Shown in pieces: positions 1 to 44,553 of a DNA stretch of 44,553 nucleotides. Numbering within the stretch: position 1 is the stretch's first letter; every line of letters begins with the position of its first letter. A program made the translations under genes and the position numbers. The DNA is from Candidatus Faecalibacterium intestinigallinarum (GTDB taxonomy: Bacteria > Bacillota > Clostridia > Oscillospirales > Ruminococcaceae): contig DXHQ01000071.1 in assembly GCA_019113345.1 (NCBI GenBank), positions 1 to 44,553 on the forward strand, given 5' to 3'. Under the pieces are notes generated by a model. That model did no database searches and was not told the origin of the DNA. It saw nothing but the letters and a program-made list of their open reading frames with translations.

Positions 1-1582
<1,582 letters not shown>

Positions 1583-1590
1583 AGGACAAA

Positions 1591-1629
1591 AAAAGATCCG
1601 CCGCAGCGGCAAACTGCGGCGGATCTTTT
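1591..1629. terminator. Bidirectional terminator between eno and pyrG
   Basis: A perfect 16-bp stem (AAAAGATCCGCCGCAG at 1591-1606 with its complement at 1614-1629) and a 7-base loop. The arms carry A and T tracts, so it can terminate eno on the plus strand and pyrG on the minus strand. Confidence 0.92.
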
Positions 1630-1645
1630 TGTAGATAAAGAACGA

Positions 1646-3310
1646 TCAGCGGTTCACTTTTTTGTCGGCGGCCAGGTAGGGGTCCATGCTGCTGCGGCCG
1701 GCGGTGCGGCGGTTGCGCAGGCTGGCCGCGATAAAGGCCTTGAAGAGCGGGTGGGCCCGGTTGGGGCGGCTCTTGAACTCGGGGTGGAACTGGGCGCCCA
1801 GGTGGAAGGGCCGGCCGGGGAGCTCGACCGTTTCGACCAGGCGGCCGTCGGGGCTGGTGCCCGAGATGACCAGGCCGGCGGCCTCCATCTCGGCGCGGAA
1901 ATCGTTGTTGAATTCGTAGCGGTGGCGGTGGCGCTCCCAGATCAGGTCCTCGCCGTAGCATTCGGCCATTTTGGTGCCGGGCGCGACCTTGCAGGGATAC
2001 TTGCCCAGACGCATGGTGCCGCCCTTGGGGATGTTGCCCTGCTGGTCGGCCATCAGGGCGATGACGTTGTGGGCCCCGTCGGGGGTGAACTCGCTGGAGT
2101 TGGCGTCGGCATAGCCCAGCACCCCGCGGGCAAACTCGATCACCATGATCTGCATCCCGAGGCAGATGCCGAAGTAGGGCACCTCGTGCTCCCGCGCCCA
2201 GCGGGCGGCGGCCACCATGCCCTCGATGCCGCGGTCGCCGAAGCCGCCCGGCACGATGATGCCGTCCACGTCGCAGAAAGCGGCGGCGCAGTCGGCGTCG
2301 GTGCGCAGCTCTTCGCTGTCCACCCACTTGATCTCGACCTGGCTGTCGTTCTCAAAGCCGGCGTGGTAGAGGCTCTCCATCACCGACAGATAGGCGTCGT
2401 GCAGCTTGACGTACTTGCCCACCAGCGCGATGGTGCAGGTGCGGGACCGCGAAGCGATGCGGGAGACCACGTCCTTCCACTCGGTCAGGTCGGCGGCGGG
2501 GACGTCGAGGTTCAGCTTCTCCACCACCACGTCGTCCAGCCCGTTGGAGTGCAGCATCAGCGGGCACTGGTAGAGGCTGGGCATGGTCAGGTTTTCGATG
2601 ACGCACTCGGGCTTGACGTTGCAGAAGGTGCTGATCTTGCGGCGGATGTCGCTGCCCACGCTGCCGTCGGCCCGCAGGATGATGATGTCGGGGCTGATGC
2701 CCATCCCCTGCAGCTCCTTGACCGAGTGCTGCGCGGGCTTGGATTTGTACTCGTTGGAGCCCGAGATGTAGGGCACCAGCACCACATGGATGTAGCAGCA
2801 GTTCTCGTGGCCCTGCTCGATGCCCACCTGGCGGATGGCCTCGAGGAAGGGCTGGCTCTCGATGTCGCCGGTGGTGCCGCCGATCTCGGTGATGACCACG
2901 TCGGCCTCGGTGGAAGAGGCCAGGTTATAGATGTAGCTCTTGATCTCGTTGGTGATGTGGGGGATGATCTGGACGGTCTGCCCGAGGTAGGCGCCCTGGC
3001 GCTCCTTGTTCAGGACGTTCCAATAGACCTTGCCGGTGGTCAGATTGGAATATTTGTTCAGGTTTTCGTCGATGAAGCGCTCATAATGCCCCAGGTCGAG
3101 GTCGGTCTCGGTGCCGTCGTCGGTGACGAAGACCTCGCCGTGCTGCAGGGGGCTCATGGTGCCGGGGTCCACGTTGACATAGGGGTCCAGCTTCTGGCTG
3201 GCCACCTTGAGGCCGCGGCACTTGAGCAGCCGCCCCAGGCTGGCCGCGGTGATCCCCTTGCCCAGGCCCGAGACCACGCCGCCGGTCACAAAGATGTATT
3301 TCGTCGCCAT
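1646..3310 (-). CDS. pyrG: CTP synthase
   Basis: CTP synthase makes CTP from UTP, ATP and glutamine. The 554-residue product has the usual two parts: an N-terminal synthetase domain opening with [16 protein letters not shown] (P-loop, substrate sites in about the first 270 residues), and a C-terminal class I glutamine amidotransferase domain with the nucleophile-Cys motif GICLGMQ and the His/Glu motif FHPEF. The start at 3310 is set by GGAGG six bases upstream on the minus strand; extending to 3460 would add 50 residues with no family resemblance. A sigma-A-like promoter (3416-3445) overlaps the end of the upstream ANTAR gene, and a hairpin at 3363-3394 lies in the leader. Pyrimidine attenuation is possible, but I see no GGGC-type start or T-run. 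Confidence 0.98.
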
Positions 3311-3362
3311 AGTTTTCCTCCATCTTGCCCCACGGTCAGCCGGGGGCCGTCGCATCACAGAG

Positions 3363-3394
3363 AGAAGGCGCGCGGTGACCCCCGCACGCCTTCT
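3363..3394 (-). promoter_or_regulatory. Hairpin in the pyrG leader / end of the glnN-glnA-ANTAR transcript
   Basis: AGAAGGCG pairs with CGCCTTCT (3363-3370 with 3387-3394), with further inner pairs. On the minus strand it is followed by TCTCTCTG, a poor T-run. It could be a weak terminator for the ANTAR transcript or a leader structure of pyrG. Confidence 0.45.
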
Positions 3395-3415
3395 GCTAAG
3401 AATCATACAGCTTCT

Positions 3416-3445
3416 ATTATACACCACAAGCGGCGTCCGGGTCAA
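3416..3445 (-). promoter_or_regulatory. Predicted sigma-A promoter of pyrG
   Basis: On the minus strand TTGACC (3445-3440) and TATAAT (3421-3416) are separated by 18 bases. The -10 box contains the stop codon of the upstream ANTAR gene, so pyrG can be transcribed separately from the nitrogen cluster. Confidence 0.6.
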
Positions 3446-4004
3446 GCGCATTGATGACATCCTGCGCCACTTTTATCCGGTTCTGACGGGTGTCCATCGC
3501 CGTCTTTTCCAGATAGCGGTGGGCCTCGGCCTCGGTCAGCCCCCGGTGCTGGATCAGCAGGCATTTGGCCCGGCCGGTCAGCCGCAGTTCGGCCAGTTTC
3601 TGCTGCAGGCGGTCCTGTTCGGCCCGCAGACGCTGCAGCCGGTGGTTGCCGGCGGCCGCCATATGCACCGCCTGCAGAAAGAGCGCCGCCGAAAAGGGCT
3701 TGGGCACCACCAGCACCCCCTGCCCGTTCATGGGGGCCAGCAGCTCGTCGCAGGCGGCGGCCTTGGCCAGCAGGATCACCCCGGCATCGGTCTGCTCGAC
3801 CGCGGCGGCGCACAGCTCGTGGCCGAACTCGTCGGGCAGCGGCGCGTTGACTACCACCAGCTCAAAGCCCTCGGCCAGCATCCGGCGGCGGGCTTCGGTG
3901 CCGCTCGGGACGATGACCGGCCGCAGGTATCCCAGTTCGGTCAGCCGGGCGGACAGGTATTCGTTGGCGTTCGAGCCCGCGCTGACGATCATGGCACGTC
4001 CCAT
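3417..4004 (-). CDS. ANTAR-domain RNA-binding antitermination regulator
   Basis: The 195-residue protein starts with a response-regulator-like receiver fold (about residues 1-115: [17 protein letters not shown], then a [13 protein letters not shown] strand where a classical receiver has its phospho-acceptor, and a LVVPKPF segment). A coiled-coil linker rich in Gln/Leu/Arg follows, then an ANTAR domain (about 135-185) with the three-helix pattern around [25 protein letters not shown] proteins bind paired RNA hairpins and stop transcription termination; clostridial glnA is often followed by such a gene. Asn or Ala appears where phosphorylated receivers have Asp, so this receiver may be a pseudo-receiver. 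The ATG at 4004 follows GAGGAGGGG. It lies 34 bases after glnA, so it is probably co-transcribed and may act on leaders of this cluster. Confidence 0.9.
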
Positions 4005-4038
4005 GCCACCCCTCCTCTCTCGGCCCGCATCGGGCCGG

Positions 4039-5364
4039 TCAGATGGCGGAGAAGTACCGCGCCCGCTCGAATTCGGCGGGGTCGGCGGCTTCCCGCAGCT
4101 CGGCGCAGCGGCGCAGCTGCTGCTGATAATACCGCTGCGCCAGCCCCTCGGGCAGGTATTTGGCCAGGAAGGGGCTGTTCTGGGCCGCCTCCACCGCTTC
4201 CTCCAGGGTGGCGGGCAGCATTTCAAGGCCGAGGGCGGCGGCTTCTTCGGGCCCCAGCTCAAAGAGGTTGCGGTTGACGGGGGCGCACAGCTCCATCCGC
4301 TGTTCCAGCCCGTCCAGCCCGGCGGCCAGGATCAGCCCGATGGCCAGGTAGGGGTTGCAGGCGGGGTCGGGGCTGCGCAGCTCCATCCGGCAGTTGCCGC
4401 CCCGGACGGCGGGGATGCGGACCAGCTGGCTGCGGTTCTGCCGGCTCCAGCTGACAAAGCGGGGAGCCTCGTCGCAGCCGAAGCGGAGGTAGCTGTTGGG
4501 CAGGGGATTGGTGAAGGCGGTCAGTTCCCGGCTGTGGGCCAGCACGCCGGCGATAAAGCTGCCGGCGGGGCTGTCGGGGGCGATGTCCCCCTCAAAGAGG
4601 TTCTGCCGGTCCCGGTAGAGGGAGATGTTGACGTGCAGCCCGCTGCCGGCCTGCCCGGCCAGGGGCTTGGGCATAAAGCTGGCGTGCAGCCCGCTGCGGC
4701 CGGCCACCGCCCGGGCAATCTGCTTGAACATCATGACATGGTCGGCCGTCTGAAGGGGGGCGGCGTGGTGGAAGTCGATCTCGTTCTGGCCGTGGCCGCT
4801 CTCGTGGTGGCTGTGCTGGGGGGCCAGACCCATCTGCTCCATGGTCAGGCAGATGTCCCGGCGGAGGTTCTCGGCGGCGTCAAGGGGGTAGACGTCGAAG
4901 TAGCCGCCCCGGTCGAGGGGGATGCGGGTGGGCCGGCCCCGATCGTCGGTCTCAAAGAGATAGAATTCGCATTCGGTGCCCACGTTGCAGACCAGGCCCA
5001 GCTGCCGGAACCGCCGGGCAATCTGCCGCAGAAAGCCCCGGCAGTTGCCCCCGAAGGGCTTGCCGTCGGGCTGCTCGATGTCGCAGAAGAACTGCATCAC
5101 CCGGCCCTCGGCCGGCCGCCAGGGCAGGATGGTCAGGGTGGACAGGTCGGGCCGGAGGACCAGGTCGCTCTCCTCCACCTGCATGAAGCCGGGGACGGCG
5201 CTGCCGTCAAAGCAGACCCCGTCCTCCAGGGCCTTGGGCAGGTCGCCTGCCAGGACGGCGATGTTCTTCTGGGTGCCAAAGATATCGGTAAAGGCGAACC
5301 GGACGAACTTGACGTTGTTGTCCTCCACAAAGTCGAGCACGTCCTGCCGTGTGGTGTCGTTCAT
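4039..5364 (-). CDS. glnA: Glutamine synthetase type I
   Basis: It condenses glutamate and ammonium to glutamine with ATP, in the cytosol, as a dodecamer. The 441-residue product matches the short GSI-alpha size of Firmicutes. Visible landmarks are the N-terminal FVRFAFTDIFGTQKN, the metal-site ECEFYLF, HHESGHGQNEIDF, the ammonium/ATP region SGLHVNISL, and NRSQLVRIP with RMELRSPDP. No long insertion or adenylylation-type C-terminus is apparent, as expected for the alpha class, which is controlled by feedback and protein partners. It sits between glnN (upstream, with a terminator in the gap) and the ANTAR gene (34 bases downstream). The start at 5364 has only a weak GAGG site, which fits moderate expression by readthrough. 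Confidence 0.97.
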   Translation of the reverse strand: MNDTTRQDVLDFVEDNNVKFVRFAFTDIFGTQKNIAVLAGDLPKALEDGVCFDGSAVPGFMQVEESDLVLRPDLSTLTILPWRPAEGRVMQFFCDIEQPDGKPFGGNCRGFLRQIARRFRQLGLVCNVGTECEFYLFETDDRGRPTRIPLDRGGYFDVYPLDAAENLRRDICLTMEQMGLAPQHSHHESGHGQNEIDFHHAAPLQTADHVMMFKQIARAVAGRSGLHASFMPKPLAGQAGSGLHVNISLYRDRQNLFEGDIAPDSPAGSFIAGVLAHSRELTAFTNPLPNSYLRFGCDEAPRFVSWSRQNRSQLVRIPAVRGGNCRMELRSPDPACNPYLAIGLILAAGLDGLEQRMELCAPVNRNLFELGPEEAAALGLEMLPATLEEAVEAAQNSPFLAKYLPEGLAQRYYQQQLRRCAELREAADPAEFERARYFSAI

Positions 5365-5381
5365 AAGCGGGACCTCGCATC

Positions 5382-5423
5382 AAAAAAGGCCCGGGGCCCG
5401 CGTTCATGCAGCAGGTCCGGGCC
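5382..5423 (-). terminator. Intrinsic terminator between glnN and glnA
   Basis: On the minus strand GGCCCGG pairs with CCGGGCC, with an inner CCTGC/GCGGG stem, followed directly by six T residues. It lies in the 66-base gap, so glnA expression depends on readthrough, antitermination or a separate start. Confidence 0.85.
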
Positions 5424-5430
5424 GGAGTGG

Positions 5431-7524
<2,094 letters not shown>

Positions 7525-7592
7525 AAACTGCTCCTTAACTCACATCAGGGATGTCGCGCCCAGCCGGCAGGCGGGACGCCGAACACACACAC

Positions 7593-7628
7593 AAAAGGCG
7601 CTGCGAGTCGGAGGTGACTCACAGCGCC
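7593..7628 (-). promoter_or_regulatory. Leader terminator/antiterminator hairpins of glnN
   Basis: On the minus strand a 13-bp stem (7616-7628 with 7597-7609, one G-U pair) closes a six-base loop ACCTCC and is followed by TTTTGTGTGT, giving an intrinsic terminator 70 bases before glnN. An alternative small hairpin (7622-7635) with stem CAGC/GCTG and six-base loop AACGGC overlaps the terminator's 5' arm. Its loop has A at position 1 and G at position 4, the known ANTAR-target pattern. Confidence 0.75.
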
Positions 7629-7646
7629 GTTGCTGCTGATAGTTGC

Positions 7647-7675
7647 ATTATACCGGGCCGCGGCCCAAAACGCAA
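7647..7675 (-). promoter_or_regulatory. Predicted sigma-A promoter of glnN
   Basis: On the minus strand TTGCGT (7675-7670), a 17-base spacer and a perfect TATAAT (7652-7647). The expected start, near 7640, places the terminator hairpin about 12 bases into the transcript. Confidence 0.75.
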
Positions 7676-7776
7676 TAGACAAAATTACGATTTTAACGGG
7701 GGCGCGGCGCGCAAATTTCGGCCAAACGGCCCGAATTGCCGCGGGAAAAGGGAATTTGGGGCGGATAAGTATGACT

Positions 7777-8370
7777 TTACCGCCTCTTTTTGCGCGGCCT
7801 TGCGTAGGCGGAGTAAAAGCCGAAGGCGGTGCCGCAGACCCCGCCCACAATGTGCATGAAGTTGGCGACGTTGTCCTGCACAAAGAGGATGGCGTAGATC
7901 TGGTCGCCGAGGTAGAGGGCGGCCACCAGCAGCATGGTGACCGGGATGCCCCCGCCGCCGCCCGCCAGGGAGGACAGCATGATGAGCATAAAGACGATGC
8001 CCGAAGCCCCCAGCAGCGCCACCCCGGGGAAGAGGATGCACTGCAGCACCCCGGACACCAGCGCGGTGAGGACGATGGCCTTGAGCAGGGGGACGCTGCC
8101 GTATTTTTCCTCCATCGGCGGGCCGATGACCAGAAAGAGCAGCATATTGTTCAAAAAGTGGTCGAGGTCGGCGTGGCCCAGCACATGGCCGAACAGCCGG
8201 AGGTAGAACAGCGGGTCCTTGAGGGAGGAACGGTAGACGCAGAACAGGTGGCTGGTGGTCCAGCCGGCGGTGGCGCCGTCCAGCAGCAGCACCCCGAAGG
8301 ACAACAGGAAAAAAGTCAGCACGACCGGGGCGTTGTACTGAAAGCTGAAGTGGAATTTTGCGCGTTTCGT
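7777..8370 (-). CDS. Rhomboid-family intramembrane serine protease
   Basis: Rhomboids cleave membrane proteins within the bilayer using a Ser-His dyad. The product has five or six hydrophobic segments, the catalytic-serine motif GASGIVF, a late NFMHIVGG helix that carries the His, and an early HxxxN-like segment (DHFLNNMLLF). The downstream GTG at 8322 would drop a clearly family-like N-terminus (KFHFSFQYNAPVVLTFF). The upstream frame reaches a stop at about 8385 with no ATG, GTG or TTG; it contains ACG at 8370-8368 preceded by AAAGGAG nine bases away and followed by KRAKFHF. I therefore place the start at ACG 8370 (197 residues); the conservative model is 7777-8322 (181 residues). It is last in the mscS-CYTH-PNPOx operon, 26 bases behind its neighbour. 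Confidence 0.85.
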   Translation of the reverse strand, partial: TKRAKFHFSFQYNAPVVLTFFLLSFGVLLLDGATAGWTTSHLFCVYRSSLKDPLFYLRLFGHVLGHADLDHFLNNMLLFLVIGPPMEEKYGSVPLLKAIVLTALVSGVLQCILFPGVALLGASGIVFMLIMLSSLAGGGGGIPVTMLLVAALYLGDQIYAILFVQDNVANFMHIVGGVCGTAFGFYSAYARPRKKRR

Positions 8371-8396
8371 AGGCAGCAGCTCCTTTCAGGGGGCGA

Positions 8397-8885
8397 TCAC
8401 TGCCCCACCAGCTCGATGCACTGTTTGCCGGTGATGCGGCTGGGGGTCAGCTCCAGCATGCAGAGACGGTCCCAGTAGCGGGCGATCTCGGCGTCGATCC
8501 CCTCGGCCGTTTCGCCGGGGGCGTAGCGGCGGGCGAGGGCCTCGATGGCGGCCCGCTTTTCGGCCGGGTCGGTCAGCTCACGCACCGTCCCGCAGACGAT
8601 GACGCTGCGGTAGAGGGTGGTGTACTTTGCGGGCGCCACCTGGTCCTGCCCGATGACGCAGAAAGAGGCTTTGGGGTTCTGGCCCAGCAGGTCCAGCTTG
8701 TGGCCGGCTTTGGCGCAGTGAAAGTAGATTTTACCCGCGTAGTACACATAGCTGAGGGGGACGGCGTAGGGCTGCCCGTCCGCCCCGGAAAGGGCCAGGA
8801 CCCCCGAGGTCCCGGCCTGCAGGATGGCGCCGCAGGCCGCCGGGTCGAGGGCCTGCTTTTTGCGGCGCATTTCGGGGTACATCAT
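8397..8885 (-). CDS. Pyridoxamine 5'-phosphate oxidase-fold flavoprotein (NimA-like)
   Basis: The 162-residue protein has the split-barrel FMN-binding fold of the PNPOx/NimA group. The N-terminal MRRKKQ, the SGVLALSGADGQPYAVPLSY segment, the IYFHCAKAGHKLDLL strand-turn and the FCVIGQDQVAPAKYTTLYRS segment are typical of clostridial NimA-like proteins. These bind FMN or haem-like cofactors; some reduce nitroimidazoles, but most have no known substrate, so I assign none. Its ATG at 8885 overlaps the TGA of the CYTH gene by four bases (ATGA), which implies translational coupling. The C-terminal half, ending LTPSRITGKQ, is complete. Confidence is high for the fold and low for function. Confidence 0.88.
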   Translation of the reverse strand: MMYPEMRRKKQALDPAACGAILQAGTSGVLALSGADGQPYAVPLSYVYYAGKIYFHCAKAGHKLDLLGQNPKASFCVIGQDQVAPAKYTTLYRSVIVCGTVRELTDPAEKRAAIEALARRYAPGETAEGIDAEIARYWDRLCMLELTPSRITGKQCIELVGQ

Positions 8886-9376
8886 TTGTCACCTCTCGTT
8901 TTCTCCCAGTAAGCCCCCATGCTCTGGCCGGGCCGGCCGGTCACCTCGCAGGCGAGATAGGCCGCAAGCGCCGCAGTGGGGGCCGCCCAGCCTTCGGCCG
9001 CGGCGACGGTGGGGTATTCGATCTCGGCGTACCAGAAGGCGCCGGGCTGGCCGGCGTCTACATGGTTGACCTCCAGACGGCAGCCGTCGGGCAGCAGGTA
9101 GGTCCGGCGGACCTTCTCGATCAGGGGGCGGGCGATGATCTTTTGAGCCAGCTCATTGAACAGGGCCTGGTCGATGGGGCGCTCGATCTCTTCCCGGGCC
9201 AGCCCCCCGGCCGATTTGAAGCAGAGGATCCAGGCGGTGTCGCCGCCGGTTTTGGCCTCCTCCCGGATGCGGACGGTGGGGCGCACGTTGATGTAGCCCT
9301 GCCGCATGGTGAACTCTTCGGCGAGGGGCAGCCCGTCGGGCCAGCCCTCCACCAGCCATTTGCGCTCGATCTCCAT
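8882..9376 (-). CDS. CYTH-domain protein (triphosphate tunnel metalloenzyme)
   Basis: CYTH proteins bind triphosphate compounds in a beta-tunnel; bacterial members act as inorganic triphosphatases or have unknown roles. The 164-residue product opens with the diagnostic ExExK motif (MEIERKWLV) and continues with the YINVRPTVRIRE, WILCFKSAGG and REEIERPI strands, RPLIEKVRRTY, CRLEVNHVDAG and AEIEYPT. These supply the alternating basic and acidic tunnel residues. The start at 9376 follows GGGAGG with an 8-base gap. It lies 22 bases behind the mscS-like gene and overlaps the PNPOx-like gene by four bases, so all belong to one operon. Confidence 0.92.
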   Translation of the reverse strand: MEIERKWLVEGWPDGLPLAEEFTMRQGYINVRPTVRIREEAKTGGDTAWILCFKSAGGLAREEIERPIDQALFNELAQKIIARPLIEKVRRTYLLPDGCRLEVNHVDAGQPGAFWYAEIEYPTVAAAEGWAAPTAALAAYLACEVTGRPGQSMGAYWEKTRGDK

Positions 9377-9398
9377 ACAGAAAACCTCCCGGTGTCTT

Positions 9399-10502
9399 TT
9401 ATGTGTTGGTATGGCCCGCGCCCTCCTTGATATACACGCTGGTGGACGGGAAGGCGAAATCCAGCCCGTCGGCCCGGACGATGTCCATCAGGTCAAGGTT
9501 CAGGTCGTTGCGCATCCGGTAGAACTCGTTGGCGTCGGGGGTGCGCAGGTAGGCCGACACCAGCAGGTCGATGCTGGACGCCCCGAACCCGCTCACTTCC
9601 ACAATGACCGAATCCTCGTAGGTGTGGGGGCTGGCGGCCAGCATGGCCCGCAGGTCCTCCATCAGCTTTTCCAGCTGGGCGCGGGTGGCGCCGTACTCCA
9701 CCCCGAGGGTGAAGCGGTAGAGCCGCTTGGTCCGCTGGGTGCCGTTGTTGATGGTGGCGGCGCAGACGTCGCTGTTGGTCAGGATGTAGAGGGAATTGTC
9801 CAGCGCGCGGATCTTGGTGGAGCGGAAGGTGATGTCCTCGACGCTGCCCTCGACGTCGCCCACCAGAACCCAGTCCCCGATCTGGAAGGGACGCTCGATC
9901 AGGATCATCAATCCGGCAAAGAGGTTGCTGGCGGTGTCCTGCGCGGCCAGCGAGATGGTCAGGCCGACCAGGCCCGCGCTGGTGATGATGCCGGTAACCG
10001 GCAGGCCCAGCTCCTGCGCGGCCATCAGGCCGCCCAAAATGACGACCATCACTTTGTATACTTTGACCAATACGCTGCGCAGGGTCTTGTTGGCGCGCAC
10101 TTCCTCCCGCGCGCCGCTCAGCAGCAGCCCGGTCAGCTCGGAGGCGCCGTACAATCCCCAGGACAGCAGCAAGATGACCGCAAAGCGGTACAATTTGAGC
10201 AGAAAAGCCCGCGTCGCCGCCGCGGCGCCCCACGGCAGGGAGGCCAGTGCCAGGTAAAGGCCGGTCAGGGCGGCAAACTGGGCGGCCGGCCGGGCAAAGC
10301 TGCCGACCAGGATGCCCATGGCATGGGAGGGCAGGTGGAACTGGGCCAGATGGGGGAACAGCCACCGCAGCAGCCACCGCCGCAGAACGAGCCCCGCCGC
10401 CAGCAGCAGCGCCGCGCAGAGGCACCGGGCGCCAAAGGCGGGGTATCCCTCCAGCAAAAGCCCGCCGATGGAAAATTGCAGGTCCTGGATCACAAACAGC
10501 AT
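9399..10502 (-). CDS. Small-conductance mechanosensitive channel (MscS family)
   Basis: MscS-type channels open under membrane tension and release solutes during hypo-osmotic shock. The 367-residue product has about five N-terminal membrane segments, then the pore-lining helix and beta-domain junction (GLTISLAAQDTASNLFAGL followed by ERPFQIGDWVLVGD), a VEDITFRSTKIRALDN beta domain and a C-terminal alpha/beta cage. This is longer than E. coli MscS (286 residues) because of two extra N-terminal helices. The start at 10502 follows AGGAGG. A sigma-A-like promoter lies at 10538-10566. It is the first gene of the four-gene minus-strand operon and is divergent from the ribU riboswitch. Confidence 0.95.
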   Translation of the reverse strand: MLFVIQDLQFSIGGLLLEGYPAFGARCLCAALLLAAGLVLRRWLLRWLFPHLAQFHLPSHAMGILVGSFARPAAQFAALTGLYLALASLPWGAAAATRAFLLKLYRFAVILLLSWGLYGASELTGLLLSGAREEVRANKTLRSVLVKVYKVMVVILGGLMAAQELGLPVTGIITSAGLVGLTISLAAQDTASNLFAGLMILIERPFQIGDWVLVGDVEGSVEDITFRSTKIRALDNSLYILTNSDVCAATINNGTQRTKRLYRFTLGVEYGATRAQLEKLMEDLRAMLAASPHTYEDSVIVEVSGFGASSIDLLVSAYLRTPDANEFYRMRNDLNLDLMDIVRADGLDFAFPSTSVYIKEGAGHTNT

Positions 10503-10537
10503 GGCGCGCCTCCTATTTTGTCGGGTGTTACCGCCCT

Positions 10538-10566
10538 ATTTTATCACAGAAGAGCCCGGCTGGCAA
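10538..10566 (-). promoter_or_regulatory. Predicted promoter of the mscS-CYTH-PNPOx-rhomboid operon
   Basis: On the minus strand TTGCCA (10566-10561), a 17-base spacer, and TAAAAT (10543-10538), 36 bases before the mscS-like start codon. Confidence 0.65.
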
Positions 10567-10597
10567 TGCGGGAAAAGTCTGACTTCTGCTTTCCCTC

Positions 10598-10625
10598 TTG
10601 CATTTTGCGGAGAATCTGCTATACT
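10598..10625 (+). promoter_or_regulatory. Predicted promoter of the FMN riboswitch-ribU transcript
   Basis: TTGCAT (10598-10603), 16-base spacer, TATACT (10620-10625). Transcription would start just before the riboswitch. Confidence 0.65.
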
Positions 10626-10643
10626 CATAGCAAGAAAGTTCGT

Positions 10644-10753
10644 TTCAGGGCGGGGTGCAATTCCCCACCGGCGGTACAGCCCGCGACCACCCCCCAAAGG
10701 GTGCTGACCCGGTGAAACTCCGGGGCCGACAGTATAGTCTGGATGGAAGAGAC
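10644..10753 (+). ncRNA. FMN (RFN) riboswitch
   Basis: The conserved RFN core is readable: an AGGGCGGGG opening, AATTCCCCACCGGCGGTA, CCCGCGA, then GTGAAACTCC, GGGGCCGACAGT, ATAGTCTGGATG and GAAGAGACG at the 3' end. It lies between a promoter and the ribU terminator hairpin at 10778-10823, so FMN binding should favour termination. Confidence 0.96.
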
Positions 10754-10777
10754 GACGGACAGAATTGTTGTATCGTT

Positions 10778-10823
10778 GCGCCCTGTTGCATGGTATCTGT
10801 GCGGCAGGGCGCTTTCTGTTTGT
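10778..10823 (+). terminator. Riboswitch-controlled intrinsic terminator
   Basis: GCGCCCTG (10778-10785) pairs with CAGGGCGC (10805-10812), followed by TTTCTGTTTGT. It lies 25 bases after the RFN aptamer and 66 before ribU, the normal place for an FMN-off expression platform. Confidence 0.88.
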
Positions 10824-10888
10824 CTCCTGGTGAAAAGAGCTTTCCTCACATTTTTGGATTGGGGCAAAAGCCCCGGGAGGTAACGACC

Positions 10889-11530
10889 ATGCAAGCAAAC
10901 AGTGAAACCAAAACCGCAGCCCCTGCCCGCACCGGCGGGCGCGACCAGGTCCGCAAGCTGACCGTCACCGCCATGCTGTCGGCGGTGGCCTTTGTGCTGA
11001 TGTTCCTGGATTTCCCCATCCCGATGATCATGCCGTCCTTCGTCAAGATGGACTTCTCCGACCTGCCCGAACTGCTGGGCGCCTTCGCCCTCGGGCCGAT
11101 GTACGGGGTGCTGATCAGCCTGATCAAAAACCTGATCCACCTGCTGCTGGCCAGCTCGACCGGCGGCGTGGGCGAACTGTGCAATTTCCTGTTCGGCGCG
11201 GTCTTCGCCTGGGTGGCCGGCTTTGTGTACAAGCGCAACAAGACCCGCCGCAGCGCCGTCCTCGGCGCGGTGCTGGGCGCGGCGGCCATGGCCATCGTCA
11301 GCATCCCCCTCAACTACTTCCTGACCTACCCGGCCTACGTCGTCATCTACGGGATGCCGCTGGACGCCATCATCGGGATGTACCAGGCCATCCTGCCCTC
11401 GGTGGGCGGGCTGCTGGAGTGCCTGGTCATCTTCAATATGCCCTGGACCCTGGCCAAGGGTCTGCTGGACGCCGTGCTCTGCATGCTGATCTACAAGCCC
11501 CTGTCGCCCATCCTGCACGGCCGCCGGTAA
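10889..11530 (+). CDS. ribU: Riboflavin ECF transporter substrate-binding component RibU
   Basis: RibU is the membrane S-component that captures riboflavin and associates with the shared ECF energy module (encoded elsewhere). The 213-residue product has six predicted membrane segments and family segments such as RKLTVTAMLSAVAFVLMFLD, PSFVKMDFSDLPELLGAF and GPMYGVLISLIKNLIHLL. The N-terminal 20 residues are a hydrophilic lead. I chose ATG 10889 because GGGAGG lies at 10875-10880; upstream in-frame ATGs fall inside the riboswitch. A small GGGGC/GCCCC hairpin touches the ribosome site. The FMN riboswitch directly upstream supports the assignment to flavin uptake and its repression by FMN. Confidence 0.96.
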   Translation: MQANSETKTAAPARTGGRDQVRKLTVTAMLSAVAFVLMFLDFPIPMIMPSFVKMDFSDLPELLGAFALGPMYGVLISLIKNLIHLLLASSTGGVGELCNFLFGAVFAWVAGFVYKRNKTRRSAVLGAVLGAAAMAIVSIPLNYFLTYPAYVVIYGMPLDAIIGMYQAILPSVGGLLECLVIFNMPWTLAKGLLDAVLCMLIYKPLSPILHGRR

Positions 11531-11565
11531 GCGAGTAAGATTCTCCATTCTTTACCCTGTACCAT

Positions 11566-11611
11566 AAAAAGCAAGCCGCCCTCCGGTTTTGGCCGGAGGG
11601 CGGCGCTTTTT
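11566..11611. terminator. Bidirectional terminator between ribU and the P-loop gene
   Basis: A 12-bp GC-rich stem (GCCGCCCTCCGG with its complement) and loop TTTTGG are flanked by AAAAAGC and GCTTTTT. It serves ribU on the plus strand and the hisS operon on the minus strand. Confidence 0.9.
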
Positions 11612-11613
11612 GT

Positions 11614-12216
11614 TCAGGGGAGCTGCTGGGCCCGGCGCTGCCGGACGACCCACTCCAGGACGGCGGCCCCCGTCTCGTCCGGGGTGAGGGAGGCGGTGTC
11701 CAGAAAGTCCACGTTGTCTTTGGCGGCAAACCAGGCCCGCTTGAGGGGCAGCAGGGCGGTCAGGTAGTGGTCAAAGAAGCCCCGGTCCCGGCTGGCGTCC
11801 CCGGCCTTGCGGCGGCGCAGCACCTCGTCCGGCGCGTCCAGAAAGAGGATGCGCCGGGGCATACACCGCCGGACAGCGGCCAGCTCCCGGGCCAGCGGTT
11901 CTTCCACCGCCCAGTCCCGGCCGATGGAGCGGGGGTAGTGGAGGGTATAGAACTCGATCTCCTCGGCCCCGAAATCCATGACGGTGCAGGGATGCCCCTG
12001 CACGGCCTGCCAGCGGCGGACCTCGTTTTGCAGCCAGAGCTGCTGGATCTCAATGTAGTCGGGCCAGCGGGTCTTGTCGAGGCCCCGCCGGCGCACCTCG
12101 GCCAGGACGGCGGCGTTGTCCTCATAGCTGACCTGGAGGGTGGGGTCGTGGGCTTCCAGCCAGCGGGCGGCGCTGGTTTTGCCCACCGCCATGCAGCCCT
12201 GCAAAGATAAAACCAT
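11614..12216 (-). CDS. P-loop kinase-like protein of unknown substrate
   Basis: The 200-residue protein opens with a Walker A motif (LQGCMAVGKTSAARWL) and has the spacing of small nucleoside/nucleotide or amino-sugar kinases: a central TVMDFGAEEIEFYTLHYPRS segment (acidic, substrate region), RILFLDAPDEVLRRRK resembling the strand and LID of deoxynucleoside/adenylate-type kinases, and GDASRDRGFF. I do not recognise a named family, so substrate is not assigned. ATG 12216 follows AAAGGAG by five bases; extending to 12291 would enter the hisS gap with no ribosome site. It lies 53 bases after hisS on the same strand with no terminator between, so it is probably co-transcribed with hisS. Confidence 0.85.
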   Translation of the reverse strand: MVLSLQGCMAVGKTSAARWLEAHDPTLQVSYEDNAAVLAEVRRRGLDKTRWPDYIEIQQLWLQNEVRRWQAVQGHPCTVMDFGAEEIEFYTLHYPRSIGRDWAVEEPLARELAAVRRCMPRRILFLDAPDEVLRRRKAGDASRDRGFFDHYLTALLPLKRAWFAAKDNVDFLDTASLTPDETGAAVLEWVVRQRRAQQLP

Positions 12217-12269
12217 GGCTTCTCCTTTGAAAAAGAGCGATGGGACGCGCCCACCGCTCGGTATACATC

Positions 12270-13514
12270 TTATTTCCGCTCGGCGAACCACTTCAGCTCG
12301 TCTTTGCCGAAGAAGGCTGCGCCCGCAAAGCCGGCGGCCTCGAGGCCGGCCAGCTGTTTGCCCAGTTTTTTGCCCTGGGCCAGGACGGTGACGGCGTAGT
12401 CGGCCCGCAGGGCTTCGGCCTGGGCCAGCACGGTGGGGAAGTCGGCCCCGGCGGGGTAGAGCAGGGCCACCTTGGCCTTGGCCCCGGGAATCTGGTAGCC
12501 CTGTTCCAGCAGGATGCCGCAGACCCGCTCAAACCCGATGGAGAAGCCGACGGCCGGCACCTGCTGGCCCAGGAACTTGCCCACCATGTTGTCGTAGCGG
12601 CCGCCGCCGGCCACCGCGCCGGCAAACTGCGGGCAGGCCACCTCAAAGACCATGCCGGTGTAGTAGCCCTGCCCGCGCACCAGGCTGGGGCAGTAGGCGA
12701 CCTTGTACCTGCCGGCGGCCATCCGCCCGGCGGTGTCCAGGACGTACTTGAGGTCGTCGGCGATGGCGGGGTCGGCGCAGCGGGCGGCCACCGCGTCCAG
12801 GGTGACGGCCCCCTCGGCCAGGAAGGCGGCCAGCGCATCGACGGCGGCGGGGGGCATCTGCTTTTCGGTCAGCTCGGCGCGCACCCCCTCGGCGCCCACC
12901 TTGTCCATCTTGTCAAAGGTGATGCAGACCGAATCGAGGGTCTCGGGGGCAAAGCCCATGCTCCGGAGCATCCCGCGCAGGATCCGCCGGTCGTTGATGT
13001 TGACGGTGAAATCGGTAAACCCGATCTTGAGCAGGGCGCGGGCGGTGACGTCGATCAGCTCCACCTCGGCGTTGGGGCTCTCGTCCCCGAGGATGTCGAT
13101 GTCGCACTGAACAAATTCCCGCAGGCGGCCCTTCTGCGGCCGCTCGGCCCGGAAGACCCGGTCGGTCTGGATGACCTTGAAGGGGGTGGGCAGGACGTTC
13201 CGGTTGGCGGCGTAGTAGCGGGACAGGGGCAGGGTCAGGTCGTACCGCAGGCCCATGTCGGCAAGCTGGTCGTATTTGCCGGCGTCCAGAGCGGCGGCGA
13301 GCTTGTCGCCCCGCTTGAGCACCTTGAAGATCAGGTTCAGGTTCTCGCCGCCCTCGGACTTGTCAAGATTCTCCATGTCCTCGAGGATGGGGGTGGAGAT
13401 CCGCTCAAAGCCGGCGGCGCGGTAAACTTCCAAAATCTGGCCCTGGATGTAGTCCCGCAGGGTCTGTTCGGCGGGCAGCAGGTCCCGCATCCCTTTCAAC
13501 GGTTGAATTTTCAT
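12270..13514 (-). CDS. hisS: Histidine-tRNA ligase
   Basis: It charges tRNA-His, forming a class II aminoacyl-tRNA synthetase dimer. The 414-residue product has the family order: N-terminal KGMRDLLP, motif 1 around FERISTPILEDMENL, RYDLTLPLSRY, motif 2 RAERPQKGRLREFVQCD, the HisA motif LVRGQGYYTGMVFEV, GAVAGGGRYDNM with motif 3 GFSIGFERV, and a C-terminal anticodon-binding domain (KVALLYPAG onward). The intact motif 2 arginine, the HisA motif and the anticodon domain argue against the regulatory paralogue HisZ. The start at 13514 has GAGGGA upstream. A near-perfect sigma-A promoter lies at 13557-13586. No T-box leader fits in the 40-base leader. Confidence 0.97.
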   Translation of the reverse strand: MKIQPLKGMRDLLPAEQTLRDYIQGQILEVYRAAGFERISTPILEDMENLDKSEGGENLNLIFKVLKRGDKLAAALDAGKYDQLADMGLRYDLTLPLSRYYAANRNVLPTPFKVIQTDRVFRAERPQKGRLREFVQCDIDILGDESPNAEVELIDVTARALLKIGFTDFTVNINDRRILRGMLRSMGFAPETLDSVCITFDKMDKVGAEGVRAELTEKQMPPAAVDALAAFLAEGAVTLDAVAARCADPAIADDLKYVLDTAGRMAAGRYKVAYCPSLVRGQGYYTGMVFEVACPQFAGAVAGGGRYDNMVGKFLGQQVPAVGFSIGFERVCGILLEQGYQIPGAKAKVALLYPAGADFPTVLAQAEALRADYAVTVLAQGKKLGKQLAGLEAAGFAGAAFFGKDELKWFAERK

Positions 13515-13556
13515 CTGGTTTCCCTCTCTCTATTCTGGCGGTGTCGGTTGTCTCTC

Positions 13557-13586
13557 ATTATATAAGAGAAACGGCCGGCTTGTCAA
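13557..13586 (-). promoter_or_regulatory. Consensus sigma-A promoter of hisS
   Basis: On the minus strand TTGACA (13586-13581), an 18-base spacer, TATAAT (13562-13557); both hexamers are perfect. It implies strong, constitutive transcription. Confidence 0.85.
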
Positions 13587-13621
13587 TGTTCTGGGCATAC
13601 TAAAGGCCGAAAGGGGAGTGG

Positions 13622-14875
13622 ATGCACTTGAAAGCCGAACGTTTGACCGCCGCCCACCCGTGGGCCATCCTGGTCGCGGGGGCGGCCATCCAGCTGCTGA
13701 CCGGGCTGCCGGCGGCCTGGGGGGTGTTCCAGCAGCCGGTCCGCGAGGCGTATGCCCTGGGGGAGATGGGGGCGACGGCGGCCTTCAGCGCCCTGATCGC
13801 GGCCTACGGGCTGGGCTGTGTGCTGGGGGGCTTTCTGCAGGATAAGCGCGGGCCCCGCTGCGCGGCCCTGTGGGGGACGGCCCTGCTGGAAGCGGGGCTG
13901 TGGGGCGCGGTCTTTCTGCCGGCGCGGGCCGGCTGGGCGGCGGCGCTGGTCTTCAGCGTCCCGGCCGGTCTGGGGACGGCGTTTCTCTACCCGGCCATCC
14001 AGTCCTGCGCGCAGAAGTGGTATCAGGGGCGCAAAGGGTTTGCCACCGGCGTCATCGGGGCGGCGGCCGGGCTGTCGGGGGCTTTTCTGACCCTCTTTGT
14101 CCGCACCCTGGCCCCGCGGTGGGGGATACGCGGGGTGTTCGGGGCGCTGGGGGCGCTCAGCCTGCCGGTCTGTCTGGCGGGAGCGGCCCTGCTGACCGAC
14201 CCGCCTGCAGCCGCCGCGGCCCCCGGGGCGCAGAAAGGCCCCGACGTCCCGCCGGCACAGATGCTGCGCACCCGGCAGTACTGGCTGTGCACGGCGGCGG
14301 TCTGCCTGTCCACCCCGGCGGTGCTGCTGTTCAGCCCCATCATCCTGCGGCTGGGGACCGAGCGGGGCCTGACCGAAGGGGAGGCGGTCTGGGCGGTGGT
14401 GCTGGGCAGCGCGGGCAGCACGGCCGGCCGGCTGCTGATGCCCCTGCTGAGCGACAAGATCGGCCGCCGCCCCACCGACCTTTTGCTGTTTGGGGCGTCG
14501 GCGGGGCTGTCGGCGGGGTTCGCCTTTGCGCAGGGGTGGGCGGTGGCGGCGGTCTACGCGGGGCTGACCTTCTGCTATTCGGCGCTGGCGGCGGTGCTGC
14601 CCGCCTTTTCCACCGACCTGTTCGGCCTGCCCCACGCCGGGGTGAACTACGGTTTTCTGGCCCTGGGGCAGAGCGCGGGCAGCCTGCTGTTCCCCCTGCT
14701 GGCCGAGGCGCTGGGGCTGGAGGCGGGCCGCCATCTGATGGCGGTCGGGGCGGCGGCGGGCGGCTTTGCCTGCATCTGGTTTCTTAAGCCGGCCGGCGAA
14801 AAGACCCCCAAAATGAAAAACGAAGGCCAAAAGAGACAAAAAAGAACCAAAAAGAAAAACCGCCTTGACAAGTGA
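13622..14875 (+). CDS. MFS transporter, oxalate/formate antiporter (OFA) type
   Basis: The 417-residue integral membrane protein has twelve predicted segments, MFS motif A copies after TM2 (QDKRGPR) and TM8 (SDKIGRRPT), and an N-terminal half (HPWAILVAGAAIQLLTG, WGVFQQPVREAY) that looks like the OFA family, which exchanges small carboxylates. The central loop (about residues 195-220) is Ala/Pro-rich. The last 25 residues are an extremely basic cytoplasmic tail (KMKNEGQKRQKRTKKKNR). ATG 13622 follows GGGGAG. A promoter for the next gene (14865-14893) overlaps its 3' end. Substrate is not deducible; the neighbouring fumarate-reductase-like enzyme makes a C4-dicarboxylate or related organic acid an attractive guess only. 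Confidence 0.88.
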   Translation: MHLKAERLTAAHPWAILVAGAAIQLLTGLPAAWGVFQQPVREAYALGEMGATAAFSALIAAYGLGCVLGGFLQDKRGPRCAALWGTALLEAGLWGAVFLPARAGWAAALVFSVPAGLGTAFLYPAIQSCAQKWYQGRKGFATGVIGAAAGLSGAFLTLFVRTLAPRWGIRGVFGALGALSLPVCLAGAALLTDPPAAAAAPGAQKGPDVPPAQMLRTRQYWLCTAAVCLSTPAVLLFSPIILRLGTERGLTEGEAVWAVVLGSAGSTAGRLLMPLLSDKIGRRPTDLLLFGASAGLSAGFAFAQGWAVAAVYAGLTFCYSALAAVLPAFSTDLFGLPHAGVNYGFLALGQSAGSLLFPLLAEALGLEAGRHLMAVGAAAGGFACIWFLKPAGEKTPKMKNEGQKRQKRTKKKNRLDK

Positions 14876-14893
14876 ATAACAATCCGGTACACT
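14865..14893 (+). promoter_or_regulatory. Predicted promoter of the FMN-lipoprotein/flavin reductase operon
   Basis: TTGACA (14865-14870), 17-base spacer, TACACT (14888-14893). It overlaps the last codons of the MFS gene, so the flavoprotein genes can be expressed separately. Confidence 0.75.
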
Positions 14894-14964
14894 TACCATA
14901 GGTGCGCCCGGGCAGCCGGGCGCCGCACAACAGGCAACAAGGTAAAGAAGAAAGGAAGAACGTC

Positions 14965-15348
14965 ATGAGAAAACGCATTGCAGCGCTCGCACTGGCGGCG
15001 GTGCTGGCCTTTGGCCTGGCCGCCTGCGGCGGGAGCAGCTCTTCTACGGCTGCGGCCGACGCAGGGGAAACCGCCGAGGCTTCGGCCGGCGTGTCGGGCG
15101 AGTTTACCGGCACCGCCACCGGCATGGGCGAGGTGTCCGTCACCGTCACCCTGACCGACGGCGTCATCACCGCCTGCGAGGTGGTGGGCGACGGCGAGAC
15201 CGAGGGCATCGGTTCGCCGGTGATCGAGGCTGCCGGCGAGGAGATCGTCTCGGCTAACGGAGCAATCGACGTCGTCGCAGGCGCGACCATCACCTCCGAC
15301 GCGGTCAACAAGGCGCTGGCCGCGGCGCTGGAAGAAGCCGGCTTGTAA
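14965..15348 (+). CDS. FMN-binding domain lipoprotein
   Basis: This small extracytoplasmic electron-carrier candidate (127 residues) has a lipoprotein signal (MRKRIAALALAAVLAFGL, then AAC with Cys21), a Ser/Ala linker, and one FMN-binding domain (PF04205 type) ending in DVVAGATITSDAV. Thr108 in GAT is the residue that ApbE (FMN transferase) links to FMN in this family; apbE is not in the window. ATG 14965 follows AAAGGAAG by six bases. It lies 30 bases before the large flavoprotein, whose N-terminus is a near copy, so the pair arose by duplication. It could carry electrons between the membrane and the reductase, as FMN-domain lipoproteins do in Gram-positive extracellular electron transfer; that role is inferred. 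Confidence 0.92.
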   Translation: MRKRIAALALAAVLAFGLAACGGSSSSTAAADAGETAEASAGVSGEFTGTATGMGEVSVTVTLTDGVITACEVVGDGETEGIGSPVIEAAGEEIVSANGAIDVVAGATITSDAVNKALAAALEEAGL

Positions 15349-15378
15349 ATTCCATCCGGAAAGAAAAAGGAGTCCATC

Positions 15379-17298
15379 ATGAGAAAACGCATTGCAGCGC
15401 TTGCGCTGGCAGCCGTCATGGCCTTTGGCCTGACCGCCTGCGGCGGGAGCAGTTCTTCTTCGACCGCGGCTTCGGCCGGGTCTGCTGCCGGGTCCGGCGG
15501 CGTGTCGGGTGAGTTCACCGGCACCGCCACCGGCATGGGCGAGGTGTCCGTCACCGTCACCCTGACCGACGGCGTCATCACCGACTGCAAGATCGTCGGC
15601 GACAGCGAGACCGAGGGCATCGGCTCGGTGGTCATTGAGTCGGCCGTCGACGAGATCGTCTCGGGCAACAAGGGCGCCATCGACGTTGTCACCGGCGCGA
15701 CCATCACCTCCGACGCCATCAACGAGGCCCTGGCTGCGGCGCTGGCCGCCGCCGGCCTGGATGCGGCCGACTTCACCGGCAGCGGCGACGCTGCCGAGGT
15801 CGCTGAGGACACCACCGTCGACACCGACATCGTCATCGTGGGCGCCGGCGGCGCGGGCATGACCGCCGCCATCACCGCCGCTGAGGCGGGCCGCAGCGTC
15901 GTCATCGTCGAGAGCCAGGCCATGGTGGGCGGCAACTCGGTCCGCGCCACCGGCGGCATGAACGCTGCCGACACCCCCAACCAGGACGAGAACGAGTTCA
16001 CCGAGGCCGCCGGCGTCGAAAAGACCCTGCAGACCGCCGCCAGCGAGTGGGCCGACCACGAAGTGATCACCGCCCTGGCCGCCACCGTGGCCGAGCAGTG
16101 GGCCGAATACCAGGCCAACCCCGTGGGCTACTTCGACTCTGCCGAGCTGATGGAGCTGGACACCCTGATCGGCGGCCACGGCATCAACGACCCCGCTCTG
16201 GTCGAGACCCTCTGCACCAATTCGGCTGACGCCATCGCCTGGCTGGGCGAGCAGGGCATCGAGCTGACCAGCGTCGGCGCTGCCGGCGGCGCATCCGTCA
16301 AGCGCATCCACCGCCCCCTGGACGACGAGGGCCTGGTCATCTCGGTCGGCAGCTACATCATCCCCCGCCTGCAGTCCAAGTGCGAGGAGCTGGGCGTTGA
16401 GATCCTGCTCAACACCACCGCCAACAAGATCCTGACCGACGCGGACGGCGCCGCCGTCGGCATCGAGGCCACCGATAAGGACGGCGCCACCGTCACCGTC
16501 AACGCCAAGGCCGTGGTCCTGGCCAGCGGCGGCTTCGGCGCCAACCTCGACATGGTCACCGAGTACAAGCCCGAGCTGGAAGGCTTCATGACCACCAACG
16601 CCGCCGGCGCACAGGGCCAGGGCATCGACATGGCCGTGGCCATCGGCGCGGGCACCGTGGACATGGACCAGATCCAGATCCACCCCACCGTTGAGTACAA
16701 TTCTTCCCACCTGATCACTGAGGGCCTGCGCGGCGACGGCGCCATCCTGGTCAACACCGAGGGCAAGCGGTTCATCGACGAGGTCGCCACCCGCGACGTC
16801 GTCTCGGCCGCCGAGATCGCCCAGCCGGGCAGCTTCAGCTGGCTCATCATCGATCAGGACATGGTGGACGTCTCCAGCGTCATCCAGGGCTACATCGAGA
16901 ACGGCTACACCTTCAGCGGCGAGACCTATGAGGAGCTGGCCGAGGCCATCGAGCTCGACCCCGCCGTCTTTGCCGAGACCATGAACAACTGGAACGCCGC
17001 CGTTGCGGCCGGCGTGGACGAGGAGTTCGGCCGCACCAGCTTTGTCGATCCGCTGGACACCGCCCCCTTCTACGCCATTAAGGTCACCGCCGGCATCCAC
17101 CACACCATGGGCGGCCTGACCATCAATCCCCAGACCCAGGTCCTGGCCGGCGACGGCACCGTCATCGACGGCCTGTACGCAGCCGGCGAAGTGACCGGCG
17201 GCGTCCACGGCGGCAACCGCCTGGGCGGCACCGCTGTGGCTGACTTCGTGGTCTTTGGCCGCATCGCGGGCGAGCAGGCTGCCGCCTACGCTGCATGA
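15379..17298 (+). CDS. Extracytoplasmic FMN/FAD reductase, fumarate/urocanate reductase-like lipoprotein
   Basis: The 639-residue protein has a lipobox (GLTAC, Cys21), an FMN-binding domain with TGATITS (Thr108 the likely FMN-linked residue), then a flavocytochrome-c-type FAD domain. The FAD motif VIVGAGGAGMTAAI is near residue 150. Active-site landmarks of soluble fumarate reductases are present: Arg472 in ATRDVVSA (proton donor position), His574/575 in GIHHTMGG and Arg614 in GNRLGGTA. Related enzymes reduce fumarate, urocanate, cinnamates or other enoates as terminal electron acceptors. The Arg-His-Arg set favours a dicarboxylate-like substrate, but the acceptor cannot be named from sequence alone. 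ATG 15379 follows an AAAGGAG site. Its TGA overlaps the NusG-II gene start by four bases. Confidence 0.93.
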   Translation: MRKRIAALALAAVMAFGLTACGGSSSSSTAASAGSAAGSGGVSGEFTGTATGMGEVSVTVTLTDGVITDCKIVGDSETEGIGSVVIESAVDEIVSGNKGAIDVVTGATITSDAINEALAAALAAAGLDAADFTGSGDAAEVAEDTTVDTDIVIVGAGGAGMTAAITAAEAGRSVVIVESQAMVGGNSVRATGGMNAADTPNQDENEFTEAAGVEKTLQTAASEWADHEVITALAATVAEQWAEYQANPVGYFDSAELMELDTLIGGHGINDPALVETLCTNSADAIAWLGEQGIELTSVGAAGGASVKRIHRPLDDEGLVISVGSYIIPRLQSKCEELGVEILLNTTANKILTDADGAAVGIEATDKDGATVTVNAKAVVLASGGFGANLDMVTEYKPELEGFMTTNAAGAQGQGIDMAVAIGAGTVDMDQIQIHPTVEYNSSHLITEGLRGDGAILVNTEGKRFIDEVATRDVVSAAEIAQPGSFSWLIIDQDMVDVSSVIQGYIENGYTFSGETYEELAEAIELDPAVFAETMNNWNAAVAAGVDEEFGRTSFVDPLDTAPFYAIKVTAGIHHTMGGLTINPQTQVLAGDGTVIDGLYAAGEVTGGVHGGNRLGGTAVADFVVFGRIAGEQAAAYAA

Positions 17299-17657
17299 CC
17301 CAAAACCGCAGGCCCCGCCGCTGGCTGATCAACGCGCTGTTTGCCGGGCTGGTGCTGCTGGCGGCCCTCGGGTTCTGGCTGGCTTTGCGGACGCAGAAGG
17401 GCCCGGCCCTCTGCGCCAGGGCCGACTTCGGGATGGGGGCCGTGGAACGGCTCCCCCTCGACACCGACCATGACTATTACTATGAGGTGGGCGGCTATAT
17501 CGTCCACCTGCAGGTCAGGGACGGGGAAATCGCCTTTCTGGACAGCCAGTGCCCGGACCACGTCTGCGAGGACTTTGGCTGGCTGAGCCAGCCGGGCCAG
17601 TGGGCCTGCTGCGTCCCCGCAGGGGTGATCGTCACCATCGAAGAGGCTGCATCATAA
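17295..17657 (+). CDS. NusG domain II-containing membrane-anchored protein
   Basis: The 120-residue protein has a basic N-terminus, one membrane segment (LINALFAGLVLLAALGFWLA, about residues 11-30) and an extracytoplasmic NusG-domain-II fold. The hallmark CPDHVC motif is followed by a WACCVP segment, a Cys-rich pattern typical of clostridial members of this family. Its ATG overlaps the flavin reductase stop (ATGA), indicating translational coupling. Homologues commonly sit beside FMN-binding proteins, ApbE and quinone/heptaprenyl genes, so a role in surface flavin electron transfer or flavoprotein maturation is plausible but unproven. It ends the operon; a terminator follows directly. Confidence 0.9.
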   Translation: MTQNRRPRRWLINALFAGLVLLAALGFWLALRTQKGPALCARADFGMGAVERLPLDTDHDYYYEVGGYIVHLQVRDGEIAFLDSQCPDHVCEDFGWLSQPGQWACCVPAGVIVTIEEAAS

Positions 17658-17666
17658 AAAGCCTAA

Positions 17667-17702
17667 GAGGCTGCCACATATCCGTGCGGCGGCCTCTTTT
17701 TT
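17667..17702 (+). terminator. Terminator of the flavin reductase operon
   Basis: GAGGCTGCC (17667-17675) pairs with GGCGGCCTC (17688-17696), one G-U pair, followed by six T residues. The next 230 bases, up to 17932, hold a promoter and an AT-rich leader and no gene. Confidence 0.9.
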
Positions 17703-17821
17703 GCTGCCCGCAGGGCGGGACGCACTTGCAGAGATTGCGCTGAAAGGGTGAAAATGGGATGAAAAATTGCGATGCAAAAGCAGGTCTTTATAAAAATTTT
17801 ATGAAAGAAAAGTATTTCTTC

Positions 17822-17849
17822 TTGTCAGTGACGCCCTGTGTGTTATAAT
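17822..17849 (+). promoter_or_regulatory. Predicted promoter of the macA-macB operon
   Basis: TTGTCA (17822-17827), 16-base spacer, TATAAT (17844-17849), preceded by an AT-rich stretch (17787-17820) that could act as an UP-like element. Confidence 0.75.
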
Positions 17850-17932
17850 AGGGGAGCAATCTCCCGCAAACGAGGGGGCAGTATGCCCTTTGACAGCGGG
17901 AGACAGACAGCAAATCAGGAGGAAAGATTACC

Positions 17933-19597
17933 ATGACCTGGAAGAAAAAGAAAGGCGAGACCGCCGGCCAGGAACCGCAGGCAGCCTCCGGCGCAGCAGC
18001 CGCCGAGGGCCTGTCCAAGTATAAAAAACATCTCAAGTGGGCTGTCCCGCTTGTTGTCGTGGTGGTGATCGCCGCGGCCATCGCCATCCGTCAGGCGGGC
18101 CAGGCCCAGACGGTGGAGGTGGCCCCCGAATATGCCCAGACCTCGGTCACCCGGCGGACCATCGCCCAGACCCTGAGCACCACCGGCACCCTGAACGCGG
18201 CCAACAGCTACACCGTCAAGACGCTGGTGCAGGGCGAGATCCTTTCCTCCGATTTTGAGGAAGGGGATGAAGTCGCTGCCGGCCAGCAGCTGTACCAGAT
18301 CGAGAACAGCGACGCTTCCACCAACGTGGAGCAGGCCCAAATCAGCCTGGACCAGGCCCAGCGCAACTACGACACCATCGCCGACTACCGCTACGTCCGT
18401 TCGCCGGTGGCGGGCACCGTCTACACCCTCAGCGTCAAGGTGGGGGACGAGGTCAGCTCGGGGCAGGAGATCGCCGTCGTGCAGGACGCCAGCCAGATGG
18501 TCCTGCAGCTGACCTTCCCCTCGGCCGACGCGGCCCATTTTGCGGTGGGGCAGAGCGCCCAGATCACCCTGGACGGCACCTTTGAGGTGCTCAGCGGCAC
18601 CATCACCGAGGTGTCGGGCAGCGACGTGCTCAGCTCGGGCAACGTGCTGGTCCGCAATGTGACCATCACCACCCCCAACGCCGGCACCCTGAACACCACC
18701 CAGTCGGCCACCGCCACCGTCAACGGCATCAGCTCGACCAACAGCGCCACCTTCAATTATAAGGAGCAGCGCACCCTGACCGCCTCCACCGCCGGCACGG
18801 TGGCATCCATCTACGTCCCCGAGGGCGGCGCGGTGGCCGAGGACGGCATCGTCCTGGAACTGGCCGGCGACGACCTCGAAGAGACCATCCAGAACGCCTA
18901 CGAGAGCCTGCGCAGCCGCGAGATCTCGATGCGCAACGCCCAGGACACCCTCTCCAACTACACCATCACCGCCCCCATCGACGGTACCGTCATCCAGAAG
19001 AACGTGCAGGCCGGCGAGTCGGTCGAGAGCGGCAAGGAGATGTGCGTCATCTATGACATGAGCTATCTGGAAATGACCATCAACATCGACGAGCTGGACA
19101 TCAACCAGATCAGCGTCGGGCAGGACGTCGCAGTCACCGCCGACTCGGTGGACGGCACCTTCAACGGCAAGGTCACCCGTGTGTCGATGGTGGGCAAGAC
19201 CGAGGGCGGCACCACCACCTACCCGGTCACCGTCCAGGTGGAGGAGTACGGCGCCCTGCGCCCCGGCATGAACGTCAACGCCGAGATCGTGGTGGAGCAG
19301 GCTGCCGACGCCATCGCGGTGCCCAACGCCGCCATCGAGCGGGGCGACGTGGTCCTGGTGACCACCGCCTCCCCCAGCGCCCCCAACGCCCTGGCCGATA
19401 TGGTTGCCCCGGACGGCTACGTCTACGTCCAGGTGGAGACCGGTGTCAGCGACGAGAACTACACCGAGATCACCAGCGGCCTGCAGGAGGGGGATATCGT
19501 CGGCTATGTCTCGATGGACACCTTCAGCTATGACGATTACGGCAGCGATATGATGGTGCTGGGCATGATCGCACCCGTTCTGGGAGGAACGCAATGA
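17933..19597 (+). CDS. MacA-like periplasmic adaptor/membrane-fusion protein
   Basis: HlyD/MacA-type adaptors link an ABC exporter to extracytoplasmic substrates; in Gram-positives they work with MacB-like permeases. The 554-residue product has a cytoplasmic basic N-terminus, one membrane helix (WAVPLVVVVVIAAAIAIR, about residues 36-55), a biotinyl-lipoyl half (TVKTLVQGEILS, with YVRSPVAGTVYTLSVKVGDE), a beta-barrel, and then a second lipoyl-like pair (TLTASTAGTVASIYVPEGG, NYTITAPIDGTVIQKNVQAG) before the membrane-proximal domain. The two lipoyl-type units make it longer than E. coli MacA (371). ATG 17933 follows AGGAGG. Its TGA overlaps the ATPase start by four bases. Confidence 0.92.
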   Translation: MTWKKKKGETAGQEPQAASGAAAAEGLSKYKKHLKWAVPLVVVVVIAAAIAIRQAGQAQTVEVAPEYAQTSVTRRTIAQTLSTTGTLNAANSYTVKTLVQGEILSSDFEEGDEVAAGQQLYQIENSDASTNVEQAQISLDQAQRNYDTIADYRYVRSPVAGTVYTLSVKVGDEVSSGQEIAVVQDASQMVLQLTFPSADAAHFAVGQSAQITLDGTFEVLSGTITEVSGSDVLSSGNVLVRNVTITTPNAGTLNTTQSATATVNGISSTNSATFNYKEQRTLTASTAGTVASIYVPEGGAVAEDGIVLELAGDDLEETIQNAYESLRSREISMRNAQDTLSNYTITAPIDGTVIQKNVQAGESVESGKEMCVIYDMSYLEMTINIDELDINQISVGQDVAVTADSVDGTFNGKVTRVSMVGKTEGGTTTYPVTVQVEEYGALRPGMNVNAEIVVEQAADAIAVPNAAIERGDVVLVTTASPSAPNALADMVAPDGYVYVQVETGVSDENYTEITSGLQEGDIVGYVSMDTFSYDDYGSDMMVLGMIAPVLGGTQ

Positions 19598-20367
19598 GCG
19601 CATTGATCGAATTCAACGAGGTGTGCAAGTTCTATCACATGGGCGACACCGTCGTCAAGGCGCTGGACCATGTCACCATGCGGATCGAAGCCGGCGAGTT
19701 CGTGGCCATCGTGGGCCAGTCGGGCTCGGGCAAGTCCACCTGCATGAACATCATCGGCTGCCTGGACGTGCCCACCGCCGGCACCTATAAGCTGAAAGGC
19801 CGGGATGTGGGCAAGATGCGCCGCAACGAGCTTGCCGCCGTCCGCAACGAGATGCTGGGCTTTGTGTTCCAGCAGTACAACCTTCTGCCCAAACTGAACC
19901 TGATGGGCAACGTGGAGGTGCCCCTGATCTACGCGCGGGTGCCCCGCAGCCAGCGCCGGGCCCGCGCCAAGGCGGTGCTGGAACAGGTGGGCCTGGGCGA
20001 CAAGCTGCGCAGCAAGCCCAACCAGCTGTCGGGCGGCCAGCAGCAGCGCGTCTCCATCGCCCGGGCGCTGGTCCGCAATCCGCCGCTGATCCTGGCCGAC
20101 GAGCCGACCGGCGCCCTCGACACCCACACCGGGCGGGAGGTGCTGGCCATGCTGCAGGAGCTGAACCGCCAGGGGCACACCGTCATCCTCATCACCCACG
20201 ACAACACCATCGCCATGCAGGCCCCCCGGATCATCCGGCTGGAGGACGGGCGGATCGTCTACGACGGCGACGCCCGCTCCCGCGAGGCCTTTGTGGCCAG
20301 CCCCCTGTTTGAGGCTCAGATGGAAGAGATGCAGAAAATGCGTGCACAGGAAGGAGGCGCAGGCTGA
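19594..20367 (+). CDS. MacB-like ABC transporter ATP-binding protein
   Basis: This ATPase drives the adjacent FtsX-type permease. The 257-residue product has Walker A (GQSGSGKST), the Q-loop FQQYNLLPKLN, the signature LSGGQQQRVSIARAL, Walker B LILADEPTGALD and the H-loop ITHDN, all in the MacB/LolD subgroup pattern. The last 30 residues extend beyond the usual end and are Met/Gln/Glu-rich. Its start overlaps the adaptor stop (ATGA) and its own stop overlaps the permease start by one base (TGATG), so all three are made together. MacAB-type systems export antibiotics, peptides or lipoproteins, or perform mechanotransmission; the substrate here is unknown. Confidence 0.96.
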   Translation: MSALIEFNEVCKFYHMGDTVVKALDHVTMRIEAGEFVAIVGQSGSGKSTCMNIIGCLDVPTAGTYKLKGRDVGKMRRNELAAVRNEMLGFVFQQYNLLPKLNLMGNVEVPLIYARVPRSQRRARAKAVLEQVGLGDKLRSKPNQLSGGQQQRVSIARALVRNPPLILADEPTGALDTHTGREVLAMLQELNRQGHTVILITHDNTIAMQAPRIIRLEDGRIVYDGDARSREAFVASPLFEAQMEEMQKMRAQEGGAG

Positions 20368-21575
20368 TGCTTCTGCTGGATACCTTCGTCCTTGCGCTGA
20401 AAAACATCTGGAGCAACAAGATGCGCACCATCCTGACCATGCTGGGCATCATCATCGGCGTTACGGCGGTCATCGTCATCGTCGGTCTGGGCAACGGCAT
20501 GACCGAATCGGTGCGGCAGAGCTTTTCGGCCATGGGCATCAACAGCATGTCGGTGTCCATCTGGGGCCGCAATTCCTCCCGCAACGCCTCGGTGGACTAT
20601 ATGTACGGGGTGGTGGAGGATAACCCGCACTATCTGCGCTCCATCTCGCCCTATCTGCAGCTGACCGGCGGGACCGTCAAGGAAGGCCGCGAGACCTACC
20701 GCTATACCGGCGTCTACGGCGTCAACGAGGACTATACCGATATGGCCAACTACACCATCGCCGACGGGCGCGGGCTGCAGTACATGGACGTCAAGGAGAA
20801 CCGCTACGTCTGCGTCATCGGCGATTACCTGGCCCGGGAGGCTTTCAACGGCAACGCCGTCGGCGAGGACATCAAGGTGGGGCCCTACCGCTTCAAGATC
20901 GTCGGGGTGCTTGCCGCCAAGGGCAGCGACCCCGAGCTGCAGGAGGGCGGCGAGGACGACCGCATCTACATCCCCTACACGGTGGCCATGAAGATCAACA
21001 AGACCAACGTGGTAGACAGCTACACCGTCATCATGGCGGATGAGAACGTCGCCAACCAGGCCAAGGCCACCATCGAGGAGGCCCTCTTCGCAATTTATCA
21101 GGACGAAGATACGTATTATGTGTACAGCATGAGCGAGCTGCTGGAGCAGATGAACCAGACCATCAGCATGGTGGTCATGGTCCTGACCCTGATCGCCGGC
21201 ATCAGCCTGCTGGTGGGCGGCATCGGCATCATGAACATCATGCTGGTGTCGGTCAGCGAGCGCACCCGGGAGATCGGCATCCGCAAGGCCATGGGCGCGC
21301 GGGAGAGGACCATCCTCTTCCAGTTCGTGGTCGAGGCGGGCACCACCTCGGCCCTGGGCGGCGTGCTGGGCATCCTGCTGGGCTACGGCCTGTCGGCGGC
21401 GGCGACCGCGATGGTCCCGATGATCATGCCGGGCGAGTCGGTGGCCATTTCCCCGGGCACCAATGCGGTGCTGGTCTCCTTTGGCATCTCGGTGGGCATC
21501 GGCGTGGTCTTCGGCTACCTGCCTGCCCGGCGGGCCGCCCGCCTCAACCCCATCGAGGCGCTGCGCTACGAGTAA
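20367..21575 (+). CDS. MacB-like ABC transporter permease (FtsX domain)
   Basis: The 402-residue permease has the MacB topology: an N-terminal membrane helix (MRTILTMLGIIIGVTAVIVI), a large extracytoplasmic MacB core domain (about residues 45-270), then three C-terminal helices with the FtsX signature around ISLLVGGIGIMNIMLVSVSE, RTREIGIRKAMGAR and the final PARRAARLNPIEALRYE. It is complete and of normal length. It works with the upstream ATPase and adaptor in one operon. An SLH-domain protein begins 49 bases downstream with its own ribosome site; no terminator lies between, so the surface protein may be part of the same transcript. Confidence 0.96.
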   Translation: MLLLDTFVLALKNIWSNKMRTILTMLGIIIGVTAVIVIVGLGNGMTESVRQSFSAMGINSMSVSIWGRNSSRNASVDYMYGVVEDNPHYLRSISPYLQLTGGTVKEGRETYRYTGVYGVNEDYTDMANYTIADGRGLQYMDVKENRYVCVIGDYLAREAFNGNAVGEDIKVGPYRFKIVGVLAAKGSDPELQEGGEDDRIYIPYTVAMKINKTNVVDSYTVIMADENVANQAKATIEEALFAIYQDEDTYYVYSMSELLEQMNQTISMVVMVLTLIAGISLLVGGIGIMNIMLVSVSERTREIGIRKAMGARERTILFQFVVEAGTTSALGGVLGILLGYGLSAAATAMVPMIMPGESVAISPGTNAVLVSFGISVGIGVVFGYLPARRAARLNPIEALRYE

Positions 21576-21623
21576 CGCCCCGAGCTGCCCCATGCTGAAA
21601 GAACTATGAGGAGAAAAGCGAAC

Positions 21624-23669
21624 ATGAAAAAACGATTTTTGTCTCTCCTGCTGGCGGTCTGCATCCTGCTTCCCATCTTCGCCGTGCCGGCGGCGGCGGT
21701 CAATGCCAACACCGCCATCCAGACCGCCCGCACCATGGGGGTGCTGGACGCTGCGACCGCCCAGTCCCCCGAGGCGCTGGCCGCCCCGGTCACCCGCGGC
21801 GAGTTTGCCCGGATGCTGACCATGGTCTCCTCCTACCGGGAGACGGTCAATGAGCAGATCCTGGTGGGCAGCCTGTTCACCGACGTGAACAGCTCGACCG
21901 CCAACGCCCCCTATATCCGCATCGCCGTCCAGCAGAACTGGCTGACCGGCTACACCGACGGCACCTTCCGCCCCGAGGACCCCGTCACCCTCGAGGCCGC
22001 CTGCGCCTCGGCGCTGCGGCTGCTGGGCTTTGCCCCCTCCGACCTGACCGGCGCCTTCCCGGCCGCACAGCTGAACAAGGCCACCGAGCTGGGCCTGCGG
22101 GCGGGTCTTGCCCGCAGCCAGGGCGAGACGATGACCCGCAGCGACTGCGCGGTCCTGCTCTACAACACCCTGATCGCCACCACCAAGAACGGCTCGACCT
22201 ACGGCAACACCATCGGGCTGTCCGTTTCGGACGGGCAGGTGGACACCTCCACCATCCTGGCCAGCAGCCTCAAGGGCCCCTTCATCGCCGGGGCCAGCGA
22301 GATGCTGCCCATCAGCCCCACCACCGTCTACCGCAACGATGAGGTAACCGATTCGCTGGAGCTGAACGTCAACGACGTCTACTACTACAGCGAGAGCCTG
22401 AACGCGGTCTGGATCTACACCACCAAGGCTTCGGGCCGGATCACTTCGGTCTCGCCCAACGCGGCGGCCCCCACCAGCGTGACGGTGGCCGGCGTGACCT
22501 ATCAGATCGGCAGCACCGACGTGGCCTACCGCATCTCCTCCCTGTCGGGCGGCGGCGTGGGCCAGGTGGTCACCCTGCTGCTGGGCATGGAAGATGTCGC
22601 CGTGGGGATCCTCACCGGCGAGGAGGTGGACCTAAGCTACTACGGCGTAGTGCAGGCTTCCAGCCGGTCCCTGACCCTTGACAACAACGACACCGCCGAT
22701 GTCATGCAGACGGTGCGGGTGCTGTGCACCGACGGCACCGTCCGCAGCATCCGGGTGGACAAGAACCTGAACATCCCCACCGGGTGGCTGGTCTCCATCA
22801 CCTCCACCCCGGAGGGGGAGAAATTACAATCCATCAGCAAAAAATCGGTCAGCGGCCTGTTTGACGCCGCCAACCGCACCCTTGGGGCGTACAAGCTGGC
22901 CAACGACGTCGAGATCCTGGACACCCTGCCCGACGGCAGCGCCGGGACGGTCCGGCTGGACCGGCTGGATGGGGTGACCCTCTCGGGCTCGGACGTCCGG
23001 TACTACTCCCTCAACGACCGGGGCGAGATCGACCGCCTGGTGCTGGACGACGTCACCGGTGACATCTGGACCTATGGCTGCCTGATGTCCTGGACCACCA
23101 ACAACAAGAGCTCCACCCTGGACGAGCTGACCAGCCTGCAGCCCAGCGACGTGCTGATGCAGATGGCCTCGGGCCTGCTGACCGGCTCCCTCCTGAGCGA
23201 TATCTGGGGCGAGCTGACCGGCAGCACCGGCCGGTGGACCAGCATCGCCCTCGGCCTGCTAGCCAACAACACCAGCGGCCTGATGAGCAACATCCTGAGC
23301 ACCATTGCCGGCGGCGCCAGCTACACCTACATGAACGGCACCTCGTCCACCACCGACACCACCAATGTCCTCTACCCGGTGCTGGCCGGCGGCATTGGCG
23401 TCCGGCACGAAGTGACCGGCGCGGTGCGCGGGATGGTGCAGCTGCAGCCCATCCTGATCGAGAGCCTGGGCCCCGCCTCGGTGACCACCGCCGGCGGCGC
23501 CCGCTACGAGACGGCCGACGATATGCAGGTCTATCTGTGGCACATGGGGGTGTATTATCCCACCCTGCTGCCCACCATCAACGCCGAGGACTACTTCCTG
23601 ATCGGCTGGGTGGACTCCTGCACCGCGGGCCATCAGGTCCGGGTCCTGACCGCCCTGCGCAAGAACTGA
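21624..23669 (+). CDS. Secreted SLH-domain surface protein
   Basis: The 681-residue protein has a signal peptide (KKRFLSLLLAVCILLPIFA, cut near AAA) and S-layer-homology-like repeats in about residues 35-160 (VTRGEFARML, IRIAVQQNWLTGYTDGTFRP, and a degenerate third, AAQLNKATELGLRAGL). SLH domains attach proteins to cell-wall polysaccharides. The remaining 500 residues are Ser/Thr/Asp/Gly-rich beta-type sequence that I cannot assign; there is no catalytic motif. ATG 21624 was preferred over ATG 21606 because GAGGAG precedes it and the signal peptide then starts with Lys. It follows the macAB genes and sits 2 bases before comF, so surface anchoring of an exported assembly partner is possible. 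Confidence 0.9.
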   Translation: MKKRFLSLLLAVCILLPIFAVPAAAVNANTAIQTARTMGVLDAATAQSPEALAAPVTRGEFARMLTMVSSYRETVNEQILVGSLFTDVNSSTANAPYIRIAVQQNWLTGYTDGTFRPEDPVTLEAACASALRLLGFAPSDLTGAFPAAQLNKATELGLRAGLARSQGETMTRSDCAVLLYNTLIATTKNGSTYGNTIGLSVSDGQVDTSTILASSLKGPFIAGASEMLPISPTTVYRNDEVTDSLELNVNDVYYYSESLNAVWIYTTKASGRITSVSPNAAAPTSVTVAGVTYQIGSTDVAYRISSLSGGGVGQVVTLLLGMEDVAVGILTGEEVDLSYYGVVQASSRSLTLDNNDTADVMQTVRVLCTDGTVRSIRVDKNLNIPTGWLVSITSTPEGEKLQSISKKSVSGLFDAANRTLGAYKLANDVEILDTLPDGSAGTVRLDRLDGVTLSGSDVRYYSLNDRGEIDRLVLDDVTGDIWTYGCLMSWTTNNKSSTLDELTSLQPSDVLMQMASGLLTGSLLSDIWGELTGSTGRWTSIALGLLANNTSGLMSNILSTIAGGASYTYMNGTSSTTDTTNVLYPVLAGGIGVRHEVTGAVRGMVQLQPILIESLGPASVTTAGGARYETADDMQVYLWHMGVYYPTLLPTINAEDYFLIGWVDSCTAGHQVRVLTALRKN

Positions 23670-23671
23670 CG

Positions 23672-24487
23672 GTGTGGGCGGGTCTGGGCCGGTACACACC
23701 CGGCGCGATTCTGTTCCGGCAGGCCTGCCAGCTGATTCTGCCCCGGCGCTGCCCGCTCTGCGGGCGGGTGCTGGGCAGCGTCCCTGCCTGCCCCGACTGC
23801 GCCCTTGAATTGAAGATTCGGGCCCGCTGGCAAAGCGAAGGCCCCTGCGCGCCGCCGCCCGCTTTGGGCGGCGGCATCGTGGCGTGGGCGGCTGTGCCCT
23901 TCTGGTACGCCGGCGGCATCCGCGACGCGCTGCTGCGGGCCAAGTACCGCGAACAGCCCTGGACGGCGGTCCAACTGGGCTGCATTCTGGCCAGGCAGCT
24001 GTTCGGGGCGCAGATACGGGTGCGGGCCGGCGTGGAAGTGCCCACGCCCCTGGCCGTCCCGCCGGTCGACTGCGACCTGCTCGTCCCGGTGCCCTCGTCG
24101 GGGCGGGGGAGGAGCTACAACGTTCCGGCCCTGATGGGCCTGCCCCTGGCCCATGCCCTCGGCATCCCGCTGGAAGAGCGCGCCCTGCTGCGCACCCGGC
24201 AGGGGACGCCGCAGGCCGGCCTCTCGCGGGAGGAACGGCTCATCCACACCGCAGGGCTGTTCCGGGCGGAGGCCCGCTATGCGGCCGGACGCCGGGTCCT
24301 GCTGCTGGACGACGTCCTCACGACCGGCGCCACCACGGCGGCCTGCGCGCAGGCCCTGACCGCCGCCGGGGCCGAGTCGGTGGCGGTGATCGGCTTTGCC
24401 ACCTCCCGGCAGAACCGCACCCTGCCGGCAAAGCCGGGCATCCCCTTCGACCTCGACGCCGAACCGGATGAACCGGAGGATTTTTGA
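23672..24487 (+). CDS. comF: ComF family phosphoribosyltransferase-like protein
   Basis: ComF is needed for DNA uptake in naturally competent bacteria, probably as a helper of the ComFA helicase; it is also conserved in non-competent species. The 271-residue product has an N-terminal zinc-ribbon (CPLCG, then CPDC), an internal helix FWYAGGIRDALLRAKYRE, the PRTase entry segment DLLVPVPSS, GRGRSYN, RTRQGTPQAGL and the PRPP-binding loop VLLLDDVLTTGAT. The start is GTG 23672, two bases after the SLH stop, with no strong ribosome site, so it probably relies on translational coupling. No other competence genes are present. Confidence 0.93.
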   Translation: MWAGLGRYTPGAILFRQACQLILPRRCPLCGRVLGSVPACPDCALELKIRARWQSEGPCAPPPALGGGIVAWAAVPFWYAGGIRDALLRAKYREQPWTAVQLGCILARQLFGAQIRVRAGVEVPTPLAVPPVDCDLLVPVPSSGRGRSYNVPALMGLPLAHALGIPLEERALLRTRQGTPQAGLSREERLIHTAGLFRAEARYAAGRRVLLLDDVLTTGATTAACAQALTAAGAESVAVIGFATSRQNRTLPAKPGIPFDLDAEPDEPEDF

Positions 24488-24504
24488 GAGAAAGGATATC
24501 CAAG

Positions 24505-24972
24505 ATGAACCCGAGAAAACAGAGGTTTTACATTGTGGCCGCCGGCGTGCTGGCCGTTATCGCGCTGCTCTGGTCCTTCATCGGCAGCCCGGTGGTGCTG
24601 TGGCACAACCATCAGCTCAAGAGCGCCCTGACCGGCCTGACCGACACGGCCATCACCCTCGAACAGGCGGTGCCCTTCAGCTGGGACGAGGTCTACTCCT
24701 TCCCGCCCTACACCTCTGTGGAGGAGATGCAGGAGGTGATCGGCGCCGAGAGCTACAACCTGACCGAATCGGCCGGGGAGGGGATGCTGAACCTGGTCTT
24801 TCTGGACGAGGGGGCGGTGACCGCCGCGGTCTGCGGCTATCCCGCTGAGCTGGGCTACGACGTCGTCCTGGCCGGCGCGGCCGACAGCACCCCCGGCAAG
24901 CTGACCTACGGGGAGGACGTATCCTTTGCGGTGGAGCGGGCGGACGGAGTGGTCCGGCTGACCGCCGCCTGA
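24505..24972 (+). CDS. Small membrane-anchored protein of unknown function
   Basis: The 155-residue product has a basic N-terminus (MNPRKQRF), one membrane helix (YIVAAGVLAVIALLWSFIG, about residues 9-27) and an acidic extracytoplasmic domain with FSWDEVYSFPPYTSVEEMQE, a pattern seen in small secreted proteins of clostridia. I recognise no named family. ATG 24505 has AAAGGA nine bases upstream; a TTG at 24484 overlapping the comF stop is a weaker alternative. It is 17 bases after comF. The consensus promoter of tRNA-Pro begins 16 bases after its stop codon. Confidence 0.75.
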   Translation: MNPRKQRFYIVAAGVLAVIALLWSFIGSPVVLWHNHQLKSALTGLTDTAITLEQAVPFSWDEVYSFPPYTSVEEMQEVIGAESYNLTESAGEGMLNLVFLDEGAVTAAVCGYPAELGYDVVLAGAADSTPGKLTYGEDVSFAVERADGVVRLTAA

Positions 24973-24988
24973 AAGCGCGAAAAAACTC

Positions 24989-25017
24989 TTGACAAAACCG
25001 GTCCGGTCCGGTATAAT
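24989..25017 (+). promoter_or_regulatory. Consensus promoter of tRNA-Pro(GGG)
   Basis: TTGACA (24989-24994), 17-base spacer, TATAAT (25012-25017); both hexamers are perfect. The spacer contains three GGTCC/CCGGT units. Confidence 0.88.
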
Positions 25018-25052
25018 GATAAAGCTGTGAGCCGCAAAGCCCGCAGCGATAT

Positions 25053-25130
25053 CCGGGTGTAGCGCAGTTTTGGTAGCGCGCTTGAATGGGGTTCAAGAGG
25101 CCGTGAGTTCGATTCTCGCCACTCGGACCA
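25053..25130 (+). tRNA. tRNA-Pro (anticodon GGG)
   Basis: A 78-base cloverleaf with acceptor stem CCGGGTG/CACTCGG, discriminator A and encoded CCA. The anticodon stem CTTGA/TCAAG closes the loop ATGGGGT, giving anticodon GGG. The T-loop TTCGATT is intact. It has a consensus promoter 35 bases upstream and a terminator directly after. Confidence 0.95.
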
Positions 25131-25132
25131 GA

Positions 25133-25163
25133 GACCGTCAGTGAAAACTGACGGTCTTTTTTT
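25133..25163 (+). terminator. Terminator of tRNA-Pro(GGG)
   Basis: GACCGTCAGT pairs with ACTGACGGTC (loop GAAA), then seven T residues. Confidence 0.95.
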
Positions 25164-25183
25164 AGCGTGTCTTGCGACACGCT
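25164..25183 (+). repeat. Perfect 8-bp hairpin leading into the three-hairpin element
   Basis: AGCGTGTC-TTGC-GACACGCT lies directly between the tRNA terminator and the dispersed element. The other element copy has only a short remnant (AAAGCCTTCTAG) in the corresponding place. Confidence 0.6.
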
Positions 25184-25362
25184 TTAGGGGGGGACCCATT
25201 TCTGCGCGCAGTCGCGCGGCAGAAATTCCTCCCCCCTAATATTCCCCCGGGGACAAAATTTCCCGCAGAACCATGCACTCGGCCCAAAGGGCCTCGCACA
25301 CTCTCTGCGGGAAATTTCCCTGTCGGGGTCCCGGCCGTACGCACATGTCGTCCGGCCGGGAC
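25184..25362 (+). repeat. Dispersed three-hairpin element, copy A
   Basis: Three stem-loops in order. H1: TTAGGGGGG (25184-25192) with CCCCCCTAA (25231-25239), enclosing ATTTCTGC/GCAGAAAT and a GCGC/GCGC tip. H2: a 14-bp stem (25256-25269 with 25304-25317), enclosing GCACTC, a GGCCC-AAA-GGGCC hairpin, and TCGCACACTC. H3: a 10-bp stem GTCCCGGCCG with its complement (25328-25337 with 25353-25362), with loop core ACGCACATGTCG, followed by TTTTT so it can terminate. The second copy, on the minus strand at 38589-38763, shares the layout and loops with compensatory stem changes. It fills most of the gap between the tRNA and the ClC gene. Confidence 0.85.
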
Positions 25363-25402
25363 TTTTTATGGTCTGGTTATCTGCCAAACGCTTCCGGCGG
25401 GC

Positions 25403-25431
25403 TTGCCCGGCGCGGGGGATTGTGGTAGACT
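25403..25431 (+). promoter_or_regulatory. Possible promoter of the ClC gene
   Basis: TTGCCC (25403-25408), 17-base spacer, TAGACT (25426-25431), 36 bases before the start codon. No fluoride (crcB-type) riboswitch sequence is recognisable in this leader. Confidence 0.5.
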
Positions 25432-25467
25432 CTGGGTGTAAAGAAATCGGAAAGGACTGTGGGAAAG

Positions 25468-26697
25468 ATGAAAGAACGACTTGCGGAGCGGGCGGCAGCC
25501 TGGCTGGCTGCGGCGCAGCGGGTGCTGACCCTGCTGGCGCTGTCGGCGGCGGCCGGGGCGGTGGCCGGCGTGCTGACGGCGGTGTTTGGGCACGGGGTGC
25601 TGGCGGCGACCGAACTGCGGGAGCGCTGGCCCTGGCTGCTGGTGCTGCTGCCGGCGGGCGGCGCGCTGATCGTCGCCGTCTACGCCCGGTGGGGCGGCGA
25701 GTGCGGCCGGGGGATGGCCCTGGTCTTTGACGCGGCGGCAGGCCGGCGGCCGAAGGTGCCGGCCCGGCTGGTGCCGCTGGCCGTCGGCGCCACCTGGGTG
25801 GGCCACCTGCTGGGGGCCAGCGTCGGGCGCGAGGGGGTGGCGGTGCAGATCGCGGCGGCGGGGGCCGGGCTCCTGACGCCGGGGCTGCGCGCGCCGCAGG
25901 ACAGGCGCCGGCTGGTGATCGCCGGGGTGGCGGCCGGGTTTGCGGGGCTTTTCCGCACCCCGCTGGCGGCGGCCTTTTTTGCGCTGGAGCTGTTCCACAC
26001 CGGCGTCGCCCAGTATGACGTGCTGCTGCCGGCGGTGACGGCGGCCCTGACCGCCTCGGCGGTCAGCGGGGCGCTGGGGGTCAGCCCGGCGACGGCGGCT
26101 CTGGGGGCGGCGGCCCCCGCCCTCACCGTCGAGACCCTGATTGCCCTGGCGGTGCTGGGCGCGGCCTGCGGGCTGGCCGGGCGGCTTTTTGTCGGGCTGC
26201 TGCACGGCCTGAAGGACCGCTTCGGCCGCTGGCTGCCGAACGCCTATCAGCGGATCGTCCTGGTCGGCGCGCTGGTGGCCCTGTTCGGGCTGGCGACCGG
26301 CAGCCGCTACAACGGCCTGAGCGAGGGGCTTTCGGCCGCGGCGCTGGCCGGCGGCAGCCTCTATCTCTGGGACTGGCTGGCCAAGCTCTGCCTGACCGCT
26401 GTCTGCCTGGCGGCCGGCTTTCAGGGCGGGGAAGTGGCGCCCCTCTTCACCATCGGGGCCTGCCTGGGGGCGGTGCTGGCCCTGCCGCTGGGGCTGCCCG
26501 TCCCCCTGGCGGCGGCGCTGGCCTATGCGGCCGTCTTTGCCGCCGGCACCAACACCCTTGTCTCGCCCATCCTGGTGGGGCTGGAACTGTTCGGCGGGAA
26601 ATATTTTGCGGCCTTCTTCCTGGTCTGCGCCATGGCCTACGCCTGCAACGGCGGCCACTCGATCTACCCCCAGACCCGATTGAGCGGAGAAAATTGA
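25468..26697 (+). CDS. ClC-family anion channel/antiporter
   Basis: ClC proteins move chloride, fluoride or other anions, many in exchange for protons. The 409-residue, roughly ten-helix product shows the family's anion-site motifs: GREGVAVQI (the GREGP-type motif, lacking its Pro), GLFRTPLAAAFFALEL (the gating-loop region) and GFQGGEVAPLFTIGACLG (GxFxP-type). The GREG(T/V)AVQ form and GG-E-x-x-PLF segment resemble the fluoride/proton ClC-F branch more than chloride-type EcClC, which is my inference. ATG 25468 is favoured (AAAGGA 11 bases upstream); GTG 25459 is too close to that site. It is a single gene between two repeat zones. Confidence 0.9.
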   Translation: MKERLAERAAAWLAAAQRVLTLLALSAAAGAVAGVLTAVFGHGVLAATELRERWPWLLVLLPAGGALIVAVYARWGGECGRGMALVFDAAAGRRPKVPARLVPLAVGATWVGHLLGASVGREGVAVQIAAAGAGLLTPGLRAPQDRRRLVIAGVAAGFAGLFRTPLAAAFFALELFHTGVAQYDVLLPAVTAALTASAVSGALGVSPATAALGAAAPALTVETLIALAVLGAACGLAGRLFVGLLHGLKDRFGRWLPNAYQRIVLVGALVALFGLATGSRYNGLSEGLSAAALAGGSLYLWDWLAKLCLTAVCLAAGFQGGEVAPLFTIGACLGAVLALPLGLPVPLAAALAYAAVFAAGTNTLVSPILVGLELFGGKYFAAFFLVCAMAYACNGGHSIYPQTRLSGEN

Positions 26698-26700
26698 ATG

Positions 26701-26880
26701 CAAATTCCTGCATCTTAGGCTCCCACGCGTGCGGGGCACGAACAGCGACCGCGTCCAGCGGACGAAACAGGGAGCTGTGAGTGGCGCAGCGCTCCGATTT
26801 TTGCAAGGGCATTCATGCCCGCTGCAAAAACCGGCTAAGCGCAAGAGGAGCTGTCAGCAAAGCTGACTGAGGGGGATACA
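26701..26880. repeat. Structured intergenic repeat-like zone after the ClC gene
   Basis: This gap contains several self-complementary units: GGCTCCC with GGGAGC, GTGC-GGG-GCAC, CGTCC-AGC-GGACG, TTTTTGCA-AGGGCAT-TC-ATGCCC-GC-TGCAAAAA, and GTCAGC-AAA-GCTGAC with a GAGGGGG tail. The TTTTTGC...GCAAAAA unit has the same shape as the middle of the repeats at 28092 and 38373. I see no gene here; it has the look of dispersed gut-clostridial intergenic repeats. Confidence 0.55.
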
Positions 26881-26918
26881 CGGCGCGCGGCAGGAAGGAA
26901 TGAACTTGAAAAACGCTC

Positions 26919-26947
26919 TTGTTTCACCCTGTGCGTTATGGTACACT
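26919..26947 (+). promoter_or_regulatory. Predicted promoter of the SpoIID-domain gene
   Basis: TTGTTT (26919-26924), 17-base spacer, TACACT (26942-26947). A 10-codon open frame (ATG 26956 to TGA 26988) begins almost at the expected transcript start and overlaps the TTG start of the downstream gene. Confidence 0.6.
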
Positions 26948-26984
26948 TTACCAAAATGAAAACTTTACAGGAAGGTGAACTGGT

Positions 26985-28097
26985 TTGAAGATCAAAACGC
27001 ATCTCGCAAAACGGCTGGCGGCGCTGGCGCTGGCCGGCTCCCTCGTGCTGGGGGCGGTCCCGCAGGCGCTGGCCGCCGACACCATCGGCGGGGCCGACAC
27101 TGCGCAGCTGCCCGTCTCGCAGGAGATTGAGCAGGAAAACTGCATCCGCTGGCTGCTGGACCTGCTGGGTCTGGGCGGCAGCAAGGATAAGATCACTGTC
27201 GACTATCTGAACGTCAAGGGACAGGGCCTGCGGCGGAACGTCAAGCTGGATCTGGTGGACTGCCTGGTGGGCATCACCTACACCGAGCTGGGCTCGATCG
27301 GCAATTATGCCGAAATTTCGGACCGCGCCGCCGCTGAGGCATGGAAGGCGCAGGCTGTCGCCATCCATTCCTATCTGGAATATCAGAACCAGTACGGCTC
27401 TTCGGCCAACGCCCTGACCTACACCCCGGTCAGCCAGATCCCCTCTTCCACCCGCAGCAAGATGGAGGACGCCATCGAGGAGGTGGCCAACCTCCTGTTG
27501 GTCTATGACAACGGCGGCGGGTACTCGGTCTGCAACGCGGTCTTTTCCTGCAGCGCCGGCTACAACACCCAGACCGGCGTCTACGGCACCTGCTCGGCCC
27601 GTGACGCCTGGGGCACCGACGTGCCCTACCTGCAGAGCGTCGAAAGCCCCTATGAGGAGCAGTACCACAACATCCTGCGCCGGGTGATCGGCAAGGACTA
27701 CCGGATGCTGGAGTACAACGACAGCCGGCACCCCGATGAGCCCTATGTCAGCGCCGACACCAGCCACAAGAGCCTGGGCGGCTTTGTCCAGTACGACACC
27801 CTGGTGGTCAACGGGCGCAGCTACCGGTATCTGAACCAGTTCGTCAGCTCGCGGTATTGCTTCGACTTCACCGCCGACGCTGCCGGCACCCCCGCCATGG
27901 CCTACTATGGCTACGGCCACGGGGTGGGGCTGAGCCAGTGCGGCGCGGTGGGCTTTGCGCAGGAGCGCGGCTATGACTACCGTCAGATCCTCTCCACCTA
28001 CTACACCGGCGCCTCCCTGATGGACAGCTCGGACGGCAGCGTCTCGTCCGGCGGGTTCAACCTGTGGGATTGGCTGTTCGGCTGGCTACGTAGCTGA
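26985..28097 (+). CDS. Secreted SpoIID/LytB-domain protein
   Basis: SpoIID is a peptidoglycan lytic transglycosylase of sporulation; related LytB/AmiD-like domains stimulate or process the cell wall in non-sporulating cells. The 370-residue product has a signal peptide (LAKRLAALALAGSLVLGA, cut near ALA-AD), a SpoIID core from about residue 85 to 350 with AEAWKAQAVAIHSYLEY, YNTQTGVYGTCSARDAWGTD, PYLQSVESP, and the C-terminal GHGVGLSQCGAVGFAQERGY and ILSTYYTGA. The start is TTG 26985, with GGAAGG upstream. Its last two codons and TGA lie at or inside a dispersed repeat (28092-28197), which appears to have supplied the stop. Sporulation itself cannot be judged from this gene. Confidence 0.88.
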   Translation: MKIKTHLAKRLAALALAGSLVLGAVPQALAADTIGGADTAQLPVSQEIEQENCIRWLLDLLGLGGSKDKITVDYLNVKGQGLRRNVKLDLVDCLVGITYTELGSIGNYAEISDRAAAEAWKAQAVAIHSYLEYQNQYGSSANALTYTPVSQIPSSTRSKMEDAIEEVANLLLVYDNGGGYSVCNAVFSCSAGYNTQTGVYGTCSARDAWGTDVPYLQSVESPYEEQYHNILRRVIGKDYRMLEYNDSRHPDEPYVSADTSHKSLGGFVQYDTLVVNGRSYRYLNQFVSSRYCFDFTADAAGTPAMAYYGYGHGVGLSQCGAVGFAQERGYDYRQILSTYYTGASLMDSSDGSVSSGGFNLWDWLFGWLRS

Positions 28098-28197
28098 GGC
28101 GCTGCCTGCGGCAGAAACAGCCGAAGCGGAGCAGGGGCAGCGGTCTGCTTTTTGCAAGCGGCTTTAGCCCGCGCAGCAAAAACAGGGAACCGCAACC
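28092..28197 (+). repeat. Dispersed repeat family R2, copy A
   Basis: A 106-base block nearly identical to the reverse complement of 38373-38479. It contains CGCTGCC/GGCAGCG, GCGGT/ACCGC and a CTTTTTGC...GCAAAAA arm pair. The only clear differences are in a hairpin tip (GCGGCTTTAGCCCGC here, GCGGGCTACCGCCCGC there) and one base near the 3' end. The SpoIID-gene stop codon is inside it. Confidence 0.88.
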
Positions 28198-28236
28198 CGG
28201 AACCCGTTTCCCGTTTGATGCAGCGCAAATAAAATC

Positions 28237-28270
28237 GCCGCCGTGCCTCCGGGTGCGGCGGCTTTGCTTT
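28237..28270 (+). terminator. Terminator after the SpoIID-domain gene
   Basis: GCCGCCG pairs with CGGCGGC (28237-28243 with 28256-28262), followed by TTTGCTTT. Confidence 0.7.
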
Positions 28271-28278
28271 GGGCCGCC

Positions 28279-28307
28279 TTGTAACGGGCGCCCTTTTGTG
28301 GTATGAT
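28279..28307 (+). promoter_or_regulatory. Predicted promoter of the mrp-type gene
   Basis: TTGTAA (28279-28284), 17-base spacer, TATGAT (28302-28307). Confidence 0.65.
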
Positions 28308-28393
28308 AAGAGGGCAAACCGCGCGGGGGTATCCCCGCAGGAACTTTGACGAAACAGGAGGCAGCGCCCCCTTTGGGCGCGGGAAAGAGAAGA

Positions 28394-29218
28394 ATGAGCG
28401 AAGAATGCACCCATGACTGCTCCAGCTGCGGGCTGGACTGCCCCAGCCGGCAGGGTCCGCAGCATGAAGCACCCAACCCTCACAGCAGCATCAAAAAGGT
28501 GATCGGCGTGGTGTCCGGCAAGGGCGGCGTCGGCAAGAGCATGACCAGCGCCCTGCTGGCCTGCGCCATGCGCCGCCGCGGCTACCACTGCGGCATTCTG
28601 GACGCCGATATCACCGGCCCGTCCATCCCCAAGCTGTTTGGCATCCATGGCCGCGCCATGGCCGACGACCAGGGCTGCTGGCCCATCCAGAGCCGGATGG
28701 GCATCGACGTGATGAGCATCAACCTGCTGGTGGAACACGAAGAGGACCCCGTGGTCTGGCGCGGCCCCGTCATCGCCGGGGCGGTCAAGCAGTTCTGGAC
28801 CGACGTGGTCTGGAAGGACGTCGACTTCCTCTTTGTGGATATGCCCCCGGGCACCGGCGACGTGCCCCTGACCGTCTTCCAGAGCCTGCCGGTGGACGGC
28901 ATCATCGTGGTGGCCAGCCCCCAGGAACTGGTCAGCATGATCGTGGCCAAGGCGGTCAACATGGCCCAGATGATGAACATCCCCATCCTGGGCATTATCG
29001 AGAACATGAGCTATCTGGTCTGCCCCGACTGCGGCAAGCACATCTCCCTGTTTGGCGAGAGCCATGTGGATGAGATCGCCGCAAAGCACGGCCTCAAGGT
29101 GCTGGCCAAGATGCCCATCGACCCCGAACTGGCCCGGCTGGCCGACGAGGGCAAGATCGAGGCTTACGGCGGCGAGTTCCTCGAAGGCGCCGCCGACGCA
29201 GTCCAGAAGCTGATCTGA
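28394..29218 (+). CDS. mrp: Mrp/NBP35-type ATPase, iron-sulfur cluster carrier
   Basis: Mrp/ApbC proteins carry [4Fe-4S] clusters to target enzymes, powered by ATP. The 274-residue product has an N-terminal Cys-rich segment (CTHDCSSCGLDC), a deviant Walker A (SGKGGVGKSMTS), GILDADITGPSIPKLFG, VDFLFVDMPPGTGDVPLT and a C-terminal CPDCGKH that provides the bridging-cluster CxxC. ATG 28394 gives the typical clostridial N-terminus, but the best AGGAGG (28356-28361) is 32 bases upstream, separated by a GCGCCC/GGGCGC hairpin (28364-28380). The nearer purine run GGGAAAGAGA may serve instead. It has its own promoter and is 40 bases before the methyltransferase gene. Confidence 0.93.
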   Translation: MSEECTHDCSSCGLDCPSRQGPQHEAPNPHSSIKKVIGVVSGKGGVGKSMTSALLACAMRRRGYHCGILDADITGPSIPKLFGIHGRAMADDQGCWPIQSRMGIDVMSINLLVEHEEDPVVWRGPVIAGAVKQFWTDVVWKDVDFLFVDMPPGTGDVPLTVFQSLPVDGIIVVASPQELVSMIVAKAVNMAQMMNIPILGIIENMSYLVCPDCGKHISLFGESHVDEIAAKHGLKVLAKMPIDPELARLADEGKIEAYGGEFLEGAADAVQKLI

Positions 29219-29258
29219 TAAGCCACCCCTTTTTGCGGCGGCAGAAAGGAGCAAATCC

Positions 29259-30011
29259 ATGAACTATCAGGACGAAAACGCCCGCGCCATCGACCGCTGG
29301 GTCGAGCAGGGGTGGGAGTGGGGCGTGCCCGTTACCCACGAGGCATACGCCGCCGCACAGCGCGGCGCGTGGGACCTGCTGCTCACCCCCACAAAGCCGG
29401 TGCCCCACGCATGGTTCGGCGAGCTGAAAGGCAAAAAGGTGCTGGGCCTTGCCAGCGGCGGGGGACAGCAGATCCCCATCCTGACCGCCCTCGGGGCCGC
29501 GTGCACCGTCCTCGACTACTCGGAAAAACAGCTGGAGAGCGAGCGGATGGTCGCCGCACGGGAGGGCTATGCGGTCGAGATCGTCCGGGCCGACATGACA
29601 AAGCCCCTGCCCTTTGCGGACGGCAGCTTTGACCTGATTTTCCACCCGGTGTCCAACTGCTATATCGAAGAGGTGAAGCCCCTTTTCAAAGAGTGCTTCC
29701 GGGTGCTCAAGCCCGGCGGCGTGCTGCTGGGCGGCTACGACAACGGGTTTGGCTACACGGTGGACGAGGCGGAGGAGCGTGTGGTCTTCAGCCTGCCCTT
29801 CAACCCGCTGAAAAACCCCGAGCAGATGCGGGACCTGCAGCGGACCGACAGCGGCGTGCAGTTCTCCCACACCATGGAAGAACAGCTGGGCGGCCAGCTG
29901 GAGGCCGGCTTCCGGCTGACCGACCTCTACGAGGACACCAACGGCTCCGGCCGGCTGCACGAGATGGGCATCCCCTGCTTTATCGCCGTGCGGGCGCTCA
30001 AACCGCTGTAA
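29259..30011 (+). CDS. Class I SAM-dependent methyltransferase
   Basis: The 250-residue protein has a methyltransferase fold: motif I VLGLASGGGQQIPI (a Gly-rich SAM loop), an acidic post-I end at TVLDYSEKQLESE, IVRADMTKPLPFADGSFDLIFHPV (motifs II-III) and FRVLKPGGVLLGGY. This is the Methyltransf_11 pattern. The N-terminal segment ARAIDRWVEQGWEWG is typical of a clostridial subgroup with no known substrate, so I do not name one. ATG 29259 follows AAAGGAG. It is downstream of mrp with no terminator between, probably as a two-gene unit, and is followed by a terminator. Confidence 0.9.
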   Translation: MNYQDENARAIDRWVEQGWEWGVPVTHEAYAAAQRGAWDLLLTPTKPVPHAWFGELKGKKVLGLASGGGQQIPILTALGAACTVLDYSEKQLESERMVAAREGYAVEIVRADMTKPLPFADGSFDLIFHPVSNCYIEEVKPLFKECFRVLKPGGVLLGGYDNGFGYTVDEAEERVVFSLPFNPLKNPEQMRDLQRTDSGVQFSHTMEEQLGGQLEAGFRLTDLYEDTNGSGRLHEMGIPCFIAVRALKPL

Positions 30012-30020
30012 GAAAAGAAG

Positions 30021-30063
30021 GCGCCTGCTTTACTTTATATTGTAAGGCGGGCGTTTCTTTTTC
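30021..30063 (+). terminator. Terminator of the mrp-methyltransferase transcript
   Basis: GCGCCTGCTTTAC pairs with GTAAGGCGGGCGT (several G-U pairs), followed by TTCTTTTT. Confidence 0.8.
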
Positions 30064-30136
30064 TGTTTGAATTTTGCTTTTCTGAAGGGAAATTCGGTTT
30101 TGTTTTGCTTTTTTTCAAATTCTGTTCAGCTCGCTA

Positions 30137-30165
30137 TTGAAAAAAATTCCTGAATGCTTTATAAT
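30137..30165 (+). promoter_or_regulatory. Predicted promoter of gdhA
   Basis: TTGAAA (30137-30142), 17-base spacer, TATAAT (30160-30165), within an AT-rich island (30055-30170). The transcript has a leader of about 130 bases. Confidence 0.82.
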
Positions 30166-30174
30166 AATAAAGCA

Positions 30175-31655
<1,481 letters not shown>

Positions 31656-31683
31656 GCGCCCCATTCCGCTGCATCTGATCCCG

Positions 31684-31722
31684 TCCCGTCCGAACGCGAG
31701 CCGTTTGGACGGGGCTTTTTTT
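31684..31722 (+). terminator. Terminator of gdhA
   Basis: CCCGTCCGAA pairs with TTTGGACGGG (one G-U pair), followed by GCTTTTTTT. Confidence 0.9.
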
Positions 31723-31772
31723 GTTGAGCCGTGCCGTCTTGCCGGCTTTTGGAACGAATCTTGCCCAGACGC

Positions 31773-31801
31773 TTCTCAAACCGGGGAAAATTTGGTATAC
31801 T
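31773..31801 (+). promoter_or_regulatory. Possible promoter of the glycosyltransferase genes
   Basis: TTCTCA (31773-31778), 17-base spacer, TATACT (31796-31801); the -10 box is good and the -35 box weak. Confidence 0.5.
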
Positions 31802-31835
31802 AAGACGGTTGAACATACAGGATAGGAGCGAGAAT

Positions 31836-34331
31836 ATGCAGAGCGCAGATGATTGGAAGCTGAAGGAACGGGCCCGGCGGCAGCGGGAGCTTGCCCGCCT
31901 GATCGAGCCCGAGTTCCGGCCGGGCAAGGTGCTGGTGGTGGGGGACTGCGGTCTGGCGCAGGCCCTGCGGGACCGCCAGATCGACGCCTGGGGCCTGGGC
32001 GCCGAACGCGCCGCGGCCGCGGAGGAGACCTGGCTCTCGGCCGGGTGGAAGCTGTCCGCCCGCTGGCCCCGCGCCTATGACCTGATCGTGGTGCAGGGGG
32101 AGGACGCCCCCTGCCCGGAGACCTTGCCGGGGCAGAGGGTCCTCTTCCCGGCGGGGGAGCCGGAGGCGGCCTCGGTGCTGCCGGCCTGGGCCGGGGCGCT
32201 GGACGCGGCCGGCCTGCGCCGCGATTTTGGCTGGAAGAGCTGGGGCGCGCTGAGCGGCGCGGCCCTCTTCCGTCCTGCCCAGGAGGGGGCGGACGACAGC
32301 CTTGTGGAAGGGTATGAGGCCGCCCTCGACGCGCTGCGCCTCAAGCTGGACCGGGCCGAGCAGAGCTGCCGCGACTATCAAAAGCTGACCGATCATCAGC
32401 GCAGCGAGCTGTCGGCCGCCCATCAGCACGAGCAGCAGCTGGAGACCGCCCTTGACAGCGTCACCCAGTCCCATTGCTGGAAGGCCACCTGGCCCCTGCG
32501 CTACCTGCTCAGCAAGGCGCGGGCGGTGCTGGCCGCCCTGCCGCTGCTGGTTCTGCTGCGGCAGCTGCGGCGGGAAGGTCTGGCCGGCATCCGCCGCCGC
32601 CGGGCCGACCGGGCCTATTTCAACGCCAACTTCCCGGGCAAGACCTTCCGGGCCGACCGGCTGGCCCCGGTGGACCTGCTGGTCCGCCAGGCACAGAACC
32701 AGCCGGCGGGGCCCCTCATCAGCATTGTGGTGCCCCTCTACAACACCCCCCTCGACTTTTTGACCGAGCTGCTGGATTCGGTGGTCAACCAGACCTACCG
32801 GAACTGGGAGCTCTGCCTGGTGGACGCCGGCCAGGACGAGAAGGTGGGCCGGGCGGTGGCCGCCCGGATGGCCGGCGAGCCCCGCATCCGCTACCAGAAG
32901 CTGGACAAAAACGAGGGGATCGCCGGCAACACCAACGCCGGCTTTGCGCTGGCAAAGGGCGAATACATCGCCCTTTTGGACCACGACGACATCCTGCACC
33001 CGTCGGCCCTGTGGTATGTGGCCCGGGCCATCGCCGAGCAGGGGGCCGACTTTGTCTACACCGACGAGGTGACCTTTGAGGGCACGGTGGAGCACACCAC
33101 CCTCTACCACCTCAAGCCCGACTTCATGCTGGATAACCTGCGGGCCAACAACTATATCTGCCACCTCAGCGTCTTCAAGGCCAGCCTGCTGCGGGCGGCG
33201 GGCGGCGGCGAGCGGAGCGAGTACAACGGCAGCCAGGACTACGACCTCTACCTCCGCCTGACCGAACAGGCCCAAAAGATCGTCCACATCCCCCACGTCC
33301 TCTATTACTGGCGGGCCAGCCCCACCAGCGTGGCCGGCGGCATCGAGGCCAAACTCTACTGCATCGAGGCGGCCATCAAGGCCCTCTACGCCCACTACGC
33401 CCGGGAAGGGGTGGCGGTGGACGAGGTGGCCTCCATCCCGGACACCCCCGGCTTTTACAAGACCGACTACACCATCGAAAAGTCCGGCCGGGTCAGCATC
33501 CTGATCCCCAGCTGCGACCACGCCAAAGACCTGCGCACCTGCGTCGATTCCATCTTTGCCAAGACGACCTGGCCCGATTTTGAGATCATCGTCATCGAAA
33601 ACAACAGCAAAGAGGCGGAGACCTTCCGCACCTATGAGCGGCTGGAAAAGCAGCACCCCGGCGTCTTCCGGGTGGTGCGGTGGGAGGGCACCGGCTTCAA
33701 CTACAGCGCCCTGAACAACTTCGGCGAAAAGTTTGCCACCGGCGACTATCTGCTGCTGCTCAACAACGACACCGAGGTCATCACCCCGCGCTGGCTGGAG
33801 GAGATGGTCATGTTCGCCCAGCAGGAGCGGATCGGCTGCGTGGGCGCAAAGCTGCTCTACCCCGACGATACCATCCAGCACGCCGGTCTCGGCTTCGGCC
33901 ACCTGACCCTGGCGGCCCATATGCACAAGAACTTCCCGGTGGCCAACCCCGGCTATATGGGCCGGCTGGTCTACGCCCACGACGTCTACGGGGTGACCGG
34001 CGCCTGCCTGATGGTCCGCCGGGAGGTATACGAGGCGGTGGGCGGCCTGGACGAGAGCTTTGCGGTGGCCTTCAACGACGTGGACTTCTGCGTCCGGGTC
34101 CGCAAGGCGGGATACCAGAACCTGTTTACCCCCTTCGCGATGCTCTATCACTACGAGAGCAAGAGCCGCGGCCTGGACGAGGCGCCCGAAAAGCGGGCCC
34201 GCTTTGTCTCGGAGGTGACCCGCTTCCAGACCCGCTGGAAGGCGGAGCTGGCCGCCGGCGACCCCTGCCTCAACCCCAACTTTGACCTTGACCGGGACGA
34301 TTTCCGCATCAAGCTGAAGCCCCTGGACTGA
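31836..34331 (+). CDS. Large two-domain GT2 glycosyltransferase, polysaccharide synthesis
   Basis: The 831-residue protein has three parts. Residues about 10-160 resemble a degenerate SAM-methyltransferase-like fold (GKVLVVGDCGLAQALRDRQ, then YDLIVVQGED). Residues 175-230 are a Glu/Gln-rich coiled coil, followed by a basic hydrophobic segment. Two GT-A (GT2) domains follow: the first from about residue 293 (ISIVVPLYNTP, LLDHDDILHP near 378) and the second from about 551 (VSILIPSCDHAKDLRTCVDS, LLLLNNDTEVITP near 641, GGLDESFAVAFNDVDFCVRV). The second resembles rhamnosyltransferases. ATG 31836 follows AGGAG. It leads the surface-polysaccharide segment, 29 bases before the second GT2. Sugar specificity is inferred from the adjacent rfb genes. 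Confidence 0.92.
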   Translation: MQSADDWKLKERARRQRELARLIEPEFRPGKVLVVGDCGLAQALRDRQIDAWGLGAERAAAAEETWLSAGWKLSARWPRAYDLIVVQGEDAPCPETLPGQRVLFPAGEPEAASVLPAWAGALDAAGLRRDFGWKSWGALSGAALFRPAQEGADDSLVEGYEAALDALRLKLDRAEQSCRDYQKLTDHQRSELSAAHQHEQQLETALDSVTQSHCWKATWPLRYLLSKARAVLAALPLLVLLRQLRREGLAGIRRRRADRAYFNANFPGKTFRADRLAPVDLLVRQAQNQPAGPLISIVVPLYNTPLDFLTELLDSVVNQTYRNWELCLVDAGQDEKVGRAVAARMAGEPRIRYQKLDKNEGIAGNTNAGFALAKGEYIALLDHDDILHPSALWYVARAIAEQGADFVYTDEVTFEGTVEHTTLYHLKPDFMLDNLRANNYICHLSVFKASLLRAAGGGERSEYNGSQDYDLYLRLTEQAQKIVHIPHVLYYWRASPTSVAGGIEAKLYCIEAAIKALYAHYAREGVAVDEVASIPDTPGFYKTDYTIEKSGRVSILIPSCDHAKDLRTCVDSIFAKTTWPDFEIIVIENNSKEAETFRTYERLEKQHPGVFRVVRWEGTGFNYSALNNFGEKFATGDYLLLLNNDTEVITPRWLEEMVMFAQQERIGCVGAKLLYPDDTIQHAGLGFGHLTLAAHMHKNFPVANPGYMGRLVYAHDVYGVTGACLMVRREVYEAVGGLDESFAVAFNDVDFCVRVRKAGYQNLFTPFAMLYHYESKSRGLDEAPEKRARFVSEVTRFQTRWKAELAAGDPCLNPNFDLDRDDFRIKLKPLD

Positions 34332-34360
34332 CCTGTGAACAGCAGAGGGAGGACGTTGTT

Positions 34361-35152
34361 TTGAACCTGTCTGCGTCGATCGTGACCTATAACGACCAGG
34401 CCGAGGCCCTGCGGGCGGCCGCTTCGGTGCTGGAACACACCCGTCGCCACCCCCTGACCCTCTACCTGGTGGACAACGCCAGCACCGACGGCACCGGCGC
34501 CGGGCTGGAAGCGGCCGCCGCCGGCGGCCGGCTGGCCGCCGGCCCGCAGCAGACCGTCCGGGTCATCCGCCGGGAGAAAAACGTGGGCTTTGGCGCGGGG
34601 CACAACACCGTGCTGCCCGGCCTTGCCAGCGATTACCACTTTATCCTCAACCCCGACATCCTGCTGCGGGACGACACCCTCTCCGACCTGGCCGAATGGA
34701 TGCAGGCCCACCCCGCCGCCGTCATGGCCCGGCCGCGCCTGTGCTTCCCGGACGGGCGGGTGCAGGTGCTGCCGCTGCGGCGGTGCAGCCTGCGGCCGAT
34801 GGTCTACCGGCAGCTGAGCTTTCTCTCCTTCTGGAAAAAGTACAACGACGCCTACGTCATGGCGGGGGAGGACCTGACCGTCCCCCGGCAGATCGAATTC
34901 TGCACCGGCAGCTTTGCCGCGGTGCGGACCGACGCCTTCAAAGCCGCCGGCGGCTTTGACGAGGGCTACTTCATGTATGTGGAGGACGCCGACCTGACCC
35001 AGAAGATGCTGCAGCGCGGGCAGGTCTGGCTGGTGCCGCAGTTTACCGCCGTCCACGTCTGGCACCGCGCCGCCCACCGCAGCCTGCGGCCGATGGTCCA
35101 GCAGACAAGGAGCCTGTGCCGCTATTTCAGGAAGTGGGGGTTCCGGTGGTAG
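34361..35152 (+). CDS. GT2 glycosyltransferase, rhamnosyltransferase-like
   Basis: The 263-residue protein has one GT-A domain: ASIVTYNDQ, YLVDNASTDGTG, REKNVGFGAGHNTV, FILNPDILLRDD (the DxD-type metal site) and the C-terminal FCTGSFAAVRTDAFKAAGGF, GYFMYVEDADL. This pattern is close to WbbL-type rhamnosyltransferases. The start is TTG 34361, with GGGAGG ten bases upstream and 29 bases after the previous gene. A terminator follows, and rfbA-D-B come after with a new promoter. Together they point to a rhamnose-containing surface glycan, probably wall-linked. Confidence 0.92.
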   Translation: MNLSASIVTYNDQAEALRAAASVLEHTRRHPLTLYLVDNASTDGTGAGLEAAAAGGRLAAGPQQTVRVIRREKNVGFGAGHNTVLPGLASDYHFILNPDILLRDDTLSDLAEWMQAHPAAVMARPRLCFPDGRVQVLPLRRCSLRPMVYRQLSFLSFWKKYNDAYVMAGEDLTVPRQIEFCTGSFAAVRTDAFKAAGGFDEGYFMYVEDADLTQKMLQRGQVWLVPQFTAVHVWHRAAHRSLRPMVQQTRSLCRYFRKWGFRW

Positions 35153-35188
35153 TTGATTTTTCGCCTCCGGCAGTGTAAAATAACAATA

Positions 35189-35220
35189 GGCCCGTCTGCC
35201 AGCAAGGGGCGGGCCTTTTT
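35189..35220 (+). terminator. Terminator after the GT2 genes
   Basis: AGGCCCGTC region pairs with GGGCGGGCCT, then TTTTT. Confidence 0.85.
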
Positions 35221-35226
35221 GCATTG

Positions 35227-35257
35227 TTGACAGCGGACGCAGCCTCCGCTTTATGAT
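35227..35257 (+). promoter_or_regulatory. Predicted promoter of rfbA-rfbD-rfbB
   Basis: TTGACA (35227-35232) and TATGAT (35252-35257) with a 19-base spacer (18 to TTATGA). The spacer contains the inverted repeat GCGGA-N7-TCCGC, a possible operator. Confidence 0.55.
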
Positions 35258-35260
35258 CGG

Positions 35261-35279
35261 GCCGCCGCGCGGCTTTTTT
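35261..35279 (+). terminator. Short attenuator-like terminator in the rfbA leader
   Basis: GCCGC (35261-35265) pairs with GCGGC (35269-35273) across a three-base loop, followed by six T residues, 55 bases before rfbA. The stem is short, so termination would be partial. Confidence 0.5.
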
Positions 35280-35334
35280 CGCGCGCAGCCCGGGAGCTGC
35301 ACAACTTTTGAACTTACAAAAAGGAGTGCACGTA

Positions 35335-36222
35335 ATGAAAGGCATTATTCTCGCCGGCGGCGCCGGCACCCGGCTTTACCCGCTGACCATGGTCACCAGC
35401 AAACAGCTGCTGCCGGTCTACGACAAGCCGATGATCTATTACCCTCTGTCCACCCTGATGCTGGCCGGCATCCAGGATATCCTCATCATCTCGACACCGG
35501 AGGACACCCCCCGCTTCGAGCATCTGCTGGGGGACGGCAGCCAGTACGGCATCCATCTGCAGTATAAGGTCCAGCCCTCGCCCGACGGGCTGGCCCAGGC
35601 CTTCATCCTCGGGGAGGAGTTCATCGGCGGCGACTGCTGCGCCATGATCCTGGGGGACAACATCTTTTACGGCAACGGCTTCTCCCGCATCCTGAAGAAC
35701 GCGGCGCACAACGCCGAGGAAAGCGGCCGCTGCACCGTCTTTGGCTACTATGTGCAGGACCCCGAGCGGTTCGGCATCGTCGAGTTCGACGCCGACGGCA
35801 AGGTCCTCAGCGTGGAGGAAAAGCCCGCGCACCCCAAGAGCAACTACGCCATCACCGGCCTGTATTTCTACAACAATAAGGTGGCCGAGATGGCCAAACA
35901 GGTGCAGCCCTCCGCCCGCGGCGAGCTGGAGATCACCACCCTGAACGATATGTACCTCAAGCAGGGCGAGCTGGACGTTCAGCTGCTGGGCCGCGGCTTT
36001 GCCTGGCTGGACACCGGCACCATGGACAGCCTGGTGGACGCCGCCGACTTTGTCCGGATGATCGAAAAGAGGCAGGGGATCAAGATCAGCGCCCCCGAGG
36101 AGATCGCCTTCAAGTACGGGTGGATCAGCCGGGACAAGTTGCTGGAATCGGCCGAGCGGTACGGCAAGTCCCCCTACGGGCAGCATCTGAAGAACGTCGC
36201 CGACGGCAAGCTGAGATACTAA
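35335..36222 (+). CDS. rfbA: Glucose-1-phosphate thymidylyltransferase
   Basis: First step of dTDP-L-rhamnose synthesis: dTTP plus glucose-1-phosphate gives dTDP-glucose. The 295-residue product has the nucleotide-binding [34 protein letters not shown], the metal-binding [29 protein letters not shown] and [15 protein letters not shown] 35335 follows AAGGAG; a start at 35308 would add nine residues without a ribosome site. It leads rfbA-rfbD-rfbB, with spacings of 52 and 15 bases. Rhamnose likely feeds the GT2 enzymes upstream. Confidence 0.97.
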
Positions 36223-36274
36223 CGGCGCGCCGCGCGGCAGAACTTTTCTGACTGTCTAACTGAGAGGTGAACCC

Positions 36275-37192
36275 ATGAAAATCATCGTCACAGGCTGCAA
36301 GGGGCAGCTGGGCACCGAGATCATCAAGCAGCTGCGGGAAGGCAGAAGCGAGATCGGCCCCATCCCCGAAAAGCTGCTGAACGCCACCGTCATCGCGGTG
36401 GACCTGCCCGAACTGGATATTTCCAACTACAAGGCGGTGGACGACTTCATCCGCCGCTATAAGCCCGACGTCATCATCAACTGCGCCGCCTACACCAACG
36501 TGGACGGCTGCGAGACCAACCACGACGCCGCCTACAAGGCCAACGCCCTGGGTCCCCGCAACCTGGCCCAGGCCGCCGAAAAGATGGGCTCGCGGCTGGT
36601 CCATGTCTCGACCGACTACGTCTTTTCGGGCCGGGAGAACGGCGGCATCCCGCAGGACGAAGCCTGCCTGCCCGGGCCGATCAGCGCCTACGGCTCCACC
36701 AAGCTGATGGGGGAGCGCTACGTCGCGCGGTTCTGCCACCGGCACTTCATCGTCCGCACCGCCTGGCTGTACAGCTACTACGGCAAGAACTTTGTCAAGA
36801 CCATTGTCAACGCCGGCAAAAAGTACGGCAAACTGGAGGTGGTCAATGACCAGCTGGGCAACCCCACCAACGCGGTGGACCTGGCCCACGAGATCCTGCA
36901 GCTCTGCGTCACCCACGAGTACGGCCTTTACCACTGTACCGGCGAGGGCATCTGCTCCTGGTATGACTTTGCCTGCGAGATCATCCGGCTGGCCGGGGTG
37001 GACGCCTCGGTCGCGCCCTGCACAAGCGCCGAATACAAGGCCAAGCACCCCGACAGCGCCGACCGTCCCCACTGGAGCGCGCTGGACAACCGCGCCCTGC
37101 GCTGCTCGATCGGCAACCAGGTCCGCCCCTGGCAGGAAGCGCTGGCCTGCTTCTTTGCCCACTGGGACGGCGAAAACGGCATGAAACAGTAA
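36275..37192 (+). CDS. rfbD: dTDP-4-dehydrorhamnose reductase
   Basis: Last step of dTDP-L-rhamnose synthesis: NADPH reduction of dTDP-4-dehydrorhamnose. The 305-residue SDR-type product has the N-terminal IIVTGCKGQLGTEI, CAAYTNVDGCETN, VSTDYVFSG, the catalytic YGSTKLMGE (Tyr-xxx-Lys), and RTAWLYSYYGKNF. ATG 36275 follows GAGAGGTGA. It follows rfbA and precedes rfbB in an unusual order with no rfbC (3,5-epimerase) in this window; the epimerase must be encoded elsewhere if rhamnose is made. Confidence 0.95.
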   Translation: MKIIVTGCKGQLGTEIIKQLREGRSEIGPIPEKLLNATVIAVDLPELDISNYKAVDDFIRRYKPDVIINCAAYTNVDGCETNHDAAYKANALGPRNLAQAAEKMGSRLVHVSTDYVFSGRENGGIPQDEACLPGPISAYGSTKLMGERYVARFCHRHFIVRTAWLYSYYGKNFVKTIVNAGKKYGKLEVVNDQLGNPTNAVDLAHEILQLCVTHEYGLYHCTGEGICSWYDFACEIIRLAGVDASVAPCTSAEYKAKHPDSADRPHWSALDNRALRCSIGNQVRPWQEALACFFAHWDGENGMKQ

Positions 37193-37207
37193 AGAGGAAT
37201 CCATTTT

Positions 37208-38272
37208 ATGAAAACCTATCTCATCACCGGCTGCGCCGGCTTCATCGGCTCCAACTTTGTGTATTATATGCTGAAAAAGCATGACGACATCCTGCTGGTC
37301 AACCTGGATAAGCTGACCTATGCCGGCAACCTCGAAAACCTCAAGGGGGTCGAGGGCGACCCCCGCCACGTCTTTGTCCAGGGCGACATCTGCGACAAGG
37401 AGCTGGTCGAGGGGCTGTTCCGGAAATACGACTTCGACTATGTCATCAACTTTGCGGCTGAGAGCCACGTCGACCGCAGCATCGCCAACCCCGAGATCTT
37501 TGTCCAGACCAACGTGATGGGCACCGTCAACCTGCTGCAGCGCGCCAAGGAAGCCTGGTACGACCCCGCCGCCAAGACCTGGAAAGAGGGCAAAAAGTAC
37601 CTGCAGGTCTCGACCGACGAGGTCTACGGCGCGCTGGGCGCCGAGGGCTTCTTCACCGAGACCACCCCGCTTTCGCCCCACAGCCCCTATTCTTCCTCCA
37701 AGGCCAGCGCCGACCTGTTCGTCATGGCCTTCCACGACACCTACGGGATGCCGGTGAACATCACCCGCTGCTCCAACAACTACGGGCCCTACCAGTTCCC
37801 CGAAAAGCTGATCCCGTTGATGATCAACAACGTCAAGCATCACAAGCAGCTGCCGGTCTACGGCGACGGGATGCAGATCCGCGACTGGCTCTACGTCGAG
37901 GACCACTGCAAGGCCATCGACATGGTGGCCGAGGGCGGCAAGATCGGCGAGGTGTACAACGTGGGCGGCCACAACGAGCGGCCCAACATCTTCATCGTCA
38001 AGACCATCATCGCCCAGCTGCACGACCGCCTGCAGGACGACGGCATCAGCGAGGACCTCATCAAGCACGTGGCCGACCGCCTGGGCCACGACCGCCGCTA
38101 CGGCATCGACCCCACCAAGATCAAGAACGATCTGGGCTGGTATCCCGAGACGCCGTTTGAGAAGGGCATTGTCCTGACCATCGACTGGTATCTGGCCCAC
38201 GAGGATTGGATGAACAACGTCACCAGCGGCAACTACCAGAAGTACTACGAAGAAATGTACAAGAATCGGTAA
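37208..38272 (+). CDS. rfbB: dTDP-glucose 4,6-dehydratase
   Basis: Second step of dTDP-rhamnose synthesis: dTDP-glucose to dTDP-4-keto-6-deoxyglucose, with bound NAD. The 354-residue SDR product has the NAD loop YLITGCAGFIGSNFVYYML, NLDKLTYAGN, AESHVDRSI, VSTDEVYGALG (Thr-Asp-Glu catalytic set), YSSSKASADLFV, and RCSNNYGPYQFPEKLIPL. ATG 37208 follows AAGAGGAA. It is 15 bases after rfbD, the last gene of the operon. No terminator is obvious directly after; the next 500 bases hold repeats. Confidence 0.97.
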   Translation: MKTYLITGCAGFIGSNFVYYMLKKHDDILLVNLDKLTYAGNLENLKGVEGDPRHVFVQGDICDKELVEGLFRKYDFDYVINFAAESHVDRSIANPEIFVQTNVMGTVNLLQRAKEAWYDPAAKTWKEGKKYLQVSTDEVYGALGAEGFFTETTPLSPHSPYSSSKASADLFVMAFHDTYGMPVNITRCSNNYGPYQFPEKLIPLMINNVKHHKQLPVYGDGMQIRDWLYVEDHCKAIDMVAEGGKIGEVYNVGGHNERPNIFIVKTIIAQLHDRLQDDGISEDLIKHVADRLGHDRRYGIDPTKIKNDLGWYPETPFEKGIVLTIDWYLAHEDWMNNVTSGNYQKYYEEMYKNR

Positions 38273-38293
38273 GCTGCTGCGGCCTTTCTCGCG

Positions 38294-38327
38294 CTCAGCC
38301 GCGCAGTCGCACGCGTGAGAGGCAATA
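38294..38327 (+). repeat. Direct repeat, left copy, of the rfbB-pfkA gap
   Basis: CTCAGCCGCGCAGTC, GCACGCGTGAGAGGCAATA. It is repeated, with two extra C bases and one substitution, at 38473-38508, so the repeats bracket the R2 copy B. Confidence 0.75.
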
Positions 38328-38372
38328 TAGCCCTCTCCGTCACAGTCCGCTTGCGCGTCCTGTGCCACCCTT

Positions 38373-38479
38373 GGTTGCGGTGCCCTGTTTTTGCTGCGCG
38401 GGCGGTAGCCCGCTTGCAAAAAGCAGACCGCTGCCCCTGCTCCGCTTCGGCTGTTTCTGCCGCAGGCAGCGCCTCAGCT
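38373..38479 (-). repeat. Dispersed repeat family R2, copy B
   Basis: On the minus strand this 107-base block matches 28092-28197 almost throughout. The tip of one hairpin differs (GGGCTACCGCCC versus GGCTTTAGCCC) but remains paired. Its left end is within the direct-repeat bracket. Confidence 0.88.
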
Positions 38480-38508
38480 GCGCAGTCCCGCACGCGTGAG
38501 AGGCAATA
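38473..38508 (+). repeat. Direct repeat, right copy, of the rfbB-pfkA gap
   Basis: The second copy of the 34-36 base direct repeat (see 38294-38327); its left edge overlaps the end of R2 copy B by seven bases. Confidence 0.7.
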
Positions 38509-38520
38509 AGGAATGGATTT

Positions 38521-38567
38521 AAAAAGAGGCCCTGCCTTATCCCGGCGGAACGGGATAAAGCAGGGCC
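38521..38567 (-). terminator. Terminator of pfkA transcript, after the three-hairpin element
   Basis: On the minus strand GGCCCTGC and TTATCCCG pair with CGGGATAA and GCAGGGCC around a six-base loop, giving 16 pairs with one mismatch, followed by TCTTTTT. The three-hairpin element is therefore in the pfkA 3' untranslated region. Confidence 0.9.
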
Positions 38568-38588
38568 TGTTCGTATCTTTTCAGAACC

Positions 38589-38763
38589 GTCCAGCCGGGC
38601 GACATGTGCGTCCGGCTGGACACATCCAGGGAAATTTTCCGGCGGGAGTGTGCGAGGCCGAAGGCCGAGTGCGCGGTTCGCCGGGAAATTTTGTCGGAAA
38701 GGGGGATACTAGGGGGAAAACATTTCTGTCCTGCGTATGCAGGCAGAAATGGGTCCCCCCTAG
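38589..38763 (-). repeat. Dispersed three-hairpin element, copy B
   Basis: On the minus strand, starting six bases after the pfkA stop: H1 CTAGGGGG/CCCCCTAG enclosing ATTTCTG, CCTGC-ATAC-GCAGG and CAGAAAT; H2 AAATTTCCCGGCG with CGCCGGAAAATTT (one mismatch) enclosing GCACTC, GGCC-TTC-GGCC and TCGCACACTC; H3 GTCCAGCCGG/CCGGCTGGAC with the same loop core ACGCACATGTCG. Compared with copy A at 25184, at least five stem pairs change on both sides. Confidence 0.85.
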
Positions 38764-38769
38764 AAGGCT

Positions 38770-39849
38770 TTAACCGAGACTGATCCCCATCCGGCGGGCG
38801 ACGGTCAGCAGGTCGCAGCTTTCGGGGATGTTGCGGCTCTTGCCGGCAATGTCTTCCAGGCGGTTTTCGACCACACGGCCGTTGACCATGGCGACGGTGA
38901 CGCCGTAGCGCTCGGCCTCCACCAGCTTGGCGGCGTGGCTGCCGAACTGGGTGGACAGGACGCGGTCGTAGGCGCAGGGGGTGCCGCCCCGCTGCATATG
39001 GCCGGGGATGCACACGCGGGTCTCAAAGCCGGTCTTTTTCTGGACGGCGGTGGCGATGCGGTTGGTGGCGGTGGCGCCGAAGCCGGCCTCGGCCCGTTTG
39101 GCGGTCCACTCCTTGCGCTTCATGCGGGCTTCCTCGGCGTTGAGGGCGCCCTCGGCCACCGCGATGATGGAGAAGTTGGAGCCGTTCTTGGCGCGGCGCT
39201 CGACGGCGGCGCAGACCCGGTCGATGTCGTAGGGCAGCTCGGGCAGCAGGATGATGTCGGCGCCGCCCGCAATGCCGGCGTACAGGGTCAGCCAGCCGGC
39301 CTTGTTGCCCATGATCTCGATGCACATGACCCGGCTGTGGCTGCCGGCGGTGGTGTGGATGCGGTCGATGACGTCGGTGGCAATGTCCACCGCGGTGTGG
39401 AAGCCGAAGGTGACGTCGGTGCCGTAGATGTCGTTGTCGATGGTCTTGGGCAGGCCGATGATGTTCAGCCCCTCCTTGGACAGGAGGTTGGCGGTCTTGT
39501 GGGTGCCGTTGCCGCCCAGACAGAGCAGGCAGTCCAGCTTGAGGTCGTTGTAGGTCTTTTTCATGGCGGCGACCTTGTCGATCTTGTCCTCCTCAATGAC
39601 CTGCATCATCTTGAAGGGGGTGCGCTTGGTGCCCAGAATGGTGCCGCCCAGGGTCAGCAGGCCGCGGAAATCGTCCGGCTGCATCTTCTTGTAGTCGCCG
39701 TTGATCAGGCCGTGATAGCCGTTCAGGATGCCGATGATCTCGACATTTTCGCCCATGCGGACGTAGAGCGCTTTCGCCACGCCGCGGATGGTCGCGTTCA
39801 GACCGGGGCAGTCGCCGCCGGCGGTCAGGATGCCAACACGTTTCTTCAT
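38770..39849 (-). CDS. pfkA: 6-phosphofructokinase
   Basis: It phosphorylates fructose-6-phosphate to the 1,6-bisphosphate, the main glycolytic control step. The 359-residue product has GILTAGGDCPGLNATIRG, CLGGNGTHKTANLL, LPKTIDNDIYGTD (the catalytic Asp region), IEIMGNKAGWL and HMQRGGTPCAYDR. The Gly in GGNGT at the E. coli Gly104 position favours ATP, while Lys in PKTIDND is the residue of PPi and mixed-type (group III) enzymes. Asn replaces the common Asp of GGDG. The start at 39849 follows AGAGGG; an in-frame ATG at 39867 contains the ribosome site itself. A promoter lies at 39925-39953. Confidence 0.95.
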   Translation of the reverse strand: MKKRVGILTAGGDCPGLNATIRGVAKALYVRMGENVEIIGILNGYHGLINGDYKKMQPDDFRGLLTLGGTILGTKRTPFKMMQVIEEDKIDKVAAMKKTYNDLKLDCLLCLGGNGTHKTANLLSKEGLNIIGLPKTIDNDIYGTDVTFGFHTAVDIATDVIDRIHTTAGSHSRVMCIEIMGNKAGWLTLYAGIAGGADIILLPELPYDIDRVCAAVERRAKNGSNFSIIAVAEGALNAEEARMKRKEWTAKRAEAGFGATATNRIATAVQKKTGFETRVCIPGHMQRGGTPCAYDRVLSTQFGSHAAKLVEAERYGVTVAMVNGRVVENRLEDIAGKSRNIPESCDLLTVARRMGISLG

Positions 39850-39924
39850 GATAAACCCTCTTTTCATTTCGCTTGTCGTGTGCCCCGGGCGCAGGATGCC
39901 GCCCGCGCCCTTATAGATGTATTA

Positions 39925-39953
39925 AGAGTAGTCCAGGATGCCGCATCTGTCAA
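39925..39953 (-). promoter_or_regulatory. Predicted promoter of pfkA
   Basis: On the minus strand TTGACA (39953-39948), 17-base spacer, TACTCT (39930-39925). The -35 is perfect and the -10 weak. Confidence 0.6.
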
Positions 39954-40010
39954 GGTTTTTTGAAAGTTTTTTGTAAAAATTGCCGGGCGGCACAAATTCC
40001 CAAAAAACAG

Positions 40011-40039
40011 TTGACAACGCTGCGGCGATGGGGTATAAT
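40011..40039 (+). promoter_or_regulatory. Consensus promoter of the tRNA-Gln/tRNA-Pro pair
   Basis: TTGACA (40011-40016), 17-base spacer, TATAAT (40034-40039), 46 bases before tRNA-Gln. Confidence 0.9.
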
Positions 40040-40085
40040 ATCCCTTGTCAGCGGAACGGCCGAGCCTTCCGCGGCATGAACACAA

Positions 40086-40159
40086 TGGGGATTTGCATAG
40101 TGGTAGTGCGGTAGACTCTGACTCTACTTGTGGGAGTTCGATTCTCTCATCCCCAACCA
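40086..40159 (+). tRNA. tRNA-Gln (anticodon CTG)
   Basis: A 74-base cloverleaf with acceptor stem TGGGGAT/ATCCCCA, the U1-A72 start typical of tRNA-Gln, encoded ACCA and intact T-loop TTCGATT. The anticodon stem GTAGA/TCTAC closes the loop CTCTGAC, so the anticodon is CTG. Confidence 0.94.
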
Positions 40160-40161
40160 AA

Positions 40162-40187
40162 ACCGCAGCCGCAAAGCTGCGGTATTT
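40162..40187 (+). other. Hairpin spacer between the two tRNAs
   Basis: ACCGCAGC pairs with GCTGCGGT around CGCAAA, followed by ATTTT and then directly by tRNA-Pro. It may be a weak terminator or a processing structure. Confidence 0.6.
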
Positions 40188-40188
40188 T

Positions 40189-40264
40189 CGGGGCATAGCG
40201 CAGCTGGTAGCGCGCCTGGTTCGGGACTAGGAGGCCGTGGGTTCAAATCCCGCTGCTCCGACCA
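40189..40264 (+). tRNA. tRNA-Pro (anticodon CGG)
   Basis: A 76-base cloverleaf with acceptor stem CGGGGCA/TGCTCCG (one G-U pair), encoded ACCA and T-loop TTCAAAT. The anticodon stem CCTGG/CTAGG closes the loop TTCGGGA, anticodon CGG. It complements tRNA-Pro(GGG) at 25053. Confidence 0.95.
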
Positions 40265-40273
40265 GAATATATA

Positions 40274-40317
40274 CCCGCATGAATGCTTGAAAAATCAAGT
40301 GTTCATGCGGGTTTTCT
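40274..40317 (+). terminator. Terminator of the tRNA pair
   Basis: CCCGCATGAA pairs with TTCATGCGGG, with an inner CTTGA/TCAAG stem, followed by TTTTCTTTG. Confidence 0.92.
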
Positions 40318-40457
40318 TTGTTTCTGTGTCCCGCAGGCGTGTGCGGAGGCCCGATTTTACGCCTCAGCGCCTTTGAAACGTCGTAGAAAAGTCGTAAAAA
40401 CCCACAGTGAGAACCTGCAAACACCGGGGAATATTGTGTATTTTTGTGTACAACTCC

Positions 40458-40486
40458 TTGCGCTTTTGTGTAAAAGTGTGTATAAT
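40458..40486 (+). promoter_or_regulatory. Promoter and possible operator of hicAB
   Basis: TTGCGC (40458-40463), 17-base spacer, TATAAT (40481-40486). Two TTTTGTGTA copies (40442-40450, 40464-40472) lie 22 bases apart, and two AAAAGTGTG copies lie near the -10 box (40472-40480, 40487-40495). These repeats are candidate HicB operator half-sites. Confidence 0.65.
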
Positions 40487-40507
40487 AAAAGTGTGAGGAG
40501 GTGCGGT

Positions 40508-40702
40508 ATGACACCGAGGGACCAGGCGATACAGGCGCTCAAAGAGGATGGTTACCGCTTTGAACGGCATGGCGGGAACCATGATATTTATTATAACCCG
40601 GAGCTGCAATGCTCCATCCCCGTCAAGCGTCACAAATTTTCCGAAAACACGTTGCGTTATATCCTGAAAGAAATCAAGCAAAACCGGAAGGACAGGGGCT
40701 GA
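40508..40702 (+). CDS. hicA: HicA-type mRNA interferase toxin
   Basis: HicA is a small double-stranded-RNA-binding-fold toxin that cleaves mRNA. The 64-residue product has the family size and motifs: MTPRDQAIQALKEDGYRF, GGNHDIYYNP with the catalytic His25, and IPVKRHKFSENTLRYILKEI. ATG 40508 follows AGGAGG. The antitoxin gene begins 35 bases downstream. The toxin appears complete. The 200 bases before it contain the tRNA terminator and the promoter with repeats. Confidence 0.93.
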   Translation: MTPRDQAIQALKEDGYRFERHGGNHDIYYNPELQCSIPVKRHKFSENTLRYILKEIKQNRKDRG

Positions 40703-40737
40703 AAGGCTCCTCTCTGCCGGTAGGAGGGAGGCAGCTT

Positions 40738-41136
40738 ATGAAATACACTTACACCGCCGTCTTTATGCCGACTGAGGATGGGACGGAGTATTACGCCCGG
40801 GTGCCCGACCTGCCCGGCTGCGTGACCACCGGAGAGAATCTTGAGGATGCCATTGCAGAGATCACGGACGCCGCCAGCGGCTGGCTGGTGGTTGCGGAGG
40901 ACGAAGGGCTGGACATCCCCGCGCCGTCCGCGCAGGATGCCATTGTCCATGAGCCCGGAAGTATTTTGTCTCTGGTTCAGGTGGACACCCTGGCTTACCG
41001 CGCCGCGACAGACACCCGGTCTGTCCGCAAAAATGTATCGCTCCCGGCCTGGATGGCGGAATTGGCCGACAAGCGGGGGATCAACTGTTCCCAGCTGCTG
41101 CAGAATGCGCTGAAAGCCCAGCTGAATGCGGGATAA
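40738..41136 (+). CDS. hicB: HicB-type antitoxin with C-terminal DNA-binding domain
   Basis: HicB blocks HicA and represses its own operon. The 132-residue product has the HicB fold (YTAVFMPTEDGTEYYARVPD, LPGCVTTGENLEDAIAEITD) in about residues 1-80 and a C-terminal RHH/CopG-like segment (RKNVSLPAWMAELADKRGI, CSQLLQNALKAQL). This is the longer, DNA-binding form of HicB. ATG 40738 follows AGGAGG; starts further upstream overlap hicA out of frame and lack ribosome sites. A terminator follows 10 bases after the stop. Confidence 0.94.
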   Translation: MKYTYTAVFMPTEDGTEYYARVPDLPGCVTTGENLEDAIAEITDAASGWLVVAEDEGLDIPAPSAQDAIVHEPGSILSLVQVDTLAYRAATDTRSVRKNVSLPAWMAELADKRGINCSQLLQNALKAQLNAG

Positions 41137-41145
41137 GCTATGCTG

Positions 41146-41178
41146 AGACGGATGCTTAGACAGGCATCCGTCTTTTTT
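41146..41178 (+). terminator. Terminator of hicAB
   Basis: AGACGGATGC pairs with GCATCCGTCT, followed by TTTTTG. Confidence 0.93.
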
Positions 41179-41271
41179 GTTTGCCGGCGGGAGGAACTGT
41201 GCAAAATGCGCTGAAAACGGGCGCTCGGATTGTGCCAAACGCCGAAAATTGTCCCGGCGGGCCTGGATGCC

Positions 41272-41300
41272 TTTACAATTGCGGCAGAGTGTGCTACAAT
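41272..41300 (+). promoter_or_regulatory. Predicted promoter of the amino-acid ABC operon
   Basis: TTTACA (41272-41277), 17-base spacer, TACAAT (41295-41300), each one base from consensus. The leader contains the inverted repeat TATCACT-N20-AGTGATA (41310-41343). Confidence 0.72.
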
Positions 41301-41389
41301 GCAAAGCGTTATCACTGCATTACTTTACCACGGCATAGTGATAGAATGATACGGGTGGGAAGCGCAGTGGATGTAAGGAGGAGCACACC

Positions 41390-42277
41390 ATGAGAAAGTG
41401 GAAAAAAGCAGTTTCGATGATGCTGACGGCGGCCATGGCCCTGTCCTTTGCAGCCTGCGGCGGCAGTGCGTCCAGCGCCAGCAGCGCCGCATCCAGCGCG
41501 GCGGGCAGCTCGGAGGCGGCCAGCGCCGCTGACAGCGCCGCCTCTGCCGGGGACGTTGCCAGCTCGACCAAGAGCGATGTTGCCTACGTCCAGGACAAGG
41601 GGACGCTGGTGGTCGGGATGACCGACTTTGCCCCGATGGACTACCGGGATGAAAACGGCGAGTGGATCGGCTTTGACGCCGACATGGCCAAGGCTTTCGC
41701 CGAGTACCTCGGGGTCGAGGTGGAGTTTTTGGAGATCAACTGGGACAACAAGCTGATGGAGCTGGACACCAAGGGCGTGGACGCCATCTGGAACGGCATG
41801 ACCATCACCGATGAGGTGACCAATGGCGCGTCGGTCTCCGAGCCCTACTGCAACAACGGCCAGGTGGTGGTCCTGCCCGCCGACAAGGCCGCGGATTACC
41901 AGGACGTTGAGAGCCTGTCCGGCCTCAATTTCGCGGTCGAGAACGGCTCGGCCGGCGCGGCGCAGCTGGATGAGCTGGGCATCGCCTACGTCGCCAAGAC
42001 CACCCAGGCCGACGCCCTGATGGAGGTCGCCTCCGGCGCGTCGGACGCCTGCGTCATCGACCTGCTGATGGCCGGCGCCATGATCGGCGAGGGCACCAGC
42101 TACCCTGACCTGACCTACACCGTCCAGCTGAACAGCGAGGAGTACGGCGTCGGCTTCCGCAAGGGGTCCGACCTGGCGGATGCCTTCAACACCTTCTGGA
42201 AGGAAGCCTATGACGACGGCACCGTCATGGAGGTCGCCACCACCTACGGCGTCCAGGAGTCCGTCATCGAACAATAA
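41390..42277 (+). CDS. Amino-acid ABC transporter substrate-binding lipoprotein
   Basis: The 295-residue protein captures a polar amino acid outside the membrane for the permease and ATPase that follow. It has a lipoprotein signal (AAMALSFAAC, Cys near residue 23), a long Ser/Ala linker, and the SBP_bac_3 domain from about residue 65: GTLVVGMTDFAPMDYRDENG, FDADMAKAFAEYLGVEVEF, MTITDEVTNGASVSEPY, LNFAVENGSAGAAQLDELG and YGVGFRKGSDLADAFNTFW. ATG 41390 follows AAGGAGGAG. The ligand is not fixed by sequence; the order SBP-permease-ATPase is that of PAAT-family importers. Confidence 0.95.
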   Translation: MRKWKKAVSMMLTAAMALSFAACGGSASSASSAASSAAGSSEAASAADSAASAGDVASSTKSDVAYVQDKGTLVVGMTDFAPMDYRDENGEWIGFDADMAKAFAEYLGVEVEFLEINWDNKLMELDTKGVDAIWNGMTITDEVTNGASVSEPYCNNGQVVVLPADKAADYQDVESLSGLNFAVENGSAGAAQLDELGIAYVAKTTQADALMEVASGASDACVIDLLMAGAMIGEGTSYPDLTYTVQLNSEEYGVGFRKGSDLADAFNTFWKEAYDDGTVMEVATTYGVQESVIEQ

Positions 42278-42288
42278 TGGAAAAAGCC

Positions 42289-42314
42289 AGTCCGGCTCTG
42301 AAAAGGGCCGGGCT
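42289..42314 (+). other. Intercistronic hairpin between binding-protein and permease genes
   Basis: AGTCCGGCTC (42289-42298) pairs with GGGCCGGGCT (42305-42314), with two G-U pairs and no T-run. Such hairpins often protect the upstream binding-protein mRNA so it is made in excess. Confidence 0.65.
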
Positions 42315-42337
42315 TGTGCTGTGAGAGAGGAATGTCT

Positions 42338-42976
42338 ATGCTGCTGACCGTCACCCTGACTCTGCTGGAAGGGCTGGGCACCACCCTGAAGCTCTTCGCC
42401 CTGACGCTGCTCTTTGCGCTGCCGCTGGGCCTTGTCATCGCCCTGGGGGCCATGAGCCGGATCACCCCGCTGCGCTGGCTGGTCAGCATGGTGGTGTGGG
42501 TGGTGCGGGGCACCCCCCTGATGATCCAGATCCTCATCATCTTTTACGGGCCGGGGCTGCTCTTTGACCTGCCGCTGCTGCCCCGGTTCGGGGCGGCGCT
42601 GCTCTCCTTTGTCATCAACTACGCCTGCTATTTTTCCGAGATCTACCGCGGCGGCATCCAGTCCATCCCGCGCGGCCAGTACGAGGCCGGCGAGGTGCTG
42701 GGCATGACCAAAAGCCAGATCTTTTTCAAGGTGACCCTGCTGCAGGTCATCAAGCGGATCGTCCCGCCGATGGGCAACGAGTTCATCACCCTGGTCAAGG
42801 ACACCGCGCTGGTGCGGGTTATCTCGGTCTACGAGATCATCTGGATGGGCGAGTCCTACATCAAAAAGGGGATGATCTGGCCCCTGTTCTACACCGCCGT
42901 CTTCTACCTGGTGGTCAACGGCATTTTGACCCTGCTGTTCCGCTGGGCTGAGAAGAAGCTCGACTATTTCCGCTGA
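42338..42976 (+). CDS. Amino-acid ABC transporter permease
   Basis: The 212-residue permease has five predicted membrane helices and the HisM/GlnP family motifs: TLLEGLGTTLKLFALTLLFA, RGTPLMIQILIIFYG, INYACYFSEIYRGGIQSIP and the EAA loop GQYEAGEVLGMTKSQIFFKV. It is complete. I prefer ATG 42338 because AGAGGA is six bases upstream; ATG 42332 directly abuts that site. It lies 60 bases after the binding protein, with a stem-loop between, and 13 bases before the ATPase. Confidence 0.95.
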   Translation: MLLTVTLTLLEGLGTTLKLFALTLLFALPLGLVIALGAMSRITPLRWLVSMVVWVVRGTPLMIQILIIFYGPGLLFDLPLLPRFGAALLSFVINYACYFSEIYRGGIQSIPRGQYEAGEVLGMTKSQIFFKVTLLQVIKRIVPPMGNEFITLVKDTALVRVISVYEIIWMGESYIKKGMIWPLFYTAVFYLVVNGILTLLFRWAEKKLDYFR

Positions 42977-42989
42977 GGAGGGGCCCGTT

Positions 42990-43778
42990 ATGCCTGTTTT
43001 GGAAGTCAAGAACATCGAAAAGCACTTCGGCCCCACCCGCGTGCTGGAGGACATCAGCTTTGACCTGGAACAGGGTCAGGCGCTGGCCATCATCGGCTCG
43101 TCGGGCAGCGGCAAGACCACCCTGCTGCGCTGCCTGAACTTTCTCGAGACGCCCGACCGCGGGCAGATCGTGGTCAACGGCGAGACCCTGTTCGACGCCG
43201 CCGACCCCGCCACCCAGCGGGAGGCGGAGGTCCGCCGCAAGCGGCTGCACTTCGGGCTGGTGTTCCAGTCCTTCAACCTGTTCCCCCAGTATACGGCGCT
43301 GCAGAACGTCATGCTGGCCAAGCAGCTGCTGGCCCAGGAACAGCCCGACTACAAGGCCCGCAAAAAGGAGATCCACGCCGCCATCGAGGCCGAAGGCCGC
43401 CAGCTGCTGGGCCGGATGGGGCTGGCCGACCGCGCCAACCACTACCCCCACCAGCTCTCGGGCGGGCAGCAGCAGCGGGTGGCCATCGCCCGGGCGCTGG
43501 CGCTGCACCCCGATATCCTCTGTTTTGACGAGCCGACCAGCGCCCTCGACCCCGAGCTGACCGGCGAGGTGCTGAAGGTCATCCGCTCCCTGGCCGAGCA
43601 GAAGACCACCATGATCATCGTCACCCATGAGATGGCCTTTGCCCGCGACGTGGCCGATCAGATCATCTTCATGGACGGCGGCGTCATCGTCGAGCAGGGC
43701 CCGGCCCGCCAGGTCATCGAGCGTCCCCGCGAGGAGCGGACCAAACAGTTCCTGGCGCGGTACGCGCAGGAGAGATAA
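42990..43778 (+). CDS. Amino-acid ABC transporter ATP-binding protein
   Basis: The 262-residue ATPase powers the adjacent permease. Walker A (GSSGSGKTTLL), the Q-loop FQSFNLFPQYTALQNVM, the signature LSGGQQQRVAIARAL, Walker B ILCFDEPTSALDPEL and the H-loop VTHEMAFARDVAD identify the GlnQ/HisP family. An insertion of about 15 residues (DAADPATQREAEVRRKR) lies between Walker A and the Q-loop, as in many clostridial members. ATG 42990 follows GAGGAGG. A terminator follows at 43782. Confidence 0.96.
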   Translation: MPVLEVKNIEKHFGPTRVLEDISFDLEQGQALAIIGSSGSGKTTLLRCLNFLETPDRGQIVVNGETLFDAADPATQREAEVRRKRLHFGLVFQSFNLFPQYTALQNVMLAKQLLAQEQPDYKARKKEIHAAIEAEGRQLLGRMGLADRANHYPHQLSGGQQQRVAIARALALHPDILCFDEPTSALDPELTGEVLKVIRSLAEQKTTMIIVTHEMAFARDVADQIIFMDGGVIVEQGPARQVIERPREERTKQFLARYAQER

Positions 43779-43781
43779 AGC

Positions 43782-43818
43782 AAAACGCCCCTGTCCCGCA
43801 AGGGACAAGGGCGTTTTT
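43782..43818. terminator. Bidirectional terminator after the amino-acid ABC operon
   Basis: AAAACGCCC-TGTCCC pairs with GGGACA-GGGCGTTTTT around GCAA with one mismatch. It lies between convergent genes and has A and T tracts on both sides. Confidence 0.9.
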
Positions 43819-43833
43819 GTATGGCGGATACGC

Positions 43834-44064
43834 TCACTTTTCTCTGCATTTGACCCCGTAGTTCCCACGGCTGCCGGTCTCGTAGCCGCGGTAGATGTCG
43901 TAGGCTTTGCCGTCGATCAGGACTTCGTCGTCGCCGTGAAAGGCGCAGGAAAATCCGTTCTGCGCGCAGTAATCGGCGATCGCCTGGTGCGCCTTGGAAA
44001 CGGTGGGGTAGACGCTGCCGTCGGGGTAAGGGACCCAAAAGGATTTTTTGAGGATGTTCAGCAT
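43834..44064 (-). CDS. Small DUF4318-like protein
   Basis: The 76-residue product has the layout of the DUF4318 family: an N-terminal KKSFWVPYPDGSVYPTVSKA helix, a middle DYCAQNGFSC, then VLIDGKAYDIYRGY and a C-terminal SRGNYGVKCREK, where DUF4318 proteins carry IDGxxY and GGYxIxC. The match is from my memory of the family pattern, and function is unknown. The start at 44064 follows AAAGGAG. The gene is single, convergent with the ABC operon. Confidence 0.75.
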   Translation of the reverse strand: MLNILKKSFWVPYPDGSVYPTVSKAHQAIADYCAQNGFSCAFHGDDEVLIDGKAYDIYRGYETGSRGNYGVKCREK

Positions 44065-44137
44065 GGGAAACACTCCTTTCTGACAGAAAGATATACCCAT
44101 TCTAGAGTATAACACAGGAAGGAACGGGCGTCAACCC

Positions 44138-44553
44138 TCAGATTTGCCGGCCGGCGAAATAGAGCGGGAGGAACAGGCTGCCCAAAAACAGGAACGGATA
44201 CGACCGATCGAGCCCCTGCACCGGGAGAAAGCGGGTCAGCGCCAGATGGAGGAAGGGGAGCAGCGCCAAAACCAGGCAGCTCCACGCCCGCATGACGGCC
44301 ACGACGCGGGGCCAGTTGGCATTGTTGAAGGCCACGCCGGGGAGGTTCATCCGGAAGCAGTAGTCCCAGTAAAAGCCGATCCGGTTCTCGTCGTAGAAAT
44401 CAGGCAGCCGGACCGGCACCAGCAGCCAGAAATACCCGCCGAAGACAGCCGCCAGGATCATCATGACGGGCAGGACCTCCGAAAGGCACCCCATCCGGCG
44501 GCCGAGAAACAGCCCCGCGGCCCCGGCTGCCAGCGCCGCCAGGAACCAGCCCA
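44138..44553 (-). CDS. Integral membrane protein of unknown function (5' partial)
   Basis: The frame stays open to the window edge, so the true start is outside; an internal ATG at 44494 is unlikely to be the start. The visible 138 residues have four hydrophobic segments (including LPVMMILAAVFGGYFWLLVP, WSCLVLALLPFLHLAL and YPFLFLGSLFLPLYFAG), with a soluble-looking loop, LPDFYDENRIGFYWDYCF and NNANWPRVVAVMRA, between the second and third. The loop recalls SdpI-type immunity/regulator membrane proteins faintly, not enough to name it. It ends with TGA at 44138-44140. Confidence 0.65.
   Translation of the reverse strand, partial: GWFLAALAAGAAGLFLGRRMGCLSEVLPVMMILAAVFGGYFWLLVPVRLPDFYDENRIGFYWDYCFRMNLPGVAFNNANWPRVVAVMRAWSCLVLALLPFLHLALTRFLPVQGLDRSYPFLFLGSLFLPLYFAGRQI

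Follow-up and report, generated by a model that had tools for sequence, protein, structure and literature searches.

What keeps a set of hairpins intact when it occurs twice in one stretch of DNA with different stems and the same loops, and does the fold act as RNA or belong to a mobile repeat? The question arose from a 44,553-nucleotide contig of Candidatus Faecalibacterium intestinigallinarum, here called the window. A first-pass annotation, made from the letters alone, had described the blocks at 25184-25362 (plus strand) and 38589-38763 (minus strand) as two copies of a three-hairpin element lying behind tRNA-Pro (copy 1) and the phosphofructokinase gene pfkA (copy 2), respectively. The places, the stem differences, the identical unpaired parts and both neighbours were correctly read, and the folds are real: against dinucleotide shuffles the z scores are -8.3 for copy 1 and -6.3 for copy 2, with 0 of 200 shuffles reaching the native value in each case. 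The anatomy is richer than three hairpins (Table 1). The core of the element consists of five helices (H1a, H1b, H2a, H2b and H3), the "loop" of H3 holds two to three further base pairs, and another hairpin, H0, precedes H1 in many copies, copy 1 included. As judged from the flanks of the copies, the full unit is about 220 bp long and runs from approximately CAGCGTGTC to GACAGTCTG, with hairpins H0 to H3.

Table 1. Features of the window that bear on the element (positions in the window)
Feature	Position	Strand	Remarks
FMN riboswitch	10637-10758		Rfam match; upstream of called gene 10889-11530; source of the control family
H0, copy 1	25164-25183	+	8-bp hairpin, loop TTGC, abuts H1 directly; read from sequence
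H1, copy 1	25184-25239	+	Outer stem H1a; inner stem H1b carries a single bulged base
H2, copy 1	25256-25317	+	Stem, conserved internal loop, variable inner hairpin
H3, copy 1	25328-25362	+	Stem of 10 bp; apical part conserved, includes CACATGT
T-tract and altered right end, copy 1	25363-25375	+	TTTTTATGGTCTG; TTTTTTGACAGTCTG in many other copies
H3, copy 2	38589-38621	-	Followed by GGTTCTGAAAA, a tail without T-tract
H2, copy 2	38632-38691	-	
H1, copy 2	38709-38763	-	
Phosphofructokinase stop codon	38770-38772	-	Copy 2 begins 6 nt after it and has no canonical H0 (class A)

Three features of the sequence deserve mention in their own right. CGCAC/CGCAY occurs three times on the plus strand, in the H2 internal loop and the H3 apical part (GCGCACTC, TCGCACAC, ACGCACATG), and to judge by the letters it is perhaps a repeated protein-binding motif. 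The sequence TTGACA occurs in the common right end, where it might serve as an outward-facing -35 box and, together with flanking DNA, make up promoters. Next to copy 2 (window 38300-38500) there is a second, GC-rich repeat (GGCAGCGCCTCAGCTTCGCAG or its complement), which elsewhere lies inside the H1 of the element (e.g. L184, ~270-400), where the outer H1 stem can still pair; because insertion inside H1 recurs in several copies, the composite of element and GC-rich repeat may itself move.

Both copies proved to be members of a far larger family. A pattern search of the window's own genome with the H3 loop, one mismatch allowed, found 58 places, compared with 4 for the reversed control pattern. 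A covariance model (R1), built from 19 aligned copies (alignment A3) with a 51-pair structure set by hand from an RNAalifold result, identified in this 2.2-Mb draft genome at least 50 full-length copies (161 bits or more) and at least 14 weaker ones (79-140 bits), counts that are lower bounds because 150 of the 783 candidates were scored. The remainder of the 127 R1 matches consists of brief stretches of H1, hits to its palindrome on the opposite strand and weak fragments. In the seven of the 14 weaker copies that were read, H1 is absent or set off from H2 and H3, several times with another repeat in between. Two of the 50 copies (C75:6242 and C106:38) have identical flanks and may represent one place on two contigs. 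Contigs start or end in or beside a copy at C75:2, C30:1, C88:1, C26:1 and the end of C104, among others, so the repeat probably breaks assembly, another reason to read the copy numbers as minima.

Of 31 genomes of the genus, 11 have matches, the window's own included, and the other 20, eight of them single-contig assemblies, give no match at E 1e-4; nor does any of 30 genomes of other genera at that threshold. The carriers among the matches listed include F. gallistercoris, F. faecigallinarum and Faecalibacterium sp. An121 and An122, names that suggest the chicken gut as the carrier habitat. Copies L070 and L126 lie on contigs of 3 kb filed under Pullilachnospira and Gemmiger assemblies and are possibly misbinned Faecalibacterium sequence. 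Dozens of intergenic places in some Faecalibacterium genomes are thereby explained, which is useful for annotation.

The large number of copies allowed the covariation analysis that the first-pass annotation had proposed. In an alignment (A5) of 102 copies, 50 from the own genome and 52 from relatives, one of them incomplete, 98.0% of the stem cells pair and 30 of the 51 pairs have changed on both sides; none of 500 shuffles reaches either value, and slid structures used as a control give 33.5-48.7% pairing. A5 was fitted to the structure, and a MAFFT alignment of 19 copies gives 94.5% pairing and 25 pairs changed on both sides, again with 0 of 500 shuffles. The weakest measure, the count of further pair types, was reached by 54 of 500 shuffles for the 19 copies and by 16 of 500 for the 102. 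In the H2 internal loop and the H3 apical part, most positions are 93-100% constant. The claim of a structure under selection thus holds as a claim of constraint, supported by covariation beyond shuffled and slid controls, by near-constant loops and by motifs common to other genera.

These other genera came to light in wider samples. Of 247 genomes sampled from the family, 8 have R1 matches at E 0.001 or less; six of these belong to genera other than the own one (G108, G187, G204, G239, G272 and G273), and three of these six (G108, G187 and G272) contain strong full-length copies. The stems differ in the other genera, and GACAAAATTT, CGCGCAC, CGCACAC and AATTTCCCTG are kept, with GCATGTC mostly kept. 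A second model (R2), which omits the degenerate copies L302, L308, L309 and L314 as well as partial copies, matches 10 of 394 genomes in the order, of which three belong to the own genus; the matches L321 and L322 score low and were not counted as members. Read by eye, the R2 matches of families f14 and f13 have both the H3 apical motif and the H2 loop motif, and those of f20 (G451) have the H3 motif without the H2 one. Matches in other families are treated as probable because their scores are low (32-53 bits); on the resemblance of their motifs, relatives of the element probably exist there.

Averaged over all columns, unpaired positions are 87.0% conserved and paired positions 84.9%, values that lie close together because the H1 and H2 hairpins are variable at their tips and, in parts of their stems, invariant. 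At one orthologous site (L107/L158) the flanks are 95% and the elements 86% identical, and the H1 tip has been exchanged on both arms; in two further orthologous pairs (L134/L037 and L101/L083) the element is as similar as the flanks or more so, such that the element diverges faster than its flanks in one of the three full-length orthologous pairs aligned. The exchange of a whole tip, the similar overall conservation of paired and unpaired columns and the small number of wobbles or mismatches are all compatible with stems that have no function, in a selfish repeat whose palindromes stay perfect through template switching as the DNA replicates. Template switching is a published route to perfect stems, which it can create and help to maintain, although in the available part of the source the authors themselves call the evidence for maintenance circumstantial (PMC8794818). 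A neutral process of this sort would not, however, spare the near-constant H2 and H3 motifs, which are common to genera with other stems, and we regard it as distinctly improbable as the whole explanation.

The element is mobile, its structure is kept and its target is terminator-like. Among 93 copies, 14 have flanking direct repeats above the 99th percentile of 8556 cross-pairings (approximately one expected), 11 of them above the 99.9th, and 10 of the 14 repeats abut both ends of the element; in a smaller set of 66 copies there were 10 with flanking direct repeats. The duplications align over 11-30 bp, the best over 29/29 bp (L104) and 26/26 bp (L086), and by eye most are terminator-like hairpins. 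The other 79 of the 93 copies, including copy 1 of the window, are without a clear target duplication. Beyond the own genus, in other genera and families, flanking direct repeats exceed the control maximum at 5 of 22 loci (L301, L326, L312, L330 and L319); in L326, L330 and L319 the right repeat lies 56-83 nt past the modelled end, so the unit is longer there. Orthologous sites without the element complete the picture. At the tRNA-Pro site it is absent from all eight well-matching relatives over the 520 nt read, and four relatives (G002, G016, G021 and G013) have tRNA-Pro followed by a terminator and no element. At the pfkA site none of the 26 relatives with a readable 3' flank (up to 330 nt) has an intact copy; G002 has a left-end remnant, and an H1 string match in L200 and L207 is due to chance, no element being present on reading. 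The flanking direct repeats and empty orthologous sites support the suggestion, one of those made at the outset, of a mobile structured repeat.

Nothing among the candidates searched was identified as the mobilising gene. The element's ends, CAGCGTGTC...GACAGTCTG, form short, imperfect terminal inverted repeats (7 of 9 end bases inverted, by eye and without statistics). A larger parent element with the same ends was not found in the own genome outside the known copies, in a draft assembly that breaks at repeats; the other matches to the end pattern there are coding-like sequence, a lone H0-like hairpin (C51:9288) and a lone right-end-like string (C7:7635). The hairpin at C51:9288 (L179; CAGCGTGTCGAAAAAG...CGCCACGCTG), which stands without H1-H3, is perhaps a remnant or a source of H0. 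Transposases of the IS1202 type, which we take to be covered by model NF033594, exceed the cut-off in none of the 31 genomes, and weak partial matches appear in six, three of them carriers. Nor do the ends of the element fit an IS1202-family MITE: they are CAG...CTG, and those of the family are TGT...ACA according to the part of the source available (PMC10132070). Nine of the 11 carriers, the own genome among them, have no Y1 transposase, and in the other two there is a fragment or a match interrupted by a stop; the remaining nine genomes with Y1 transposase matches are non-carriers. Viral contigs searched with two strict exact patterns, and plasmids and phages searched by blastn with copy 1, gave no match.

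Where the copies sit relative to genes, called here with a codon model made for this analysis and not from annotation, bears on whether the element also acts as RNA. In a set of 92 copies, overlap with a called gene never exceeds 60 nt; among the 63 of them with both neighbours, 28 are convergent, 21 tandem sense, 11 tandem antisense and 3 divergent. The copies divide into those without (class A) and those with (class B) a canonical H0, an assignment made by an H0 text pattern, so that a few class A copies (L040, L055) have H0-like hairpins. Class A copies have a same-strand gene upstream in 38 of 38 cases and are sense in 21 of 21 tandem contexts, and 30 of them begin no more than 20 nt from the end of the sense gene. 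Class B copies have a sense gene upstream in 42 of 54 cases and are sense in 15 of 26 tandem contexts, which is no clear strand bias. The supposed position behind genes therefore stands, mostly at 3' ends, with strict orientation for class A and an unclear one for class B in tandem contexts; the random orientation that the first-pass annotation had named as telling against its reading is thus partly borne out, by the lack of a clear bias in the class B tandem copies, and not in class A.

The left edge of class A is often a small hairpin built with the last bases of the gene, the stop codon lying in its loop in several copies; in L306, from the wider sample, the stop codon is likewise inside a hairpin loop. 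Stop-spanning hairpins of at least 5 bp occur in 7 of 28 class A copies (gene end 0-20 nt upstream, identical copies counted once), compared with a mean of 1.1 after swapping the arms that follow the stop; 0 of 2000 permutations reach the observed seven. A looser test of 30 copies with hairpins anywhere gave 11 of at least 5 bp against 5.3 expected, the maximum over 300 permutations being 9. These hairpins suggest that such repeats become part of gene ends. At the other end, a hairpin followed by a T-tract is present in most of the 102 copies. H3 does not seem to be simply a terminator, as many class A copies (at least 15) and several other-genus relatives are without a T-tract next to it. A codirectional gene lies within 60 nt of 8 of 15 tails without a T-tract and of 8 of 63 others (Fisher p 0.0016, with uncorrected labels, of which at least L168, L171 and L165:1501 are T-less tails called T and L128 is the opposite).

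This arrangement raises the possibility of a cis-acting RNA read from the plus strand, a 3'-UTR or intercistronic element that would protect or process the upstream mRNA or bind a protein through its loops, and end transcription where a T-tract follows H3, with mobility secondary. The constant orientation of class A fits plus-strand transcription better than a role of the bottom strand as DNA, and the extension of hairpins into coding sequence, the T-less tails close to codirectional genes and the near-constancy of the H2 and H3 loop motifs point the same way. On the other side are the class B tandem copies without clear strand bias, the more stable folding of the minus strand and the kinds of base pair that are kept. 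As a general account of the element we consider plus-strand RNA somewhat unlikely; a plus-strand 3'-UTR role of the stop-codon class is the chief rival to the mobile-repeat reading, alongside which it may also hold.

In an RNA helix of the strand that is read, G·U pairs are expected to outnumber A·C mismatches. The 5202 stem cells of A5 comprise 5052 Watson-Crick pairs, 22 G·T, 62 A·C, 41 others and 25 gaps, and 8 of the 22 G·T cells fall at one H1 pair. Counted once per cluster of similar copies, G·T stands at 21 and A·C at 59 or 52 (binomial p 0.00003 and 0.0004), and the excess is present in both class A (G·U 17, A·C 36) and class B (5 and 26). The FMN riboswitch of the same genus, used as a control, shows the opposite, with 26 G·T and 2 A·C among 690 cells (23 sequences, of 30 fetched loci, and 30 pairs; Fisher p 3e-10 for the difference from the element), although its structure came from RNAalifold on the same alignment and thus leans to standard pairs. 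The excess of A·C over G·U suggests that the stems are restored to Watson-Crick pairing as DNA, or that the other strand matters, or both; a mutation or repair bias might also produce the asymmetry, and A5, as said, was fitted to the structure. Of the initial reading as a 3'-UTR or small RNA, then, the position at gene 3' ends survives, and covariation as the mark of a sense-strand RNA is unsupported in its present form. Covarying interspersed repeats are easily filed as RNA, and here 102 copies covary without a G·U signature on the strand that was read.

If the other strand is the one that matters, it could do so as a functional minus-strand RNA with the hairpins in the order H3, H2, H1 and H0. 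Each plus-strand A·C is a minus-strand G·U, which makes the count 62 to 22 in favour of the minus strand (52-59 to 21 per cluster), yet this is far weaker than the 26 to 2 of the control. On the minus strand, moreover, the conserved H2 internal loop can pair as a GUGUGC/GUGCGC helix that includes G·U pairs and a tandem GA/GA step, and in L326 ordinary pairs, as read by eye, take the place of that step. The minus strand also folds more stably in 101 of 101 copies tested, with RNA and DNA parameters alike. This is weak evidence, since the energy is set by the composition of the fixed motifs and a lower value is expected for any G/T-rich strand; nor is it proof of strand, the FMN control being non-discriminating in this respect (plus strand lower in 13 of 23). 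In tandem class A contexts no gene reads the minus strand into the element, and a minus-strand RNA seems to us quite unlikely.

Taking the evidence together, we consider it probable that the element, in Faecalibacterium and related bacteria, is a mobile non-coding repeat made up of several hairpins and belonging to the same general kind as the YPAL repeats discussed below, and that its folded single strand is read by an enzyme. We infer a single-strand substrate, an enzyme acting on it and the bottom strand as the strand concerned. An enzyme supplied in trans would recognise the folded strand through its loops and bulge, leaving the stems free to take any sequence, and would join the element to the foot of a target hairpin, which would be duplicated in the process. 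The folded form that counts would be DNA, as suggested by pairing that is nearly Watson-Crick-only with more A·C than G·U, and probably the bottom strand; mismatched stems would be restored by copying templated on the hairpin. Insertion would presumably be tolerated, given that it duplicates the terminator and that H3 together with its T-tract is able to end transcription, and copies directly behind stop codons may persist as 3'-UTR or intercistronic hairpins. In its boldest form, as a new class of mobile DNA whose folded bottom strand is spliced by a trans-acting enzyme onto the foot of a terminator or stop-codon hairpin with duplication of that hairpin, this proposal is speculative and somewhat unlikely to hold in full; if true, hairpin-to-hairpin insertion would explain the choice of target, the hairpin-length duplications, the strict Watson-Crick upkeep and the strand asymmetry. 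The landing sites and the upkeep of the fold suggest a little-known kind of mobile element, and one in which it can be asked how palindromes stay perfect and which enzyme targets terminator hairpins.

How does the element compare with known systems? The statement that no named element matches agrees with Rfam, in which no family matches it at the gathering score; the window yields only tRNAs and the FMN riboswitch, and sub-threshold hits alone appear at E up to 10. A search of the open-licence PMC literature found no description of this Faecalibacterium repeat, which is not proof that it is undescribed. The attC sites of integrons are conserved in structure over sequence, have extrahelical bases and are substrates as folded bottom strands. 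The element resembles them in keeping structure rather than sequence, in its extrahelical base and, on the reading proposed above, in being used as a folded bottom strand, and differs in having several hairpins and a duplicated target hairpin. Group IIC introns insert at transcription terminators and so share the target, but here the terminator-like hairpin is duplicated, and the element has no Rfam match to a group II intron. REP elements are tied to Y1 (RAYT) transposases, which are absent from the window's genome and from 8 of the 10 other carriers. REP elements and the present repeat are alike palindromic, numerous and extragenic, and some of each supply their neighbours' stop codons, so far as the part of the source available describes REP (PMC3733652), whereas the Faecalibacterium unit is far longer and multi-hairpin, with no GTAG or CGTC terminal tag seen. 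SPRITE of Streptococcus pneumoniae is terminator-like and enriched behind genes, especially convergent ones, and SPRITE, BOX and RUP are, as here, small structured repeats thought to be mobile; their architecture is different, and duplication of a terminator hairpin and a stop-codon hairpin are not mentioned for them in the part of that source available (PMC3049150).

The closest known kind, likened by description and behaviour rather than by sequence and on the strength of a review available in part, appears to be YPAL/RU-2 of Yersinia (De Gregorio et al. 2006, as reviewed in PMC2229807), a 168-bp repeat with internal inverted repeats that duplicates targets of 3-26 bp spanning or next to dyad symmetry. 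As described there, YPAL shares with the element its small size (about 220 bp here), a base composition without A+T richness, inverted repeats within the unit, duplicated targets whose length varies (aligned over 11-34 bp here), dyad-symmetric targets, empty and filled sites and a location behind genes. The two differ in that the hosts are unrelated and that the Faecalibacterium repeat has three core hairpins with loop motifs common to several genera, a stop-codon class with a locus-specific hairpin, and covariation that is nearly Watson-Crick-only.
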